Below are positions 1-64,000 of a stretch of DNA of 64,000 nucleotides, one piece after another. The translations under genes and the position numbers were made by a program. The notes under the pieces are model-generated. The model was not told the DNA's origin. It saw only the letters and a list, made by a program, of their open reading frames with translations, and ran no database searches. Positions within the stretch are counted from its first letter, which is position 1. The number at the start of each line of letters is the position of its first letter. Source of the DNA: Bacteroidia bacterium (GTDB lineage: Bacteria; Bacteroidota; Bacteroidia; UBA4408); NCBI GenBank assembly GCA_020845635.1, contig JADLFI010000018.1, forward strand, positions 124,001-188,000. Reading direction: 5' to 3'.

Positions 1-122
1 ATGTAAAAGCCTCTACCAGCACTTACAATCATGGAAACAGTGAGGTAAAAGTGTATTCAGATTATCGTTTAGATGTAAAAATATCGGGGAGGGCAAATCT
101 TCGGTTTAAAATAAAAAAATAA
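1..122 (+). CDS. 3' end of a gene cut by the window edge
   Basis: Reading from base 3, an open frame of 39 codons runs to a TAA at 120-122, six bases before the aldo/keto reductase start. The residues alternate hydrophobic and polar (for example VKVYSDYRLDVKISG), which suggests beta-strands. This loosely resembles the C-terminus of the head-GIN/DUF2807 beta-helix proteins common in Bacteroidota, but the fragment is too short to be sure. The short gap to the next gene suggests the two are co-transcribed. The function is unknown. Confidence 0.4.
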   Translation, partial: VKASTSTYNHGNSEVKVYSDYRLDVKISGRANLRFKIKK

Positions 123-128
123 TATTTT

Positions 129-1115
129 ATGGAATATAGAAGACTTGGTAAATCAGGACTTCAAATGAGTTTACTATCATTAGGGTCATGGATAACTTTT
201 GGGCATCAGGTTGATGATAAAGTATCAGAAAATTTAATGAAAATAGCTTATGACCACGGAGTAAATTTTTTTGATAATGCCGAGGTTTATGCCGATGGCA
301 AATCAGAAATGGTTATGGGTAAGCTTTTTAAAAAGTTTAAATGGGATCGCTCAACTTACTTAGTTTCAAGTAAAGTATTTTGGGGCGGTAAGCTTCCCAA
401 TCAATATGGTTTAAGCCGTAAACATATAATCGAGGCTTGCAATGCATCTTTAAAAAGATTGCAGGTTGATTATTTGGATCTATTCTTTTGTCATAGACCC
501 GATAAAAACACCCCTGTTGAAGAAACGGTAAGGGCTATGGATTATTTAATAAATTCAGGAAAAATATTATACTGGGGAACCTCAGAATGGAGCTCGCAAC
601 AAATTATGGAAGCCTATAGTGTAGCACGTCAATATCACCTCACACCGCCTACAATGGAACAGCCGCAATATAATATGTTTCATCGCGAAAGGTTTGAGTT
701 GGAGTATAAACGCCTTTATAGTGAAATAGGGATGGGAACAACCACCTGGTCGCCATTAGCCTCAGGCTTATTAACCGGAAAGTATAACCAAAAACTGAAA
801 GAAAAAACAAGACTTGGCTTGCCGGAGTTTGCCTGGTTAAAAGAAAAAGTTCTAGGAACAGATACGGAAGAGAAACTAAGTAAAGTAAAGAAATTAATCA
901 AGTTAAGCACTACGCTGAATACTTCTCTGCCTGTATTATCATTGCAGTGGGTAATGAGTAATAAAAATGTAAGTACAGTAATTTTAGGTGCTTCAAAAGA
1001 AAACCAATTAAAAGAAAATTTGAAAGCTATAAATACTTTTTCACAATATACTCCGGAGGTACACGATATGGTGGAGAAAATATTGGATAACAAACCTAGA
1101 AGCTCAATATTTTAG
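129..1115 (+). CDS. Aldo/keto reductase, potassium-channel beta-subunit type
   Basis: This is a cytoplasmic NADPH-dependent oxidoreductase of 328 residues, the usual length. It opens with YRRLGKSGLQMSLLSLGSW, the typical first strand of the KCNAB/YghZ branch. The catalytic tetrad is complete: Asp49, Tyr54 (in NAEVYADG), Lys82 and His122 (in FFCHRPD). The cofactor-binding C-terminal part, with VILGASKENQLKENL, is also present. The family reduces aldehydes and ketones such as methylglyoxal. The substrate here cannot be read from sequence. It follows the preceding gene by six bases and has no promoter of its own that I can see. Confidence 0.93.
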   Translation: MEYRRLGKSGLQMSLLSLGSWITFGHQVDDKVSENLMKIAYDHGVNFFDNAEVYADGKSEMVMGKLFKKFKWDRSTYLVSSKVFWGGKLPNQYGLSRKHIIEACNASLKRLQVDYLDLFFCHRPDKNTPVEETVRAMDYLINSGKILYWGTSEWSSQQIMEAYSVARQYHLTPPTMEQPQYNMFHRERFELEYKRLYSEIGMGTTTWSPLASGLLTGKYNQKLKEKTRLGLPEFAWLKEKVLGTDTEEKLSKVKKLIKLSTTLNTSLPVLSLQWVMSNKNVSTVILGASKENQLKENLKAINTFSQYTPEVHDMVEKILDNKPRSSIF

Positions 1116-1154
1116 TATTTTATTAACAAATTTTCATTTTAAACAATTAATTAG

Positions 1155-1162
1155 TATATTCG
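1155..1162 (+). promoter_or_regulatory. Putative -7 element for the barrel-protein gene
   Basis: TATATTCG matches the Bacteroidota -7 consensus TAnnTTTG at all but one position and lies 21 bases upstream of the ATG at 1184. I see no clear -33 TTTG at the usual distance. Confidence 0.45.
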
Positions 1163-1183
1163 CAACGAAATAATTCTAGGTCA

Positions 1184-2089
1184 ATGAAAAAAATAATACT
1201 TTTTGCACTAATATTATTTCCACTTGTTTCAATGTCGCAACAATGGAAAAAGACCCGAAAAGAGGTTCTACTCGGTACGGGTGCTGCTAATTTGTTGGGA
1301 GATTTAGGAGGTGCAGACCAGATAGGAACCCACTTTATGAAAGATTTGGAAATATCTTTAACCAGACCGGTGGTTGCCGCAGGGTATCGTTATAAAATAT
1401 CGCCTACCATTGCTGTAAAAGGGTTTGGTGGTTGGGCACGCTTGGCCGGAAATGATGCTCTAACATTAGAACCTGCTCGTAATAACAGAAACCTGAGTTT
1501 TAGAACAAATATTATTACCGCCTCTGCCCATTTCGAATACTCTGTAGTGGAAGAAAAAGTAAAATCTAAATATTCGAGATACTCTAGAAAAGGCAAAAAG
1601 TTCCCTTTCAATGTATATTTCTTTGGTGGAATGGGTCTTTTCTATTTTAATCCAAAGGGACAGTATTTAGACGGTAAATGGTATAAACTAAAACCTTTAC
1701 ATACCGAGGGGCAAGGCTTACCCGGTAGTGAAGCAAAAGATTATTCCTTAGTTCAATTTTGCGTACCATTAGGTATAGGGCTTAAGTATCCAATTAACAG
1801 AGAGTGGTCTATTGGATTAGAATACTCAATAACCAAAACCTTTACTGATTATATTGATGATGTAAGTTCGGTATATTATGATAACGATGCTATTAGAACC
1901 GCTTATGGCGATGTAGCAGCTTACTTTGCCGACCCTTCAACAACCCCTACCCGTGAGGCTCCAATTAAAGGAGGAACTAATCCCGGAGAAAAAAGAGGAG
2001 AAGTTACCTACAATGATTCCTTTATGTTTGCTTGGCTGCACGTTACGTACAAAATTACCGGAACGAGCAAGTCTAGGGTTAAGTTCTAA
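1184..2089 (+). CDS. Outer-membrane beta-barrel protein, DUF6089/PorG-like
   Basis: A Sec signal peptide (MKKIILFALILFPLVSMSQ) precedes a 280-residue region of alternating strands, with glycine- and aromatic-rich segments such as VAAGYRYKISPTIAVKGFGGWARL. It ends in a strand-like HVTYKITGTSKSRVKF. The early motif NLLGDLGGADQIGTHFMKD resembles the N-terminal part of DUF6089/PorG-like outer-membrane barrels of Bacteroidota. It probably sits in the outer membrane. A role in type IX secretion is possible but not shown. A strong intrinsic terminator follows at 2102-2132. Confidence 0.65.
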   Translation: MKKIILFALILFPLVSMSQQWKKTRKEVLLGTGAANLLGDLGGADQIGTHFMKDLEISLTRPVVAAGYRYKISPTIAVKGFGGWARLAGNDALTLEPARNNRNLSFRTNIITASAHFEYSVVEEKVKSKYSRYSRKGKKFPFNVYFFGGMGLFYFNPKGQYLDGKWYKLKPLHTEGQGLPGSEAKDYSLVQFCVPLGIGLKYPINREWSIGLEYSITKTFTDYIDDVSSVYYDNDAIRTAYGDVAAYFADPSTTPTREAPIKGGTNPGEKRGEVTYNDSFMFAWLHVTYKITGTSKSRVKF

Positions 2090-2101
2090 AATATTTACCT
2101 C

Positions 2102-2132
2102 AAGACCTTCTAATACTGAAGGTCTTTTTTTT
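2102..2132 (+). terminator. Rho-independent terminator
   Basis: A perfect 9-bp stem, AAGACCTTC (2102-2110) and GAAGGTCTT (2118-2126), with a 7-base loop runs into eight T residues. It lies 12 bases after the barrel gene and 7 bases before the acetyltransferase start. Confidence 0.85.
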
Positions 2133-2138
2133 GCTCAA

Positions 2139-2579
2139 ATGATTGTAAAATCTCCTGAAAATACCAAAGAGTGGGATAGCTATTATTGGTTGAGGTGGGA
2201 AATATTACGGAAGCCTTGGAACCAACCCATAGGAAGCGAAAGAGATAAGTTGGACGAGCATCTGGATTCTTTTCATGCTATGGCAGTTGACGATTTTAAT
2301 AAAGTGATGGGAGTGGCGCGTTTACACCTTGTTACTCCGGGAAATAGGGCTCAAATTAGGTTTATGGCTGTCAACACCCAAAATCAGGCAAAGGGAATTG
2401 GAAAATTACTGATACAATATTTAGAAAATGTAGCTAAACAAAACAATGTAAAGGAGATTATATTACAAGCTCGCGAAAATGCGGTTGGGTTTTATATAAA
2501 AGAAGGATATCAAGTTATTGAGAAATCATTTGTTTTGTACAACCAAATCCAGCATTACTTGATGTTAAAGACACTTTAA
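2139..2579 (+). CDS. GNAT-family N-acetyltransferase
   Basis: A 146-residue cytoplasmic GNAT protein. The acetyl-CoA binding motif A is visible in IRFMAVNTQNQAKGIGKLLIQYLE (Q/RxxGxG/A as QAKGIGK), followed by a conserved ARENAVGFYIKEGYQVIE segment typical of the GNAT C-terminal part. The substrate is unknown. I chose the ATG at 2139 because the open frame further upstream runs through the terminator hairpin and the end of the barrel gene. There is almost no room for a promoter between the terminator and this start, so expression probably depends on readthrough or on a promoter inside the preceding gene. Confidence 0.85.
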   Translation: MIVKSPENTKEWDSYYWLRWEILRKPWNQPIGSERDKLDEHLDSFHAMAVDDFNKVMGVARLHLVTPGNRAQIRFMAVNTQNQAKGIGKLLIQYLENVAKQNNVKEIILQARENAVGFYIKEGYQVIEKSFVLYNQIQHYLMLKTL

Positions 2580-2607
2580 GTAAATTGATAAAAAATTAAT
2601 TATAAAT

Positions 2608-2638
2608 TTTGGAATTTTGAATTAAAGTTTTACTTTTG
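2608..2638 (+). promoter_or_regulatory. Promoter of the first ECF sigma gene
   Basis: TTTG at 2608-2611, a 19-base spacer and TACTTTTG at 2631-2638 match the Bacteroidota -33/-7 consensus with ideal spacing. It leaves a leader of about 90 bases before the ATG at 2736. Confidence 0.65.
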
Positions 2639-2735
2639 GTTAAAATTAGTTAGCAAATAACCTTAATATTTAACTCTAAAAAATTAATTGCCTATAAGAT
2701 ATTTTTACATTTTTTCTTAATCTGTAAATATAATT

Positions 2736-3338
2736 ATGTCTTATTCTCATTTTAATGATGCGGAGTTGGTTAAATTCTACGTACAAGGCAATGAATCTTG
2801 TTTAGCCGAGCTAATTAATAGACACCAACAAAAACTATTTACCTTTATCTATAAAAAGGTAAAACAACAAGAGCTTGCCGAAGACCTCTTTCAGGATATC
2901 TTTATTAAAATTATAAACTCCTTAAAACTGAATAAATACAACGAGGAGGGAAAGTTTAGTAATTGGATTATACGTGTAGCCCGAAATCACATGATGGATT
3001 ATTTCAGAGATCATGTTAAAATGCGTACATACAGCGGCACCGAAGAGTTTGATGTGTTTGATGTTGTAATCGTTGATGAAGTGCACATCCCCGAGAAAAT
3101 TGATCGTAGTGCTGAAAAGAAAAAAGTACGTTCAATGATTATGAAACTTCCAAAAGAAATGCGTGAAGTTGTAATAATGCGTACTTATTTTGATATGAGT
3201 TTTAACGAAATAGCCAACTTACAGAAAGTAGGTATTAATACGGCTTTAGGACGAATGCACAATGCTTTAAAGCATTTAAGAAAGCAATATCATGATTCGG
3301 ACGAAATGAAAAAATATTTTGAGGCTATTGCACAATAA
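2736..3338 (+). CDS. ECF-type RNA polymerase sigma factor
   Basis: A 200-residue sigma-70 family protein. Region 2 is at about residues 20-85, with LAEDLFQDIFIKI and FSNWIIRVARNHMMDYFR. Region 4 is at about 130-185, with LPKEMREVVIMRTYFDMSFNEIA and the helix-turn-helix INTALGRMHNALKHLRK. It directs RNA polymerase to a subset of promoters. No anti-sigma gene follows. Instead a 55-residue protein gene lies 47 bases downstream and may be co-transcribed. This arrangement is seen for a conserved, broadly acting sigma factor in Bacteroidota, so it may be a housekeeping-type ECF factor. Its regulon is unknown. Confidence 0.92.
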   Translation: MSYSHFNDAELVKFYVQGNESCLAELINRHQQKLFTFIYKKVKQQELAEDLFQDIFIKIINSLKLNKYNEEGKFSNWIIRVARNHMMDYFRDHVKMRTYSGTEEFDVFDVVIVDEVHIPEKIDRSAEKKKVRSMIMKLPKEMREVVIMRTYFDMSFNEIANLQKVGINTALGRMHNALKHLRKQYHDSDEMKKYFEAIAQ

Positions 3339-3385
3339 TTAAAGATAGGTGTCGTTTAAGTATTGATAACCATAAACAATACTGA

Positions 3386-3553
3386 ATGACAAATATTTAC
3401 TTATCAAACAATCATCAGAAAAACAATAATGTCATAAATGGAAAGGAGCTTAAGCCTAGACCATTTGTGATTAATAATTTGTTGAACTACTCAAAATCCC
3501 TGGAAGTAAAGCACTTTCAAAGTGGAAAAACAGTGGCTGTAATCCTTAATTAG
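3386..3553 (+). CDS. Small conserved-type protein following the sigma gene
   Basis: A 55-residue open frame, ATG to TAG, that looks genuinely coding. It contains LKPRPFVINNLLNYSKSLEV, which resembles short Bacteroidota proteins with a 'KP(K/R)xxTxxFLLNYSKAL' core (family remembered, not searched). It has no signal peptide or membrane segment. It lies 47 bases after the ECF sigma gene and ends 11 bases before a terminator hairpin, so the two genes form a small transcription unit. The function is unknown. Confidence 0.65.
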   Translation: MTNIYLSNNHQKNNNVINGKELKPRPFVINNLLNYSKSLEVKHFQSGKTVAVILN

Positions 3554-3851
3554 ACCAACTATTTTACCCCGTCAATGTTGATGGGGTATATGTTCTTTTT
3601 GCTTTATCATGTGATGAGTGTATATGTGGTTAATCCATAATATGCAGTAAATATTTATCGCTATAAAGGTTTACCTGCAATGCAATATTTTTGTATTAAA
3701 GGTTATATCAATTCAAGAAACCGGAATATATATTTATTCCGTTATATATATATTGTTATCAGACTATTATATCTAAAAATAATATTTAATTTAGCAAGCC
3801 TGTAACTTTTAAGTATAGTAATTCGTCACAGTTAAAAAGCACCCTTATGAA
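3554..3851. other. Intergenic region between the two sigma units
   Basis: About 300 AT-rich bases with no convincing open frame. Apart from the terminator it holds a 7-bp hairpin, CGGAATA (3722-3728) and TATTCCG (3735-3741). This is followed by an alternating TA tract. It could be a regulatory hairpin or the end of an unannotated transcript. I cannot place a promoter for the next gene. Confidence 0.4.
3565..3600 (+). terminator. Probable terminator of the sigma-factor unit
   Basis: TACCCCGTCA (3565-3574) pairs with TGATGGGGTA (3579-3588), allowing one G-T pair, with a 4-base loop. A T-rich stretch ending in TTCTTTTT follows at 3594-3600. Confidence 0.6.
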
Positions 3852-4337
3852 ATGACTATTTCCGAGTTTAATAATTGTGTTGATTTGTATGCCGACAGTC
3901 TTTTTAGATTTATCCTAAAGAATATAAAAGATACCGAAAAGGCTAAAGACATAGTGCAAGATACCTATGAAAAATTATGGGTTAAAGTGAGCCATGTGGA
4001 AAGTAAGAACGCCAAATCTTATATGTTCACTACAGCCTATCGTACTATGATTGACAGCATACGCAAGGAGAAAAAATATAGCACTCTGGAACAAATAAAA
4101 GAGATAAGCATAAGCACAACCGGAGCAACCTTAAGCCTACGACAGAATATTGATAAGGGTTTGGAACGTTTGCCCGAAATACAAAGAACGGTATTGCTTT
4201 TGCGCGACTACGAAGGGTACGACTATGCGCAAATAGGAGAAATAACAGGGTTAAACGAATCGCAAGTAAAAGTATATATATATCGTGCTCGAATAGCTAT
4301 GAAAGATTATTTGGTAAGTATTGAAAATTTAATTTAA
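3852..4337 (+). CDS. ECF-type RNA polymerase sigma factor
   Basis: A 161-residue short ECF sigma factor. Region 2 is visible in ADSLFRFILKNIKDTEKAKDIVQDTYEKLW and AKSYMFTTAYRTMIDSIRKEKKY. Region 4 is in LPEIQRTVLLLRDYEGYDYAQIGEITGLNESQVKVYIYRARIAMK. An upstream ATG at 3847 is immediately followed by a stop, so the start is the ATG at 3852. It is followed after one base by a membrane protein gene, the usual place for a cognate anti-sigma factor. The activating signal and target promoters are unknown. Confidence 0.93.
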   Translation: MTISEFNNCVDLYADSLFRFILKNIKDTEKAKDIVQDTYEKLWVKVSHVESKNAKSYMFTTAYRTMIDSIRKEKKYSTLEQIKEISISTTGATLSLRQNIDKGLERLPEIQRTVLLLRDYEGYDYAQIGEITGLNESQVKVYIYRARIAMKDYLVSIENLI

Positions 4338-4338
4338 G

Positions 4339-5529
4339 ATGATTATTGATTTACATAATTACGAAATAGTATTGATTGACTACTTTGACGGAAATCTTAG
4401 TCCTGATGAGGTTGGCGAAGTATTGGTTTTTCTGGAACAACATCCCGAAATAAAGAATGCCTATGAAGGGCTGAGCAAACTGCCCATTGTGTCAAGAAGT
4501 GAAAAGTTAGAAAGTAACTTTAAGAACCAATTAAAACGAGATGTTTCTGAAAGGGTAATACCTGCAAATATTGATGAAATGCTAATAGCCCAAATGGAGC
4601 ATGACATAAGCCATAAGGATAATGAAGAATTAACTAAGTTGGCACAACAATATACTGAAATAGCCAAGCTCAAAAATATTTTTGCATTAACCAAGTTAAG
4701 CCCTGATTTATCTGTTCAGTTTCCTGATAAAGAAAGCCTAAAAAAGAAAGGGAGCAAGGTTATTTATATGCCGTTTTTACGATACGCTGCAGCTATTTTG
4801 CTATTATTTTCTTTCGGATATTTTACCCGTAACTACCTTTATCAAATAAATAATGATGGTCAGGAGCAAAAAGTAGCGGTTATTAATAACAATAGTAGGC
4901 CGGAAAGTGAAACTATCGCCTCAACAAATAATAATACTAATGATGGTTTAGAAGTTCATCAGGAAATAACTCATAATACACAGAATACTGTTGCCAACAC
5001 TAATGAGAAGCAACCAAAAATTAATAAAATTTTGAAGTACGATTTACATTCTGTGGCAAAGAAAAATTCCTCGGCTGCTCAAGCACCAGAACTTAGCCCT
5101 GATGATGAAATTAGTCATAAGCAGCCGATTCATCAGGAAATAGTTAATCAAATCGCACAGGAGAACAAAACCACTAATCATGAAGGTGTGGTACGTAATG
5201 AAATTGACAATATTTCAACAAACCCAAATGTATTTACACAAGTACCTCCGATAGTACGTAACCATAATGAGTATATGGGGGTACAGGAATGGATAACCGA
5301 GAAAATTATTGCCCAAAGCAAGAAGAATCTGTATGAAGAGGGGGGACAGCAGTCTGATTCCGTTTCAAGAAATATTGAACTTATTAATATAGCGGCTTTA
5401 GGAGCAGGTTTGATTGAAAAAGCAACATCTACCGAGGTAGAAATACGCAAATCTCAGAACAACAAAACTAAAATTTTCTCTTTTGCCTTAGGTAAATTTA
5501 AGTACGAGAACATTAAGCGGCTCAACTAA
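4339..5529 (+). CDS. Single-pass membrane protein, putative anti-sigma factor
   Basis: A 396-residue protein starting one base after the ECF sigma stop codon. The N-terminal 140 residues are cytoplasmic-like and begin with YEIVLIDYFDGNLSPDEVGEV, a motif often seen in non-zinc anti-sigma-like proteins of Bacteroidota. No HxxxCxxC zinc motif is present. One membrane helix lies at about residues 147-168 (FLRYAAAILLLFSFGYFTRN). The rest, about 220 residues rich in Asn, Gln, Thr and Ser, would be periplasmic and looks disordered. Position and topology suggest it holds the sigma factor inactive at the inner membrane, but this is inference. It converges on nuoN with a 44-base gap. Confidence 0.65.
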   Translation: MIIDLHNYEIVLIDYFDGNLSPDEVGEVLVFLEQHPEIKNAYEGLSKLPIVSRSEKLESNFKNQLKRDVSERVIPANIDEMLIAQMEHDISHKDNEELTKLAQQYTEIAKLKNIFALTKLSPDLSVQFPDKESLKKKGSKVIYMPFLRYAAAILLLFSFGYFTRNYLYQINNDGQEQKVAVINNNSRPESETIASTNNNTNDGLEVHQEITHNTQNTVANTNEKQPKINKILKYDLHSVAKKNSSAAQAPELSPDDEISHKQPIHQEIVNQIAQENKTTNHEGVVRNEIDNISTNPNVFTQVPPIVRNHNEYMGVQEWITEKIIAQSKKNLYEEGGQQSDSVSRNIELINIAALGAGLIEKATSTEVEIRKSQNNKTKIFSFALGKFKYENIKRLN

Positions 5530-5573
5530 ATATTTAGTTCCCACTAAAATGTATCATATAATAAATAAAGTAA

Positions 5574-6953
5574 CTATTGCTGAATAGTTATAAAAAACTG
5601 AGGAGCAATGGCCATAGCAAATAATATAGCTATGCAGATTGCGTATAACAATTTATAACTATTACTTAGTTTAATTGTTTTTTCGTTGGTTGTTTTAAAG
5701 TACACAGCAATCACTATCTTAAAATAAAAATAGATACTGATTAATGAAGCTATAACTGCCAGTAAAACTAATTTGTATCTGCCGGCTTCAATAGCAGCCG
5801 AGAATATATAATATTTTCCGAAGAAACCGGCAATTGGTGGAATACCGGCCAAAGAAAACATGGCAACTGTCATTCCGAAAGCCATTAAAGGATTTCTTTT
5901 TACTAAACCATTAAAAGCGTTAATATCTATATCATTGTTTTTGCTGTCGGCCAAAACAAATAATATATGAAAAGCAAGTATGGAGGCCACACTATAGGCT
6001 AAGGTGTAATAAAATATAGCACCGTTTGAGAGATTACTTAAAGCTACCAACCCAACTAATAAATAACCGGCATGAGCCACGCTGGAGTAGGCTAACAAGC
6101 GTTTAACTTTTGGTTGATATACTGCAGTTACATTACCAATAAACATGGTTAATACCGCAATAATTGAAACTATTACCTGCCATGAGTAAGGAACACTCCC
6201 GAAAGAAGTATAAAACAAGCGCATAAATGACACCACAGCCGCGGTTTTTACTACTGTAACCATATAGGTTGTAACCAATGTTGGTGCTCCGGTATATACA
6301 TCAGGAGCCCAAAAATGGAAAGGTGCAGCCGAAGCTTTAAAAGCCATACCCACCAGAATTAGCAAAATGGCTGCCAAAAACATATTAGGCATATTGTTGG
6401 CATTTGCACGGCAGTATTCTCCAATTACGTCAATATGAAATGAGCCTGTAACTCCATAAATAAGGGCAATACCAAATAATAAGAATCCAGTAGCAAACGA
6501 ACCCATTAAGAAATATTTTATTGCCGCCTCATTAGACAACAAATCATTTTTCTTGCTTCCGGCCAATACATATAACGACATACTTAAAATTTCAAGGCCA
6601 ATAAATAGCATAGTAAGATTATTGTAGCTAACCATTACAAAAGCCCCAACCAAAGTAAATAATATTAATGCGTATTTGTCAGAAATACTTGTTTCTTTTT
6701 CAATGTAGTCTTGCGCTCCTATTAACCAAAGAAGTGTAATAAAGGCCATCGATCCGGTAAACATAAGTGCCGAATTATCTAGGCGGAGCATATTGTTAAA
6801 CAAATGTATATCGGTATTATAATCATATATAGATACCCCTATTGTAGCCAATAAACCCAAACAAACTAAAGGGAAAAGAAACTTCTTGAGATTAAAAAGT
6901 TCTGCAAGCATAGCGCTTAAACCCAACCCGGACAAGAGTAATAATGACTTCAT
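5574..6953 (-). CDS. nuoN: NADH-quinone oxidoreductase subunit N
   Basis: A 459-residue proton-channel subunit of respiratory complex I, in the inner membrane. About 13-14 hydrophobic helices are visible. Typical antiporter-like motifs are present, including AIKYFLMGSFATGFLLFGIALIYG, APFHFWAPDVYTGAPT and RLLAYSSVAHAGYLLVG. It is the last gene of the minus-strand nuo cluster, 42 bases after nuoM. Length and order (L-M-N) are normal for the family. Confidence 0.96.
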   Translation of the reverse strand: MKSLLLLSGLGLSAMLAELFNLKKFLFPLVCLGLLATIGVSIYDYNTDIHLFNNMLRLDNSALMFTGSMAFITLLWLIGAQDYIEKETSISDKYALILFTLVGAFVMVSYNNLTMLFIGLEILSMSLYVLAGSKKNDLLSNEAAIKYFLMGSFATGFLLFGIALIYGVTGSFHIDVIGEYCRANANNMPNMFLAAILLILVGMAFKASAAPFHFWAPDVYTGAPTLVTTYMVTVVKTAAVVSFMRLFYTSFGSVPYSWQVIVSIIAVLTMFIGNVTAVYQPKVKRLLAYSSVAHAGYLLVGLVALSNLSNGAIFYYTLAYSVASILAFHILFVLADSKNNDIDINAFNGLVKRNPLMAFGMTVAMFSLAGIPPIAGFFGKYYIFSAAIEAGRYKLVLLAVIASLISIYFYFKIVIAVYFKTTNEKTIKLSNSYKLLYAICIAILFAMAIAPQFFITIQQ

Positions 6954-6995
6954 TTCTTATTAATATCTGTTTATAAAATTCTACTTATTATCAAA

Positions 6996-8447
6996 CTATT
7001 TAATCATACTCATTATTTGCTGTATGGCCGGTGCGGCTACATCAAGTAATGCTTTAGGATATATACCCATAAATATTATTAAAGCTGCACAAATCCATAA
7101 AATATGTTTTTCGTGAGCTTGCGGTTCTTCAAACTTTTCTGTGGTTTCATTTATTTGCCCTAACATTGATTTTTGATAGGCATTTAACATATAAACCGAA
7201 CTTAGAATAATAGTTGTAGTGGCAATAAATGAATAGTAAGGATTATACTGATAAATACCGTTTAATAATAAAAATTCGCCTACAAAAGCATTAGTTAAAG
7301 GCAATGCAACACTGGCCATAACTACAAGTAGGAAGAAGGTGGCAAATTTCGGTGCTACTGCCCTTACACCGCCAAGATTATCTAAGATTCGAGTTTTTGT
7401 TCTTTGCTCAATCATATCAACTATAAAGAAAAGCATAAACACATTTACACCATGACTAAGCATTTGGTAAACCGCCCCTTGCAGGCCTTGCTCGCTAAAA
7501 CTAAATAAACCTGCAGAAATAACACCAATATGAGCAATAGAAGAATAGGCAATAAGCCTTTTTAAATCTTTTTGAACCCAGGCAATTAAGGAGGCATATA
7601 CCACACCTATTATAGATAAAATAATAACAATGTTGGCATAAGCGGCAGCACCATCAGGTACGGTTGGCAATAACCACCTGATAACTCCATAAATACCCAT
7701 CTTTAACATAATAGCCGAAAGCAACATTGTGCCTTGAGTTGGTGCCACGACATAAGTGTCGGGTTGCCAGGTATGCAAAGGAAATACAGGCATTTTGATG
7801 GCAAAAGCCAAAAACAATCCCCAAAAAACAGCACGTTGAGCATTGATGTCCAAAGCTTGTCCTGCCTGATATAATGCTTGTAAATCAAAGGTATGTGTTC
7901 CGGGGGTTTGGGTATATAAATATATTAAAGCTACAAGCATAAACAAGCTCCCAACAATGGTGTAGAGGAAAAACTTGAAAGTTATTCTGGCTCGATTTTC
8001 ACCACCCCATAACAAGCATATAAAATAAATAGGAATCAGCGCCAGCTCCCAGAAGATATAGAATAAAAACCCGTCCATAGCTGTAAACACACCTATAAGA
8101 GCCATTTCCATAAGTAATATTAAACCGTAAAAACTGTGGGGTTTATTGTATTTGTGACCGAAGGAAGAATAAATAATTAACGGTGTTAACACTGTGGTTA
8201 GCAGAATCATTAATAATGAAATACCGTCAACAGCCAAATGAAAGCTTATTCCTAAGCCGGGAACCCATGGAACATTAATAACAAATTGACTTTCAGCATT
8301 GTTCTGAAATTGAAAAAACATAACCAAACTTAAAATCAAGGCCGACAATGAAAAGCCGAGCGCCAATTTCTTTGACTGTTGACCTCCGTTGGTTACTACC
8401 CATAGCCCTCCTATAAGGGGCAACGCAATAAGTATTGCTGTAAGCAT
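6996..8447 (-). CDS. nuoM: NADH-quinone oxidoreductase subunit M
   Basis: A 483-residue antiporter-like membrane subunit of complex I. Key motifs are FYIFWELALIPIYFICLLWGG (with the conserved membrane glutamate), FPLHTWQPDTYVVAPT and KRLIAYSSIAHIGVISAG. It lies 16 bases after nuoL on the same strand and would pump protons in the membrane arm. Confidence 0.96.
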   Translation of the reverse strand: MLTAILIALPLIGGLWVVTNGGQQSKKLALGFSLSALILSLVMFFQFQNNAESQFVINVPWVPGLGISFHLAVDGISLLMILLTTVLTPLIIYSSFGHKYNKPHSFYGLILLMEMALIGVFTAMDGFLFYIFWELALIPIYFICLLWGGENRARITFKFFLYTIVGSLFMLVALIYLYTQTPGTHTFDLQALYQAGQALDINAQRAVFWGLFLAFAIKMPVFPLHTWQPDTYVVAPTQGTMLLSAIMLKMGIYGVIRWLLPTVPDGAAAYANIVIILSIIGVVYASLIAWVQKDLKRLIAYSSIAHIGVISAGLFSFSEQGLQGAVYQMLSHGVNVFMLFFIVDMIEQRTKTRILDNLGGVRAVAPKFATFFLLVVMASVALPLTNAFVGEFLLLNGIYQYNPYYSFIATTTIILSSVYMLNAYQKSMLGQINETTEKFEEPQAHEKHILWICAALIIFMGIYPKALLDVAAPAIQQIMSMIK

Positions 8448-8463
8448 ATCTTTAAATTACAAC

Positions 8464-10365
8464 TTAATTACTAATATATAACAATAATAGCACTATAGAA
8501 AGTACCATTACAAAAACATAATATCCAATTCTTCCGGTTTGTATTTTACGCGCTTCTCCACTTGTCCAAACCACAGCTTTACCGGTAAAATTAACCAATC
8601 CGTCAATTATTTGTGTATCAACCAAACTATGAAAAATTTGGCCTACCCAACGCAAAGGAACAACAATAATATAATTATATAGTTCGTCAACATAATATTT
8701 ATGACTGATTAATTTGGCAATAGGTGTCATGGTTGCACCATCGGCCAAAGGCAATTCTTGTTTAGTAACATATTTATTGCGTGCAAGTAAAATTACCACT
8801 ACGGCAATAACAATAGTTAATGCCATTAACGAATATTCAGTAGCATGCGATATTTCGGCAGGTAACATTCTTAAATCAGAGTCAGCAAAAACAGGACTTA
8901 GAAACGATTTTAACAGATGCTTGGCGTGAAATGCCTCCGGAATACCAATAAAGCCGCCAATGGCCGAAAGAACAGCTAAAACCACCAAAGGTATTGTAAT
9001 TGATTTTGGTGATTCGTGTAGATGTTGTTCTTGATGGTGTGTGCCTCTGAACTTGCCAAAGAAAGTAAGAAATAATAAACGAAACATGTAAAAGGCTGTT
9101 AAGGCCGAACCGGCAACGCCCAACAACCAAAATATTTTATTATGGGCAAAAGCAGCCGCTAAAATTTCGTCTTTGGAGAAAAATCCGGAGAGTGGCGGTA
9201 AACCTGCAATGGCTATAGTTCCAATTAAAAAAGTGAGATAGGTGGTAGGCAAATGAGATTTCAAACCACCCATTTTTCTGATGTCTTGTTCGCCCCCCAT
9301 GGCGTGAATAACGCTTCCCGCACCAAGAAACAACAAAGCTTTAAAGAAAGCATGAGTTACCACATGAAATACTGCGGCAGTGTATGCACCCATACCTAAA
9401 GCTAAAAACATATAACCCAACTGTGAAACTGTTGAGTAGGCTAAAACCTTTTTTATATCATTTTGTAACAAACCTATAGAAGCGGCAAAAACAGCAGTAA
9501 TAACTCCTACTAAAGCTACTATGTGCATTGTTGTTGGAGCTAAGGTATATAAAATGTTTGAGCGGGCCACCATATAAATACCTGCAGTAACCATGGTTGC
9601 GGCATGAATTAAAGCCGAAACAGGAGTAGGGCCGGCCATGGCATCGGGCAACCAGGTGTATAAAGGAATTTGTGCGCTTTTTCCGGTAGCACCAACAAAA
9701 AGCAATAAGGTTATAAATACTAAAACAGACTCATCAGAGGTATAAAACTTAGCTTGCGAAAAAACATCGGTATAAGTTACTGAACCAAAGGTTACGTATA
9801 TTAGAAATACGCCTAATAAAAAACCCAGGTCGCCAATGCGGTTAACTATAAATGCTTTTTTGCCTGCGTTGTTATAATCGGTGTTTTTAAACCAAAACCC
9901 AATTAATAAATAAGAACATAAACCAACACCTTCCCAACCAATAAACATAACAATGTAATTATTGCCCAATACAAGCAATAACATAAAAAATACGAATAGG
10001 TTTAAATAAGAGAAGAATTTATTGTGTCCTTCATCATCATGCATATAACCGGCCGAGTAAACATGAATTAAAAAACCTACCCCCGTAATTACTAATAGAA
10101 AAATAGATGACAAAGGGTCAATGAGGAAAGCTAAATCAGCACTAAATTTTCCGGCATATATCCAATCAAATAGTTTAACGGTATGTGATACTTCAGGGTT
10201 TTGATTAACCTGAAAAAAAAGCAACAGTGAAATAATAAAAGATAATAAAACTGAACCACCGGCTATTGTACTGGCGGTAGATTTGCTTAAACTTTTACTA
10301 AACAAACCTGTAATAGTAAACCCTAACAGCGGGAATAAAGGAACTAAAGCTACTAACTTAATCAT
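8464..10365 (-). CDS. nuoL: NADH-quinone oxidoreductase subunit L
   Basis: A 633-residue membrane subunit of complex I, the distal proton channel with the long lateral helix. Family motifs include FIGWEGVGLCSYLLIGFWF, PLYTWLPDAMAGPTPVSALIHAATMVTAG and KKVLAYSTVSQLGYMFLALG. The C-terminal part carries extra helices as expected. It sits between nuoK (32-base gap) and nuoM (16-base gap). Confidence 0.97.
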   Translation of the reverse strand: MIKLVALVPLFPLLGFTITGLFSKSLSKSTASTIAGGSVLLSFIISLLLFFQVNQNPEVSHTVKLFDWIYAGKFSADLAFLIDPLSSIFLLVITGVGFLIHVYSAGYMHDDEGHNKFFSYLNLFVFFMLLLVLGNNYIVMFIGWEGVGLCSYLLIGFWFKNTDYNNAGKKAFIVNRIGDLGFLLGVFLIYVTFGSVTYTDVFSQAKFYTSDESVLVFITLLLFVGATGKSAQIPLYTWLPDAMAGPTPVSALIHAATMVTAGIYMVARSNILYTLAPTTMHIVALVGVITAVFAASIGLLQNDIKKVLAYSTVSQLGYMFLALGMGAYTAAVFHVVTHAFFKALLFLGAGSVIHAMGGEQDIRKMGGLKSHLPTTYLTFLIGTIAIAGLPPLSGFFSKDEILAAAFAHNKIFWLLGVAGSALTAFYMFRLLFLTFFGKFRGTHHQEQHLHESPKSITIPLVVLAVLSAIGGFIGIPEAFHAKHLLKSFLSPVFADSDLRMLPAEISHATEYSLMALTIVIAVVVILLARNKYVTKQELPLADGATMTPIAKLISHKYYVDELYNYIIVVPLRWVGQIFHSLVDTQIIDGLVNFTGKAVVWTSGEARKIQTGRIGYYVFVMVLSIVLLLLYISN

Positions 10366-10397
10366 GTATAAATTTCCTAATTAAATAAACATTTGAA

Positions 10398-10733
10398 CTA
10401 CCACTTTAATCTGGTTAAAGTATCAATATCTGAACTTTTTGTATTTCGATATATCATCATTAAAATAGCCAATCCTACAGCTACTTCGGCTGCAGCTACG
10501 GCCATAATAAAAAATACAAATACTTGTCCGTTGCTATCGCCTCTGTAGGCACCAAAGGCAGCCAATAACAAATTTACAGCATTAAGCATCAGCTCAATAC
10601 ACATAAAAATAATAATTAAATTTCTGCGATAAAGTACTCCCATAACACCAATACTGAATAATACAGCACTAACTATAATATAGGCATTTAAAGGAATTCC
10701 GTAAAGTGTTTGTGCAAGTGTGTGTTGTTCCAT
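10398..10733 (-). CDS. nuoK: NADH-quinone oxidoreductase subunit K
   Basis: A 111-residue protein with three membrane helices. The diagnostic motif NLIIIFMCIELMLNAVNLLLAA, with the conserved membrane glutamate, is followed by FVFFIMAVAAAEVAVGLAILM with the second conserved glutamate. It starts four bases after the nuoJ stop, which suggests coupled translation. Confidence 0.96.
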   Translation of the reverse strand: MEQHTLAQTLYGIPLNAYIIVSAVLFSIGVMGVLYRRNLIIIFMCIELMLNAVNLLLAAFGAYRGDSNGQVFVFFIMAVAAAEVAVGLAILMMIYRNTKSSDIDTLTRLKW

Positions 10734-10737
10734 AAAT

Positions 10738-11235
10738 TTATTTTAATTCATTCTTACCTAATAAAACTGCTCCAACCATTGCCGTTAAAAATAGGATAGA
10801 GGCCATTTCGAAAGGTAGCATATAATCATTGTATAAAACATGTCCAAGATTTTTTATAAGCCCCGCACTTTGATTGGCAGCATTTAGATTCTCAATTTTT
10901 TCTACTCCTTTTAATGAACCAATTAACACAACCATAAAAATACCTCCCGAAACCGTAGCTGCCAGTTTTAAATAGGTACTCTTATGCGGTTCTGTTTCTT
11001 TATTGAGGTTAAGCATCATAATTACGTATAGGAATAATACCATAATGGCACCTGCATACACAATAATATGTACTGCTGCCAAAAACTGTGCGTTAAGTAG
11101 AATGTAATGACCCGCTATGGCAAAAAAAGTAACAATTAAGTATAAAACACTGTGCACCGGATTTTTTGAGAAAACCACCATAAAGGCACTCAATATGGCT
11201 AAAAACGAAAGAAAATAAAATATATATAAGGTCAT
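10738..11235 (-). CDS. nuoJ: NADH-quinone oxidoreductase subunit J
   Basis: A 165-residue membrane subunit with five predicted helices. Family signatures are KNPVHSVLYLIVTFFAIAGHYILL and HIIVYAGAIMVLFLYVIMMLN, the flexible TM3-like segment that takes part in energy coupling. It follows nuoI after 66 bases, the largest gap within the cluster. Confidence 0.95.
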   Translation of the reverse strand: MTLYIFYFLSFLAILSAFMVVFSKNPVHSVLYLIVTFFAIAGHYILLNAQFLAAVHIIVYAGAIMVLFLYVIMMLNLNKETEPHKSTYLKLAATVSGGIFMVVLIGSLKGVEKIENLNAANQSAGLIKNLGHVLYNDYMLPFEMASILFLTAMVGAVLLGKNELK

Positions 11236-11301
11236 ATTATGCTAGTAAATTGCGCCCGAATTTATAAATAATTCTATTGATATTAATAAAAAGTTAAGTA
11301 A

Positions 11302-11871
11302 TTAGTCCATTTGATTATGAAGATGAAATTTATCCTTTTTAAACTCAATAACCTCTTTGGTTAAACGTTTGGTAATATCAACTTCGTTAAAATATTTTTC
11401 TTTTAATTTATCCTTACCAAAAATCATATCATCACGATTAGACGAAACTTCTACCAAACGGTCGGTTAAGAATATAGCCTCTTTAGGGCAAGCATCTTCG
11501 CACAGTCCGCAATAAATGCAGCGCAGCATATTTATTTCATACACGGCTGCATATTTTTCTTCACGATATAATTTTTCTTCGCCCGGTTTACGCTCGGCAC
11601 CGGTCATGGTAATTGCCTCGGCAGGGCAGGCCACAGCACAAAGCCCGCAAGCTACGCATCTTTCGGCTCCGTTTTCATCAACTTTTAGTACGTGTTGCCC
11701 TCTATATACCCCACTCATTTCGCGAGTTACTTTAGGGTAATCTATGGTTGCTTTCTTTTTAAAAAAATGCTTTATGGTAATAAACAACCCTCCAATTATT
11801 GCCGGAAGATAAATTCTTTCCGAAAAGGTCATTTTCTTATCTACAACTACTTTTGATCTATTGGTAAGCAT
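11302..11871 (-). CDS. nuoI: NADH-quinone oxidoreductase subunit I, 2x[4Fe-4S]
   Basis: A 189-residue peripheral-arm subunit that carries clusters N6a and N6b near the quinone site. Two ferredoxin motifs are clear: CVACGLCAVACPAEAI and CIYCGLCEDACPKEAI. The N-terminal 45 residues include the amphipathic membrane-contact segment LPAIIGGLFITIKHFF. An internal ATG at codon 14 is an alternative start. The gene sits between nuoH and nuoJ. Confidence 0.95.
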   Translation of the reverse strand: MLTNRSKVVVDKKMTFSERIYLPAIIGGLFITIKHFFKKKATIDYPKVTREMSGVYRGQHVLKVDENGAERCVACGLCAVACPAEAITMTGAERKPGEEKLYREEKYAAVYEINMLRCIYCGLCEDACPKEAIFLTDRLVEVSSNRDDMIFGKDKLKEKYFNEVDITKRLTKEVIEFKKDKFHLHNQMD

Positions 11872-11889
11872 AACAAACTCTAATTTATA

Positions 11890-12918
11890 CTATTTATTAA
11901 ACACTAATATTCCTAAACCGGTAAGTAATATGTTCAATATTGATAAAGGAATAAAAATTCTCCATCCCAGGTGCATTAACTGGTCGTAACGGAAGCGTGG
12001 AATAGTCCATCTTATCCACATAAAGAAGAAGATAAAAAAGAATACTTTAGCAAACATAAACACAACCCCCAAAATACTTAATATATTAGGATCTGTAACA
12101 AAGCGACCAACTAAAGGCATGTTATAACCACCAAAATATAAAGTAGCTATAATGGCCGATGAAATAAACATATTAACATACTCTGCAAATAAATAAAAGC
12201 CCAGTTTCATGGAGCTATATTCTGTGTGATAACCACCAACAAGTTCGGTTTCACACTCCGGTAAATCGAACGGGGTTCTGTTACACTCGGCAAAAGCACA
12301 AGTAATAAATATAAGAAAACCCAAGGGCTGATACAAAACATTCCAATGCCAGCCGGCTTGTTGGGCGGCTATTTCGCCAAGGCTTAAGGTGCCTGTTGTC
12401 ATTACTAAGGCAATTATTGACAATCCCATAGCAATTTCGTAACTAATCATTTGCGCTGAGGCACGTAAAGCTCCTAATAATGAGTATTTATTATTACTTG
12501 CCCATCCGCCAATCATTATACCATAAACCCCAATAGATACAACACCGAAAATATATAGTATTCCTATATTAACATCGGTTATTTGTAATGGGTAGCTAAC
12601 ACCATTTATAACAATTGGGGAGCTCCAAGGTATTACAGCACCGGTCATACAAGCAGTAAGCATGGCTAAGCTTGGACCTAATATAAATAAGAATTTGTTG
12701 CTTACATCAGGAATAATTTCTTCTTTCATAAACATTTTAACACCATCAGCTATCGGTTGCAACAATCCATAAGGCCCTGCATTATTAGGCCCTATTCTAT
12801 CTTGTATAAAGGCTGCTACCTTGCGTTCGGCATAAGTACTATAAGCGGCTATTCCTAATCCAATCAGGAACACTACCACCACCATAATTGCTTTGTAAAT
12901 TATAAATCCGCTAACCAT
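11890..12918 (-). CDS. nuoH: NADH-quinone oxidoreductase subunit H
   Basis: A 342-residue membrane subunit that forms the quinone chamber with NuoB and NuoD. Typical motifs are ERKVAAFIQDRIGPNNAGPYGLLQPIADGVKM, AECNRTPFDLPECETELVGGYHTEYSSMKLGFYLFAEY (split here by family order) and eight hydrophobic helices. It follows nuoG after nine bases. Confidence 0.96.
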   Translation of the reverse strand: MVSGFIIYKAIMVVVVFLIGLGIAAYSTYAERKVAAFIQDRIGPNNAGPYGLLQPIADGVKMFMKEEIIPDVSNKFLFILGPSLAMLTACMTGAVIPWSSPIVINGVSYPLQITDVNIGILYIFGVVSIGVYGIMIGGWASNNKYSLLGALRASAQMISYEIAMGLSIIALVMTTGTLSLGEIAAQQAGWHWNVLYQPLGFLIFITCAFAECNRTPFDLPECETELVGGYHTEYSSMKLGFYLFAEYVNMFISSAIIATLYFGGYNMPLVGRFVTDPNILSILGVVFMFAKVFFFIFFFMWIRWTIPRFRYDQLMHLGWRIFIPLSILNILLTGLGILVFNK

Positions 12919-12927
12919 ATAAAATTA

Positions 12928-13983
12928 TTATCGTTTACTATTTTGAGCCATTTCAAGGGCTTTCATACTTTTTTCTTCAAATTGAACTCTTGATGAATGT
13001 TCTTTGATGTCTTTTCCACCTTGTGCTTTAATTTGGCGAGTAACCTCAATTTGTAGTTTGCTTAAATCAATATTCTCGTAATGATTTTGAGAAATAACAG
13101 ATTTACGGGTAATATGTCTTGGCCCTTCAATAATCCATTTGTTTTTATCTTTACTTTCAAAACGACACTCATTGCAAATCCATTCTTCAACTTCATGATA
13201 CTCATTTTTGCGGGCAGTTACACGTAATATCTCATCACCCTTCATCCAAAGGGCAACTCTACCACAACATTTAGAACATTCGCGATGTGCATCAATAGGC
13301 TTGGTAAACCATACACGACTTTTAAATCTAAAGGTACGATCGGTTAATGCACCTACCGGGCATACATCAATCATATTTCCCGAAAAATCATTTTCGATAA
13401 CATTACTGATATAGGTGCTTATTTCGGCTACATCACCGCGATTAAGCACGCCATGTACTCGGTTATTGGTAATTTGATCGGCCACTTTAACACAACGATA
13501 ACATAAAATACACCTTGTCATGTGCAGTTTTATCAATTTACCGATATCAATTTTTTCAAAAGTTCTTCTTCTAAACTTATAGCGTGTAGAGGCTAAACCG
13601 TGGGCATATGATAAATCTTGTAAGTCGCATTCTCCGGCTTGGTCACAAATAGGGCAATCAAGCGGGTGGTTAATCAATAAAAACTCAACAACACCTCTAC
13701 GAGCTTTTAACAACTCTTCTGATGTCGTATTTTCAACTACCATTCCGTCCATCACAGTGGTTCTACAGCTAACTACAGGTTTAGGAATTGGGCGTGGGTC
13801 TTTTTCGCTTCCCTTAGTTACTTTAACAATGCAGGTACGGCAATAACCGCCACTGCCCTCCAATTTGGTGTAATAGCACATGGCAGGAGGTACAATATCG
13901 CCCCCTATCATACGTGCAGCCTGAAGAATTGTAGTTCCTTCGGGGACTTCTATTTCATGATTATCTATAGTTACTTTTGGCAT
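12928..13983 (-). CDS. nuoG: NADH-quinone oxidoreductase subunit G, short form
   Basis: This iron-sulfur subunit relays electrons in the peripheral arm. The [2Fe-2S] domain (CYYTKLEGSGGYCRTC and a later Cys) is at residues 35-85. A [4Fe-4S] segment with His and DCPICDQAGECDLQDLSY follows, then CILCYRCVKV and CPVGALT, and a CSKCC...CNEC cluster region near 230-270. The protein stops at 351 residues, without the long molybdopterin-fold domain of the roughly 900-residue E. coli NuoG. Short NuoG is known in Bacteroidota. I chose the ATG at 13983 (MPKVTIDNHEIEVPEG) because the frame's earlier ATG adds ten residues unlike the family. It is the first nuo gene here. nuoA-F are not in the window. Confidence 0.92.
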   Translation of the reverse strand: MPKVTIDNHEIEVPEGTTILQAARMIGGDIVPPAMCYYTKLEGSGGYCRTCIVKVTKGSEKDPRPIPKPVVSCRTTVMDGMVVENTTSEELLKARRGVVEFLLINHPLDCPICDQAGECDLQDLSYAHGLASTRYKFRRRTFEKIDIGKLIKLHMTRCILCYRCVKVADQITNNRVHGVLNRGDVAEISTYISNVIENDFSGNMIDVCPVGALTDRTFRFKSRVWFTKPIDAHRECSKCCGRVALWMKGDEILRVTARKNEYHEVEEWICNECRFESKDKNKWIIEGPRHITRKSVISQNHYENIDLSKLQIEVTRQIKAQGGKDIKEHSSRVQFEEKSMKALEMAQNSKR

Positions 13984-14407
13984 GAGAATTATATTTTTTG
14001 GGTTATGAAACAAGAAAGACTTGTTTTAATCCGAAGGCGAAGTTAAAAACATTTTCATTAATATCCATAGATAAATTTTAACATATTAAGATAATTTATA
14101 GACTTGAATTAGTTAATATAATAAATTAGAATTGTTCCAAATAACAACAAACAAAATTGCCTTTTTTAAGCAAGGGAGCATATTAAACTTCGATATTGAT
14201 TTTCCCGGATTTAGTTTCTTATAATAATTGTTATACTTTCCCATTTTAAGTTCCTAAAGGTAAAATATTGAGTTTATGCTTTTGGTTAAAAACGTTTTAA
14301 ACCTAGGTACTAAGTTATTATGCATTAATTATTGGAAGAGTTCATAAAATATTATTGGCTAAATAATATATTTGCACTTTTTATTACATTTTAAATAGTT
14401 AAACATT
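13984..14407. other. Divergent intergenic region, nuoG and phosphohexomutase
   Basis: About 420 AT-rich bases must hold the promoter of the minus-strand nuo cluster and that of the plus-strand mutase. I find no open frame with coding character and no clear TAnnTTTG element facing nuoG. Confidence 0.4.
14367..14374 (+). promoter_or_regulatory. -7 element of the mutase gene
   Basis: TATATTTG is a perfect TAnnTTTG match 33 bases before the ATG at 14408. A well-spaced -33 TTTG is not obvious. Confidence 0.6.
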
Positions 14408-15814
14408 ATGGCTAAAATTAAATTTGGAACAGACGGTTGGCGAGCAATCATAGCAGAAGACTTTACAGTAAACAATGTTGCCAGAGTATCAGAAGCTACA
14501 GCAAAATGGATTTTGAAAAATCATAAAACCAAAACGGTTGTTATTGGACATGATTGTCGTTTTGCCGGAGAGCTTTTTGCTGAAACTTGTGCAAAAGTAA
14601 TGATACACTATGGTATAAAAGTAAACATTGCCAAAGGCTTTGTGTCAACTCCAATGATATCGTTAGGGACTTTGAAACTAAATGCTGATTTGGGAATTAT
14701 TATAACCGCAAGCCACAATCCACCGGCTTACAACGGGTTTAAAATAAAAGGTAGTTATGGGGGGCCATTAATGCCTGAACAAATACAGGAAATAGAAGAC
14801 ATAATTGAAGATACTGTTAGTGTAGATTTAAAATCAAAATCAATAGATGATTATGTTACCGAGAACAAAGCTGCCTATGTTGACTTGGAAACCATGTACA
14901 TAGAGCACGTTGAAAAGAATTTTGACTTAGAAGCTATAAGAAACTCAAAAATGCAATTTGCTTATGACGCTATGTATGGGGCAGGGCAAAATGTAATGCG
15001 AAGATTATTTCCTGATATTACTTTTTTACACTGCGAACATAACCCTTCGTTTGACGGGCAAGCCCCGGAACCTATACATAAAAACCTTACCGAGTTTTCG
15101 GAACTTATAAAAGTTAGCGGTGATATTGATTGTGGTTTAGTTACAGACGGTGATGCCGATAGAATTGGATTATATAATAATGAAGGCGATTTTGTTGATT
15201 CGCACCATATCATATTATTGTTGATTCATTATTTGGTAAAATATAAAAAAGCGCATGGTAAAATTTGTACTGCTTTTTCCACTACCGTTAAGATTACAGA
15301 CATGTGTAAACATTACGGATTAGACCTAGAGGTTGTAAAAATAGGATTTAAATATATTTGCGGAATTATGATAAAAGAAGATGTATTGTTAGGGGGCGAA
15401 GAATCGGGCGGTATAGCTATAAAAGGTCATATTCCGGAGCGCGATGGTATTTGGATGGGATTGGTTATTTGGGAGTTTATGGCAAAAACCGGAAAGTCGC
15501 TTAAAGAATTAGTGCAAGAAGTTTATGACATTACAGGTAACTTTTGGTTTGAAAGAAGTGACTTGCATTTGAAAGAAGAAGTTAAAAATGAGATAGTGGC
15601 TAACTGCAAGAACAATGTGTACAAGCAGTTTGGTGATTACAAAGTACAAAGGGTTGAAGATTTGGACGGATGGAAATTTTTCTTCTCTGACAGTGAATGG
15701 TTAATGATTAGAGCATCCGGTACAGAGCCTGTATTAAGGACTTATGCCGAATCATCAAACAAAGAAAAAGCATTTGCCATACTAAATGCGGCAAAAAAAA
15801 CATTATTAGGATAA
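14408..15814 (+). CDS. Phosphoglucomutase/phosphomannomutase family protein
   Basis: A 468-residue alpha-D-phosphohexomutase of the cytoplasm. The phosphoserine loop is TASHNP (Ser102), the metal-binding loop DGDADR is at 247-252, the sugar-binding loop GGEESGG at 329-335 and the phosphate-binding loop RASGTEPVLR near 442-451. The family interconverts hexose 1- and 6-phosphates. Whether this one acts on glucose, mannose or glucosamine phosphate cannot be read with certainty. The next gene, 11 bases downstream, makes UDP-xylose, so a role in nucleotide-sugar supply for surface polysaccharide is likely. Confidence 0.93.
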   Translation: MAKIKFGTDGWRAIIAEDFTVNNVARVSEATAKWILKNHKTKTVVIGHDCRFAGELFAETCAKVMIHYGIKVNIAKGFVSTPMISLGTLKLNADLGIIITASHNPPAYNGFKIKGSYGGPLMPEQIQEIEDIIEDTVSVDLKSKSIDDYVTENKAAYVDLETMYIEHVEKNFDLEAIRNSKMQFAYDAMYGAGQNVMRRLFPDITFLHCEHNPSFDGQAPEPIHKNLTEFSELIKVSGDIDCGLVTDGDADRIGLYNNEGDFVDSHHIILLLIHYLVKYKKAHGKICTAFSTTVKITDMCKHYGLDLEVVKIGFKYICGIMIKEDVLLGGEESGGIAIKGHIPERDGIWMGLVIWEFMAKTGKSLKELVQEVYDITGNFWFERSDLHLKEEVKNEIVANCKNNVYKQFGDYKVQRVEDLDGWKFFFSDSEWLMIRASGTEPVLRTYAESSNKEKAFAILNAAKKTLLG

Positions 15815-15825
15815 CATAAAAAACA

Positions 15826-16803
15826 ATGAGTAAGGAAAGAGTATTGATAACCGGAGCTGCCGGATTTTTAGGTTCGCACCTGTGCGATAAATTTATTAAA
15901 GAAGGCTACCATGTAATAGGCATGGATAACCTAATTACAGGTGATTTGAAAAATATAGAGCATTTGATGAAATTAGAACATTTTGAGTTTTATCATCATG
16001 ATGTGTCTAAGTATGTTCATGTTCCGGGTGAGATTAAATATATTCTGCATTTTGCATCTCCGGCAAGCCCTATTGATTACTTAAAAATACCTATTCAAAC
16101 CCTAAAGGTTAGTTCATTAGGTACACATAATATTTTGGGTTTGGCCCGCGCCAAAAATGCAAGAGTACTGGTAGCATCAACTTCAGAGGTTTATGGCGAT
16201 CCGGCAGTACATCCCCAAACGGAAGACTACTGGGGAAATGTTAATCCTGTTGGGCCTCGCGGTTGTTATGATGAAGCCAAGCGTTTTATGGAAGCTATTA
16301 CTATGGCTTACCATAATGTGCATGGTTTAGAAACACGAATAGTTAGAATATTTAATACTTATGGTCCGCGTATGCGACTGAACGATGGCCGTGTGTTGCC
16401 TGCATTTATTGGTCAGGCTTTAAGAGGGGAGGACTTAACCATGTTTGGTGATGGTTCTCAAACACGCTCTTTTTGCTTTGTTGATGATTTAGTGGAAGGT
16501 ATTTACAGGTTGTTATTGAGTGATTATTTTATGCCTGTAAATATTGGTAATCCTAATGAAATAACTATTAAAGAATTTGGAGAAGAGATATTAAAACTTA
16601 CAGGAGCTAATCAAAAATTAATTAGCCTCCCTTTACCAACCGATGATCCTAAACAAAGAAGACCGGACATAAGTCGTGCTAAAGAATTATTGAACTGGGA
16701 GCCAAAAGTTAGTCGTGCCGAAGGTTTGAAAATTACCTACGATTATTTTAAATCTTTACCCAAAGAAGAATTATTTAAGACCGAACATAGAAAGTTTAAT
16801 TAG
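15826..16803 (+). CDS. UDP-glucuronate decarboxylase (UDP-xylose synthase)
   Basis: A 325-residue extended short-chain dehydrogenase. It has the NAD-binding GAAGFLG (residues 10-16), the active-site STSEVYGDP (118-126) and YDEAK (Tyr148, Lys152). The segments [25 protein letters not shown] and [21 protein letters not shown] are diagnostic for UXS rather than for GalE or dTDP-glucose dehydratase. It converts UDP-glucuronate to UDP-xylose and CO2 in the cytoplasm. It is probably co-transcribed with the mutase and is the last gene before the accessory island. Confidence 0.92.
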
Positions 16804-17109
16804 CTCATTTCTTGTTTTGGGGTATTTTTGTTAATAGCCGCTATTGGGCTATAGTTTGTAGTTATTAATTACCCGGCAATAAAAAAAGTAAAACCAAGTG
16901 CGGAGTATTGAATAATACTTTAAAGATATTTCTGTGCTGCCAACATTTGGGTGCTGAGTGGTATTAAATGAATACGTACTTTATTTACACCAAGTTTGCC
17001 TGAGTTATTTTTTTTTAATAATTTACGTGTTATTGCTTTGTTTTTATGTCGGTTTTCAATGTTCAGTACTGCTTTGTCCTATAATAGGTTTACACTAAAA
17101 GGTGTAAAA
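16804..17109. other. Left border region of the accessory island
   Basis: About 300 bases without a coding frame. They include a weak hairpin (ATAGCC / GGCTAT near 16836-16853) after the UXS gene. Just before the transposase fragment there is a 7-bp inverted repeat, TTTACAC and GTGTAAA, ending at about 17109. No tRNA or clear attachment site is visible. Confidence 0.35.
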
Positions 17110-17301
17110 ATGGACAAAAAAAGTAAAGTCATTTCAGGACTAAAAACCGGAAAAATCATCATTCAGAAACCGAACAAGTATTATACAGATTCGGAAAAGC
17201 ATCATATCATTTCAGAACTGCTGAGTGCGGGCTGTACCAAGCCTGAGATTTTGGGAAAATTCACCGACCAAGAAGAAGAACGAGGGCAATTACTCCGTTA
17301 G
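17110..17301 (+). pseudogene. Transposase N-terminal fragment (OrfA-like)
   Basis: A 63-residue open frame with YYTDSEKHHIISELLSAGCT and a following helix-turn-helix-like stretch ending EEERGQLLR. This resembles the N-terminus of Bacteroidota IS OrfA proteins (x-EEHGQLLRWMRKLGY type). It stops just where those proteins would continue, so it is a truncated remnant. The right part of the insertion sequence is missing. The assignment to an IS3-like family is tentative. Confidence 0.5.
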
Positions 17302-17486
17302 ATGCTTATCAAGCCAACAATATTAAGAATGTTAGAGAATTATTGGATAGTGTTATCTACTCTACCCCTTTTGCAAATGCAAAGCATTCACAAATACACC
17401 TGAAAATAATTAATACCATGACTGAAATAAAAAGAGCCTTTTTTGCCAACATACCGACATTAAAATGTAAATTAGCGAACAGATAA
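17283..17486 (+). pseudogene. C-terminal fragment of an unknown gene
   Basis: In another frame, starting inside the end of the transposase fragment, 67 codons run to a TAA at 17484-17486. They have coding character (ITPLDAYQANNIKNVRELLD, then AKHSQIHLKIINTMTEIKRA). There is no start codon at a sensible place, so this looks like the surviving 3' end of a gene cut by the transposase or by arrival of the island. I do not recognise the family. It ends 16 bases before hsdM. Confidence 0.4.
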
Positions 17487-17502
17487 ATAAAGAGATTTTT
17501 AT

Positions 17503-19077
17503 ATGAGCGAAGACCAAAAAAAACAACTCGAACAACAACTTTGGAACATTGCCAATACCTTGAGAGGCAAGATGAATGCGGATGAGTTCCGTGATTATAT
17601 TTTAGGTTTTATTTTCTATAAATATCTATCAGAAAGAATGGACATTTATGCGAACAGCATATTGAAAGCGGACAAGATTAAATACATAGATATTAAAGAA
17701 AACTCCAAACAAGGCAAAGAATACATTGAAGCCATCCGTGAGGAATCCTTGGAGAAATTGGGTTATTTCTTAAAACCTTCTGAATTGTTCAGCGAAGTGG
17801 CAAAGCGTGGCAACAGCGATAAAGAAGAAGATGAAAGCAATTTTATATTGGAAGACCTGCAAAAAATCCTTACCAATATTCAACAAAGCACAATGGGAAC
17901 AGAATCGGAAGAAGATTTTGACCATTTGTTTGAAGATATGGATTTAAACAGCACCAAATTGGGTAAAACTCCCGAAGCAAGAAATGCAATTATTGCAAAG
18001 GTGCTATCGCACCTTGATAAAATTGATTTTAAATTAGAGCATACCGAGTTAGATGTGTTGGGTGATGCTTACGAATATCTGATTGGACAATTTGCGAGTG
18101 GCGCAGGAAAAAAAGCAGGCGAGTTTTACACACCACAGGAAGTAAGCATGGTGCTTGCTAAACTTGTAACCACAGGCAAACAAAAACTAAAATCGGTTTA
18201 TGACCCAACTTGTGGTTCGGGTTCGTTGTTGCTTCGTGTGGCCCGAGAAGTAAAAGATGTAGCCATGTTTTACGGACAGGAACTTAACCGAACAACCTAT
18301 AACCTTGCCCGAATGAACATGATTTTGCACGGTGTGCATTATCGCAAATTCGACATTAAGCAAGAGGACACTCTGGAGCATCCGCAACATATTGATAAAA
18401 CCTTTGAAGCCATTGTTGCCAATCCGCCTTTCTCTGCCAAATGGAGTGCCAACCCTTTGTTTACAAGTGATGACCGCTTTAGCCAATACGGAAAGTTAGC
18501 ACCAAGCAGTAAAGCCGACTTTGCTTTTGTACAACACATGATTTATCACTTGGCAGAAAACGGAATCATGGCTATTGTTTTGCCGCATGGAGCATTGTTT
18601 CGCAGTGGTGCCGAGCAACACATTCGCAGATATTTAATTGAGGACAAAAACTATTTAGATGCCGTAATTGGTTTGCCGGCCAATATTTTTTACGGAACAA
18701 GTATTCCAACCTGCATTATGGTTTTTAAAAAATGCCGAGAAAATCCGGAAGATATTTTGTTCATTGATGCCGGCAACGATTTTGAAAAAGTAAAAACGCA
18801 AAATATTTTACGCGAGCAGCACATCAACAAAATCATTGACACCTACCGTCATCGTGCCGAAATTGATAAATACAGCAAAAAAGCCGGTTTGCAAGAAATT
18901 GCAAGCAATGATTATAATCTTAACATTCCACGCTATGTGGACACCTTTGAGGAAGAAGAACAAATTGACATTAATGCCATTGCCAATGAATTAAAAACCT
19001 TGGACAAAACCATTGAAAAAACAGATATAACCATTGCTACATTTTGTGCAGCATTGGGGATAGAAACACCTTTTTGA
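17503..19077 (+). CDS. hsdM: Type I restriction-modification system M subunit
   Basis: A 524-residue N6-adenine DNA methyltransferase of the HsdM family. The N-terminal helical domain (LWNIANTLRGKMNADEFRDYIL) is followed by the AdoMet-binding motif DPTCGSG (234-240) and the catalytic NPPF (307-310). GEFYTPQEVS before motif I is typical. With HsdS it methylates the recognition site, and with HsdR it cleaves unmethylated DNA. The partners lie 1.5 and 6 kb downstream, separated by cargo genes. The gene appears intact. Confidence 0.96.
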   Translation: MSEDQKKQLEQQLWNIANTLRGKMNADEFRDYILGFIFYKYLSERMDIYANSILKADKIKYIDIKENSKQGKEYIEAIREESLEKLGYFLKPSELFSEVAKRGNSDKEEDESNFILEDLQKILTNIQQSTMGTESEEDFDHLFEDMDLNSTKLGKTPEARNAIIAKVLSHLDKIDFKLEHTELDVLGDAYEYLIGQFASGAGKKAGEFYTPQEVSMVLAKLVTTGKQKLKSVYDPTCGSGSLLLRVAREVKDVAMFYGQELNRTTYNLARMNMILHGVHYRKFDIKQEDTLEHPQHIDKTFEAIVANPPFSAKWSANPLFTSDDRFSQYGKLAPSSKADFAFVQHMIYHLAENGIMAIVLPHGALFRSGAEQHIRRYLIEDKNYLDAVIGLPANIFYGTSIPTCIMVFKKCRENPEDILFIDAGNDFEKVKTQNILREQHINKIIDTYRHRAEIDKYSKKAGLQEIASNDYNLNIPRYVDTFEEEEQIDINAIANELKTLDKTIEKTDITIATFCAALGIETPF

Positions 19078-19091
19078 TAGGCATTCTAAAA

Positions 19092-19649
19092 ATGGATAAA
19101 TTCAAAAATAAATATCGAATACCGTCTGCCCGATTGCAAAATTGGGATTATAGCAGCAATGGTGCCTATTTTATTACCATTTGCACCCAAAACAGGGAAC
19201 ATTTTTTTGGCGAAATTGTGAATAACAAAATGCAATTAAACGAATTGGGGCAATTGGCAGAAAAATACTGGTTAGAAATACCCAATCATTTTCCATTTAT
19301 TGAATTGGAAAATTTTGTGGTAATGCCCAACCATACGCACGGGATATTGATTATAGATTCCAATTCCAATTGTAGAGGCGCGATTAATCGCGCCTCTACA
19401 ATTGGAATTGGCGGTGTCACAGGAAATAAAAATCCTATGTTGCACCAAAATATTTCCCGAATAATTCGATGGTACAAAGGGCGTTGTTCATTTGAAATGC
19501 ATAAAATCCACGCAGATTTTGCCTGGCAATCCCGTTTTCACGACCATATTATTCGTGATACACCATCATTTAAACGCATACAAACCTATATTAAAAACAA
19601 TCCAATGAATTGGAATGAGGATAAATTTTATGGAAACAACAACCAATAA
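19092..19649 (+). CDS. REP-associated tyrosine transposase (RAYT) 1, Y1/HUH type
   Basis: A 185-residue single-strand transposase of the TnpA-REP family. The N-terminal strand GAYFITICTQNREHFFGEI, the HUH motif MPNHTHGI and the catalytic tyrosine in YIKNNPMNWNEDKF are all present, so it looks functional. I chose the ATG at 19092 because family members begin at about this point. It starts 14 bases after hsdM and its stop overlaps the ATG of a broken hsdS copy. A perfect 52-bp palindrome sits inside the frame at 19360-19411. RAYTs process REP-like hairpins, so the embedded palindrome may be its own substrate. Confidence 0.88.
   Translation: MDKFKNKYRIPSARLQNWDYSSNGAYFITICTQNREHFFGEIVNNKMQLNELGQLAEKYWLEIPNHFPFIELENFVVMPNHTHGILIIDSNSNCRGAINRASTIGIGGVTGNKNPMLHQNISRIIRWYKGRCSFEMHKIHADFAWQSRFHDHIIRDTPSFKRIQTYIKNNPMNWNEDKFYGNNNQ
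19360..19411. repeat. Perfect 52-bp palindrome inside RAYT 1
   Basis: Two 26-base arms without spacer: the left arm is 19360-19385 and the right arm 19386-19411, with centre GATTAATC. Every base pairs. The arms contain GTAGAGGCGCGATT and its complement. The insert is in frame and encodes NCRGAINRASTIG between the HUH motif and the C-terminal helix, a variable loop of the family. It could form a cruciform or mRNA hairpin. Confidence 0.95.
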
Positions 19650-19713
19650 AAACCAAAACACACCACAACTCCGTTTCCCCGAATTTACAGGCGAATGGGA
19701 AAAAATAAAATGA
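19630..19713 (+). pseudogene. Truncated duplicate of the hsdS 5' end
   Basis: ATG followed by 26 more codons and TGA. The peptide reads TTTNKNQNTPQLRFPEFTGE and is nearly the same as the start of the intact hsdS at 20570, with about four base differences in about 70. It overlaps the end of RAYT 1 and is followed by the rhuM fragment. It marks where hsdS once began and where the RhuM/GxxExxY module entered. Confidence 0.85.
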
Positions 19714-19719
19714 AATTAT

Positions 19720-20043
19720 ATGGAAAAAAGTAAAATAATAATATATCAAACAGAGGACGGCAAAACTAAAATTGAAACGCGGTTAGAGGATGAAACGGTT
19801 TGGCTTACACAAGCTCAATTGTGTGAATTGTTCCAAAAATCCAAATCAACTGTGAGTGAACACATCAAGAATATTTTTGAAGAAGGCGAATTGGATGCTA
19901 ACTCAGTTGTTCGGAATTTCCGAATAACTGCCGCTGATGGTAAAAACTACAATACTGCTTTCTACAACTTAGACGTAATTATATCAGTAGGCTATAGTGT
20001 TAAAAGTCACCAAGGTACCAAGTTTAGCATCTGTCAGTATTAG
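19720..20043 (+). pseudogene. Truncated RhuM-family gene
   Basis: 107 residues that match the start of the RhuM virulence-protein family: IIIYQTEDGKTKIETRLEDE, VWLTQAQLCELFQKSKSTVSEHIKNIFEEGEL and the NLDVIISVGYSVKSHQGTKF segment. The family is about 330 residues long. Here the frame turns to an unrelated ending after the conserved SHQGT motif and stops, so the C-terminal two thirds are lost. RhuM genes are frequent passengers between hsdM, hsdS and hsdR in type I systems. The N-terminal helix-turn-helix alone might still be expressed. Confidence 0.75.
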
Positions 20044-20055
20044 GATTTTTAAGAT

Positions 20056-20074
20056 TTAAGGATGATAGGATTAA
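20056..20074 (+). repeat. 19-bp direct repeat, left copy
   Basis: TTAAGGATGATAGGATTAA occurs here just upstream of the GxxExxY gene and again, identically, at 20491-20509 near its 3' end. Confidence 0.85.
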
Positions 20075-20087
20075 AAAATGAAAAGAA

Positions 20088-20573
20088 ATGAAATACGAGG
20101 AAATAACCCATAAAATTATTGGATGTGCGATGAAAGTACATAGCACTTTGGGTAATGGCTTTCAAGAAGTGATATACCAAAGAGCTTTGGCTATTGAAAT
20201 GCAAAATAAAGGACTAAATTTTCAAAGAGAAATGGAAATGACCATATTTTATGAAGGCATTGATATTGGAACAAGAAGAGTTGATTTTTTTGTGGAAGAT
20301 ACAATAATGGTAGAACTTAAAGCTTTGATAAAATTAGAAGATGTGCATTTGGCACAAGCGATGAATTATTGCCAAGCCTATAAATTGCCGGTTGGATTAT
20401 TGATAAATTTCGGAGCAAAAAGTTTAGAATTTAAACGCGTTTATAATCTCACTCACCCTGAAAATAAGTTAGATTCAAAATTAAAAGCAATTAAGGATGA
20501 TAGGATTAATTTATCAAATGAATCCAACATCCTACAATCAAATAATCCTATAAATCCAAATTTAGACAAATGA
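20088..20573 (+). CDS. GxxExxY protein (PDDEXK_3 family)
   Basis: A 161-residue protein with the naming motif GFQEVIY at residues 24-30 (Gly24, Glu27, Tyr30). A PD-(D/E)xK-like core follows in RRVDFFVEDTIMVELKAL, with Asp66, Glu76 and Lys78, and then LAQAMNYCQAYKLPVGLLINFG. The family is PDDEXK-nuclease-like, with unknown cellular role. Members are also found in intervening sequences of 23S rRNA genes. The stop overlaps the hsdS start (ATGA), so translation of hsdS may be coupled to it. The last 20 codons lie in repeat DNA. Confidence 0.88.
   Translation: MKYEEITHKIIGCAMKVHSTLGNGFQEVIYQRALAIEMQNKGLNFQREMEMTIFYEGIDIGTRRVDFFVEDTIMVELKALIKLEDVHLAQAMNYCQAYKLPVGLLINFGAKSLEFKRVYNLTHPENKLDSKLKAIKDDRINLSNESNILQSNNPINPNLDK
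20491..20509 (+). repeat. 19-bp direct repeat, right copy
   Basis: Identical to 20056-20074. Downstream, up to 20565, the motif AATCC/ATCCT recurs four times. It looks like an imperfect inverted counterpart of the AGGATT-rich DNA upstream of the GxxExxY gene. Confidence 0.85.
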
Positions 20574-21802
20574 CAACAACCAATAAAAACCAAAACACAC
20601 CACCACTCCGTTTTCCTGAATTTACAGGTGAATGGGAAAAATTAAAGTTATCACATTTTCTTACAAGATATTCTGAAACCAATAAAGACGAAGAATTTAG
20701 TCTTGATGATATTTTATCGTTATCATCATATCACGGAATTGTAAGTAGAAAAGAGCTACTTGAAGATACATATAACAATGTAAATCATCTAAATTATAAA
20801 AAGACAAGATTTAATGACTTTGTTTATGGAAAGAGTATTAGTGCAAATTATCCTTTTGGCTTATTTAAAGTAAATAATTTAAAAGACGGTTTGCTGTCTA
20901 CACTTTACTTTACTTTTAAGGTTAAAGACACAGTTTGTCCAATTTTTTTGGATTGTTATTTTAGTCATTTCACAAGAGCAAATAATTTTTTGAGAAAGTT
21001 TGTTTTGGTTGGAGATAGATATATTACAGCAGATGCAGATTATTTACTAAGTGGTAGAATCTTCCTGCCAAAACAAAAAGTAGAGCAAACCAAAATTGCC
21101 TCCTTTCTCACTGCCGTAGATGAAAAAATACAAGCCCTCAAACAAAAGAAAAACGGGCTGGAGCAATACAAAAAAGGGGTGATGCAGAGGATATTTAATT
21201 ACGAATGTGATAATGACGAATTACGAATCCGTTTCAAAGATGAGAACGGAAAAGACTTTCCAAAATGGGAAATGAAAAAGTTGGGGGAGGTGTGTGAAAT
21301 AACAATGGGGCAATCACCAAGTTCAAATTCATATAACTCAATTGGTAATGGAATACCATTAATTCAAGGAAATGCGGATATTCAAAACAGATTAACAAAT
21401 CCAAGAAATTGGACAACTGAAAAAACAAAGGAATGTAATATTGGCGATTTAATTTTAACTGTAAGAGCACCTGTTGGGGCTGTAGCAAAATCAATTCATA
21501 ATGCTTGTATAGGAAGAGGAGTTTGTTCTATTAAGAATAATTCAAAAAGTAACATTGAATTTATTTATCAGTTCCTTTTGAGCTTTGAAAGTAAATGGAG
21601 CAATTTGGAACAAGGAAGTACATTTGCAGCAGTAAGTGGTAATGAAATTAAATCTTTAAAAATTCCAATCCCCTCCCTTCCCGAACAAGAAAAAATTGCA
21701 AATTTTCTATCTGCGATAGACGAAAAAATAAACCATACCCAAACGCAAATAGAAAAAACAGAACACTGGAAAAAAGGCTTGTTGCAAAAAATGTTTGTGT
21801 AA
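20570..21802 (+). CDS. hsdS: Type I restriction-modification system S subunit
   Basis: A 410-residue specificity subunit that selects the bipartite DNA target. Target-recognition domain 1 spans about residues 10-165. The central conserved coiled coil is KIASFLTAVDEKIQALKQKK (about 174-200). Target-recognition domain 2 spans about 230-370, and the closing coiled coil is EKIANFLSAIDEKINH...WKKGLLQKMFV. Both halves look intact. Pieces of other hsdS copies lie at 19630-19713 and 22918-23061. The start overlaps the stop of the GxxExxY gene. Confidence 0.95.
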   Translation: MTTTNKNQNTPPLRFPEFTGEWEKLKLSHFLTRYSETNKDEEFSLDDILSLSSYHGIVSRKELLEDTYNNVNHLNYKKTRFNDFVYGKSISANYPFGLFKVNNLKDGLLSTLYFTFKVKDTVCPIFLDCYFSHFTRANNFLRKFVLVGDRYITADADYLLSGRIFLPKQKVEQTKIASFLTAVDEKIQALKQKKNGLEQYKKGVMQRIFNYECDNDELRIRFKDENGKDFPKWEMKKLGEVCEITMGQSPSSNSYNSIGNGIPLIQGNADIQNRLTNPRNWTTEKTKECNIGDLILTVRAPVGAVAKSIHNACIGRGVCSIKNNSKSNIEFIYQFLLSFESKWSNLEQGSTFAAVSGNEIKSLKIPIPSLPEQEKIANFLSAIDEKINHTQTQIEKTEHWKKGLLQKMFV

Positions 21803-21814
21803 GTAGGTTTAAAT

Positions 21815-21856
21815 TTACCGTGAAAAATTATATATTTGTGTAGCTTTTCACGGTAA
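21815..21856 (+). promoter_or_regulatory. Fic promoter with flanking perfect inverted repeat
   Basis: TTACCGTGAAAA (21815-21826) and TTTTCACGGTAA (21845-21856) are perfectly complementary 12-base arms, 18 bases apart. Between them lies TATATTTG (21831-21838), a perfect -7 element, so transcription would start in or near the right arm, about 25 bases before the fic ATG. This is the layout of a repressor operator, and alternatively an mRNA hairpin. Confidence 0.7.
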
Positions 21857-21871
21857 GTAAAGGTAGTTAAA

Positions 21872-22783
21872 ATGATTAATCAAACCACAAAAAACAAAAT
21901 AGAAGCCCTGCAAAACCGCTACATTGCATTGGCTAAAGGCAACGAGCCTTTGCTGAAAGAAATAGCCCTTGCCGAAATTCCCGAAATGGTGTACAACTCA
22001 AACGCCATAGAAAACTCAACACTTACTTTAGAAGACACCGAAAGAATATTGGCAGGCGATACCTTAAACCGCAAAGTAAACGTGCGTGAAGTTTACGAAG
22101 CCAAAAATTTGGCAAAAATTACCGAAAACCTGCTTAAAAAAAACAAACACAAACTTAATATCAAACTCATTTTAGATTTACACAAAACCCTGCTTACTCA
22201 TATTAACGACAGTATTGCGGGGCGTTTTCGCAGTGGTAAAGAATGGGTGCGCGTGGGCAGTCATTTAGGCGCCAACCCAAAATTTGTGCCTACCTTAATG
22301 CAAGAGTTGGTTGAAAACTACAATAAAAAATCGAATAGTTATTTTTTAGATACAATAGCCCGCTTTCACGCAGAGTTTGAAACCATTCACCCTTTTGTTG
22401 ATGGCAACGGACGTATGGGCAGGCTGCTTATCAATTTACAATTAATGAATGTAGGATTGCCACCTATTATCATTCAAAACAAAAGTAAAAACACAGCGTA
22501 TTATCCATTATTTTCACAATACCAAACTAAAATGAAATTTGGCGGCTTTACAGCATTGTTTGCATTGCTCTTGCAAGAGGCATTACACAAACGAATAACA
22601 CTACTCACGGCAAAAAAAATAATTCCGCTTTCGGTATGGGCTTCGCAAAATGGCGTAAAACCCAACGTGGCAGCCAACAAAGCAAAACGGCAAACCATTC
22701 CCGCATTTCGTATGCGCGAAAAATGGATGATAGCAGAAGAATCAATTACGAATGGTTTAATTACGAATAATGAAGAAGAATAA
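21872..22783 (+). CDS. Fic family protein, class II
   Basis: A 303-residue Fic protein that would transfer AMP (or another nucleotide moiety) from NTP to a target hydroxyl. The active-site loop HPFVDGNGRMGR (173-184) fits HPFxxGNGRxxR fully, with catalytic His173. An N-terminal inhibitory motif SNAIEN (43-48, pattern S/TxxxE-G/N) marks it as a self-inhibited class II member. The C-terminal 60 residues hold a helix-turn-helix-like segment (KPNVAANKAKRQTIPAF), which may bind the inverted repeat upstream. Its target is unknown. It is cargo between hsdS and hsdR, as often seen in type I loci. Confidence 0.92.
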   Translation: MINQTTKNKIEALQNRYIALAKGNEPLLKEIALAEIPEMVYNSNAIENSTLTLEDTERILAGDTLNRKVNVREVYEAKNLAKITENLLKKNKHKLNIKLILDLHKTLLTHINDSIAGRFRSGKEWVRVGSHLGANPKFVPTLMQELVENYNKKSNSYFLDTIARFHAEFETIHPFVDGNGRMGRLLINLQLMNVGLPPIIIQNKSKNTAYYPLFSQYQTKMKFGGFTALFALLLQEALHKRITLLTAKKIIPLSVWASQNGVKPNVAANKAKRQTIPAFRMREKWMIAEESITNGLITNNEEE

Positions 22784-23129
22784 TGTTATACAGCAAAAAA
22801 GCTATGCTTTTGCCGTGCAAATTGTAAAGGGATATCAATATTTATGTGAAGATAAAATGGAGTTTACACTAAGCAAACAATTGTTGAGGTCAGGAACTTC
22901 GCTAGGTGTAAACATTGATTTTACAAAATATATTACAGGAAGTACAATTCCACATATTTATTTCAAAGATTATAAAAATGAAGAAATCCATCTTCCCTCC
23001 CTACCCGAACAAGAAAAAATTGCGAATTTTTTATCTGCCATAGACGAAAAAATAAACCATAACCATACACAGCCCGAGAAGCCACCCCGAAAAGCCGCCC
23101 CAAAAGACGAAAAAAAATATAAAAAGAAA
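22770..23129 (+). pseudogene. Composite remnant: four-helix-bundle (S23) start joined to an hsdS end
   Basis: The first 49 codons match the N-terminus of the S23/four-helix-bundle proteins (KSYAFAVQIVKGYQYLCEDK, then LSKQLLRSGTSLGVNI) and break exactly where the family would continue with EEA. From about 22918 the frame switches to the end of an HsdS target-recognition domain and the closing coiled coil (YFKDYKNEEIHLPSLPEQEK, then IANFLSAIDEKINH). From about 23061 it decays. The hsdS part matches 21671-21737 with four differences in 67 bases, but the preceding domain residues differ from the intact hsdS. The start overlaps the fic stop by 14 bases. The open frame continues into RAYT 2. Confidence 0.8.
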
Positions 23130-23753
23130 ATGAACCAATACAATCCACATAAACACCACAGGCGTTCCATACGGTTAAAAGGATACGATTACGCACAGGC
23201 AGGATTGTATTTTATAACAATCTGTGTACAAAACCGAGAATGTTTGTTTGGAACCGTTGAAAATGGCGAGATGATATTGAATGAATATGGACAGATTGCA
23301 TATAATGAATGGCAAAAAACACCAGAAATTCGCACCAATGTGGCATTGGGTGAATTTATCATCATGCCCAATCATATTCATGGCATCGTGGAAATTATTT
23401 TTCAAAAAGAAAATTCAAAATCAGAAATTGGGAAATTTCAATCGCCATCTCAAACCATTGGCTCAATAATAAGAGGCTATAAAATAGCCACCATAAAAAA
23501 AATTAAAGATTTAATTTCATTAAATTCTGGGGGCGAATTGAAATCCGAAATAAATAGGGGCGAATCAAAAACCGGAATAAATAGGGGCGAATTGAAATTC
23601 GCCCCAACGGAAAAAATAATCCAATTAGATTTTAAAATTTGGCAGCGCAATTATTACGAACACATCATTCGCAATGAACAAGCATACCAAAATATTTCAA
23701 ATTACATCGTCAATAATCCATTAAATTGGAATAAAGATAAATTTCATGGCTAA
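23130..23753 (+). CDS. REP-associated tyrosine transposase (RAYT) 2, Y1/HUH type
   Basis: A 207-residue Y1 transposase related to but distinct from RAYT 1. It has GYDYAQAGLYFITICVQNRE, the HUH motif MPNHIHGI and the catalytic tyrosine in NYIVNNPLNWNKDKFHG. I placed the start at the in-frame ATG at 23130, because the sequence upstream belongs to the S23/hsdS remnant. Its stop codon lies inside the first codons of a broken hsdR copy (ATGGCTAA). A 27-base tandem repeat ending in a palindrome is embedded in the frame at 23530-23605, in the same variable loop as the palindrome of RAYT 1. Confidence 0.87.
   Translation: MNQYNPHKHHRRSIRLKGYDYAQAGLYFITICVQNRECLFGTVENGEMILNEYGQIAYNEWQKTPEIRTNVALGEFIIMPNHIHGIVEIIFQKENSKSEIGKFQSPSQTIGSIIRGYKIATIKKIKDLISLNSGGELKSEINRGESKTGINRGELKFAPTEKIIQLDFKIWQRNYYEHIIRNEQAYQNISNYIVNNPLNWNKDKFHG
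23530..23605 (+). repeat. In-frame 27-base tandem repeat ending in a palindrome
   Basis: Two 27-base units (23530-23556 and 23557-23583) start with GGGGCGAAT and end with ATAAATA. A third, partial unit (23584-23605) is the hairpin GGGGCGAATT-GA-AATTCGCCCC. The units encode the nine-residue pattern (R/G)GE(L/S)K(S/T)(E/G)IN. This resembles REP-type DNA carried inside a RAYT gene. Confidence 0.9.
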
Positions 23754-23853
23754 ACAACCCGAACAAATATTAGAAGAACAATTAGTCGCCAATCTTCAAA
23801 AATTGGGCTATCAATTTGTTGCTGTCACAGATAAAAAAAGCATTGTTAAGTAA
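23746..23853 (+). pseudogene. Truncated duplicate of the hsdR 5' end
   Basis: ATG plus 34 codons and TAA. The peptide AKQPEQILEEQLVANLQKLG is almost the start of HsdR. The first 41 bases are identical to those at 25030. After codon 35 the frame ends. It overlaps the RAYT 2 stop codon and precedes the AbiF module, marking where hsdR once began. Confidence 0.88.
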
Positions 23854-23912
23854 ATTATTCTGCTAGCTAAATTATTGATATGGAGAGAAATAGAAAATAT
23901 AGTTTGAAAAAG

Positions 23913-23943
23913 TTTACAGAATTCAAAAATCGTTGTACCTTTG
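23913..23943 (+). promoter_or_regulatory. Promoter upstream of the abiF-type RNA
   Basis: TTTA at 23913-23916, a 19-base spacer and a perfect -7 element TACCTTTG at 23936-23943 predict a start near 23950. The small palindrome GTACT-AAT-AGTAC (23943-23955) overlaps this start and could be an operator. Confidence 0.6.
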
Positions 23944-23949
23944 TACTAA

Positions 23950-24073
23950 TAGTACTCGTTCAGCATACCGTAAGATCTGCTAGCGGGTCATTCTATAAAG
24001 ATAGTAATTTTACTAACAATAATACACCTCCTATGCCTCTCCACGATGCACACTTAGGGGGTTTTCTCTTTTT
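23950..24073 (+). ncRNA. Candidate abiF-type small RNA upstream of the HEPN toxin
   Basis: About 120 non-coding bases lie between a strong promoter and the toxin ATG at 24082. They contain a short hairpin TAGTA/TACTA (24002-24015). They end with CCTCCTA (24027-24033), which pairs with TAGGGGG (24055-24061, one G-T pair), followed directly by TTTTCTCTTTTT, an intrinsic-terminator layout eight bases before the toxin gene. A conserved 'abiF RNA' motif is known upstream of abiF-like genes in Bacteroidota and Firmicutes, and RNA antitoxins for such HEPN proteins have been proposed. Size, place and terminator fit, but I have not compared it with the Rfam model. A short 65-codon frame across the region has no coding character. 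Confidence 0.6.
24027..24072 (+). terminator. Terminator-like hairpin between RNA and toxin gene
   Basis: A 7-bp GC-rich stem (24027-24033 with 24055-24061) encloses a 21-base loop and is followed by a T-rich tract. It would end the small RNA and limit readthrough into the toxin gene. Confidence 0.55.
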
Positions 24074-24081
24074 ATAGCCCT

Positions 24082-25026
24082 ATGAGTAAACAGTATAACA
24101 AAATACCACTTAGTTTTCAAAAACAAATAGAACTGCTAAAAAGCAGGCATTTGATAATAGAAGATGAAGCCAAGGCATTATCTTGTTTGCAAGAAATAAG
24201 CTATTACAGGTTAAGTGCCTATTTTTTACCCTATCAATGTGCTAAAGATGTTTTTAATAATAACCAAACTTTCAACCAAATTATTAAAACTTATTCTTTC
24301 GACAGAGAATTGCGATTATTAGTTTTTGATTGTATTGAAAGAATTGAAGTTGCTATAAGAACACAATTTATTTACCAAATGGCATTATTTTATAATGATA
24401 GCCATTGGCAAGATAATCAAACTCTATTTATTACTCCCTATTACAACAAAATTGGCAATTTAATTAATCCTTATGCCGATTTTCAAGCAATAATATCCAA
24501 AGCAAAAACAGCCCGCACACCTGAAACATTTATAAAACACTATATTAATACCTACCATAAACCAAGCAACCCACCCAGTTGGATGTGTTTTGAGCTACTA
24601 ACCATTGGCGAATTATCGCACATTTACAGAGGATTAAAAAATAATGCTGATAAAAAACGAATTGCCAATTTTTTTGAAGTACACCCTACTGTTTTTACTT
24701 CGTGGCTGCATACACTTACTTATGTACGCAACATTTGTGCACACCATAGCCGTTTGTGGAACAGAGATTTGGCTATTGAGCCCGAAAAATTATTAAAACC
24801 CAAAGGCAATTGGATAGCTAAACCTTATGAAAATAACAAACGAGTGTTTTATTTTCTTTGTGTGTTGAGGTATTTGCTTTTACGAGCCAATCCAAGTAAT
24901 AGTATGAAACAAAAATTAGAAAACTTATTTAATAAATACCCAACAGTTCCAATAAAGTTTTTGGGTATTCCTTCAGATGGGAAAGGTAATTTATTAGATT
25001 GGAAAATCGAACCTCTTTGGAAATAA
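24082..25026 (+). CDS. Abi family protein (Abi_2, AbiD/AbiF-like HEPN toxin)
   Basis: A 314-residue abortive-infection protein. Conserved blocks are IPLSFQKQIELLKSRHLII, SYYRLSAYFLPYQ, SFDRELRLLVFDCIERIEVAIRTQ and the HEPN ribonuclease motif VRNICAHHSRLWNR, with Arg216 and His221 in the R-x4-H pattern. HEPN proteins of this family are thought to cleave RNA and stop growth after phage infection. It starts eight bases after the terminator of the candidate RNA and ends three bases before hsdR. The module lies between a truncated and an intact copy of the hsdR start. It is intact by length. Confidence 0.92.
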   Translation: MSKQYNKIPLSFQKQIELLKSRHLIIEDEAKALSCLQEISYYRLSAYFLPYQCAKDVFNNNQTFNQIIKTYSFDRELRLLVFDCIERIEVAIRTQFIYQMALFYNDSHWQDNQTLFITPYYNKIGNLINPYADFQAIISKAKTARTPETFIKHYINTYHKPSNPPSWMCFELLTIGELSHIYRGLKNNADKKRIANFFEVHPTVFTSWLHTLTYVRNICAHHSRLWNRDLAIEPEKLLKPKGNWIAKPYENNKRVFYFLCVLRYLLLRANPSNSMKQKLENLFNKYPTVPIKFLGIPSDGKGNLLDWKIEPLWK

Positions 25027-25029
25027 ACG

Positions 25030-27951
25030 ATGGCTAAACAACCCGAACAAATATTAGAAGAACAATTAGTAACACAACTTCAAAAGTTGGGCTATGGCTT
25101 GGTGAATATCAAAGACGAAAAGGAACTGCTTGCCAACCTGAAAACGCAATTAGAGAAACACAACAACATTCAGTTCAGTCCCAAAGAATTTGAACGGGTG
25201 CTAAATATATTGAGTAAAGGTTCGGTATTTGAAAAAGCCAAAACCCTACGCCAAAAACAACACATTGTAAGAGATAATGGCGACAACCTTTATTTTGAGT
25301 TTATCAACGTAGAGCACTGGTGCCAAAACCAATTTCAGGTTACGCATCAAGTAACTATGGAAGGCAAATACAAAAACCGCTATGATGTTACTATTCTCAT
25401 CAACGGTTTGCCAATGGTACAAATTGAACTAAAACGCAGAGGGCTGGAGCTGAAAGAGGCGTTTAACCAAATTAACCGCTATCAACGCCATTCATTTGGT
25501 GCAAACTCTGCCTTGTTTCAATACATTCAGATTTTTATCATTAGCAACGGAGTAAATACAAAATATTACGCCAATAACAGGCATCAATCATTCAAGCAAA
25601 CTTTTTACTGGACAGACAAGGAAAATAAACGCCTTACCAACATAGTAAACGGCTTTACATCTGAATTTTTAGAGCCCTGCCACATCAGCAAAATGATATG
25701 TAAATACATTGTACTGAACGAAATCAACAAGATTTTAATGGTGCTTCGCCCTTATCAGTTTTTTGCCGTTGAAGCCTTGATTGACCGTGTGAAGAACAGC
25801 AACAAAAACGGATATATCTGGCACACCACAGGTTCGGGTAAAACATTAACCAGTTTCAAAGCCAGCCAGATTTTAATGAATTTACCACAGGTGAAAAAAG
25901 TGGTTTTTGTGGTGGACAGAAAAGATTTGGATTACCAAACCAACAAGGAGTTCAACAGCTTTAGCAAAGGTTGTATTGATGGCACCGACAACACCAAACA
26001 ATTAGTAAAACAGTTTTCAGACGATACCAAACTGATTGTAACCACCATTCAGAAACTCAATACTGCCATCAGCAAAAAGCAGTATTTGGGCAAAATGGAA
26101 AAATTGAAAGACGAAAAAATCGTTTTCATTTTTGACGAATGCCACCGTTCGCAATTTGGCGAAACACACAGCCGCATCAAGTCATTTTTCAACAATATAC
26201 AGATGTTCGGCTTTACAGGCACACCCATTTTTGCCGACAATGCCGTAAAAAATGAATTGGGCAAGCGAACTACCAAAGAACTGTTTGCCGACTGTCTGCA
26301 CAAATATGTGATTACAGATGCCATTAAAGACGAAAATGTATTGAAATTTTCAGTTGAATATGTGGGCAGATATTATCGTAAAGATGCGATTAATAGCGCC
26401 TCCACAGCCAACGAAATTGATATTGAGGTAGAAGACATTGACAAAAAAGAGTTGATGGAATCACCTATGCGATTGGAGAAAATTGCCGATTACATTTTGG
26501 CACATCACAACCGTAAAACATCTAATCGAGATTTTACCGCTATGTTTTGCGTAAGCAGTGTAGAAACGCTAATAAAGTATTACCACATTTTTCAACGCAA
26601 AAAAGAAGAAGGCAAACACAACCTGAGAATTGCTACCATTTTCAGCTATGCAAGCAATGAAGATGATGCAGATGCCAACGGTTTATTTACGAATAACGAA
26701 TTTGATAATTACAAATTACCGGCTGCTGCAGAACCAAAAATTGAATACATAAATGAAAACGTAATTCGTAATTCTACATTTGCAATTAATCCACACAGCC
26801 GTGAAAAATTAGATGAATTTATAGGGCATTACAACCAAATGTTTGAAACGAAATTCTCCACCAAAGACAGTGAGAGTTTTTACAACTATTACAACGACAT
26901 TTCCAAGAAAGTAAAGGAGCGCAAGATTGATATTTTGTTGGTGGTAAATATGTTTCTGACCGGATTTGACAGCCCAACTTTGAACACTTTGTATGTTGAC
27001 AAAAATTTGCGTTATCATGGCTTGATACAAGCGTATTCAAGAACCAACCGAATTTTAAACGAACAAAAATCGCAAGGCAACATCATTGTTTTCCGAAACC
27101 TGAAAAATGCTACTGACGAAGCCATTACTTTGTTCAGCAATAAAGAAGCGATAGAGGTTATTATCATGAAACCTTATGAGGATTATGTAAGCAAGTTTGA
27201 TGAAGCTTTTAATTCCTTACTGGAAATTACGCCAACTGTAAACAGTGTAAACAACCTGCAAACCGAAAATGACGAACTGGAATTTATCAAGGCGTTTCGC
27301 GAACTCATAAGGATTAAAAACATTTTAACTGCCTTTGCCGACTTCAAATGGGAAGATTTGGCAATGAATGAGCAGTTGTTTGAAGATTACAAAAGCAAAT
27401 ACCTTGACCTATATGACAAAGTAAAAAGCCACCACCAAAAAGAGAAAGTTTCCATTTTGGAAGATGTGGACTTTGAATTGGAACTCATTCACCGTGACGA
27501 AATCAATGTGGCATACATCATTCAATTGCTCATAAAACTGAAGTCAAAAGCGCAGAAAGACACTTCTCAAGCAGAAAAAGAAATTTTCAGTTTACTGAAT
27601 ACCGAATCAAATTTAAGAAGCAAACGAGAACTGATAGAGAAATTCATTCAGGAGAATTTGCCTGTATTGGAAGATGAGGAAGATATTCCCGAAGCATTTG
27701 AAAAGTTCTGGACAGCAGAACAGCAAAAAGCTTTCAATAAATTAGTGAAAGAAGAAAATCTTTCAGCCGAAAAAACCCAAACCTTGATTGAAGATTACTT
27801 GTATGCAGAACGAGAACCTTTGCGAGATGAAATTTTAGAATTGTTGGAAGGCGAAAAACCATCGGTTTTGGAACGCAAAAAAACAGGCGACAGAATTTTA
27901 AGTAAAATCCTGGGCTTTGTAGAAACTTTTATAAACGGAATGACGAATTGA
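25030..27951 (+). CDS. hsdR: Type I restriction-modification system R subunit
   Basis: A 973-residue motor and nuclease subunit. The N-terminal PD-(D/E)xK nuclease core is RYDVTILINGLPMVQIELKR (Asp119, Glu133, Lys135). The superfamily 2 helicase domain has Walker A TTGSGKT (266-272), DECH (369-372), FGFTGTPIF and the later LLVVNMFLTGFDSPTLNTLYVDK and QAYSRTNRIL motifs. The C-terminal 250 residues are helical and would contact HsdM/HsdS. It translocates DNA with ATP and cuts unmodified DNA. It looks complete, so the RM system may be active despite the cargo insertions. Confidence 0.96.
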   Translation: MAKQPEQILEEQLVTQLQKLGYGLVNIKDEKELLANLKTQLEKHNNIQFSPKEFERVLNILSKGSVFEKAKTLRQKQHIVRDNGDNLYFEFINVEHWCQNQFQVTHQVTMEGKYKNRYDVTILINGLPMVQIELKRRGLELKEAFNQINRYQRHSFGANSALFQYIQIFIISNGVNTKYYANNRHQSFKQTFYWTDKENKRLTNIVNGFTSEFLEPCHISKMICKYIVLNEINKILMVLRPYQFFAVEALIDRVKNSNKNGYIWHTTGSGKTLTSFKASQILMNLPQVKKVVFVVDRKDLDYQTNKEFNSFSKGCIDGTDNTKQLVKQFSDDTKLIVTTIQKLNTAISKKQYLGKMEKLKDEKIVFIFDECHRSQFGETHSRIKSFFNNIQMFGFTGTPIFADNAVKNELGKRTTKELFADCLHKYVITDAIKDENVLKFSVEYVGRYYRKDAINSASTANEIDIEVEDIDKKELMESPMRLEKIADYILAHHNRKTSNRDFTAMFCVSSVETLIKYYHIFQRKKEEGKHNLRIATIFSYASNEDDADANGLFTNNEFDNYKLPAAAEPKIEYINENVIRNSTFAINPHSREKLDEFIGHYNQMFETKFSTKDSESFYNYYNDISKKVKERKIDILLVVNMFLTGFDSPTLNTLYVDKNLRYHGLIQAYSRTNRILNEQKSQGNIIVFRNLKNATDEAITLFSNKEAIEVIIMKPYEDYVSKFDEAFNSLLEITPTVNSVNNLQTENDELEFIKAFRELIRIKNILTAFADFKWEDLAMNEQLFEDYKSKYLDLYDKVKSHHQKEKVSILEDVDFELELIHRDEINVAYIIQLLIKLKSKAQKDTSQAEKEIFSLLNTESNLRSKRELIEKFIQENLPVLEDEEDIPEAFEKFWTAEQQKAFNKLVKEENLSAEKTQTLIEDYLYAEREPLRDEILELLEGEKPSVLERKKTGDRILSKILGFVETFINGMTN

Positions 27952-28336
27952 TATGAATGTAATCAACCTTTTGTTCCGCTTGTTCCTGACACAAAGCATG
28001 CACATTGCCTAGTTGCTGCCTAAGAGGACACAAAACATAAAATATTTAATCATGTTTGTTACATTTACTTTTCAGCAGTAAATATTTATTGTTTCTTATT
28101 ACCTTATGGTAATCCAACAAATTAAACCTAAAGCATTTTATTTTCTAAATGCTCATTATCCTTGTTTTTTGGAAAAATGAAATTTAATATCTGACCTGAT
28201 GATGGCAAGGCAAAAGCTTATTAAAATTAAATTAAACTCATAGAAGTAGTATCTCATTAAATTATGTCAATAAAGGTTTTTTATTGAGTATTTATTCTAC
28301 ATTCGTGCCTTTATTTTTTACAATACACACAATATA
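27952..28336. other. Right border region of the island
   Basis: About 385 AT-rich bases between hsdR and the lipoprotein gene. No coding frame, tRNA, transposase or convincing repeat is seen. TACATTCG at 28298-28305 is a near-match to the -7 consensus for the next gene. Confidence 0.45.
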
Positions 28337-29266
28337 TTGGGTTTATTGCCGTTTGTTAATCATGTAAAGGTTAAAGCATTGTCAAAATATATACTTTTAT
28401 TTTTTCTTTCTGTCATTGCATTCATATTTAATGGTTGCAATGTGTTTGATAAAGAGGAGCCTATTCCGTCTTATGTCCGTATTAGCGCTGTGGGTTTTCA
28501 AACCGAACCTAACAGTTTGCAGGGCACATCATCATCAAATATTACCGATGCTTGGGTTTATGTTAATGATCAATTGCAGGGGGTATATCCATTGCCTACA
28601 AGGTTTCCAATACTAACCAGTGGAAAATCAAATATTACCATTCGTGCCGGAATTATAGAAAACGGAATTGATGCTACCCGTATAGAATATCCTTTTTATA
28701 ATAGTTGGGATTCAATAGTAGAATTAAAAACCAAAGAAATATTAAGTATTCATCCTAAAATTATAAACTATAAGCCTGGAACGGTGTTTCACTTAATTGA
28801 AGATTTTGAAGGTTTAGGAATAAATTTTGAAAAAACTTCGAGCAGTTTAAATGATATTGGAAAAACCAGTAATTCAGAAATAGTTTTTGAAGGGATGAAT
28901 TGCGGAAAATTTGAGATTTTGACCGGAACTACCGATGTAACTGTTGCCACCATAAAATTATACGACTTACCTAAGCAAGGAAATGATGTTTTCTTGGAAA
29001 TGAATTACAAAATAAACCAAAATATGGAAGTGGGTATAATGGCGCAAAATGGGGGGCAAATTACTCAATCATCTGTTTTGGGTTTACGTGCAACAACTAC
29101 CGATAGTGGAACTACACAATGGAAGAAAACATATATTAATTTAACTCAGGCCATATCATCGCAACCTTATGCCAGTGGCTTTAAAGTATATTTCTTTGCC
29201 GAAAAGGCTGATAGTGTTGATTTTCCGGTATTTTATATTGATAATGTAAAACTTATAAGTTTTTAA
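28337..29266 (+). CDS. Lipoprotein of unknown function
   Basis: A 309-residue protein with a positively charged start, a hydrophobic stretch (YILLFFLSVIAFIFNGC) and a lipobox FNGC with Cys near residue 34. It is therefore lipidated and exported. The mature part is beta-rich and predicted to be extracytoplasmic. It contains two parts: one near residues 45-145 like a carbohydrate-binding or Ig-like fold, and one near 155-309 with paired strands and a closing FYIDNVKLISF. That closing pattern is typical of jelly-roll domains. It ends one base before the sugar transferase gene, which hints at a role with surface polysaccharide. I do not recognise a named family. Confidence 0.7.
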   Translation: MGLLPFVNHVKVKALSKYILLFFLSVIAFIFNGCNVFDKEEPIPSYVRISAVGFQTEPNSLQGTSSSNITDAWVYVNDQLQGVYPLPTRFPILTSGKSNITIRAGIIENGIDATRIEYPFYNSWDSIVELKTKEILSIHPKIINYKPGTVFHLIEDFEGLGINFEKTSSSLNDIGKTSNSEIVFEGMNCGKFEILTGTTDVTVATIKLYDLPKQGNDVFLEMNYKINQNMEVGIMAQNGGQITQSSVLGLRATTTDSGTTQWKKTYINLTQAISSQPYASGFKVYFFAEKADSVDFPVFYIDNVKLISF

Positions 29267-29267
29267 T

Positions 29268-30695
29268 ATGCAACTAAATAAAAAAACTTATATATGGTTG
29301 TTGGTATTTTTTGATATTCTTGCTGCGGCATTGTCATGGACATTATTTTACATTTTCAGAAAATCAGAAATTGAAAGTGCAAAATTTGGTTTCAATATCC
29401 CTATAGAGTTTAATCATAAGTTTTACATAGCTTTAATATTAATTCCACTTTTTTGGTTGCTTCTATACATAAGTATTGGAAGCTATAAGAATATATATCG
29501 AAAATCACGTTTGCGTGAGTTAGGCCAAACATCGGGGATTACTGCAATAGGTGTGGTTGTTTTATTTTTTGTTTTGTTGCTTGATGATGAAATATACTCT
29601 TATAAGGCATATTACCGTTTGTTTCTGGCACTGTTATTATTTCATTTTACTTTAACAGTTCTTTTTCGACTTATCATTACCACTATTATTGTAAAAAACG
29701 TACATAATAAAGTAATTACATTTCCAACTCTAATCATAGGTTCCAATGCCAATGCACTAAATATTTATAATGAAATAGAAAACTTACGGAACTCATCAGG
29801 AAATAAATTTGTTGGCTTTATTCATATCGAAAATAAAAATGGCAGCACTTATTTAATTGAAAAACATATTAAGCACCTGGGCGAACTTTCTGATTTGAAT
29901 GAAGTCATTAATAAAAATAATATTGAAGAGGTTATTATAGCCATTGAGTCATCAGAGCACGAATTTTTGAAAGAAATAATTAACAGGTTAGATAGTTTTA
30001 ATGTAATTATTAAAATTATTCCTGATATGTACGATATTTTGAGCGGTTCGGTAAAAATGACTTCAATTTTTGGCGCCCCGTTAATAGAAATATCGCGAAA
30101 CATTATGCCTAGTTGGCAACGTGCTATTAAGCGTATGTTTGATATTGTTATTTCAATTACTGCATTAACCCTGTTCTCACCCATATACATTATTACAGCC
30201 ATTATAGTTAAACTAACTTCCAAAGGTCCGGCTATTTACTCGCACCAAAGAATTGGCATACATGGCAAACCTTTTATGATTCATAAGTTCCGATCAATGT
30301 ATGTTGATGCTGAGAAAAACGGGCCTATGCTGAGCAGTAAGAACGATAGCAGAATTACCAAGTTTGGACGTTTTATGCGCAAGGTTAGACTCGATGAAAT
30401 TCCACAATTTTATAATGTATTAATTGGAGAAATGAGTTTGGTGGGACCTCGTCCCGAAAGGCAGCATTTTATAGATTTAATTATGCAAAAAGCACCACAT
30501 TACCGCCATTTACATAAGGTAAAACCCGGAATTACCAGTTGGGGGCAAGTAAAATATGGTTATGCCGAGAATGTTGAACAAATGATTGAAAGGCTTAGAT
30601 ACGATTTGTTGTACATTGAAAATATGAGTCTTGCGCTTGATTTTAAAATTCTAATTTACACCGTACTAATAGTGGTTCAAGGGCGCGGAAAATAA
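29268..30695 (+). CDS. Exopolysaccharide-initiating polyprenyl glycosylphosphotransferase
   Basis: A 475-residue inner-membrane enzyme of the WbaP/WcaJ family that loads a sugar phosphate on undecaprenyl phosphate to start a repeat unit. Four N-terminal membrane helices (about residues 8-150) precede a Rossmann-like middle domain. A fifth hydrophobic segment (MFDIVISITALTLFSPIYIITAIIVKL) leads into the catalytic domain with HKFRSMYVDAE, LDEIPQFYNVLIGEMSLVGPRPE and KPGITSWGQVKYGYAE. The sugar cannot be determined here. UDP-xylose synthase and a likely Wzc-like gene elsewhere in the window fit a capsule or exopolysaccharide pathway. Confidence 0.92.
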   Translation: MQLNKKTYIWLLVFFDILAAALSWTLFYIFRKSEIESAKFGFNIPIEFNHKFYIALILIPLFWLLLYISIGSYKNIYRKSRLRELGQTSGITAIGVVVLFFVLLLDDEIYSYKAYYRLFLALLLFHFTLTVLFRLIITTIIVKNVHNKVITFPTLIIGSNANALNIYNEIENLRNSSGNKFVGFIHIENKNGSTYLIEKHIKHLGELSDLNEVINKNNIEEVIIAIESSEHEFLKEIINRLDSFNVIIKIIPDMYDILSGSVKMTSIFGAPLIEISRNIMPSWQRAIKRMFDIVISITALTLFSPIYIITAIIVKLTSKGPAIYSHQRIGIHGKPFMIHKFRSMYVDAEKNGPMLSSKNDSRITKFGRFMRKVRLDEIPQFYNVLIGEMSLVGPRPERQHFIDLIMQKAPHYRHLHKVKPGITSWGQVKYGYAENVEQMIERLRYDLLYIENMSLALDFKILIYTVLIVVQGRGK

Positions 30696-30796
30696 TTTTT
30701 GTGAGTGTAATAGCTCTGTAAAACAAGGTGTAGGAGCAATAAGTACAAAAGCCATAGTTTTGAACTGCTATAAGATTATTAGATGCAGTATTAAAC

Positions 30797-32041
30797 TTAA
30801 TTTCCGCGTATAGCCTCTACCGGGTCAAGCTGCGATGCAGAATAACTTGGAATAAATCCGGAAATAACTCCAATAAGGATAGACACCGTAATAGCTAAAA
30901 GAATATTGGTAAAACTTAACACTATTCCTAAATCTAGAAGATTATTTGCTATTGATATTCCTATAAACACCAGCAATAAGCCTATAATTCCGCCAATTAA
31001 GCAAAGTATAACCGACTCTAAAAGAAACTGGGTAAGAATAAAAATATTTTTAGCCCCTAATGATTTTTGGATTCCTATAAGCACGGTTCTTTCTTTTACT
31101 GAAACAAACATAATATTTGCAATTCCGAACCCACCAACAATAATAGAGAAGCCACCTATTACCCATCCGGCAAGACCTATAATTGCAAAAATACCATCAA
31201 ACCCTTTTGAGAGCATACTTGTTTCATTCAATGCAAAATTATTATCAGCTAATGGTTTTAGTTTACGGATATTGCGCATAATTCCGGTAATTTCATCTTT
31301 AAGTGCCTCGTTACTTACACCTTCTTTTGCTTGTAATAGTATTTGTGGATTTAAACTTTCATTTCTTAAGTCTAAGATGTTGCGTGCATAGTTTACAGGT
31401 ATAACAACTACATTGTCTAATGAAGCACCCATAATACTATTTCCTTCTTTCATGAAAGTTCCTATTACTTCAAATTTATGACCTAAAATGGTAATAACTT
31501 TTCCTTTTCCTGAAGTATTACCGAACAAGTTAAGGGCAATACTATGTCCAATTATTGCTTTGTTTTTACCGCTGGTGCTTTCTTGTTCGGTAAAATATCT
31601 GCCATCGGCTATTTCAAAAGACTTTACACGTTCATAGTCGTGCGAAACACATTTCAGGCTAATATTTTCAATAATATTATTCCGATATTTTACATTTTTT
31701 GAGGTGCCGGCTTCAAAAGCTCCGGCCTCTGCTAGTTTACTCTTATTTAATATTTGCGGAAGTTCATCAATTATGGGCAAAGGTCTGTTGTAATATTTCC
31801 ACCAAGCATAATCGCCACCGAACTCCCAAGGCCACTTTTGTAAAAATATTACGTTATTTCCAAGTGATGAAACAGATTTACGAACGTTTGCTTCTAATGA
31901 GTCAACCACTGTAAACACAGTAATTATTGAAAAAATACCAATAGAAATACCGAGTAATGAAAGTATGGTTCTGAGCCTATTTGACGTTAAGGAATTTAAC
32001 GCAAACTTCAAACTTTCATAAATAATTTTAGGATAAAGCAA
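30797..32041 (-). CDS. ABC transporter permease, MacB/FtsX-like
   Basis: A 414-residue inner-membrane protein. One N-terminal helix (RTILSLLGISIGIFSIITVFTVV) is followed by a MacB-type periplasmic domain (about 45-270) and then three C-terminal helices typical of FtsX domains. These include the conserved KERTVLIGIQKSLGAK cytoplasmic loop and the ending PSYSASQLDPVEAIRGN. The ATPase partner is not next to it. It follows the lipoprotein gene by 24 bases on the same strand. The substrate may be a lipoprotein, peptide or antibiotic. Confidence 0.9.
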   Translation of the reverse strand: MLYPKIIYESLKFALNSLTSNRLRTILSLLGISIGIFSIITVFTVVDSLEANVRKSVSSLGNNVIFLQKWPWEFGGDYAWWKYYNRPLPIIDELPQILNKSKLAEAGAFEAGTSKNVKYRNNIIENISLKCVSHDYERVKSFEIADGRYFTEQESTSGKNKAIIGHSIALNLFGNTSGKGKVITILGHKFEVIGTFMKEGNSIMGASLDNVVVIPVNYARNILDLRNESLNPQILLQAKEGVSNEALKDEITGIMRNIRKLKPLADNNFALNETSMLSKGFDGIFAIIGLAGWVIGGFSIIVGGFGIANIMFVSVKERTVLIGIQKSLGAKNIFILTQFLLESVILCLIGGIIGLLLVFIGISIANNLLDLGIVLSFTNILLAITVSILIGVISGFIPSYSASQLDPVEAIRGN

Positions 32042-32065
32042 AGTATGTAAATTACAACGAGCCTA

Positions 32066-32785
32066 TTATTGTTTTGATTTTACAAAATCATTTATACCTT
32101 GTGTAAACTTTTTGAATGTATAGGTTCCTCTTTGAAAGTTAGCAACCGGAAAACCATTCCAAACAATACTATTACCATTGGCATCTTTATAGTTATAAAA
32201 TGCCTGCGTGTTATCGGTAAACTCCCATACCATAGTATTATAGGCATCTTTATTAGTTTGGTTTGCGGTAAAGAAAGTTTCGTTTTTTGATTTATTAGGA
32301 AACGAAACATTTACATTGGTAAACTTATGGTAAATTACCTGCTGAAAATAGCTTGAATTTACTCCAACAAGTTGTAATATATCCGACAAAACACCACCCA
32401 CAGCAGCTGTAGCTTGTAATTTAGCCTCAACGGTAAAAGTATTCTGAACATTTTCGCCTACAAAAAACTCCCCGGTATTTAATCTTAAATTAGCGTAATC
32501 AAATACTTGCTTGATTTTACCCGAAACCTCAATCCATTTACTATCTCCATAAACTATTCTTGTAAACATAGGACCTTGGGTTCCTAACATACCATTATCG
32601 TCTGTCAGTTGAATGGCTGTTACCGGAAATGCAAGCTGTGATGTAATATCATTTCCTGCTGCATCTACTGCCGATACCAATTCCCAATTGCCTTGCATGG
32701 CCAATTTGGTTGGTGTTTCTTCTTCTTTACAACCTTGTAATATAATGGTTGCAGTAATTAGGCTAAGAATAATAAATCTCTTCAT
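32066..32785 (-). CDS. Lipoprotein, possibly lipocalin-like
   Basis: A 239-residue exported lipoprotein with signal MKRFIILSLITATIILQGC and lipobox LQGC. It opens after the Cys with LAMQGNWELVSAVDAAGND, a pattern of lipocalin-like proteins of Bacteroidota. The rest is beta-rich, with many aromatic residues. I chose the ATG at 32785 over the one six codons upstream, because a perfect -7 element at 32805-32812 would start transcription at about 32797, downstream of the earlier ATG. The function is unknown. It is probably in an operon with the permease. Confidence 0.72.
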   Translation of the reverse strand: MKRFIILSLITATIILQGCKEEETPTKLAMQGNWELVSAVDAAGNDITSQLAFPVTAIQLTDDNGMLGTQGPMFTRIVYGDSKWIEVSGKIKQVFDYANLRLNTGEFFVGENVQNTFTVEAKLQATAAVGGVLSDILQLVGVNSSYFQQVIYHKFTNVNVSFPNKSKNETFFTANQTNKDAYNTMVWEFTDNTQAFYNYKDANGNSIVWNGFPVANFQRGTYTFKKFTQGINDFVKSKQ

Positions 32786-32804
32786 ATAATAATATTTTCT
32801 CAAA

Positions 32805-32812
32805 CAAATATA
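32805..32812 (-). promoter_or_regulatory. -7 element of the lipoprotein-permease unit
   Basis: On the minus strand TATATTTG, a perfect match. Transcription would begin around 32797, leaving a leader of about 12 bases before the ATG at 32785. Confidence 0.65.
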
Positions 32813-33154
32813 GTACCTCTTTGCAGATTAACCTAATTCATTTTTAATTATTTGGTTTTTGTCAAAATTCGTACCAAACTTATTTATCTCATAAGTTGTA
32901 AATGTTAAACCGTAATTTTATTTAATTTATGATTATACAAAATGAATGGTTATTGATTGTTTTATAATGATTATTATTATAGATACATTATATCAAAAAG
33001 GCTATTAATAGTATTTTATGGAGTGTAAAATAATATTCTGCAAAAAAAGAGATTATTGTTATTTTAGCATTTTTTAAGACTGCTCTAATTATCTGTTTAT
33101 TATTGAGTTAAATTTTTTATAACTTAGTACTTCAATTTATTAATTTTTATAAAA
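32813..33154. other. Divergent intergenic region before the M4 protease
   Basis: About 340 very AT-rich bases with no coding frame. TAACTTAG at 33120-33127, with TTG at 33103-33105, is a weak promoter candidate for the protease gene. Nothing else is seen. Confidence 0.4.
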
Positions 33155-36100
33155 ATGAATAAAAAAATTACGCTGTTTTTTGCCATCCTAATTTCATTTT
33201 TTTCTACTAAAATTCTTGCTCAAGAATATACTGGTGTCCGAGCTAATGAAATAATTAATGGAGCCGATTTGGTACGATTTACCGAATATTCAACCATACC
33301 AGAGTATGTTAGATTTAAGCAGGGGAAAGAGATTCCTCTTTCAGAAATGAGCCTGTTTATAAGAAAAGTTTTTTTTGAAAACGATAAATCTGTAACATTC
33401 AAAACTATTAAGTCTGAGAAAGATGCCCTACAGTTTGAGCATATTCGCTACCAGCAATATTATAATAATGTTCCCATTGAATGGGCTGTATTAATAGTAC
33501 ATTCAAAAGATAACAAAGTTGTTTCCTTTAATGGACGATTGGCAGATTTGTCAACGGCTGATTATACCGCCTCGTTATCAGAATCGGTAGCTTTACATGC
33601 AGCTTTACAACATATTAATGCAGAGGTTTATAAATGGCAGGTTCCGAGTGAAGAGCGATTTGTAAAAGAAAATTTTGGAATTGATTCATACTATCCTAAA
33701 GGAGAATTGGTTTGGTTTGCTCCTGAAGGTCACTTTAATAAAGGATTACGAAAAGTATGGAAGTTTAATGTTTATGCCCATAAACCATTGTCGCGCAATG
33801 AAGTATATATTGATGCTCAAGATGGTTCGGTATTATTTTTATCGAACAAAATACAAGATGCAAACTCTACAGGAACTGCTGTAACAGGATATAGCGGCAC
33901 AAGGACAATTATTACTGATAGTTATAATGGGAGTTACCGCTTGCGTGAAACCACCCGTGGCAATGGTGTTCAAACTTTTAATTTGAATAAAGGAATTGAC
34001 TATGGAAGCGCTACTGACTTTACAGATGCTGATAATAATTGGAATAATGTAAATGCTGATTTAGATCAATATGCTACTGATGCTCATTGGGGTTTAGAGA
34101 TGACTTATGATTATTTTTTGAATGTACACAATCGAAATAGTATTGATAATAATGGAATGCTTTTACAAGCGTACATACATTATGATATTGATTATTTTAA
34201 TGCTTTTTGGGATGGTCAGGTAATGACCTTTGGTGATGGAGATAATAATAATCCTTTAGTGTCACTTGATATTTGCGGGCACGAACTATCGCATGGTGTT
34301 ACGGAAAATACAGCAGGTTTAATTTATCAGAATGAGAGTGGTGCTCTTAATGAATCTTTCAGCGATATTTTTGGGACAACAATTGAGTTTTATACCAAAC
34401 CTACAACAGGTAACTGGTTAATGGGTGATGAAATTGGCTCCGCTTTCCGCAATATGAGTGATCCAAATGCGAATGGTGACCCCGATACCTACAACGGAAC
34501 AAACTGGTACACCGGAACACAAGATAATGGCGGAGTACATACAAATAGTGGGGTACAGAATTTCTGGTATTATTTACTTTGTCAGGGAGGTTCGGGAACT
34601 AACGATATTGGCAATGCCTACAATGTTACAGGTATTGGTATGGATGATGCCCGACAAATTGCATACAGAAGTCTTACCAATTATTTAGGAGCTACATCTA
34701 ATTATGCCGATGCGCGGTTTTATTCTATACAGGCAGCAATTGATATTTTTGGACCTTGCACACCACAGGTAATATCAACCACTAATGCATGGTATGCGGT
34801 AGGTGTTGGAGCGGCATTCAATGCTTCTGTTATTGCCGATTTTAGTACCCCAATTACTTCTTCGTGTGCTTTTCCGTTTACGGTAAATTTTACTAACTCA
34901 TCAACTAATGGCGGAAGCTTTACCTGGGATTTTGGAGATGGAACAAACAGCACTGCTTCAAACCCTTCACATACATACACAGCTTATGGTGATTATACGG
35001 TTACTCTTACTGCCGATGGGGGGACATGTGGTTCAGACATTGAAGTGAAAACCAATTATATATCTGTTAATGCTGCCAACCCTTGTATAGCAATTATGGG
35101 TACAGGAAATACCCAAAGTTCTTGTGCAGGAACAATGTACGATAACGGAGGCGCTATCGGCAATTATACTGATAATTCTGATCTTACCATGACTATTTCT
35201 CCTCCGGGAGCCACTTCCGTTAATGTAACTTTTACTTCATTTAATTTTGAAACTGATTGGGATTATGTATATATTTATGATGGGCCTACAACCGCTAGTC
35301 CGCTAATAGGACAATATACAGGAAGTAACCTGCCTAATGGCGGAAACGCTATCTCCTCTACCACGGGATCCATTACCATCAGGCAAAGTTCTGATGTTTA
35401 TATTAACTCTTCAGGTTTTATGCTAAACTGGACTTGTGTTATCCCTAACTCGCCACCTATAGTTAATTTTGTTGCTTCAGAAACCAGCAGTTGCTCAGGA
35501 ACAATAACATTTACCGACCAAAGCAATCCTTTGCCAACCGCTTGGTTATGGGATTTTGGAGATGGAACAACCTCAACTCAACAAAACCCTACACATACTT
35601 ATGCCAACGATGGGAATTATACGGTTACCCTTACTTCTACCAATAGTTATGGAAGTAACTCATTAATTAAAAGTCAGTACATTACTGTTGATAAACCTGA
35701 TGCACCAATAGCGCAAGAAGCTTATTTATGTGGTCCGGGGTCTGCTGTATTGTCAGCAATACCACAATCGGGTGGAATATTAAATTGGTATGATAATTTA
35801 ACCGGAGGAACCAATTTAGGAACCGGAAACACTTATAATACTCCGGTTATCAATAATACAACCAGTTATTATGTTGAAGAAGTATTGGCACCTACTTCAC
35901 AATATGTTGGTCCTACCACAAACACAATAGGCAATGGAGGAGCATTTAATGGAACACAATCATTAATTTTTGATGCTATTTCAAACTTTACATTAGTTTC
36001 GGTTCAAGTATATGCAACAGGAGCCGGAAATCGTACCATTGAACTAAGCAATAGTTCCGGAACAGTTATTCAAAGTGCTACGGTTAATATACCTAATGGC

Positions 36101-38512
36101 TCAAGCAGAATTACGCTTAATTTTAGTGTACCTGCCGGCACAGGGTATCAACTCGGGGCCACAGCTAATGCTAATTTATATAGAAATAATAGCGGTGTAA
36201 ATTATCCTTACACTTTAAATGGCATAGTGTCAATAACCGGCAGTACTGCCGGAAGTGCGTATTATTACTCATTTTACGATTGGGAAATTTTAACCCAAGC
36301 TTGCTATTCGCCCAGAACTGAAGTTATTGCAAATATTATTTCGGCACCAACAACCGTTGATGCCTCACGTTGTGGTTCAGGTACTGTAACCTTAACGGCC
36401 AGCGGTAGCAGTGATATACTTTGGTACGATGCGCCAACCGGTGGAAATTTGGTGAACACGGGGTCAACATTTAGTACACCAATATTAAATAATACAACTG
36501 TTTACTATGTTGAATCTCATATTAATAATCCTTCACAATACGTAGGACCTGCTGATAATAACTTTGGTTCAGGGGCAAACTTTACCGGAAACCAGCATTT
36601 GAAATTTGATTGTTTTAGTGATTTTCAATTGTTATCAGTAAAAGTGTATGCCAACGGTGCCGGCAACAGAACAGTAGAGTTAAGAAACAGCAGTGGGACC
36701 GTTTTGCAATCTGCAACTATCAATATTCCTGATGGGGAAAGTAGAATTAATCTTAACTTTAATATTAGCCCGGGTACACAATATCAACTCGCTATAAATG
36801 GAACAACTAATTTATATCGAAACAGTGCCGGGGCAGTTTATCCATATACTTTGCCGGGAGTAGTTTCTATTACCGGTACCAGTGCATCAACAGGCGGTTA
36901 TTATTATTTCTTTTATGATTGGGAAATAATTCAACCGGGATGTTCAACTACACGCACACCGGCTACTGCAACCATTAATCCTAATCCAAGTGTTACGGTA
37001 CCTCCAACCCAAAATATATGCAGTGGAAGCTCAGTAACTTTAAACGCAACCAACGTTGTTGGTGATTTATTATGGATGCCTGGTGGAAGCAATTCTTCAA
37101 GTATTGTTGTTAGTCCTACATCTACTCAAACCTATACCGTTACCGCCACTAACAGTTGCGGAAGTATCAGTGAGTCTGTAACCGTTAATGTTACTCCACA
37201 GCCTTCTGTTACAGCGCCACAAGACCAAAATATCTGTTCGGGCGATCCGGTAACACTTACTGCTTATAATGTAAATGGGAACTTGGTTTGGACACCGGGA
37301 AATCAAACAAATGCTTCTATTACTGTTTCGCCTACACAAACCACTACCTACTTGGTTACTGCAACTAACAGTTGTGGTTCAGTAAGCGATTCGGTAACAG
37401 TAAATATTAATCAGGCATTAACTGTAGATGCCGGACCTGATGTAAATATTTGTTCCGGACAATCAGCAACACTTAACGTTTCAGGAAGCGGTAGCTTTGT
37501 ATGGTCAACAGGGCAAACCGGTTCAACCATAAATGTTAATCCTACATCATCTCAGGCTTATTTCGTAACCGCTACCGGTAGCTGTGGCTCGGCTACAGAT
37601 ACTGTAATGGTTAAAGTTAATCCTTTACCTACCGTAACTGCACCATTGATGCAATCAATTTGTATAGGAAGTTCAGCTACTCTAACGGCAAGTAATTATG
37701 TTGGTTCATTAAATTGGACTCCCGTAAATGTTAGTGGTGAAACCATCAATGTTAGCCCCGTACAAAATACAGTATATACTGTTATTGCCTCTAATAGCTG
37801 TGGTACTTACAGCGACACTGTTAGTGTAATAGTTAATATGCTGCCAACCATAAATGCCGGCCCTGATATAACAATTTGTTTAGGGCAAACCGCTGTAATT
37901 AATGCTTCTACCAATGATGGAAATCTATTATGGTCAACCGGTGACACTACCGGTTCAATAAGTGTAAGTCCTAACAATACACAGACTTATTATGTTTCTG
38001 TTTCAGGCTTATGTGGAACTGCAGCAGATACCGTAGAAATATTTGTAAATATTCCGGCTATCCCAACCATTACACAAAACGGAAATACTTTAAGTTCTTC
38101 ATCGGCAGTTAGCTATCAATGGTATTTCAATGGAGTGGCTATAGCTAATGCTAACAATCAGTCTTTTACTCCTCAACAAGATGGTATATATGCTGTTGAA
38201 ATTATTGATAGTAACGGATGCTCAGCCTTGTCAACCGATTATCTGTTTATTGTTACCGGGCTTAATGATTTGAGTGTTGATTTTAAATTATATCCAAATC
38301 CTAATAACGGTAATTTTGTTGTTGTATGCAATCAACATATTAAAGAACTGAGTATTTATAATGCCTTAGGTCAATTAATAAAACAAATAAGCAACAACCA
38401 CAATAGCAATCAGTTTGAAATTAATGTAAGCGAACAGTCAAATGGTATTTATTTTATTCAATTTCAAACTAATGAGCAAAGTATAATCCGAAAGTTCAGT
38501 ATCAATAAATAG
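33155..38512 (+). CDS. Secreted M4 metalloprotease with PKD, CUB and Ig-like repeats and T9SS signal
   Basis: A 1785-residue extracellular protein. It has a signal peptide (residues 1-22), a propeptide (about 25-230) and a thermolysin-like M4 domain with zinc motif HELSH near 376, the third ligand in NESGALNESFSDIFG near 400 and HTNSGVQNFWYYLL near 461. PKD domain 1 (about 561-622, WDFGDGTNS), a CUB-like domain (655-762, DYVYIYDG), PKD domain 2 (766-835, WDFGDGTTS), two related jelly-roll-like units (each with SQYVGP and GNRT) and five Ig-like repeats of about 70 residues follow. The C-terminal T9SS type A sorting domain begins near 1705 (KLYPNPNNGNF). It would be exported by type IX secretion and digest proteins outside the cell. 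A strong terminator follows. Confidence 0.93.
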   Translation: MNKKITLFFAILISFFSTKILAQEYTGVRANEIINGADLVRFTEYSTIPEYVRFKQGKEIPLSEMSLFIRKVFFENDKSVTFKTIKSEKDALQFEHIRYQQYYNNVPIEWAVLIVHSKDNKVVSFNGRLADLSTADYTASLSESVALHAALQHINAEVYKWQVPSEERFVKENFGIDSYYPKGELVWFAPEGHFNKGLRKVWKFNVYAHKPLSRNEVYIDAQDGSVLFLSNKIQDANSTGTAVTGYSGTRTIITDSYNGSYRLRETTRGNGVQTFNLNKGIDYGSATDFTDADNNWNNVNADLDQYATDAHWGLEMTYDYFLNVHNRNSIDNNGMLLQAYIHYDIDYFNAFWDGQVMTFGDGDNNNPLVSLDICGHELSHGVTENTAGLIYQNESGALNESFSDIFGTTIEFYTKPTTGNWLMGDEIGSAFRNMSDPNANGDPDTYNGTNWYTGTQDNGGVHTNSGVQNFWYYLLCQGGSGTNDIGNAYNVTGIGMDDARQIAYRSLTNYLGATSNYADARFYSIQAAIDIFGPCTPQVISTTNAWYAVGVGAAFNASVIADFSTPITSSCAFPFTVNFTNSSTNGGSFTWDFGDGTNSTASNPSHTYTAYGDYTVTLTADGGTCGSDIEVKTNYISVNAANPCIAIMGTGNTQSSCAGTMYDNGGAIGNYTDNSDLTMTISPPGATSVNVTFTSFNFETDWDYVYIYDGPTTASPLIGQYTGSNLPNGGNAISSTTGSITIRQSSDVYINSSGFMLNWTCVIPNSPPIVNFVASETSSCSGTITFTDQSNPLPTAWLWDFGDGTTSTQQNPTHTYANDGNYTVTLTSTNSYGSNSLIKSQYITVDKPDAPIAQEAYLCGPGSAVLSAIPQSGGILNWYDNLTGGTNLGTGNTYNTPVINNTTSYYVEEVLAPTSQYVGPTTNTIGNGGAFNGTQSLIFDAISNFTLVSVQVYATGAGNRTIELSNSSGTVIQSATVNIPNGSSRITLNFSVPAGTGYQLGATANANLYRNNSGVNYPYTLNGIVSITGSTAGSAYYYSFYDWEILTQACYSPRTEVIANIISAPTTVDASRCGSGTVTLTASGSSDILWYDAPTGGNLVNTGSTFSTPILNNTTVYYVESHINNPSQYVGPADNNFGSGANFTGNQHLKFDCFSDFQLLSVKVYANGAGNRTVELRNSSGTVLQSATINIPDGESRINLNFNISPGTQYQLAINGTTNLYRNSAGAVYPYTLPGVVSITGTSASTGGYYYFFYDWEIIQPGCSTTRTPATATINPNPSVTVPPTQNICSGSSVTLNATNVVGDLLWMPGGSNSSSIVVSPTSTQTYTVTATNSCGSISESVTVNVTPQPSVTAPQDQNICSGDPVTLTAYNVNGNLVWTPGNQTNASITVSPTQTTTYLVTATNSCGSVSDSVTVNINQALTVDAGPDVNICSGQSATLNVSGSGSFVWSTGQTGSTINVNPTSSQAYFVTATGSCGSATDTVMVKVNPLPTVTAPLMQSICIGSSATLTASNYVGSLNWTPVNVSGETINVSPVQNTVYTVIASNSCGTYSDTVSVIVNMLPTINAGPDITICLGQTAVINASTNDGNLLWSTGDTTGSISVSPNNTQTYYVSVSGLCGTAADTVEIFVNIPAIPTITQNGNTLSSSSAVSYQWYFNGVAIANANNQSFTPQQDGIYAVEIIDSNGCSALSTDYLFIVTGLNDLSVDFKLYPNPNNGNFVVVCNQHIKELSIYNALGQLIKQISNNHNSNQFEINVSEQSNGIYFIQFQTNEQSIIRKFSINK

Positions 38513-38528
38513 GAATAGCCAACCTTAT

Positions 38529-38559
38529 AAAAAAAGCCCGATAAACTCGGGCTTTTTTT
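38529..38559 (+). terminator. Rho-independent terminator
   Basis: AGCCCGA (38535-38541) and TCGGGCT (38547-38553) form a perfect stem with a 5-base loop, flanked by A and T runs. It follows the M4 protease by about 20 bases and could work in both directions. Confidence 0.88.
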
Positions 38560-38990
38560 ATAATATGAGTCAGTTGATTGGTTAAGCAAGTTAAAAGGAA
38601 GTTGAGGTGTTTCGTATAATCACAAATTTACTCATATAATGCTGATAATGATTCGCTGGAATGTGTGATAAACCAGGGGTGAACTCCAATAATGATGCTA
38701 ACAAAACCTCTTTCTAATGCGAATTTTTGAGAAGTGAAACAGGCAAATACTTACAACTTGAAGTTTGCTCCTTAAAGCCAATTTTGTATAACTTTTACTT
38801 ATCTACTATTTATTTTTATTAATATTCGTGATATGCCTGGCAGTTGCTGCAATAATGCCATTCCGCCTCATGGTGTATTCTCTTAATTGGCATTGGACAG
38901 TTCAATTTTATACGTATTTTTTTACTGTTATGCAGTTGCATTTCTCGACACTATGCTAAGCATTTTTTTTACCACGTAATTTGGGTTTAA
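38560..38990. other. Intergenic region between convergent secreted-protein genes
   Basis: About 430 bases. Besides the terminator to its left and the small minus-strand frame at 38819-38941, I see no gene, repeat or RNA structure. Confidence 0.4.
38819..38941 (-). CDS. Possible small CxxC protein
   Basis: A 40-residue open frame with NCPMPIKRIHHEAEWHYCSN and the ending CSNCQAYHEY. The spacing of the single Cys and the later CxxC with nearby His resembles short zinc-binding Bacteroidota proteins in which a CxxCxxxVxDF-type ending follows an upstream Cys. It lies 49 bases downstream of the FG-GAP gene on the same strand. It may be a real micro-protein or a decayed remnant. The function is unknown. 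Confidence 0.35.
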   Translation of the reverse strand: MQLHNSKKIRIKLNCPMPIKRIHHEAEWHYCSNCQAYHEY

Positions 38991-41246
38991 TTAATGTTGT
39001 ACCACAAACTTACCGGTAGTAATAAATGCACGGCTCGAAACCCTACAGAAATAAATTCCTGATTTTAGATTCTCGGTGGATATGTTGTTTAAAGTACCCG
39101 GAGCAAAAACTTCAGTGTAAATAACTTGTCCTTGAATATTAATGATTTCAATTTTTAAAGAGGTAATTCTTAAAACATCATCCATTTTGAAGAAAATTGA
39201 ATGATTAGCGGGGTTAGGGTAAATATTTATTTCGGGATGATAACTTAACTTATTTATAGTATTTGAAGCATTTATGGTGTCGCCCATAAAGAAACTTACC
39301 CCACCGCTATAATTTCCAATTATCAAATCCAGTAACTGGTCATTATTTATATCATATAAGGCTGGTGCAACACGGTCGCCCACTTTAATATTCTGAAATG
39401 CAGAGTCGAGTCGTGTAAAATTCCCATTAATATTGTTATCTATATTACCATATCTATATAAAACGCCATTACTAGACCCTACCAATAATTCATATTCGCC
39501 ATTGCTATTATTATACAAACAAGGAAAACTAAATCCGCTGCTCACATTAACAGGAGTAACATTAATACCTCCAAAAAAATAATTTGCACTGTCGGCAGAA
39601 AATACCGGAGCAGATACAGTTCCAATATTCTTAAAATAGTTTAATTTCCCATTACTTCGGCCTACGAGTACATCTAAAAGTCCATCCCTATTTACATCAA
39701 TAACTTGTGGGGAAGCAAATTGCCCGGCAATGATTCCTGCAAACAGACTGTTGTTTGCCACATAGTTGGCCGGTAATCCCGCAGCAGCAACATTTTGATA
39801 ATAATATAAACGCCCATCACTTGCCCCAATTATCATATCTTCATCACCGTCATTATCTAAATCGCCAAATGAAGGTACTAAGTTTTGAAGTCCGAGCGAA
39901 CCAAGAGAAGCAAAATCTTTAGAAAATAATTCAAACTTAGGCTCTGTCAAGGTGCCAATATTTTTCAGGGCAGTAAGTTTTGAAGTATAAACACAACCAT
40001 CATCAGGATAACCATAATTGCCAATAATAATATCCATTAAACTATCATTATTAAAATCGACAAATGCCGGATATGCGCCCTCACCAACTTCAATCATATC
40101 TTGCTGCAAGAAATTCATTTGTTGAAACTCAAAATATGCAGAATCGTCCTGGTTTATATTTTTATAATACCATAATGATTTATCATTATAAGAACATGTA
40201 CCGGCATTAGGACTGGCCAGTAAATCGCGTTTACCGTCATTATTTACATCAACATAAAAAGCGCACGGGAAAAGAGGGACATTAACAAAATTCGTGTTGT
40301 TAGGATAATTAGTCTGTTGCGAAATCATATCAGCCATTTGCAGTGTACCTCCATTTTCAAGATAGACTAAGGTATTGTACGAGATATCACCAAGAACTAA
40401 GTCGCGTTTTGTATCGCCATTTAAATCGGCACAAAGCGTACATGAACCGGAGTGACGGGACGAACGATCGTCTTCCAAGTTATTGTTATTTACCGGAGCT
40501 ATATGGTCTGATGGGCCGCAAACATCTAGAGTAACAGAATTATTGCTAAAATTTTCCTCAAAATCTCCAAAACATTCATCTTCTAATACAAAGTAATTTA
40601 ATGAATCGCAAGTCCCGTATAATTCCATAGAATAGTTTTTATTCCATTGCATTCTTACCCCAATAAAGTCAAAAGTCAATACATCTATATCGCCATCATT
40701 GTCAACATCATAAATTGCAGGAATATCAGTACTTGTAACGTATAGGTTTAAATAGTTTGTTGGGGGGGTGGTGTTAATGTAATATGAATAGAGGGTTGGT
40801 TTTACCAAGGTAAATTTTAACCCATTTACTGCATCACCATCATTTCTGTATATTTTAATTCCTAAATTGGTATGTGTAAAAATATCCATTTTTCCGTCAC
40901 AATTATAATCGCGCAATAATACCCAACTGCTTAGTTGGGGAAATTTATTAATATACTCGGCATCATAATGATAGTCAACAGTATTAGGAGTACCTCCGTT
41001 TATAAAAGTAGATATCTTATTTCCACTACGGTCAAATACAAATAAATCCATTATCCCATCAAAATTTAGGTCAATGTCTGAAACTTGAAGGAAATTTAAT
41101 CCTCCGGCCCAAGGGTTTCTCAATTCAGTTCCGTTTACTAAATGAACTTTAATACTATCCACTCTGTTAAAGTAAATTTGGGCTTTAACATAATATGAAT
41201 TGATTAAAAAGAGGGAAAATATCAGCAGAAATATATTGTTGCGCAT
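38991..41246 (-). CDS. Secreted FG-GAP/VCBS-repeat protein with T9SS sorting domain
   Basis: A 751-residue extracellular protein with a short signal peptide. Many calcium-binding FG-GAP/VCBS-type repeats are visible, for example DLNFDGIMDLFVFDRSG, YDVDNDGDIDVLTF, DLDNDGDEDMIIGASDGRLYYYQN and DVNRDGLLDVLVGRSNG. They predict a beta-propeller. The C-terminal 80 residues (INIYPNPANHSIFFK to GIYFCRVSS) form a T9SS type A sorting domain, so it is exported by type IX secretion and attached or released. The role is probably adhesion or carbohydrate binding. Confidence 0.9.
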   Translation of the reverse strand: MRNNIFLLIFSLFLINSYYVKAQIYFNRVDSIKVHLVNGTELRNPWAGGLNFLQVSDIDLNFDGIMDLFVFDRSGNKISTFINGGTPNTVDYHYDAEYINKFPQLSSWVLLRDYNCDGKMDIFTHTNLGIKIYRNDGDAVNGLKFTLVKPTLYSYYINTTPPTNYLNLYVTSTDIPAIYDVDNDGDIDVLTFDFIGVRMQWNKNYSMELYGTCDSLNYFVLEDECFGDFEENFSNNSVTLDVCGPSDHIAPVNNNNLEDDRSSRHSGSCTLCADLNGDTKRDLVLGDISYNTLVYLENGGTLQMADMISQQTNYPNNTNFVNVPLFPCAFYVDVNNDGKRDLLASPNAGTCSYNDKSLWYYKNINQDDSAYFEFQQMNFLQQDMIEVGEGAYPAFVDFNNDSLMDIIIGNYGYPDDGCVYTSKLTALKNIGTLTEPKFELFSKDFASLGSLGLQNLVPSFGDLDNDGDEDMIIGASDGRLYYYQNVAAAGLPANYVANNSLFAGIIAGQFASPQVIDVNRDGLLDVLVGRSNGKLNYFKNIGTVSAPVFSADSANYFFGGINVTPVNVSSGFSFPCLYNNSNGEYELLVGSSNGVLYRYGNIDNNINGNFTRLDSAFQNIKVGDRVAPALYDINNDQLLDLIIGNYSGGVSFFMGDTINASNTINKLSYHPEINIYPNPANHSIFFKMDDVLRITSLKIEIINIQGQVIYTEVFAPGTLNNISTENLKSGIYFCRVSSRAFITTGKFVVQH

Positions 41247-41263
41247 AATTTGTTGTTTAAGAA

Positions 41264-41271
41264 CAAAAGTA
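41264..41271 (-). promoter_or_regulatory. -7 element of the FG-GAP gene
   Basis: On the minus strand TACTTTTG, a perfect TAnnTTTG match 17 bases before the ATG at 41246. The leader would be about ten bases. Confidence 0.55.
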
Positions 41272-41312
41272 GTAAAATAGATTACAATTTGTTACTATAT
41301 TTGTACAGAATA

Positions 41313-41480
41313 CTATTGATTATCAGATTTATTTTGATTTATACTAAATAAAAAGATAACACCAAAAGGCAACAAAAAGGGGAATACATAATATACCGGA
41401 TAATTTAACATTCCGAGTACTAGGGCTACAATTGAAACCAAAATTATACCGGCCAACGCTATAAGTCTAATCTTTTTCAT
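41313..41480 (-). CDS. Small two-helix membrane protein
   Basis: A 55-residue frame, ATG to TAG, starting 13 bases after the TPR gene on the same strand. It has two hydrophobic stretches (LIALAGIILVSIVALVLG and YPVYYVFPFLLPFGVIFLF) separated by a short loop, and a polar end SINQNKSDNQ. It is probably an inner-membrane protein co-transcribed with porD and the TPR gene. No family is recognised. Confidence 0.6.
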   Translation of the reverse strand: MKKIRLIALAGIILVSIVALVLGMLNYPVYYVFPFLLPFGVIFLFSINQNKSDNQ

Positions 41481-41493
41481 GCTTTTATATAAT

Positions 41494-42723
41494 TTAACGA
41501 CATACAGTATCTATATCTTTTTGCGCATCTTTATACCCCATGGCTACGGCTTTCTGCAAATCGGCACAACAAGCCTTTAAGTTATTTAGTTTATAATAAC
41601 ATTTACTTCGTATATAATAGCTTGCAGCCTCGGGTTTCAATGAAATACTTTTATCAAAGGCCTCTAAAGCATCCTTATATTTTGCAGTTTCAAACAATAA
41701 ATTTCCTTTGCCATTCCAAGCCTCAATATTACCCGGGTCAAGTTCATTTACCTTTTTAAAGTCGTTTAACGCAGGCATATATTTTGATTTACCTTGTTGC
41801 ACAAAAACTCTTGCACGAAGCAAATAGGCAGGTACATAGTCGCGCTGAAGAATAAGAATTTTATTGCAATCTTTAACAGCATTTGCCCAATCCTTTTTTT
41901 CGTAATAAGCATTGGCTCGCATCTCGTAGGCCTTTATGTCTTTTGTCTTAAATATATCAATTAAGGTGTTGTAATCTTTAAGAGCATCGTTAAACATCCG
42001 TAACTTTAAATAACACTCTGCCCGTCCTGCAAAAACCGATTCGGTTCTAATTCCGTTATTTATACAGGAATTAAAGTCTTTCAAAGCTGCTTCATATTTG
42101 GTTTGTTTAAAGAAGATATTGGCACGTTTTTCAATAGCTGCATGATGCAAATTATTTTTTTTAATAACTTCATTAAAATCAGCTAATGCCTCATCTAACT
42201 TTTCTTTTCTATATAATATTTCGCCTCTGTAATAGACTATATCAGTATCAGCCCCCTTTAATTCAATAACTTTATTAAAATCTTTTAATGCTTCATTATC
42301 TTGTTTATTCTGATAATAATACAAAGCTCTTTTATGATAGGCTTCTGTTTTTTTCGGGTCTAACTGAATGGTCTTATTTAAATCATTAAGCGCCTGTTTA
42401 TCATTAGCCTTCAAATACAATAAGGCTCTGTAATAATAAGCATCAACATAATCAGGTTTCAGTTTAATAGCCTGTTCAAAGTTTTTTAGTGCTTCTTCTT
42501 TTTTACCTAACTCTGCTTCGGCACGTGCTTTATTAGCGAAGGCAGTATAGAAGTTTTTATCTTTTTGTATAGCAGTATCAAACTCTTTTATTGCGGCTAA
42601 ATAATCACCTTTTTCAAGTTTTTCGCTTCCTTTATCGTTAAATATATAAGCAGGTTGGGCGGCAATATCTTTTACAGTAAAAGAAACTATAAGATAACAA
42701 AACAAATGAATATACTTTTTCAA
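41494..42723 (-). CDS. Tetratricopeptide-repeat protein
   Basis: A 409-residue protein with a signal peptide (ending DIAAQP) and about ten TPR units from residue 25 to the end. Examples are AIKEFDTAIQKDKNFYTAFANKA and ALKNFEQAIKLKPDYVDAYYYRA. It is predicted to be periplasmic or outer-membrane-facing, where TPRs serve as protein-binding scaffolds. It starts 12 bases after the porD gene, so a role near the type IX secretion machinery is possible, but this is inference. Confidence 0.85.
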   Translation of the reverse strand: MKKYIHLFCYLIVSFTVKDIAAQPAYIFNDKGSEKLEKGDYLAAIKEFDTAIQKDKNFYTAFANKARAEAELGKKEEALKNFEQAIKLKPDYVDAYYYRALLYLKANDKQALNDLNKTIQLDPKKTEAYHKRALYYYQNKQDNEALKDFNKVIELKGADTDIVYYRGEILYRKEKLDEALADFNEVIKKNNLHHAAIEKRANIFFKQTKYEAALKDFNSCINNGIRTESVFAGRAECYLKLRMFNDALKDYNTLIDIFKTKDIKAYEMRANAYYEKKDWANAVKDCNKILILQRDYVPAYLLRARVFVQQGKSKYMPALNDFKKVNELDPGNIEAWNGKGNLLFETAKYKDALEAFDKSISLKPEAASYYIRSKCYYKLNNLKACCADLQKAVAMGYKDAQKDIDTVCR

Positions 42724-42735
42724 CTTAAAAGGTTT

Positions 42736-43638
42736 TTAATTGGCTCTAATCTTCTCAAATTTAGAAGTATTTCCCGGATCTATGGTGATTAATAATGGGG
42801 CCAATTTATTTTTAACTTCAGGGGTAGCTACTGAGAAAATATTTACAATTTCATCAGCTTTGGCTAAAAAGAATAATTGCATTAAAAATGATCCCATTTG
42901 TAGATTGTGAACTTTCATTAATCCTTCAAGGGCATCGGCAATATTTTTACGAGCCAGTTCAACATCTTTAGTCATTAAATCTAAACCCATCCGGTGATAG
43001 TTGTACATGCACATTCGCAGTGCTTTAAAATTGGGGTTCGACAGGTTTTCAGCAATCCAATATCTGTTTTTTGAACCTTCAAAAGCTTTCCATCCTTTAT
43101 CGGGGGCGTTTTGTGCATTATTTACAATAGTTTGTGCTTTTTGATAAAATGGTGTTCCACCTTCAGGACTAAAAGAATCGTAATCAAGACCAATGATGAT
43201 ATAAGCATAAAAGGCTAAAACAGAGGTTAAGTTGTTAGTGTAGGTGTTTTCATTAAATTCAAATGGTTGAAAAGGGGTATATTTAAATGCAAAATCATTG
43301 TCCTGATAATTGATTAGATTAGAAAAGTATGAACTTTTATACACCGGTCTGCGTGATTGAACTATAATGTTTGCCTCAAATTCATCAACCGAATTTCTCT
43401 TGGTAACATTAATCGTTAAATTGCACTCTATTCTTTCTTCCTCTTTAAAATTATCGTTTGTCCAACGGGTATTATTCATAAACTCTTTGATAGATGTTTC
43501 AAGAGTTTCAAATATATTTTTATCGGTACCTTGTATGGCCGGACTCAGCACTTTTACACTACAGTTAAGCTCTTGAGCCCATGAAGTGCTATGAACAAAT
43601 GCTAAAAATATTATTAATAAAATTAATCTGTTTCTCAT
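42736..43638 (-). CDS. porD: DUF4835 family protein, PorD-like
   Basis: A 300-residue exported protein with a signal peptide ending WAQ. It begins ELNCSVKVLSPAIQGTDKNI and contains VQSRRPVYKSSYFSNLINYQD, FAYIIIGLDYDSFSPEGGTPFYQKAQ and MQLFFLAKADEIVNIFS, the conserved blocks of DUF4835. The family includes PorD, required for type IX secretion in Porphyromonas. It is likely outer-membrane associated. A perfect -7 element lies just upstream. Confidence 0.85.
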   Translation of the reverse strand: MRNRLILLIIFLAFVHSTSWAQELNCSVKVLSPAIQGTDKNIFETLETSIKEFMNNTRWTNDNFKEEERIECNLTINVTKRNSVDEFEANIIVQSRRPVYKSSYFSNLINYQDNDFAFKYTPFQPFEFNENTYTNNLTSVLAFYAYIIIGLDYDSFSPEGGTPFYQKAQTIVNNAQNAPDKGWKAFEGSKNRYWIAENLSNPNFKALRMCMYNYHRMGLDLMTKDVELARKNIADALEGLMKVHNLQMGSFLMQLFFLAKADEIVNIFSVATPEVKNKLAPLLITIDPGNTSKFEKIRAN

Positions 43639-43645
43639 AAACCCA

Positions 43646-43653
43646 CAAAATTA
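43646..43653 (-). promoter_or_regulatory. -7 element of the porD unit
   Basis: TAATTTTG on the minus strand, eight bases before the ATG at 43638. If it is used, the mRNA would be nearly leaderless. Confidence 0.45.
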
Positions 43654-44017
43654 ATATACAAAACGCAAAAAGAAAATATATATTCTGTTTCTGTCATTTA
43701 TTTTTCTTAATTCCTCATTTTTTAGATGATTTAAATTTAGCTTAGCGATTAGGAAACACTAACATTTATACTAAAAAAACTTAAAATATTACTTACCATG
43801 GTATAAAATTATTAATCCAATTCTTTGCTTAGAGAAATTACATATTACTTATATATAATTAATTGTCAATGCATTAATATGTATTATGTGATGACTTAAA
43901 AGTGGCTTATTAAAACTAATATATAAATCAAATAAAATCTTGCGGTTTAATATATTTTTTATTTTCTAAATCAATTCAAAAAGTTAACTTTGCACTCCTT
44001 ATAATTATCCAAGAACT
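43654..44017. other. Divergent intergenic region, porD and prs
   Basis: About 360 AT-rich bases without a coding frame. They hold the prs -7 element near the right end. Nothing else is recognised. Confidence 0.4.
43985..43992 (+). promoter_or_regulatory. -7 element of prs
   Basis: TAACTTTG, a perfect TAnnTTTG match 25 bases before the ATG at 44018. Confidence 0.65.
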
Positions 44018-44959
44018 ATGGAATCACCGGTAAAAATATTTTCAGGAACAGGGTCAATGTACCTTTCCAAAAAAATTGCCCAAAGTTATGGGCAAGATTT
44101 AGGAAATATGACTGTTTCCAGATTTAGTGATGGAGAAATGCAACCTTCGTTTGAGGAGACAGTTCGCGGAGCTGATGTTTTTATTATACAAAGCACTTTT
44201 CCACCGGCTGATAATTTATTTGAATTATTATTAATGATAGATGCTGCAAAAAGGGCATCAGCCAATCAAATAATTGCTGTTATTCCATACTTTGGTTATG
44301 CACGGCAAGATAGGAAAGATCAACCACGCGTTGCTATTGGAGCCAAGTTAGTGGCAAACTTATTAAGCTCGGCAGGTATAACTCGTATTATCACTATGGA
44401 TTTACATGCTGATCAAATACAAGGGTTCTTTGATGTTCCGGTAGATCACTTATTTGCCTCAAGTATTTTTGTTCCATATATCAAATCATTAAATCTACCC
44501 AACCTAACTATGGCTTCGCCTGATATGGGAGGTTCAAAACGCACAAATGCTTATGCCAAGTATTTGAATTGTGATATGGTAATTTGTTATAAGCAGCGCA
44601 AAGTAGCCAATAAGATTGAAAACATGACTTTGATTGGTGATGTTGAAGGGAAAGATATAGTATTGGTTGATGATATTGTTGATACAGCAGGTACTTTAAC
44701 CAAAGCCTCAGATATGATGATGGAAAAAGGAGCCAACAGTGTAAGAGCTGTTTGTACACATCCTATTTTGTCGGGAAAAGCTTATGAGGCCATTGAAAAT
44801 TCAAAAATTAAAGAATTGATTGTTACCGATACTATTCCTTTGAGAAAAGATATACAATCAAGTAAAATTAAAGTTTTATCAGTTGCCGACATGTTTGCAG
44901 ATGTATTTAAAAGGGTTCATAACTTTGAGTCTATAAGTTCATATTTTTTAATTTCATAA
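44018..44959 (+). CDS. prs: Ribose-phosphate pyrophosphokinase
   Basis: A 313-residue class I PRPP synthetase that makes phosphoribosyl pyrophosphate from ribose 5-phosphate and ATP for nucleotide, histidine and tryptophan synthesis. Key motifs are SRFSDGEMQPSFEETVRGADVF, PYFGYARQDRKDQPRVAIGAKL (ATP loop), MDLHADQIQGFF (metal) and VLVDDIVDTAGTLTKA (PRPP loop). It is a normal-length cytosolic enzyme. L25 follows 93 bases downstream, a frequent pairing in bacteria. Confidence 0.96.
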   Translation: MESPVKIFSGTGSMYLSKKIAQSYGQDLGNMTVSRFSDGEMQPSFEETVRGADVFIIQSTFPPADNLFELLLMIDAAKRASANQIIAVIPYFGYARQDRKDQPRVAIGAKLVANLLSSAGITRIITMDLHADQIQGFFDVPVDHLFASSIFVPYIKSLNLPNLTMASPDMGGSKRTNAYAKYLNCDMVICYKQRKVANKIENMTLIGDVEGKDIVLVDDIVDTAGTLTKASDMMMEKGANSVRAVCTHPILSGKAYEAIENSKIKELIVTDTIPLRKDIQSSKIKVLSVADMFADVFKRVHNFESISSYFLIS

Positions 44960-45052
44960 TAGAATTTCCCGCCTATAATTTTAATATAAATCATTCGGAA
45001 ATAGCAATAAAGCGGGGATTGCGAAAACCGAAACAAAAAACAAATAAATCAA

Positions 45053-45634
45053 ATGAAATCAGTATCTATTAGCGGTTCGTTAAGAGCGAACGTAGGGAAA
45101 AAAGATGCAAAAGCTTTACGTGGACAAGGTATGGTACCTTGCGTATTGTACGGTGGGCAAGAACAAAAAATATTTCAGGTAAAATACAACGATTTGCTAC
45201 CGTTGGTTTATACCCCTGAAGTATTAACTGTTGAACTAAATATTGACGGTAAAAAAATTAATGCTTTAATGCAAGAAATACAGTTTCATCCTGTTAATGA
45301 CAGAATTATTCACATTGATTTTTTAGAAATATTCGATAACAAGCCTGTAGTTATTGATATACCTGTTACTACCGAAGGAAACTCTATTGGGGTTAGAGCC
45401 GGTGGTAAATTAGTATTAAATGTCAGAAAACTTAAAGTAAGAGGCTTGCCGGGTAATCTTCCTGATAAAATTTCTATCAACATCGACAATCTTGATTTAG
45501 GAGGAGTTATTAGAGTTTCAGAAGTTCAAGTAAAAGATTTGGAATTGCTAGATACACCTAATATGGTTATTGTTGCTGTAAAAGCAACCCGTAATACTGC
45601 TGGTGCAGATGCCAAAGCACCGGCAAAAAAATAA
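45053..45634 (+). CDS. rplY: 50S ribosomal protein L25, CTC type
   Basis: A 193-residue protein that binds 5S rRNA. The N-terminal L25 domain includes GQGMVPCVLYGGQEQKIFQV and VNDRIIHIDFLEIF. The C-terminal TL5/CTC domain includes GVRAGGKLVLNVRKLKVRGLPGNLPDKI and VAVKATR. It ends in a lysine-rich tail. A terminator follows. Confidence 0.95.
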   Translation: MKSVSISGSLRANVGKKDAKALRGQGMVPCVLYGGQEQKIFQVKYNDLLPLVYTPEVLTVELNIDGKKINALMQEIQFHPVNDRIIHIDFLEIFDNKPVVIDIPVTTEGNSIGVRAGGKLVLNVRKLKVRGLPGNLPDKISINIDNLDLGGVIRVSEVQVKDLELLDTPNMVIVAVKATRNTAGADAKAPAKK

Positions 45635-45657
45635 ATTAGAGAGCTTTTCTATTGCCC

Positions 45658-45687
45658 AAAAAGACTGCCTTACAGGCGGTCTTTTTT
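45658..45687 (+). terminator. Rho-independent terminator after L25
   Basis: AAAAAGACTGCC (45658-45669) pairs with GGCGGTCTTTTT (45675-45686), with one G-T pair and a 5-base loop. The T tract follows. Confidence 0.88.
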
Positions 45688-46248
45688 ATTATATAATAAA
45701 CTTAACAATATGGTGCACTGTCATTACACCTCCATAAGTTTTACATCTCAAACTCTGTTTATTATTGGTTAATTAGAGAATCGGTATCTTACACTTTAAA
45801 ATATGTAGTATCTATGTGCAAGGGCTTGTTTAATTTGGATTTTTAACTTAGGGTATTCATTTTCATTAGTTTAGATTGTTTGCCATGACTTGTCGGTTTA
45901 TTGCCGGGTGTTGCTTGTATAGGCATATTAAGAAATACTTATTGCTTATTTCATCAGGAAAATATTAACAAATTTGAAAACCATGATACCAATTTGGAAT
46001 AAATTATAGAATTGTTATTTTTCACAGGGTTAAATCGAGGGTTTATAAATATTTTATTAATAAATTTACAAACTATAATAAATTAATTGTTTATTGTAAG
46101 TTGCAATATTTTAGACAATTGCATAATTATTGTAGATAAATAACTATATTATTAACAATAAAATTGTGTAGAATTAAAAAAATAATCAATTATTTTTTTC
46201 TTTTTGACGAAAGATTTTTATACATTTGCGACCAAAATTATTTAGCCG
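45688..46248. other. Long intergenic region before the PID-CTERM gene
   Basis: About 560 AT-rich bases. I see no frame with coding character, no tRNA and no clear repeat. The only feature is the promoter at the right end. Confidence 0.4.
46203..46228 (+). promoter_or_regulatory. Promoter of the PID-CTERM/exosortase unit
   Basis: TTTG at 46203-46206 and a perfect -7 TACATTTG at 46221-46228. The 14-base spacer is shorter than the usual 17-23, so the -33 match may be fortuitous. Transcription would start about 14 bases before the ATG. Confidence 0.55.
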
Positions 46249-46485
46249 ATGAAAAAGAATGTATTATTGGGATTATTAACGATTGCCTTATTGGTGTTAG
46301 CGTCTGCTGACTTATTTGCTGCCGGACCTCCTATAGTTGCTCCTCCTCCTCCTCCAGGCGGTGGTGGACCTCCATGTTGGCCTCCTCCATGTGTTCCTAT
46401 AGATGGTGGAATTGGTTTATTGTTTGCTGCCGGATTAGCTTTGGGAGGCAGAAAGCTTATTAAGTCAACCAAAAAAGAAGAATAG
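46249..46485 (+). CDS. PID-CTERM sorting-domain protein, likely exosortase substrate
   Basis: A 78-residue exported protein. It has a signal peptide (MKKNVLLGLLTIALLVLASA), then a Pro/Gly-rich stretch (PPPPPGGGG) with two Cys. The C-terminal tripartite tail is Pro-Ile-Asp at residues 50-52, a hydrophobic helix GGIGLLFAAGLALGG and a basic end RKLIKSTKKEE. This matches the PID-CTERM signal described for Bacteroidota proteins next to exosortase X. It would be cleaved or processed at the motif in the membrane. It lies 16 bases before the exosortase gene. What the mature 50-residue peptide does is unknown. Confidence 0.8.
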   Translation: MKKNVLLGLLTIALLVLASADLFAAGPPIVAPPPPPGGGGPPCWPPPCVPIDGGIGLLFAAGLALGGRKLIKSTKKEE

Positions 46486-46501
46486 TCAGTTTCCTTTACG
46501 G

Positions 46502-47062
46502 ATGTTAAAATACATAACAGAAAACAAAATTCTGTTTTTCTTTATTAAAGCCTTCGGGCTTTATTTGTTTTGGTATATTCTGTACGATTTATGGTTACAT
46601 CCCAATAGTAATATTGATAATATAGTTGCAGAAAACCTTGCATTTTGGAGTTCTTTAGTAATAAAAGCCATAGGATTCTTGCCTATTGACACACATGCTG
46701 TAAGTACAGAAAATGTTACAGTTATTGGCATTGACGGAACCCACGGATTATGGGTAGGCGACCCTTGTAATGGAATAACTTTGTTTGCTTTGTTTGTCGG
46801 CTTTATAATAGCCTATCCCGGAAAAGTCGTCAATAAACTATGGTTTATCCCTTTGGGAATGATAGCCATTCATATACTTAATATTTTACGAATTGTTGGT
46901 TTAAGTTTGGTGGTATATTATGCTCCTGAAAGTTTGGCTTTTAATCATACTTATACTTTTACAATTATTGTTTACAGCTTTGTTTTTTCGCTTTGGATAC
47001 TTTGGGCTAATAAAATATCCTACTATTCATTTCAGAAAAAGCAAAACAATACAAAGTATTAA
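46502..47062 (+). CDS. xrtX: Exosortase X, membrane transpeptidase-like protein
   Basis: A 186-residue inner-membrane protein with about six hydrophobic helices. The exosortase catalytic residues are present: Cys89 in GDPCNGI, Arg130 in ILNILRIVGL and His149 in FNHTYTF. The family recognises a C-terminal PEP/PID-CTERM-like signal and transfers the protein to another molecule. The adjacent PID-CTERM gene supplies the likely substrate and the following gene the usual partner. The name exosortase X is from remembered family context. Confidence 0.85.
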   Translation: MLKYITENKILFFFIKAFGLYLFWYILYDLWLHPNSNIDNIVAENLAFWSSLVIKAIGFLPIDTHAVSTENVTVIGIDGTHGLWVGDPCNGITLFALFVGFIIAYPGKVVNKLWFIPLGMIAIHILNILRIVGLSLVVYYAPESLAFNHTYTFTIIVYSFVFSLWILWANKISYYSFQKKQNNTKY

Positions 47063-47065
47063 AAT

Positions 47066-47545
47066 ATGAAATTTAAGGCTAAAGAAATTTTATTTATCCT
47101 TATTATCATTATAGCATTTGTGATAGCCGGCTTTTTGCGCGATGCTATTTTTATGAGCATTAACAGTCAACTGTATAAGCTATATTTTAAAAACTACGAT
47201 TATACTCTTCCTTCTTGGCTTAGTTACTTTGATAGTTGGCCTTATATGAAATTGTATTATTTCAAATACTGGCTTACTGCCGGATTTATACTCCTCTATT
47301 TTCTTCTTTCCATACTTTCGCTGCGTTTGGTTGTAGGTAGTTACTCAAAAAGTAAATGGGTAATTTATGCTTACGGAATAATTATTTTCCTTTCTATACT
47401 TACTTATATGGGCGGGTATTTTCTAAATAACTTTCCAAAAGGTTTTTTATTTACTAGAAATATGATAGGTTTACTTCAGTCTCCTTTTATTACTATGGTT
47501 GTTATACCGGCTTTAAAACTTGAAGAAAATAAGTCTTTGAAATAA
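47066..47545 (+). CDS. Exosortase-associated membrane protein
   Basis: A 159-residue protein with four hydrophobic helices, starting three bases after the exosortase. It has the conserved pattern of a first helix with REF-like charge (GFLRDAIFMSINSQLY), a YFKYWLT motif before the second helix, and a helical hairpin. This resembles the XrtX/XrtF-associated proteins of Bacteroidota. The function is unknown, but it is always found beside the exosortase. Confidence 0.75.
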   Translation: MKFKAKEILFILIIIIAFVIAGFLRDAIFMSINSQLYKLYFKNYDYTLPSWLSYFDSWPYMKLYYFKYWLTAGFILLYFLLSILSLRLVVGSYSKSKWVIYAYGIIIFLSILTYMGGYFLNNFPKGFLFTRNMIGLLQSPFITMVVIPALKLEENKSLK

Positions 47546-47579
47546 TTGTTAAGTGGTTTCCAAATCCACATTTTCGCTT

Positions 47580-47587
47580 TATATTTG
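47580..47587 (+). promoter_or_regulatory. -7 element of gldA
   Basis: A perfect TATATTTG match. Transcription would begin near 47594, so the gldA start must lie downstream of it. This supports the TTG at 47606. Confidence 0.6.
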
Positions 47588-47605
47588 ACCTTAAATACAA
47601 AGCTG

Positions 47606-48511
47606 TTGTCTATAGAAGTCTTAAATATTAGTAAATATTACCAAGCGCAAAAAGCTTTAGATAAGGTAAGTTTTTCGGTTAACAAAGGTTCAATTACCGG
47701 TTTTTTGGGGCCAAATGGAGCCGGGAAATCAACCATGATGAAAATATTAACTTGTTTTCTTCCTCAGAGTGAAGGTACTGCCAAGGTTTGCGGATTTGAT
47801 ATTTACGAGAATCCCTTTGAAGTACGTAAATGTGTAGGCTACTTACCCGAACATAATCCTTTGTATTTGGATATGTATGTTAAGGAATATTTGTCGTTTG
47901 CTGCATCAGTATATAAAATAAAGAATGTAAACCAAAAAGTTAAGGAAATGATTGAGATTACCGGTTTACAAATTGAACAAAATAAAAAAATAGGAGCTTT
48001 ATCTAAGGGATACAGGCAACGTGTGGGTTTAGCGCAAGCTCTAATTCATAATCCCGAGGTTTTAATATTAGATGAACCAACAACAGGTTTAGACCCTAAC
48101 CAGTTGATAGAAATAAGAAATTTGATTAAAGAATTGGGGAAGGAGAAAACGGTTTTGTTTTCAACACATATTTTGCAAGAAGTAAAGGCTGTTTGTGACA
48201 ATATTATTATTATCAATAAAGGAAAAATAGTTGCCAATAGCGATGCTAAAACTTTACAAACAAGCAATAAAAATCAATCCATATTATTATTGGAGTTGGA
48301 AAGAGAGATTTCGCTACAACAACTTCAAGAAATTAGTGGGGTTATTGCTGTTAAAAATGTAGGCACAAGGCGGTGGCACATAGCTTTTAATAAAGACAAA
48401 GATATTAGACAAGCTCTTATGCAACTGGCCTTAAGTAATAGTAATACCATTTTGTCTATGAAAATTGAGGAAGACAGCCTGGAGGAAATTTTTCAGAAAC
48501 TAACTACCTAA
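47606..48511 (+). CDS. gldA: Gliding-motility ABC transporter ATP-binding protein GldA
   Basis: A 301-residue ATPase with Walker A GPNGAGKST, signature LSKGYRQRVGLAQAL, Walker B VLILDEPTTGLD and the H-loop in FSTHILQEV. The start SIEVLNISKYYQAQKALDKVSF and the C-terminal SLEEIFQKLT match GldA, which works with GldF and GldG in gliding or the linked secretion system. gldF and gldG are not in the window. I chose the TTG at 47606, which gives M-SIEV as in the family. Upstream residues in the open frame look non-coding and include the promoter. Confidence 0.85.
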   Translation: MSIEVLNISKYYQAQKALDKVSFSVNKGSITGFLGPNGAGKSTMMKILTCFLPQSEGTAKVCGFDIYENPFEVRKCVGYLPEHNPLYLDMYVKEYLSFAASVYKIKNVNQKVKEMIEITGLQIEQNKKIGALSKGYRQRVGLAQALIHNPEVLILDEPTTGLDPNQLIEIRNLIKELGKEKTVLFSTHILQEVKAVCDNIIIINKGKIVANSDAKTLQTSNKNQSILLLELEREISLQQLQEISGVIAVKNVGTRRWHIAFNKDKDIRQALMQLALSNSNTILSMKIEEDSLEEIFQKLTT

Positions 48512-48576
48512 ATAATAAGAAATTATGAAAAAGGCTATAGAATTTTATATCTATAGTATTATTCAAGTAAAATTAT

Positions 48577-48584
48577 TATCTTCG
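48577..48584 (+). promoter_or_regulatory. Putative -7 element of metK
   Basis: TATCTTCG, one mismatch to TAnnTTTG, 42 bases before the metK ATG. I saw no SAM-riboswitch-like structure in the 115 bases between gldA and metK. Confidence 0.4.
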
Positions 48585-48626
48585 CAAACTAATTTTAAAA
48601 AATATTAATAATCAAAATTATAAAAC

Positions 48627-49907
48627 ATGTCATATTTATTTACCTCCGAATCTGTATCTGAAGGACATCCTGATAAAGTAGCCGATCAAATATCTGATGC
48701 TATTATTGATGCTTTTTTAACTCACGACAGCAATGCTAAAGTAGCGTGCGAAACATTTGTAACTACCGGATTAGTGGTTATAGGTGGTGAAATCAAATGC
48801 AATAATATAGCCAAATATAGTGTAGATGTACAGGGTATTGCCCGTGATGTAATTAACCGTATTGGATATAACAAATCTCAATATCAGTTTGATGCTGTAA
48901 GTTGCGGTATTTTAAATGCACTTCATGAGCAATCATCAGATATAAACCAAGGAGTAGAAAGAGGCAAAGAAGAAGAACAAGGTGCCGGTGATCAAGGTAT
49001 GATGTTTGGCTATGCCAGTCGCGAAACTGATAATTATATGCCTTTACCATTAGAGCTTTCGCACTTATTATTAAAAGAGTTGAGTGCTATTCGCAAAGAA
49101 GGTAAGAAAATGAAATATTTGCGTCCTGATGCAAAATCGCAGGTAACTATTCAGTATTCTGATAAAGGGAAGCCTGAAAAAATTGAAACTATTGTTATAT
49201 CAACCCAACATGATGATTTTGATACAGATGATAAAATGTTGGCAAAAATTAAAGAAGATATACTTACTATATTAATACCACGAGTAAAAAAATTATTACC
49301 TACACGTATTAAAAAATTATTTGGAGATGATATAAAATATCATATCAACCCAACAGGTAAGTTTGTTATTGGCGGGCCACATGGTGATACAGGCCTAACA
49401 GGTCGTAAGATTATTGTTGATACTTATGGTGGTCGTGGTGCTCACGGTGGTGGTGCTTTCTCAGGGAAAGATTCTTCAAAAGTTGACAGAAGTGCTGCTT
49501 ATGCTACACGACATATTGCTAAGAACCTTGTTGCGGCAGGTATTTGCGATGAAGTATTAGTTCAGGTAGCCTATGCAATTGGGGTTGCTCAGCCGGTGGG
49601 ATTATATATTAACACATACAATACCGGAAAGGCTAAAAATGAAGAAGGTAGAAAACTAACCGATGGAGAAATTGCAGAAAAAGTTTCTAAAGTTTTTGAT
49701 ATGCGTCCGAGTGCTATTGTAAAACGATTTGGTTTAAAGAACCCTATTTATAGTCAAACTGCTGCCTACGGACACATGGGGCGCACACCGGGCAGGGTAA
49801 ATGTAAACGGAAAAGAGTACGAAACCTTTGGATGGGAAAAGTTAGATTATGTTGACACTTTGAAAAAAGAATTTAAAATAGCTGAAAGAACAGCTGAACT
49901 TGCATAG
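48627..49907 (+). CDS. metK: S-adenosylmethionine synthetase
   Basis: A 426-residue cytosolic enzyme that makes SAM from methionine and ATP. The N-terminus [21 protein letters not shown], the [12 protein letters not shown] motif, the glycine-rich [21 protein letters not shown] and [19 protein letters not shown] all fit. It is complete and followed by a strong terminator. Confidence 0.97.
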
Positions 49908-49920
49908 TATAAAAACCAAT

Positions 49921-49962
49921 AATAAATAGAGCGTATCGTACTCTCGATACGCTCTATTTATT
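49921..49962 (+). terminator. Strong terminator hairpin after metK
   Basis: An 18-bp perfect stem (49921-49938 with 49945-49962) and a 6-base loop. The stem starts with AATAAATAGAGCGTATCG. The T tract is short, but the stem itself ends in TATTTATT. Confidence 0.85.
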
Positions 49963-50206
49963 TTGTATTAAACCACTAATATCAAGGGTGTAATTTTTAT
50001 AGATTCTATTTGTGGGTATTGGTCTTTAAAAACAGTTTATTCATATTTATATTTACCTAATTGTATCCCAAATTCAGTTTATAAAACTGTAACGGTATCA
50101 ATACTTTCAAAATTTATTTTTACAAATTGTAGTTGTTTTCTTTAAATTTTAGAATTAATATTGTCAGAACAATTATTTATAATCTTTGGACAGCTTTAGT
50201 TAATCA
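49963..50206. other. Intergenic region before the SpoIIE phosphatase
   Basis: About 245 AT-rich bases with no coding frame. A TAATCTTTG stretch near 50183-50191 is close to, but not exactly, the promoter consensus. Confidence 0.35.
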
Positions 50207-51466
50207 ATGAAAAAAGAGTATATAAAATCGGGAGAAGAATCTGTTAAAGAGAATAAACGAAAGCATATTGCCAATATTAAACTCAACTCATTATTGGATG
50301 TCACTAAAGCAATAAATAACAACTTACCTACCGAAAGCTTATTAAACATATATCAAAATATTCTCACTAACGAATTAAACATAGGGAGAATAGCCCTATA
50401 TACTTACAATACAACAGGATGGCACTGTGAGCTTACCTACGGGTTAGAAAGCGAGAAGCTAGAAATTAAAATTGAATCAGATTTATTGAAGTTTAAGGAA
50501 ATTACTGAGGTTAATGTTGTTTCCTTTTCAGGCATCTCATCTATTGAAACTTTTGACATAATCATTCCTGTGTTTCATAAAAACCAGCCTCTGGCATATT
50601 TATTAATTGGTGATATTGATGAACATAAAATTGAGATTAGTCCCACCATTAAGCATTTACCTTTTGTACAAACCCTTACAAATATAATCATAGTAGCCAT
50701 TGAAAATAAAAGGTTGGCACGTGAATTTTTATTGCAAGCAGCCTCACGCAAAGAGTTAGAGTTGGGCAGCGAGATGCAGGCAATGCTTTTCCCTGATAAG
50801 CTGCCCGATGATAATAATCTTAATATACATGCTTATTACCAACCTCACCAACAGGTTGGGGGCGACTATTATGATTACATAAAGCTAAATGAGAATGAAA
50901 TTGCTTTTTGTGTAGCCGATGTTTCGGGGAAGGGTGTTAGCGCTGCCTTATTAATGGCGAACTTTCAGGCTAACTTACGAGCTTTGTTTAAACATTACAC
51001 CTCATTAACCGAAATACTGCATGAGTTAAACAACTTGGTTTTTGAGAATGCCAAAGGCGAAAAATTTATTACTCTATTTTTAGCAAAATATAATATTGTT
51101 ACTCGCATGCTGACCTATATCAATGCAGGGCATAACCCACCATTGATGTTGTGTAATAATACTATTTTGCAGTTGAGTACCGGAAGTATTGGTTTAGGCA
51201 TGTTTAGCGAGATTCCTAAAGTTAGAGAAGGAGTTCTGCATATTTCTCCTCAAACAGTAATGGTTTGCTACACTGATGGTCTTGTAGAGCAAAATAACGA
51301 AATGGGTGAAGATTTTGGATTAGAAAGACTACAGAAAGTTATTTTGAAAAAGCAAAGTTTAGAGATGAAAAAACTGAATACTGCTATATTGACAACCCTT
51401 GATAAATTTAGACAAGAATTGGCTTATGTTGATGATATAGCCTTGTTTAGTTGCCGTTTTCTGTAA
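50207..51466 (+). CDS. GAF-domain PP2C/SpoIIE-family phosphatase
   Basis: A 419-residue cytoplasmic protein. Residues about 25-185 form a GAF-like sensor with KLNSLLDVTKAINNNLPTES at its start. The C-terminal 230 residues are a SpoIIE/RsbU serine-threonine phosphatase domain, starting GSEMQAMLFPDKLPDD and including metal-binding VGGDYYDYI, FCVADVSGKGVSAALLMA, NAGHNPPLML, CYTDGLVEQ and DDIALFSC. Such proteins dephosphorylate anti-anti-sigma factors in partner-switching or cyclic-nucleotide-linked signalling. No kinase or STAS partner is nearby. Confidence 0.9.
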   Translation: MKKEYIKSGEESVKENKRKHIANIKLNSLLDVTKAINNNLPTESLLNIYQNILTNELNIGRIALYTYNTTGWHCELTYGLESEKLEIKIESDLLKFKEITEVNVVSFSGISSIETFDIIIPVFHKNQPLAYLLIGDIDEHKIEISPTIKHLPFVQTLTNIIIVAIENKRLAREFLLQAASRKELELGSEMQAMLFPDKLPDDNNLNIHAYYQPHQQVGGDYYDYIKLNENEIAFCVADVSGKGVSAALLMANFQANLRALFKHYTSLTEILHELNNLVFENAKGEKFITLFLAKYNIVTRMLTYINAGHNPPLMLCNNTILQLSTGSIGLGMFSEIPKVREGVLHISPQTVMVCYTDGLVEQNNEMGEDFGLERLQKVILKKQSLEMKKLNTAILTTLDKFRQELAYVDDIALFSCRFL

Positions 51467-51472
51467 CAATTA

Positions 51473-52207
51473 TTATACTGCCTCAAACTTTTCTTTATTA
51501 AACTTAAATAATTGAGCGCGTTTATGCGGCACATGCTTTTGCTTTTCCATTAATGGAATGAGCATACCGTTTTTCATAAACTGCCGTCTGAAATTTCGTT
51601 TATCCAGATTTTCGCCCATTATAGTTTCATAAAGTTTTTGTAGTTGGCTTAATGTAAATTTTTTGGGAAGTAATTCGAATCCAACAGGGTGAGTTTGGAT
51701 ACGACTTTTAAGTACTTTCAAAGCATAGTTTACAATCTCGTTGTGGTCAAAAGCCAATTCCGGAATGTCCTTCAATGAAAACCAATCGGCATTATTGGCA
51801 AATGAGGATGCTGTGGGTTTATAATCTTCGAGTTTAACTAAAGAGTAATACGCTATGGTAATAACACGAGCATATGGCTCAGTGCGAATTGCTTCCAGCC
51901 ATGGTTTATCAGACGGTTTGCGAACCCGATCGGGGTTTCCAAAGGCGTGAAACTGTTCTAAGTAAATATTTTCCAGACTGGTTAATTCCTTTAATATTCT
52001 TCTGGCCGAAGTATCTAAATCTTCGTTATCGAAAACTAAATCACCGGGCAATAAAAAATCTTTCTTGTTAGGGGAAGAGTTATTATCGGAAGCCGCTTTC
52101 CTTTCAATTAATAATACTTTTAAATCACCTTCCTTAAATCCAAATATCACACAATCTACAGAAACATGTGGGTTTTGAATAGAAGTATTTAACTTGTCAT
52201 TATACAT
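51473..52207 (-). CDS. NrtR/AraR-like regulator with a degenerate Nudix domain
   Basis: A 244-residue protein. The Nudix-like domain is at about residues 10-150 (VDCVIFGFKEGDLKVLLIER, then LPGDLVFDNEDLDTSARRIL). The C-terminal winged helix is at about 165-240 (KKFTLSQLQKLYETIMGENL, with KRNFRRQFMKNGML as recognition region). The Nudix box has lost its catalytic glutamates (RILKELTSL instead of REUxEExGU), so it probably binds rather than cleaves its ligand. The family includes NrtR (NAD synthesis) and AraR of Bacteroides (arabinose). The ligand here is unknown. It stands alone. Confidence 0.85.
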   Translation of the reverse strand: MYNDKLNTSIQNPHVSVDCVIFGFKEGDLKVLLIERKAASDNNSSPNKKDFLLPGDLVFDNEDLDTSARRILKELTSLENIYLEQFHAFGNPDRVRKPSDKPWLEAIRTEPYARVITIAYYSLVKLEDYKPTASSFANNADWFSLKDIPELAFDHNEIVNYALKVLKSRIQTHPVGFELLPKKFTLSQLQKLYETIMGENLDKRNFRRQFMKNGMLIPLMEKQKHVPHKRAQLFKFNKEKFEAV

Positions 52208-52286
52208 GATTAACTAACTAAATTTTTGCAAGGTAAAAGAAATAGGGTTAATAAAAAAACATTATTAATAGTCTTTAGCTACTTTA

Positions 52287-53378
52287 TTACTGAAATATTT
52301 TTCTCTTATTTAATGCGTTTCTAAAGGCATTGGCATTGCGTTGGTGCTCTATCAAGTTGGAAGCAAAATTGTGTCGGCCACTAAAATCTTCTTTGGCACA
52401 GAAATACAAGTAGTTATGCTTAGGTTGATTTAAAACTGCATCAATAGTAGAGCCTAAAGGAATACAAATAGGCCCTGGAGGAAGACCTAAATATTTATAG
52501 GTATTGTAAGGTGAATCGAACGAAAGATGTTTGCTCAACACTCGTCTAATATTAAAGTCGCCTATGGCATAAATTACTGTGGGGTCAGCCTGCAACAACA
52601 TACGCTTTTTAAGCCGATTGTAATAAACCGCAGCAATAACAGGCTGCTCATCTTTTATTTTACTTTCCTGCTGTACTATACTGGCCAATATACCAACTTC
52701 GGCCTTTGATAAACCAAGTTTATTAGCTTTAGCAATTCTATTATTATTCCAGAACCTCTGATATTCTTTGAACATCTTATTGATAAACTGGGAGGCTGAA
52801 GTATTCCAATAGATTTGATATGTATTGGGTATAAATAAGGTGAGTACATTTTTGTTGTTTACCTCATATTGTTTCAAAAAGTCATTATTATTGAGTAGTT
52901 TAATCAACTCTTCCGGATCTGCCTCAATTTGCTTATGTATGATTTCCACAAAATCTTCTTTGGTTCGGGCTTCGTTAAATACCAAATTTACAGGTTCTTG
53001 TTCGCCACTGCGCAATAGGTTTACCAAATCATTATTATTCATATTGGGCTTTAATTTATAACGTCCGGGCTTTACCTTATTGATATAACCTTTACGCTCT
53101 GCTACCCATTTAAATGAGCTCATATTTCTTATTAAATGACTGTCAGTTAAAGCGGTCAACACATCTTCAAAATTACTTCCTGTTTTAATAAAAAAATATG
53201 TATTTTCAGAACTTGAGGTAATTACATTGGGTTTGTATATACGTGTATAGCTATAGTAAGCGGTTCCACCTCCTATCACAAAAATCAAAATAAAAGAAAC
53301 TATTATCAGTTTTTTTACAAATTTTGAGGCGCTTTTTTTCGACTTCCCCGATTTATTATTACTTTTCTTTTTAGCCAT
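52287..53378 (-). CDS. mltG: Endolytic transglycosylase MltG
   Basis: A 363-residue inner-membrane protein with one N-terminal helix (LIIVSFILIFVIGGGTAYY) after a lysine-rich tail. The YceG/MltG catalytic domain carries EVGILASIVQQESK with the catalytic Glu, and GLPPGPICIPLGSTIDAVL near the end. It cuts nascent glycan strands and ends their elongation. It is the last gene of a five-gene minus-strand run and starts nine bases after the cytochrome gene. Confidence 0.94.
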   Translation of the reverse strand: MAKKKSNNKSGKSKKSASKFVKKLIIVSFILIFVIGGGTAYYSYTRIYKPNVITSSSENTYFFIKTGSNFEDVLTALTDSHLIRNMSSFKWVAERKGYINKVKPGRYKLKPNMNNNDLVNLLRSGEQEPVNLVFNEARTKEDFVEIIHKQIEADPEELIKLLNNNDFLKQYEVNNKNVLTLFIPNTYQIYWNTSASQFINKMFKEYQRFWNNNRIAKANKLGLSKAEVGILASIVQQESKIKDEQPVIAAVYYNRLKKRMLLQADPTVIYAIGDFNIRRVLSKHLSFDSPYNTYKYLGLPPGPICIPLGSTIDAVLNQPKHNYLYFCAKEDFSGRHNFASNLIEHQRNANAFRNALNKRKIFQ

Positions 53379-53387
53379 TATTTTCCT

Positions 53388-55397
53388 TTATTTTAGCTGA
53401 TAAAGCAATTGTTGAGCTTTTTCCTTTTTGGGATTTTTACTTAAAATATGTTTCAATATTTGCTTTGCTTCCTGTTTTTTATTTTCGTAAAGTAAAATAC
53501 TAACTTTATTGAATAGTGCCAACTCATAATCCGGATCGAGCTGTAATGCTTTATTTATGTAAACAAGAGCAGTACTGACATTATTCTGTAATAAATATAT
53601 ATATCCAAGATTAGAAAAGGCAGGTGCATAATCCGGAAATTCAACAATCATTTTTTGATATTGCTCACGTGCGGTATTTATGTCATTATTATTTACCAAA
53701 GCGGTGTAATATTTATTCAAAAAGTCAGGATAATATGGAGCAAGATATGTTGCTTGTTTATAAAAGGTCAAGGCATCTTTTAAACGACCACTATTATTGT
53801 ATGCTTCTCCAATTCTATAACACAGCCATGCATCTTTGTTTTCTAAGGATTTATTAATTAGCATTTTGTTTAATAATTCATTTTGGTCGAAAGAATCAAT
53901 ATCTTTAATTATCTGAGTAAAGTTCTCTTTTAGAAAGTATAGGTGCTCAATAATATGTAAATGCTGTTTTAGAGATAATTTTCTTAAGCGATTAATGTAA
54001 AGCTCAGCAGAGTCAAGCATTATGGGGTTTTTTCCAAACTTTTCATATTGGTTAATATAGGCATTTGCTCGTGTAACATTATCCGGCTGTTTTTCATTAA
54101 TAGCATATAAACCTAAGAATGTTTTTGCTTTCTCTGCTATAGATTCTTTGGTATCAGGTTTACGTATATAATGGTCGTGCATACTTACGTGAGGAATATC
54201 TATTGAGCCTGAACGCGGCATGTGGCAACTAACACAATTGTTTTGAGCCTGAGCTAAAATATTTTTACTGGCAGTGCATAGGTTATGCTGAGATGCGTTG
54301 TGGCAATTGTTGCATTTGTTATTGAAGAATTCGTCTTTTTTGAATTTTACACTTTCGTGAGGGTTATGACAAGTTACGCAAGTCATGGTGTTTTTATATG
54401 GTCTTAAAGTATTATGTTTAGTTTGGGCTTTACTTTTTATGTAACACTGACTTTGTTTTAATCTGTCGGCATGTGATGCCATAATAAACTGATCATCAGA
54501 ATTACTGTACTTAGGAAGAAATACGGTAATATAATCTGATAATCTTTTTCCCGGTTTGAAATCATAAAATGAACGATTTTCTTTCAAAACGGCATTTCCT
54601 TGTAAATGGCAACGCTGACAAACGTCAAACTGTAGCTCAGGATCAAGTTTTCCGGGGTTTACTATAGTATAATCGATAAAACGGGAGGTGTCAACAATAT
54701 TACCGCTGCTTACTTGTTTAACATGAATAGAACCCGGTCCATGACAACGCTCGCAATTAATGCCATTAGGTATTGCAGAATATTTATTTTCTGACCCCTC
54801 TACAAATTCAGGATAAGAATTATGGCAGCTCATACATTCCAAACCAATAATACGACTAAATCGTGAGTTGTATCCATCCTCAAAACCGGGGGGCAAATCC
54901 CATTGTTTTTTTTGAGTATAAAATGTAAGTGGCATTTGCGTAAGGTATCCGTTACGTATCATCATGTGCGAGTTAGTATGTTGGCCCGAACCTATAATAT
55001 AATTTACTGTTTCCTGTCTTTTATATATGGTATCTTTTCCTTCAAGTCTAAACTCTATGAGTTTCATAGTATCGCCACTAAAATATGGATGATAATACAT
55101 ATCGTTAAATTTATCATACACTGTCATAGCAGGACCAAATAGCGCGGCTGTTTTAAGTTTGGAAGCTTTGTCAAATGATTGCCCCATACCTGTTTGTATA
55201 AATGACTCGTATATATTGTAATGGCAAGTTTTACAAGTATTTATGCCAACATATGTTGCTGTATCACCATGGTTTAAATACAGGCTATCACTACTTTTTA
55301 TTTCTTTAACATCGGTATTATTGTTGCATTGGCTGTTGAACATAATAATAAACAGCATAACAGAAAAGAGTACTAACCATGTAATGTGTTTTTTCAT
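53388..55397 (-). CDS. Heptaheme c-type cytochrome with TPR domain
   Basis: A 669-residue exported protein with an N-terminal hydrophobic segment ending MFNSQC, probably a lipoprotein. Seven CxxCH haem motifs are visible: CKTCH, CMSCH, CERCH, CQRCH, CVTCH, CNNCH and CVSCH, all before residue about 400. The C-terminal third has at least four TPR units (for example AWLCYRIGEAYNNSGRLKDALTFYKQATYLAP). The haem region resembles cytochrome c554-like electron carriers, and the TPR part would bind a partner protein. The electron acceptor or donor is unknown. It is in an operon-like row with prmC and mltG. Confidence 0.87.
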   Translation of the reverse strand: MKKHITWLVLFSVMLFIIMFNSQCNNNTDVKEIKSSDSLYLNHGDTATYVGINTCKTCHYNIYESFIQTGMGQSFDKASKLKTAALFGPAMTVYDKFNDMYYHPYFSGDTMKLIEFRLEGKDTIYKRQETVNYIIGSGQHTNSHMMIRNGYLTQMPLTFYTQKKQWDLPPGFEDGYNSRFSRIIGLECMSCHNSYPEFVEGSENKYSAIPNGINCERCHGPGSIHVKQVSSGNIVDTSRFIDYTIVNPGKLDPELQFDVCQRCHLQGNAVLKENRSFYDFKPGKRLSDYITVFLPKYSNSDDQFIMASHADRLKQSQCYIKSKAQTKHNTLRPYKNTMTCVTCHNPHESVKFKKDEFFNNKCNNCHNASQHNLCTASKNILAQAQNNCVSCHMPRSGSIDIPHVSMHDHYIRKPDTKESIAEKAKTFLGLYAINEKQPDNVTRANAYINQYEKFGKNPIMLDSAELYINRLRKLSLKQHLHIIEHLYFLKENFTQIIKDIDSFDQNELLNKMLINKSLENKDAWLCYRIGEAYNNSGRLKDALTFYKQATYLAPYYPDFLNKYYTALVNNNDINTAREQYQKMIVEFPDYAPAFSNLGYIYLLQNNVSTALVYINKALQLDPDYELALFNKVSILLYENKKQEAKQILKHILSKNPKKEKAQQLLYQLK

Positions 55398-55413
55398 TTT
55401 ACCAAAAACAAAG

Positions 55414-56268
55414 TTAAGCCACTTGAGCTTTTACAAATCTAGGTTTATTTTGTAAGTCTTTTTTTGACTGTATATTAATGAAGCCTTTCTCTTTCAATAA
55501 CTCTACAACCTCTTTGTGGTAGTTTTCATGTGTTTCAAAATACAAACTACCGCCTTTAATCAGGTTTAGCAAGGCAAAGTTTGAAATAGCTTTATAAAAT
55601 TGCAATGGGTCGTTATTACTCACAAATAATGCCAAATGAGGTTCGTAAGCCAATACGTTTTTTTCCATTTTATCTGCCTCGAGTGGTAGTATATAAGGGG
55701 GATTGCTGATGATTATATCAAACTGTTCGTCCATCACAGCATCGGTTAGCTCCAGAATATCAACATTTAATAAGTTAATCTCAACATTATTTTCTTTTGC
55801 ATTTATATCTGCAACTATAAGTGATTTTGGCGAAACATCCAAAGCATATACTAGGGGTGAGATAAGGTTCTTTGCGAGTGCCACAGCAATGCAGCCACTT
55901 CCGGTGCCAATATCTAACAACTTTATTTTGCGTTTTCCCAAATAATCTTTTACCACCCAATCAACTAATTCTTCAGTCTCGGGTCTAGGTATTAAAACAT
56001 CTTCATCTACTTTAAATCGGAGTTTATAAAACTCTGTTTCTTCAAAAATATACTGTATGGGTTTATGTACCTGCAAGTCTTTTAACACTTGGGCAAATGT
56101 GTTCAAATCTTCGGGAGTTAAAGTAGTATCTTTTTCAAAAAGTACTCTGGCTTTACCCCATTGCTTAATGTAATAGCATGTATGATAAAATAGATGATCA
56201 CATTCATCTTGATTATATATATTTCCAAGTTTATTGCGCCAATGAAGCTTTAGTTCCGAATAAGTCAT
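55414..56268 (-). CDS. prmC: Peptide chain release factor glutamine methyltransferase
   Basis: A 284-residue AdoMet-dependent enzyme that methylates the GGQ glutamine of release factors. The N-terminal helical domain (residues 1-95) is followed by RPETEELVDWVV, the AdoMet motif LLDIGTGSGCIAVALA and the active-site NPPY near residue 190 (IISNPPYILPLEADKM). The length is normal. It lies 38 bases after the giant SPOR protein gene and 16 bases before the cytochrome. Confidence 0.95.
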   Translation of the reverse strand: MTYSELKLHWRNKLGNIYNQDECDHLFYHTCYYIKQWGKARVLFEKDTTLTPEDLNTFAQVLKDLQVHKPIQYIFEETEFYKLRFKVDEDVLIPRPETEELVDWVVKDYLGKRKIKLLDIGTGSGCIAVALAKNLISPLVYALDVSPKSLIVADINAKENNVEINLLNVDILELTDAVMDEQFDIIISNPPYILPLEADKMEKNVLAYEPHLALFVSNNDPLQFYKAISNFALLNLIKGGSLYFETHENYHKEVVELLKEKGFINIQSKKDLQNKPRFVKAQVA

Positions 56269-56306
56269 AAGATTTTTCTTTAAACCGACACTCTAATAAA
56301 CATAAA

Positions 56307-59300
56307 CTATTTGTTACCGGTAAGTTTTCGTGCTTCCTCCAGGCTAATTTTTACCCCATTGTTCAATGCTATAACAAAGGCATCACTTATTCCTTTCGCA
56401 ACAACTTCATTTTTTACAGTTTCTGCCGCGGCCTGTTGAGTGAAGTTACCAAGTGTGTAAATGGTTAAATCATCTTGTTTAAAATTACTTATTCCTTTAT
56501 CTGCAATTGATAAATATAGGTTCATAATTTCAACCGGAACATCATTTCTAAAGGCTCCTAACTGAACTTTATAAATAATATTATGAGCTACCGATTTTTC
56601 GGAAGTTATAGGGGTGGTTACTTGTGGTTGATTTTGGGGAACTGCTTTGTTTTGAGTTTCTGTTTGTAAAACGCGCGGTTGCTCATTCATTCCCTGTATT
56701 TGTGCAAATGCCCCTTTGCCTTGTTGTTGTTCAATTGCCGAAGCTTGTTCCATAGGTATTCTTTGTCCATTTACATAGGCTGTTACAAATGCATCGCTTA
56801 CTCCTATTCTAACAATTTCATCCTTAGCGGCTGTGGCTTGTTTAATATCATTATAAATTCCACTGGTATATCTGTACTGTCCTTTTTGATTTAACTCGTA
56901 ATACAAAGGGGTTATATTAAAAAGCTGACCGGCTTTTACAGGTTTACTATAAACTCCCACCTGAACGGTATATACCAAGCCTTTTATGGTTTGAATGTCT
57001 TGCTGAGGAAGAGTTTCTCCTTGTTTTACACTTGTAGGGTAGTTAATTCTATTTCCGGTTTCTAAATTATCTTTTACTGAATTGCCGGAGTTGTTAGACA
57101 AAGCAATAGCAGGGTTGTCTTGGGAGCTTTCAAAGTTCCCTTTTTCAGGAGGGTTTGTTGTTGTGGTGTTAGTAATATTGGTAGTAGTATTTACATTTTG
57201 TGCTGTTGCTAGTGTAGATGAAGCTATGCCTGATTTACAATCTTTACCTGCTCTTACAAGTGATCTTGCTTGTGTTACACTCATTCTTTGCCCATAGCAA
57301 TATGCAACAATAAAGGCATCATTAAATTTTAAATTATTCAACTCAGTTTTTGCTTTTGCTGCATCTTCAAATGTGCCGAATAAACCGGCTGTATATCTAA
57401 TTAAATTACTGTTGGCTATTGACTCGCCAGAAATAGGACTTACACTGCCAAATGCATTGTCGGCTACAGGACGGTTAAATGCTCCAATTTGAACCTTAAA
57501 AACAATGCCATCAGGCAAGGTTGGGTTCATTGGAATTCTGTTTGAACTATTGTGTGACGGTGCACTATTAATAGCTTGTGTTTGTACTCTTGTAATAACA
57601 GGAATGGTGTTTTGCTCTATATTATCCTGTTTTTCTATATTTGCCTGAACTGTTGTTGTTTGAACTTCGGGCTCCGGAATCCCTTCAATAGCACGCATTA
57701 TACGAAGGGCTAGATTCTTATCTAAGCTTTGAATATATTTATCGCTGTCCTCTTTTTTTACAATTACATTTCTATTGGCTTGGTTGGCCAGCACCTGTAA
57801 TGAGTCTGCAGTGTTTTCTAATAATTGAGCTTCGTGATCTAATCTTGCTGCTTCGGCCACTAATGGTTTTCTTTTTCTTTTTCTCAATGAAGCTGCTTCT
57901 TCAAGTTTATTGTTTGACTCTTCAAACTTTTCTTGACTTAGTGCCTTGGCTGAATCAACCCGAGCTTTCATAATCTTGGCTTCTTCTTCGGCTTTTTCTA
58001 CTTCATACTTTAGACTAATATAACGACTGTATTCCTGAGTATTTTTAACATCCGGGTAAATCACTTTAACAGTCATACTGTCCGATCCTTGTTTACTGTT
58101 ATTTAATTCAGAATCTACTGCTGATTCTTGCACCTTACTAGGAGCATTTGTTACTAGGTTATTATTCGTTTGGTTTATATTTTGTTGAACCACAGTAGGC
58201 TCAATATTTTGTACTGTTTGATTTATCTCACTGCTTTTGCTTGTGTTATTTGAATTATTGAGTTGAGTATTATTATCGTTTTTGGCTACCATTGATTCTG
58301 ATTGAGTTTTCAGTAACTCATCGGGTACAATGTTATTGTATGCCATCATATATAAAGTAGCCTTGTTGCTCTCAATCTTTTTTAAATAAGCATCAGCTTC
58401 ATTTTGTTTTTTATTTGATTCGGCTAGGGTATTAGAGGCAGCAATTTGAGCTGAGTCGGCTTTTTCCTGATTCATTCTAGCTAACTTGTCCATTTCCTCT
58501 GCACGTGCTTGTGCCTCTTTTTTGTCTTTTTTATTGCGTTGTGCTGCAGCAAATTCAAATAAATCATTACTATTCATGGCATCTCGCTCTGCTTGTAATT
58601 TTAAAGAGTCGGCTGCATGTTTTTGGGATTCTGATAAATTTTTCAACTCTTCGGCCTCATTCTTTAAAGAGGCATAACCTTTATATTCAGGCTCAGCTTT
58701 GATAGATGCCAAAATACTTTCTTTATCTCCTACTATTTTCTGATTTTGATCAGGGGTAGCAACGGTGGCATTCTTCTCATCGCTTGCATCATCTATAGTT
58801 GTTTTTTCAGTGTTGAGGTTGTTGTTATTATTTGCTTCTGTTAGGTTGTTATTGTTGGTTTTACTTGGTTCAACTGTTTTTGTATTTTCTGTATTATGAG
58901 TTTTATTTATTGCGGTAATAGGTTGATTATCCTCACCGGATGATTGATTTACGGCTAATTCAGACTCTGATGTATTACTTTCTGTAATTATTTGATTATT
59001 GTAAACAGCCAATATTTTTTGCTGCTGTTCTTTGGTAAGGCTTTCAATATACTTATCAGACTCTGATTTAATCGCTGCAGCCTTCAACATATCATTCTGT
59101 GCATCAACTTTTGCTTTTTCGGCATTATCTATTAACTCTCTACCTTCATTATCAACTCGCACAGCTTCTTCAGTAAGGGCAGCACGTTTATCCTTTTTCT
59201 TCTCTTCGGCAGCTAAATCAATTAAACGTTGCGAGTCAATTACCTTTTCTTCTCCTTGTTTTTTTAATTCTACATATTGCATGGCTTTATTATCAGCAGC

Positions 59301-62300
59301 ATTTTCCAATTCTTTAGCTCGTTTAAGAATGGTTGTAAATTCAATATATTCTTTTGATTTTCTTACTATTTCGGCTTCCTTTTCATTTAATGTTAGCTCT
59401 GTATGATAATTTTCATAGTTTGGACGCAGTTCGTTAACTGCCTCCTTTGCAGTAATATTCTTATCGGTATTTATTCCTTTAAATTCTGCAGTAACTTTAT
59501 TTGCTTCTTTATTCTGAGCAATACTACTGTTTGCTTGTTCAAGTAAATTCCGTTGACGTACCAATACAATATTTTGGCTGTTAACTATATTGCTTAGTGC
59601 TGTGTTTTTTTCTGAAGTACTATTTTCAGAAAGAGCTTTTTCTTTATTATTCAAGATCTTCTGATAATCGTTCTCTAGCAAGAATAAACTATTATTATAA
59701 TTAGCTGTATCGCTCTCCAAAATCTCAGTGGATTTAGAGTTCAAAGCCTTTTTATTTCCTTCATATTCTTTTTGATATATATTGAATGAAATAACATTTG
59801 CGGCAAGATTCTTAGAGGCTGCTATTTCTTCATATTTTTTTTGTGTTTCGGTAAGTTTTATTATTTCATCATTATTTGTTGTGCTTTTTAATATTTCACT
59901 AATAGAATCGGCTTTATGAATGGCGACAGCAGCCTCAGCTTGTAACTTCTCTTTGGCAGATTCATCAATACTGTTGTTATATTTAGTGTAATCCTCTACA
60001 GAAGTAATATTAGAACTATTTTGTGAAGATTTATGATTAACACTATTTGTATTAGTATTGTTTACTTGTGGTTTATCATTAGCACGTTCAGTGTCTTTAT
60101 TTTTTGCAATACGGTTATTGTTTTGCAAGCTACTTAGTTGATTCTCTAATTTTTGTTTATCTTCAGCTCCAATGTCGGCAACCTCTGAATTTCTGTTTTC
60201 GTTTATATGATTAATAACTTCATTATTAATTTGAGCTTGTAGTTCTAATTCCTCGGTTTCGGTTTTCAAAGTTGCTATTTCACTCTCAATCTTTGTCAAT
60301 GCAGCTTCCTGCTTACTCTTGTCGGCAGTTATTTTTTCAAGTTGTTTTTGAAGTATTATTTTCTCTTCTTCTTTCTTTGTTTTAGATAAGGCTTTCTGCG
60401 TATCTGTTTCCTCCACCTTTTTATCTTGAATTTCATCTCTTAAGGCTATCCTTTCTTCTTCCAATCTATCAAGTTCGTTATTTTTTTCTTGTACTTGCTT
60501 GTTCAAATTATCAGATAATGCAACAATTGAGGGTTTGTTTTCTTTCTCCGGTTCTTTATTTTGTTTTTCATACTTTTCAATAGTTTCAAGCGAGTTTGAT
60601 GCAATAGCTTTTTCTAAATCTTGAGCATATTGCTCGGCCTGGAAAGCTTCTTGTTGCTTATTATTAGCCTCATTTTCCAACTCTTTTGCCAAGTTAAAAG
60701 AAACAATGGCTTGTTGTGTAAATAAATCACCCTCTTTACGTGCTTTTTCGGCTATATCAGTTTGTGTTTGTTTATCTTTAATATTGGTAAGTTCTGTGGC
60801 TTTGTTTAATGCTGTTTCTGATTCTTTATATTTTTCTTGGGCTGCATTATTCTTTAAATTGGCAAAGGCGTATGCTTGTCTTGATTTATCACGTAGGTCA
60901 TCGGCTTCTTTTTGAGTTTCCAAAGCATCTTCCTTGGCAATATCTAGCAACTCTGTATTTTTAATACCTGACTGTTGTTTGTCTTTAATATCAGTTGTAG
61001 CAGTTGCTTTATTGTTTGATAGATTATTATTTGTTTTATCGGAAGCTTGAACAGAATTATTAGTTGAGTTAGTATTTTGCGAAGGTTCTTCTTGATAAGC
61101 ATTTCGGTTAGGCAAGGTTTTATTATCAGCAACAGCATTATTTATAGATGCCTCAGATATAATTCCTTCTTGTACTTGTTCTTCATAATTAACTTCTAAA
61201 TTAGCTTTCTCTTTCAGCAATTCAGCGGTTTCAAGAGCATTATTTTCTACTGTATCGCTAAAGAAATTATAGATTACCATTGAAGTGGCTCCATCTTTGT
61301 TTTTCAAATGTATTTCTTGTTTTAGCGGACGTACTTCATTCATTGATGGTATTTCAACAATTTGGGTTAATGGTGGTAATCCCGGCTGCTCAACCGTATA
61401 TTCATACTTTGAGCCATTATTAAGCTTTAACCGATATATGCCATCTTTTGCCGAGCTGTTAAAATTACCAACAAACTTTCCTGAGTTTAAATTTTTGATA
61501 GATATTTTTGCTGCTAAAACGGCCGGAGTCATTTCACTAACCACTTTTCCTTTAATTGCTGCCAGGCTAAAAGGTACTCTTTCAGTTCTAATTTTAAACA
61601 CTGTAATTTTACCATCTATACTATTTCGTTTTGATGAAAAATAGGCAAAATCGCTAGCAGGGTCGGTAACATATTGTATGTCATCATCGGGGGTATTAAT
61701 GGCAAAATCAAGATTAACAGGCCTACTCCATTGTCCTGAAGACAATAATTCTGACCTGAAAATATCATAACCTCCCATGCTATTATGTCCTTTGCTGCAG
61801 AAATATAAGGTTTTTCCATCAGGAGTTAAGTACGGAAAATCCTCATCATAAGGAGTGTTAATGACTGAACCTAAATTTTCAGGGTTTCCCCAACCTTGAT
61901 TAGGCAAGCGGCTAATCTTATATATATCACGACCATTCTTGCCATCAGCTCCATAACTACTGTAATATATATCTTGACTTGTTTGTCTGATAACAATGTT
62001 TGATTGTTCTTTCTTTTTTATATCATAAGGGGTTTTTAAGTCATCAGGTTTTACAACTAATTTTGCTCCAATATTATCTAAATCGTATGCTCTAAAGTAC
62101 TCACTAACATTTTGTTCCCTCTTATCAATTACTGTTAAATCACTAATATTTTTCAGCAATTGTTTCCCATTCTCACATTGTTGTATTTGTAAATCAACCT
62201 CCAGCTTGGTTGAACTTTTTTTCTTTTTCTCTTTAAATATTTTATATTGGGCAATGGCATCATCAAAACGGTAGTTTAGGTGGTACGCTCTTCCTAAATG

Positions 62301-62612
62301 GTAATAAATATCATCATCTACATCTTCTTTGCCTGCTGCAAATATTAGGTATGGTAAAGGTTTTTCTTTGTTTTCTTTGGCGTAAAGCATACAAACTCCG
62401 TATTTATAATTAAATACAGGGTCTTTAGGATATAAACTTAATAGCTGTGAGTATAAAGGAAAAGCAGCAGTGTAATCATTTTCTTTAAAATAATTATCTG
62501 CCTGTTTGCGTAATTCTTTTTCTGAGCCAAAGTTATTCTGGGCAAAAGAAAAATATCCCACAAGTACAGTAAAGATAAATGTAAGAAATAAACTACGGGG
62601 ATGGTTTCTCAT
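56307..62612 (-). CDS. 2101-residue TPR/PD40/coiled-coil protein with three SPOR-like domains
   Basis: An exported giant. It has a signal peptide ending FAQN. Residues 30-160 hold TPR-like helices (FKENDYTAAFPLYSQLLSLY). Residues 190-345 hold PD40/WD40-like strands (LTPDGKTLYFCSKGHNSMGG), and about 350-440 a carboxypeptidase-regulatory-like domain. From about 500 to 1680 it is a Glu/Lys/Asn-rich coiled coil with three long repeats near 1086-1202, 1307-1422 and 1526-1640. Three SPOR-like units with YxVQ(I/V/L)Gxxxxxx follow near 1700, 1880 and 2012. The first half is like PorE, whose OmpA-type end is replaced here by SPOR domains that bind denuded peptidoglycan. It may link the cell wall to the outer membrane or division site. 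Confidence 0.82.
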   Translation of the reverse strand: MRNHPRSLFLTFIFTVLVGYFSFAQNNFGSEKELRKQADNYFKENDYTAAFPLYSQLLSLYPKDPVFNYKYGVCMLYAKENKEKPLPYLIFAAGKEDVDDDIYYHLGRAYHLNYRFDDAIAQYKIFKEKKKKSSTKLEVDLQIQQCENGKQLLKNISDLTVIDKREQNVSEYFRAYDLDNIGAKLVVKPDDLKTPYDIKKKEQSNIVIRQTSQDIYYSSYGADGKNGRDIYKISRLPNQGWGNPENLGSVINTPYDEDFPYLTPDGKTLYFCSKGHNSMGGYDIFRSELLSSGQWSRPVNLDFAINTPDDDIQYVTDPASDFAYFSSKRNSIDGKITVFKIRTERVPFSLAAIKGKVVSEMTPAVLAAKISIKNLNSGKFVGNFNSSAKDGIYRLKLNNGSKYEYTVEQPGLPPLTQIVEIPSMNEVRPLKQEIHLKNKDGATSMVIYNFFSDTVENNALETAELLKEKANLEVNYEEQVQEGIISEASINNAVADNKTLPNRNAYQEEPSQNTNSTNNSVQASDKTNNNLSNNKATATTDIKDKQQSGIKNTELLDIAKEDALETQKEADDLRDKSRQAYAFANLKNNAAQEKYKESETALNKATELTNIKDKQTQTDIAEKARKEGDLFTQQAIVSFNLAKELENEANNKQQEAFQAEQYAQDLEKAIASNSLETIEKYEKQNKEPEKENKPSIVALSDNLNKQVQEKNNELDRLEEERIALRDEIQDKKVEETDTQKALSKTKKEEEKIILQKQLEKITADKSKQEAALTKIESEIATLKTETEELELQAQINNEVINHINENRNSEVADIGAEDKQKLENQLSSLQNNNRIAKNKDTERANDKPQVNNTNTNSVNHKSSQNSSNITSVEDYTKYNNSIDESAKEKLQAEAAVAIHKADSISEILKSTTNNDEIIKLTETQKKYEEIAASKNLAANVISFNIYQKEYEGNKKALNSKSTEILESDTANYNNSLFLLENDYQKILNNKEKALSENSTSEKNTALSNIVNSQNIVLVRQRNLLEQANSSIAQNKEANKVTAEFKGINTDKNITAKEAVNELRPNYENYHTELTLNEKEAEIVRKSKEYIEFTTILKRAKELENAADNKAMQYVELKKQGEEKVIDSQRLIDLAAEEKKKDKRAALTEEAVRVDNEGRELIDNAEKAKVDAQNDMLKAAAIKSESDKYIESLTKEQQQKILAVYNNQIITESNTSESELAVNQSSGEDNQPITAINKTHNTENTKTVEPSKTNNNNLTEANNNNNLNTEKTTIDDASDEKNATVATPDQNQKIVGDKESILASIKAEPEYKGYASLKNEAEELKNLSESQKHAADSLKLQAERDAMNSNDLFEFAAAQRNKKDKKEAQARAEEMDKLARMNQEKADSAQIAASNTLAESNKKQNEADAYLKKIESNKATLYMMAYNNIVPDELLKTQSESMVAKNDNNTQLNNSNNTSKSSEINQTVQNIEPTVVQQNINQTNNNLVTNAPSKVQESAVDSELNNSKQGSDSMTVKVIYPDVKNTQEYSRYISLKYEVEKAEEEAKIMKARVDSAKALSQEKFEESNNKLEEAASLRKRKRKPLVAEAARLDHEAQLLENTADSLQVLANQANRNVIVKKEDSDKYIQSLDKNLALRIMRAIEGIPEPEVQTTTVQANIEKQDNIEQNTIPVITRVQTQAINSAPSHNSSNRIPMNPTLPDGIVFKVQIGAFNRPVADNAFGSVSPISGESIANSNLIRYTAGLFGTFEDAAKAKTELNNLKFNDAFIVAYCYGQRMSVTQARSLVRAGKDCKSGIASSTLATAQNVNTTTNITNTTTTNPPEKGNFESSQDNPAIALSNNSGNSVKDNLETGNRINYPTSVKQGETLPQQDIQTIKGLVYTVQVGVYSKPVKAGQLFNITPLYYELNQKGQYRYTSGIYNDIKQATAAKDEIVRIGVSDAFVTAYVNGQRIPMEQASAIEQQQGKGAFAQIQGMNEQPRVLQTETQNKAVPQNQPQVTTPITSEKSVAHNIIYKVQLGAFRNDVPVEIMNLYLSIADKGISNFKQDDLTIYTLGNFTQQAAAETVKNEVVAKGISDAFVIALNNGVKISLEEARKLTGNK

Positions 62613-62621
62613 AGAAAAAAT

Positions 62622-63326
62622 TTAATCTTTTTGTCTTATCTCAATTTTATTTTTTACCTCCACTTCTTCTTCCTTATCATCTAACTTGTTTTTCTTTCCT
62701 TTCAGTAAATTTACCCTACTTTCTTTTTTACTAAACAGCCTCTCAATATTTTTCTGATGTGTAATAATTACGGCAACACTAATCATTAAAGAAAAAATAA
62801 CCATATCGGGCTGCGAGGTTTTAAATATTACCATAACCACAACAGGGAAAAATATGCCCGCCAGAATAGAACTTAAAGAAACATATCCGGTAATGATTAA
62901 AACTATTAAAAACAGCGCAATTGAAGCTAAAGCAGCCTGATGATTAAGTGCCAAAACTATGCCAAGAAGGGTGGCTACCCCTTTTCCGCCTTTAAATCCT
63001 ACATAAATAGGAAAAACATGACCTAATAAAGCACAAATCCCTAATCTTATCTTTAAATTGAAGAGTTCTTCCAGATTTTGGCCGCTTTCATACAAAACAT
63101 AAAATAACTTTACAGCTATCCAACCTTTTAAAACATCAATAATGAGTACCGCAATACCCATTTTTTTTCCGAATACCCTAAAGGTATTAGTGGCTCCGGC
63201 ATTTCCACTGCCATGTTCTCTTAAATCAATACCATAATAATACTTGCCCAACCAAACTGAGGTAGGAATTGACCCAATTAAATAGGCAAAAACTAAAGCC
63301 AATATGTTAATAGGTGTAATTAGCAC
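62622..63326 (-). CDS. plsY: Acyl-phosphate glycerol-3-phosphate acyltransferase PlsY
   Basis: A 234-residue inner-membrane enzyme of phospholipid synthesis. It carries the PlsY motifs GSIPTSVWLGKYYYGIDLREHGSGNAGATN and FKGGKGVATLLG, and five hydrophobic segments. The C-terminal 40 residues are an unusual Lys/Glu-rich tail (KGKKNKLDDKEEEVEVKNK), which is not needed for the family fold. It opens a minus-strand run with the SPOR protein, prmC, the cytochrome and mltG (gaps of 9, 38, 16 and 9 bases). Confidence 0.94.
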   Translation of the reverse strand: MLITPINILALVFAYLIGSIPTSVWLGKYYYGIDLREHGSGNAGATNTFRVFGKKMGIAVLIIDVLKGWIAVKLFYVLYESGQNLEELFNLKIRLGICALLGHVFPIYVGFKGGKGVATLLGIVLALNHQAALASIALFLIVLIITGYVSLSSILAGIFFPVVVMVIFKTSQPDMVIFSLMISVAVIITHQKNIERLFSKKESRVNLLKGKKNKLDDKEEEVEVKNKIEIRQKD

Positions 63327-63342
63327 AATTAGTAATAATATG

Positions 63343-63377
63343 CAAAATTAATAATAATTTAAATTAGCTTAGTCAAA
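63343..63377 (-). promoter_or_regulatory. Promoter of the plsY operon
   Basis: On the minus strand TTTG (63374-63377), a 23-base spacer and a perfect -7 TAATTTTG (63343-63350). Transcription would begin near 63336, ten bases before the ATG. Confidence 0.6.
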
Positions 63378-63448
63378 GTAGCTATAGCTATCAACATTAG
63401 ATTGTTAAAATAATCAATTTCCTATTTTACCTCAAAAATTATCTATTC

Positions 63449-63778
63449 TTATTTTTTAAAAATAAATACCACTGCCAGTAGTATAAATATAAAGGCTACC
63501 AAATAATTCCACTTAAATTGCTCATTCATCATAAAAACAGCAAACAGAATAAATACTGTTAAGCTTATTGCTTCTTGCAGGGTTTTTAATTGAAATAATG
63601 AAAAGTAATTACTACCTATACGGTTAGCCGGAACCTGCAAACAGTATTCCAACAAGGCTATTAACCAACTTACTAATATTACTTTCCATAGATGTTGTTC
63701 TTTAAATTTTAGATGACCATACCAGGCAATAGTCATAAATATATTGGAAAAGGTTAAGAGAATAATTGTCTTAATCAT
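63449..63778 (-). CDS. DMT family membrane protein (DUF486)
   Basis: A 109-residue inner-membrane protein with four hydrophobic helices. It begins MIKTIILLTFSNIFMTIAWYG and contains LLEYCLQVPANRIGSNYFSLFQLKTLQE and an ending FILLAVVFIFKK, matching the DUF486 family of small drug/metabolite-like proteins. I chose the ATG at 63778. The upstream extension of the frame has no coding character and holds the promoter. The function is unknown. Confidence 0.85.
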   Translation of the reverse strand: MIKTIILLTFSNIFMTIAWYGHLKFKEQHLWKVILVSWLIALLEYCLQVPANRIGSNYFSLFQLKTLQEAISLTVFILFAVFMMNEQFKWNYLVAFIFILLAVVFIFKK

Positions 63779-63797
63779 AGAATTATTTTTAAAAATG

Positions 63798-63805
63798 CAA
63801 AAATA
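63798..63805 (-). promoter_or_regulatory. -7 element of the DUF486 gene
   Basis: TATTTTTG on the minus strand, a perfect TAnnTTTG match 19 bases before the ATG at 63778. Confidence 0.45.
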
Positions 63806-63841
63806 TACTTGAATAGATATTTTACATAAAGTACAAAATAG

Positions 63842-63849
63842 TATATTTG
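63842..63849 (+). promoter_or_regulatory. -7 element of the right-edge gene
   Basis: TATATTTG, a perfect match, with TTTA 17 bases upstream (63821-63824). The predicted leader is about ten bases. Confidence 0.55.
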
Positions 63850-63866
63850 CAAAATTTGAAAAAAGA

Positions 63867-64000
63867 GTGGAGAACGAAAAAACAGATGCCATCATCAGTA
63901 TTAATGATTTAAAAGTACTTTGGCGTACTTTTATCAAAAACTGGTATATTATTTTTGCTTGTATTATTATTGCGTTTTCTCTGGCCTATTTTTATACCTA
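63867..64000 (+). CDS. Start of a polysaccharide chain-length/tyrosine-kinase protein, cut by the window edge
   Basis: 44 codons from a GTG start. After an acidic lead (ENEKTDAIISIND) comes LKVLWRTFIKNWYIIFACII and the rest of a membrane helix ending AYFYT. This is the typical opening of Wzz/Wzc/GumC proteins (a short cytoplasmic tail, then the first helix). The GTG is the only start that fits the frame and the promoter. The ATG near 63886 is out of frame. It may belong with the sugar-transferase pathway at 29268. Confidence 0.6.
   Translation, partial: MENEKTDAIISINDLKVLWRTFIKNWYIIFACIIIAFSLAYFYT

Follow-up and report, generated by a model that had tools for sequence, protein, structure and literature searches.

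What is a long perfect palindrome doing inside the coding sequence of a transposase gene? The question arises from a 64,000-nucleotide stretch of DNA from a Bacteroidia bacterium (assembly GCA_020845635.1, contig JADLFI010000018.1, positions 124,001 to 188,000), referred to here as the window. A preliminary description made from the letters alone had reported a 52-bp palindrome of 26 + 26 bases in the variable loop of a RAYT gene, downstream of the HUH motif and upstream of the catalytic tyrosine, and had proposed that the gene carries its own substrate or was entered by a REP element. The gene begins at 19092 (MDKFKNKYRIP...), ends with the stop codon at 19647-19649 and comprises 185 codons, and its product matches Pfam Y1_Tnp (E 7e-6). 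The best PDB match of the predicted fold (AF2) is 4er8, the E. coli TnpA_REP in complex with a REP hairpin, and both HUH histidines (H81 and H83) and the catalytic tyrosine (Y166) are invariant in an alignment, A1, of the window protein with 24 homologues. In the AF2 model residues 92-116 form a disordered loop that holds the palindrome-encoded peptide and lies directly before helix aC. The reported site is thus borne out, with NHTH before the palindrome, Y166 after it and a predicted disordered loop around it (Table 1).

So too are its dimensions: an inverted-repeat search of the window found overlapping arms of 26 + 26 with 0 mismatches and a spacer of 0, making this the longest perfect inverted repeat of the whole window, where 1.6e-10 palindromes of this kind would be expected from composition. 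Assembly errors in draft genomes can yield long perfect palindromes, but that expectation argues against chance, and the finding that close homologues from unrelated assemblies share the core and its location rules out chance and artefact alike, to which we attach practically no weight. The further statement that the palindrome is in frame holds only in the sense that the ORF stays open, as 52 bp do not make up a whole number of codons. The central 28 bp, with halves GTAGAGGCGCGATT/AATCGCGCCTCTAC, constitute a 'double-foot' REP, in which a GTAG foot adjoins the stem at both ends as in known REPs (where it is GTAG or GTGG), and the outer 12 + 12 bp are CCAATT twice, plus its complement, forming an extra arm. 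The mobile-looking unit is the central 28 bp and not the whole 52 bp.

Table 1. Coordinates of the first RAYT gene and of the features within it (position 1 is the first letter of the window)
Feature	Position	Strand	Basis
RAYT / TnpA_REP gene, 185 aa	19092..19649	+	ORF; Pfam Y1_Tnp; 32 homologues; AF2 model matching 4er8
HUH motif NHTH, residues 80-83	19329..19340	+	translation; H81 and H83 invariant in A1
52-bp perfect palindrome	19360..19411	.	inverted-repeat search
Left arm extension CCAATTCCAATT, outside REP foot	19360..19371	+	sequence
28-bp double-foot REP core GTAGAGGCGCGATTAATCGCGCCTCTAC	19372..19399	.	core common to homologues; single copy in home genome
GTAG foot	19372-19375		
CTAC foot	19396-19399		
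Right arm extension AATTGGAATTGG, outside REP foot	19400..19411	+	sequence
Helix aC, residues 121-137, ISRIIRWYKGRCSFEMH	19452..19502	+	AF2 helix; best predictor of inner core
R126-W127-Y128, tripeptide most informative on palindrome core	19467..19475	+	covariation
WQSRFHDH, residues 145-152, covaries with outer stem	19524..19547	+	F149 z 14.5; partial correlation 0.331
Catalytic tyrosine Y166 in YIKNNP	19587..19589	+	invariant in A1

An arrangement of this type has already been published. TnpA_REP subclass 2.4 is common in Cyanobacteria and Bacteroidetes and, according to Quentin et al. (2018, PMC6006769), has as its hallmark 'double foot' REPs located between HUH and Tyr with the frame intact; the window gene is a further member. 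It combines the Y1_Tnp HUH fold and a single catalytic Tyr (Pfam, A1, 4er8) with the motifs of the subclass (NH[IFV]H, WQ and YIxNNP, represented here by NHTH, with T for I/F/V, WQ and YIKNNP), a variable insertion between beta-3 and aC (alignment and AF2 model) and an intragenic REP with the frame kept. Likeness to subclass 2.4, or Bertels group 4, as described there thus extends from NHxH, WQ, YIxNNP and the beta3-aC insertion to GTAG at both ends, intragenic frame-kept palindromes and occurrence in Bacteroidetes; unlike the description there, the arms in the window gene run 12 bp past each foot, further copies are absent from the genome and no REP flanks the gene (PMC6006769). The E. coli TnpA_REP (4er8; group 2) and the group 3 enzymes share the fold, the GTAG foot, a DNA-binding alpha-3 and co-evolution with the REP, but their REPs are extragenic, the palindrome being bulged in group 2 and short and looped in group 3, whereas that of the window is perfect, symmetric and intragenic (PMC8266576). 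The GTAG-tagged REPs of Di Nocera et al. (2013, PMC3733652) are likewise short, RAYT-associated and in some cases intragenic; the part of that account on which we rely gives CGTC, not GTAG, repeats for Bacteroidetes, and its intragenic REPs lie in varied genes. Rickettsia palindromic elements also sit within open frames, but they occupy many unrelated genes and have no dedicated transposase, whereas the window palindrome is confined to a RAYT gene, its sole location in the home genome.

Is the palindrome a property of this one gene or of its family? Our first homologue set, taken from a public genome collection, comprised 32 loci, and in most of them the same loop holds a palindrome of 28-29 bp with the pattern GTAGAG-core-CTCTAC. 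A wider sample, drawn from one phylum by similarity to the window subfamily, took in 396 genomes, 156 of which had a match to the A1 profile and from which 155 full-length genes were recovered. A footed palindrome (GTAG/GTGG foot, up to 3 mismatches) is present in 106 of the 155, nearly always within that loop, and arms that match perfectly over 12 bp or more occur in 74, against 0-1 after codon shuffling; where the palindrome is well matched and the HUH motif mapped, the former lies downstream of the latter in 70 of 71 cases. The palindromes are read in frame 0 (56 genes) or frame 1 (19) and never in the third (0), the frame in which GTAG yields a TAG stop. The same palindrome DNA is read as VETRLIASL in one gene and as RDAINRVST in another, so that it is the DNA and not the peptide that is shared, and the idea that either peptide is the conserved entity was rejected.

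That the palindromes are REPs is indicated by their relatives outside the gene. Where a gene has both a flanking and an intragenic core, the two differ by a mean distance of 0.104, compared with a mean of 0.461 and a minimum of 0.347 in 2000 shuffles, and in several genomes (for example G124, G358, G005 and G008) copies of the intragenic core, exact or one letter off, are dispersed. In other genomes, the window's included, the intragenic copy is the sole one matched by pattern. About a third of the 155 homologues have no footed palindrome, so the palindrome is not needed for a RAYT gene to persist, and its position, copy number and frame differ among homologues. Some RAYT genes (L064, L012, L026 and L105) have two or three copies, sometimes in another loop (before HUH in L026), and at L007 a second perfect palindrome of 46 bp (ATTCCAATTGTAGATACGCGATT...) was seen around 5000-5100, about 2 kb downstream of the RAYT, where there is a short fragment of RAYT-like sequence. 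A plasmid search for cross-phylum comparison gave three hits, a number too small to be informative.

An alternative is that the palindrome serves as a regulatory hairpin, slowing translation in the mRNA or allowing the RAYT to bind its own gene or transcript and limit expression, and that it is kept for regulation and not as a mobile substrate. The RNA fold of the palindrome (-51.4 kcal/mol, z -8.9), its retention across diverged genes and the several genomes in which the intragenic copy is the only pattern match all suit such a role. Against this stand the variable position, copy number and frame, the absence from a third of homologues and the identical REPs that also flank the gene, and regulation alone leaves unexplained why the core should track a DNA-binding helix (see below); we consider a regulatory role distinctly improbable.

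Within the home genome itself the picture is sparser. Pattern searches over its 3.05 Mb recovered no further copy of the 28-bp core with up to 3 mismatches allowed, and two other GTAGAG..CTCTAC matches are unrelated or shorter. Neither the multiple copies of a REP population nor the inverted pairs of a REPIN or BIME are present there, the palindrome being a single unit, and the clustering into REP/BIME units for which the preliminary description had suggested looking is absent. We looked for a footed palindrome beside the window RAYT gene and found none; the palindrome is intragenic, and neither the extragenic or RAYT-flanking location of typical REPs nor the hairpin ends of an IS200/IS605 mobile unit, with its identical multi-copy elements, is seen. 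Nor is there a second near-identical copy of the gene among the matches listed for the home genome. As a PF01797 search of that genome, which listed only two further Y1_Tnp genes, picked up neither RAYT of the window, family counts were based on the A1 profile.

The single copy would, on its own, argue against a REP; it is the homologues that decide in favour, since homologous elements are dispersed, alongside a matching RAYT, in relatives. The preliminary description had held that its reading would fall if the genome had no other copies and homologous RAYT genes no palindrome: the first of these is true, the second false. By sequence, then, the window palindrome is the cognate REP of its gene, which upholds in part the proposal that the gene carries its own substrate or was entered by a REP, in a home genome that lacks a dispersed population, and there is no sign that the window RAYT has spread REPs within it. 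No such RAYT was detected at E 1e-30 in three genomes of the same genus, which suggests that the gene was acquired recently together with its palindrome.

Because the cognate REP lies within the gene, each gene represents an enzyme-target pair, and hundreds of such pairs can be read from sequence. We used 82 non-redundant genes with palindromes as a first test set, defining the inner stem as nt 9-14 and the outer stem as nt 5-8 with boundaries set after that set had been viewed. When nearest neighbours were chosen by the 24 columns around aC their cores lay at a distance of 0.197, compared with 0.292 for the 80 N-terminal columns and 0.301 for the rest of the protein (p ~1e-4, by permutation, which does not fully remove shared ancestry); the best of the 24-column windows tried outside the aC region gave 0.299. 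The inner stem shows a partial correlation of 0.249 with helix aC (null sd 0.025) and of 0.012 with the WQ..HDHI segment, with W127 (z 23.9) the top single column and R126 at z 13.2. The outer stem tracks WQ..HDHI most strongly (0.331, null sd 0.05), with F149 its top column (z 14.5). Parsimony gives the same division: on the rest-of-protein tree the core requires 26 changes and the outer stem 9, and on the tree of the helix the core requires 15 and the outer stem 17.

For replication a second set was drawn, and 41 genes remained once those sharing 90% identity or more with a member of the first set had been dropped. Here the inner stem again follows aC (partial r 0.334, null sd 0.037; nearest-neighbour core distance 0.149 for aC vs 0.342, p 5e-4), and the association of the outer stem with WQ..HDHI is weaker (0.169, p 0.06), the N-terminal part now being stronger, so that the link between outer stem and WQ segment is only suggestive. 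In the pooled sets RWY helices pair with a GCGATT core in 11 of 11 genes and RSY helices with GTTG in about 17 of 19 (mostly GTTGCA), with GSY going with AGGGCA or AAGGCA and AGF with GCACGG; of all three-column windows in the protein, that of residues 126-128 tells most about the core, at 1.26 bits above shuffles. The inner stem, as judged by covariation across genes, follows helix aC and not the remainder of the protein, a result replicated in 41 independent genes. The possibility that the core simply follows the gene tree was rejected by the nearest-neighbour distances, the parsimony counts and the comparison of helix-only and rest-only pairs described below.

Co-evolution of RAYTs and REPs has been known since 2010 (Nunvar 2010, PMC2817692; also Corneloup 2021, PMC8266576). 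In the E. coli TnpA_REP, helix alpha-3 binds DNA, with K82 contacting the REP bulge, and the beta-4 region contacts GTAG (PMC8266576); alpha-3 was also put forward, as speculation, as the reader of group 3 REPs (Corneloup 2021, PMC8266576). Helix aC, at the position equivalent to alpha-3, is a putative reader of the inner stem, and the WQSRFHDH region includes the equivalents of the GTAG-contacting residues. As far as the literature that we found extends, the helix-core correspondence is new; it and the mosaic exchange described below are additions of the present study relative to the sections of Quentin et al. (2018, PMC6006769) that bear on the subject. The correspondence predicts which helix residues to swap if a single-strand transposase is to act on a different hairpin.

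These observations bear on a further rival, namely that REPs insert genome-wide and that those in the RAYT loop are neutral hitch-hikers, merely tolerated as they are in other genes. REPs do occur within unrelated genes (PMC3733652), the loop is predicted to be disordered and both stop-free frames are occupied, all of which fits. Random insertion does not, however, account for the several genomes in which the only copy is within the RAYT gene, or for cores that match the helix of their host gene, and we regard this explanation as unlikely, if less so than a regulatory one. A version in which insertion is preferentially in cis and then tolerated overlaps with our preferred reading, that the palindrome is the cognate hairpin of its RAYT, and is compatible with it.

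How might a RAYT change its REP partner? Pairs of genes alike in the helix only (aC at least 65%, rest below 50%) have a core distance of 0.231, compared with 0.705 for pairs alike in the rest only, among which 0 of 43 have identical cores. Where the DNA on both sides is 72-90% identical between two genes, their helices often match no better than chance and their palindromes differ, and among 152 pairs with flanks of at least 72% identity the distribution of helix identity has two peaks, at 40-50% and 80-90%. An example is the pair of the window gene and L014, with nucleotide identity of 74-90% before the loop, 79-87% after the helix and 33% in residues 114-137, and cores that differ. An AU test on the rest of the protein disfavoured a single clade of RWY-helix genes (p 0.012, post hoc). 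Loop, palindrome and helix therefore look like an exchangeable specificity cassette. In the HsdS subunits of type I restriction enzymes, target-recognition domains are swapped, a specificity block being exchanged within conserved flanks; the likeness is one of analogy only, not homology, and the RAYT block would additionally carry its DNA target.

Transfer of the palindrome together with the helix and re-insertion of a palindrome after helix exchange both fit the data, the occurrence of the same core in differing frames between genes favouring some re-insertion. On balance we lean, by a narrow margin of confidence, towards a two-part code in which aC (residues 126-128) would set the inner stem and the body around WQxRFHDH the outer stem and foot, with the loop-palindrome-helix block recombining as a cassette that bears both specificity and DNA target. 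A RAYT gene moving alone could then seed a new REP family, and the cassette offers a route by which such families might start after gene transfer.

The perfection of the palindrome had been taken to suggest recent origin or active upkeep. It is better read as the outcome of replacement or two-arm correction: identical palindromes are kept in genes of only 62-66% protein identity, and in 6 of 75 palindromes the arms reach 7-12 bp past the GTAG foot into unrelated sequence, with about 0.01 expected for six or more. Among 31 independent pairs of related genes, palindrome differences affect both arms at 27 positions and one arm at 15, the 27 being inflated by the preselection of near-perfect palindromes. 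Between the window and L007, whose left arm extension is shorter (GGTTCCAATT), there is a paired core change plus a CCAATT unit on both arms. Template switching within the hairpin, by which one arm is copied onto the other, is a plausible cause. Extensions of 7-12 bp beyond the GTAG foot, as in the window, were seen at L083, L155, L007, L126 and L098.

Taken together, these results make it probable, in our judgement, that this subclass 2.4 RAYT gene holds its own cognate hairpin, a double-foot REP, in a disordered loop, that the hairpin folds when single-stranded and is bound, cleaved and moved, and that the loop-helix block is exchanged between genes. The anatomy, the homologues, cognacy at the level of sequence, the correlation of helix with core and the mosaic genes are observed; the course of events given next, with binding, cleavage and mobility, is inferred. 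A REP would lodge in the disordered loop that joins strand beta-3 (HUH) to helix aC, where insertions are tolerated, and fold once the strand is single, whereupon the body of the enzyme (the WQxRFHDH region) would bind the GTAG foot and lower stem and helix aC, just downstream of the loop, would read the inner stem. The HUH/Tyr centre would then cleave and transfer the strand, so that the hairpin is copied or moved; insertions that stop translation would be lost and those in both stop-free frames would survive. Loop, palindrome and aC may be swapped between RAYT genes, or the loop may be refilled by a new cognate REP after helix exchange, and in either case the gene would retain a matched enzyme-substrate pair.

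The window encodes a second RAYT (23130-23753), whose palindrome (GGGGCGAATT-GA-AATTCGCCCC, 23584-23605) lies after helix aC rather than before it and was left out of the helix-core tests because it has no foot. By eye, its helix IIRGYKIA and body motif WQRNYYEH go with GGGGCGAATT, and L146 and L159 similarly combine IIRGYK and WQRGYYDH with GGGGCGAATCG; on this visual comparison the second RAYT agrees with the helix/body pairing seen in the first set. Both RAYTs are within a type I restriction-modification locus (17503-23850), with HsdM at 17503-19077 and HsdS at 20570-21802. The first RAYT is followed by 74 bp that repeat the 5' end of hsdS (19636-19709, with 69/74 positions matching 20573-20646), the second is preceded by roughly 90 bp that repeat the 3' part of hsdS (22981-23071), and between the first RAYT and hsdS are what we take to be a truncated RhuM-like ORF (19720-20043) and a GxxExxY-like ORF (20088-20573). 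HsdM or HsdS homologues were also seen within a few kb of the RAYT in about 20 of the fetched loci (including L007, L011, L028, L037, L065 and L072). Elsewhere in the window, a perfect inverted repeat at 49921-49962 (AATAAATAGAGCGTATCG), of 18 + 18 nt around a loop of 6 nt, may be a terminator.
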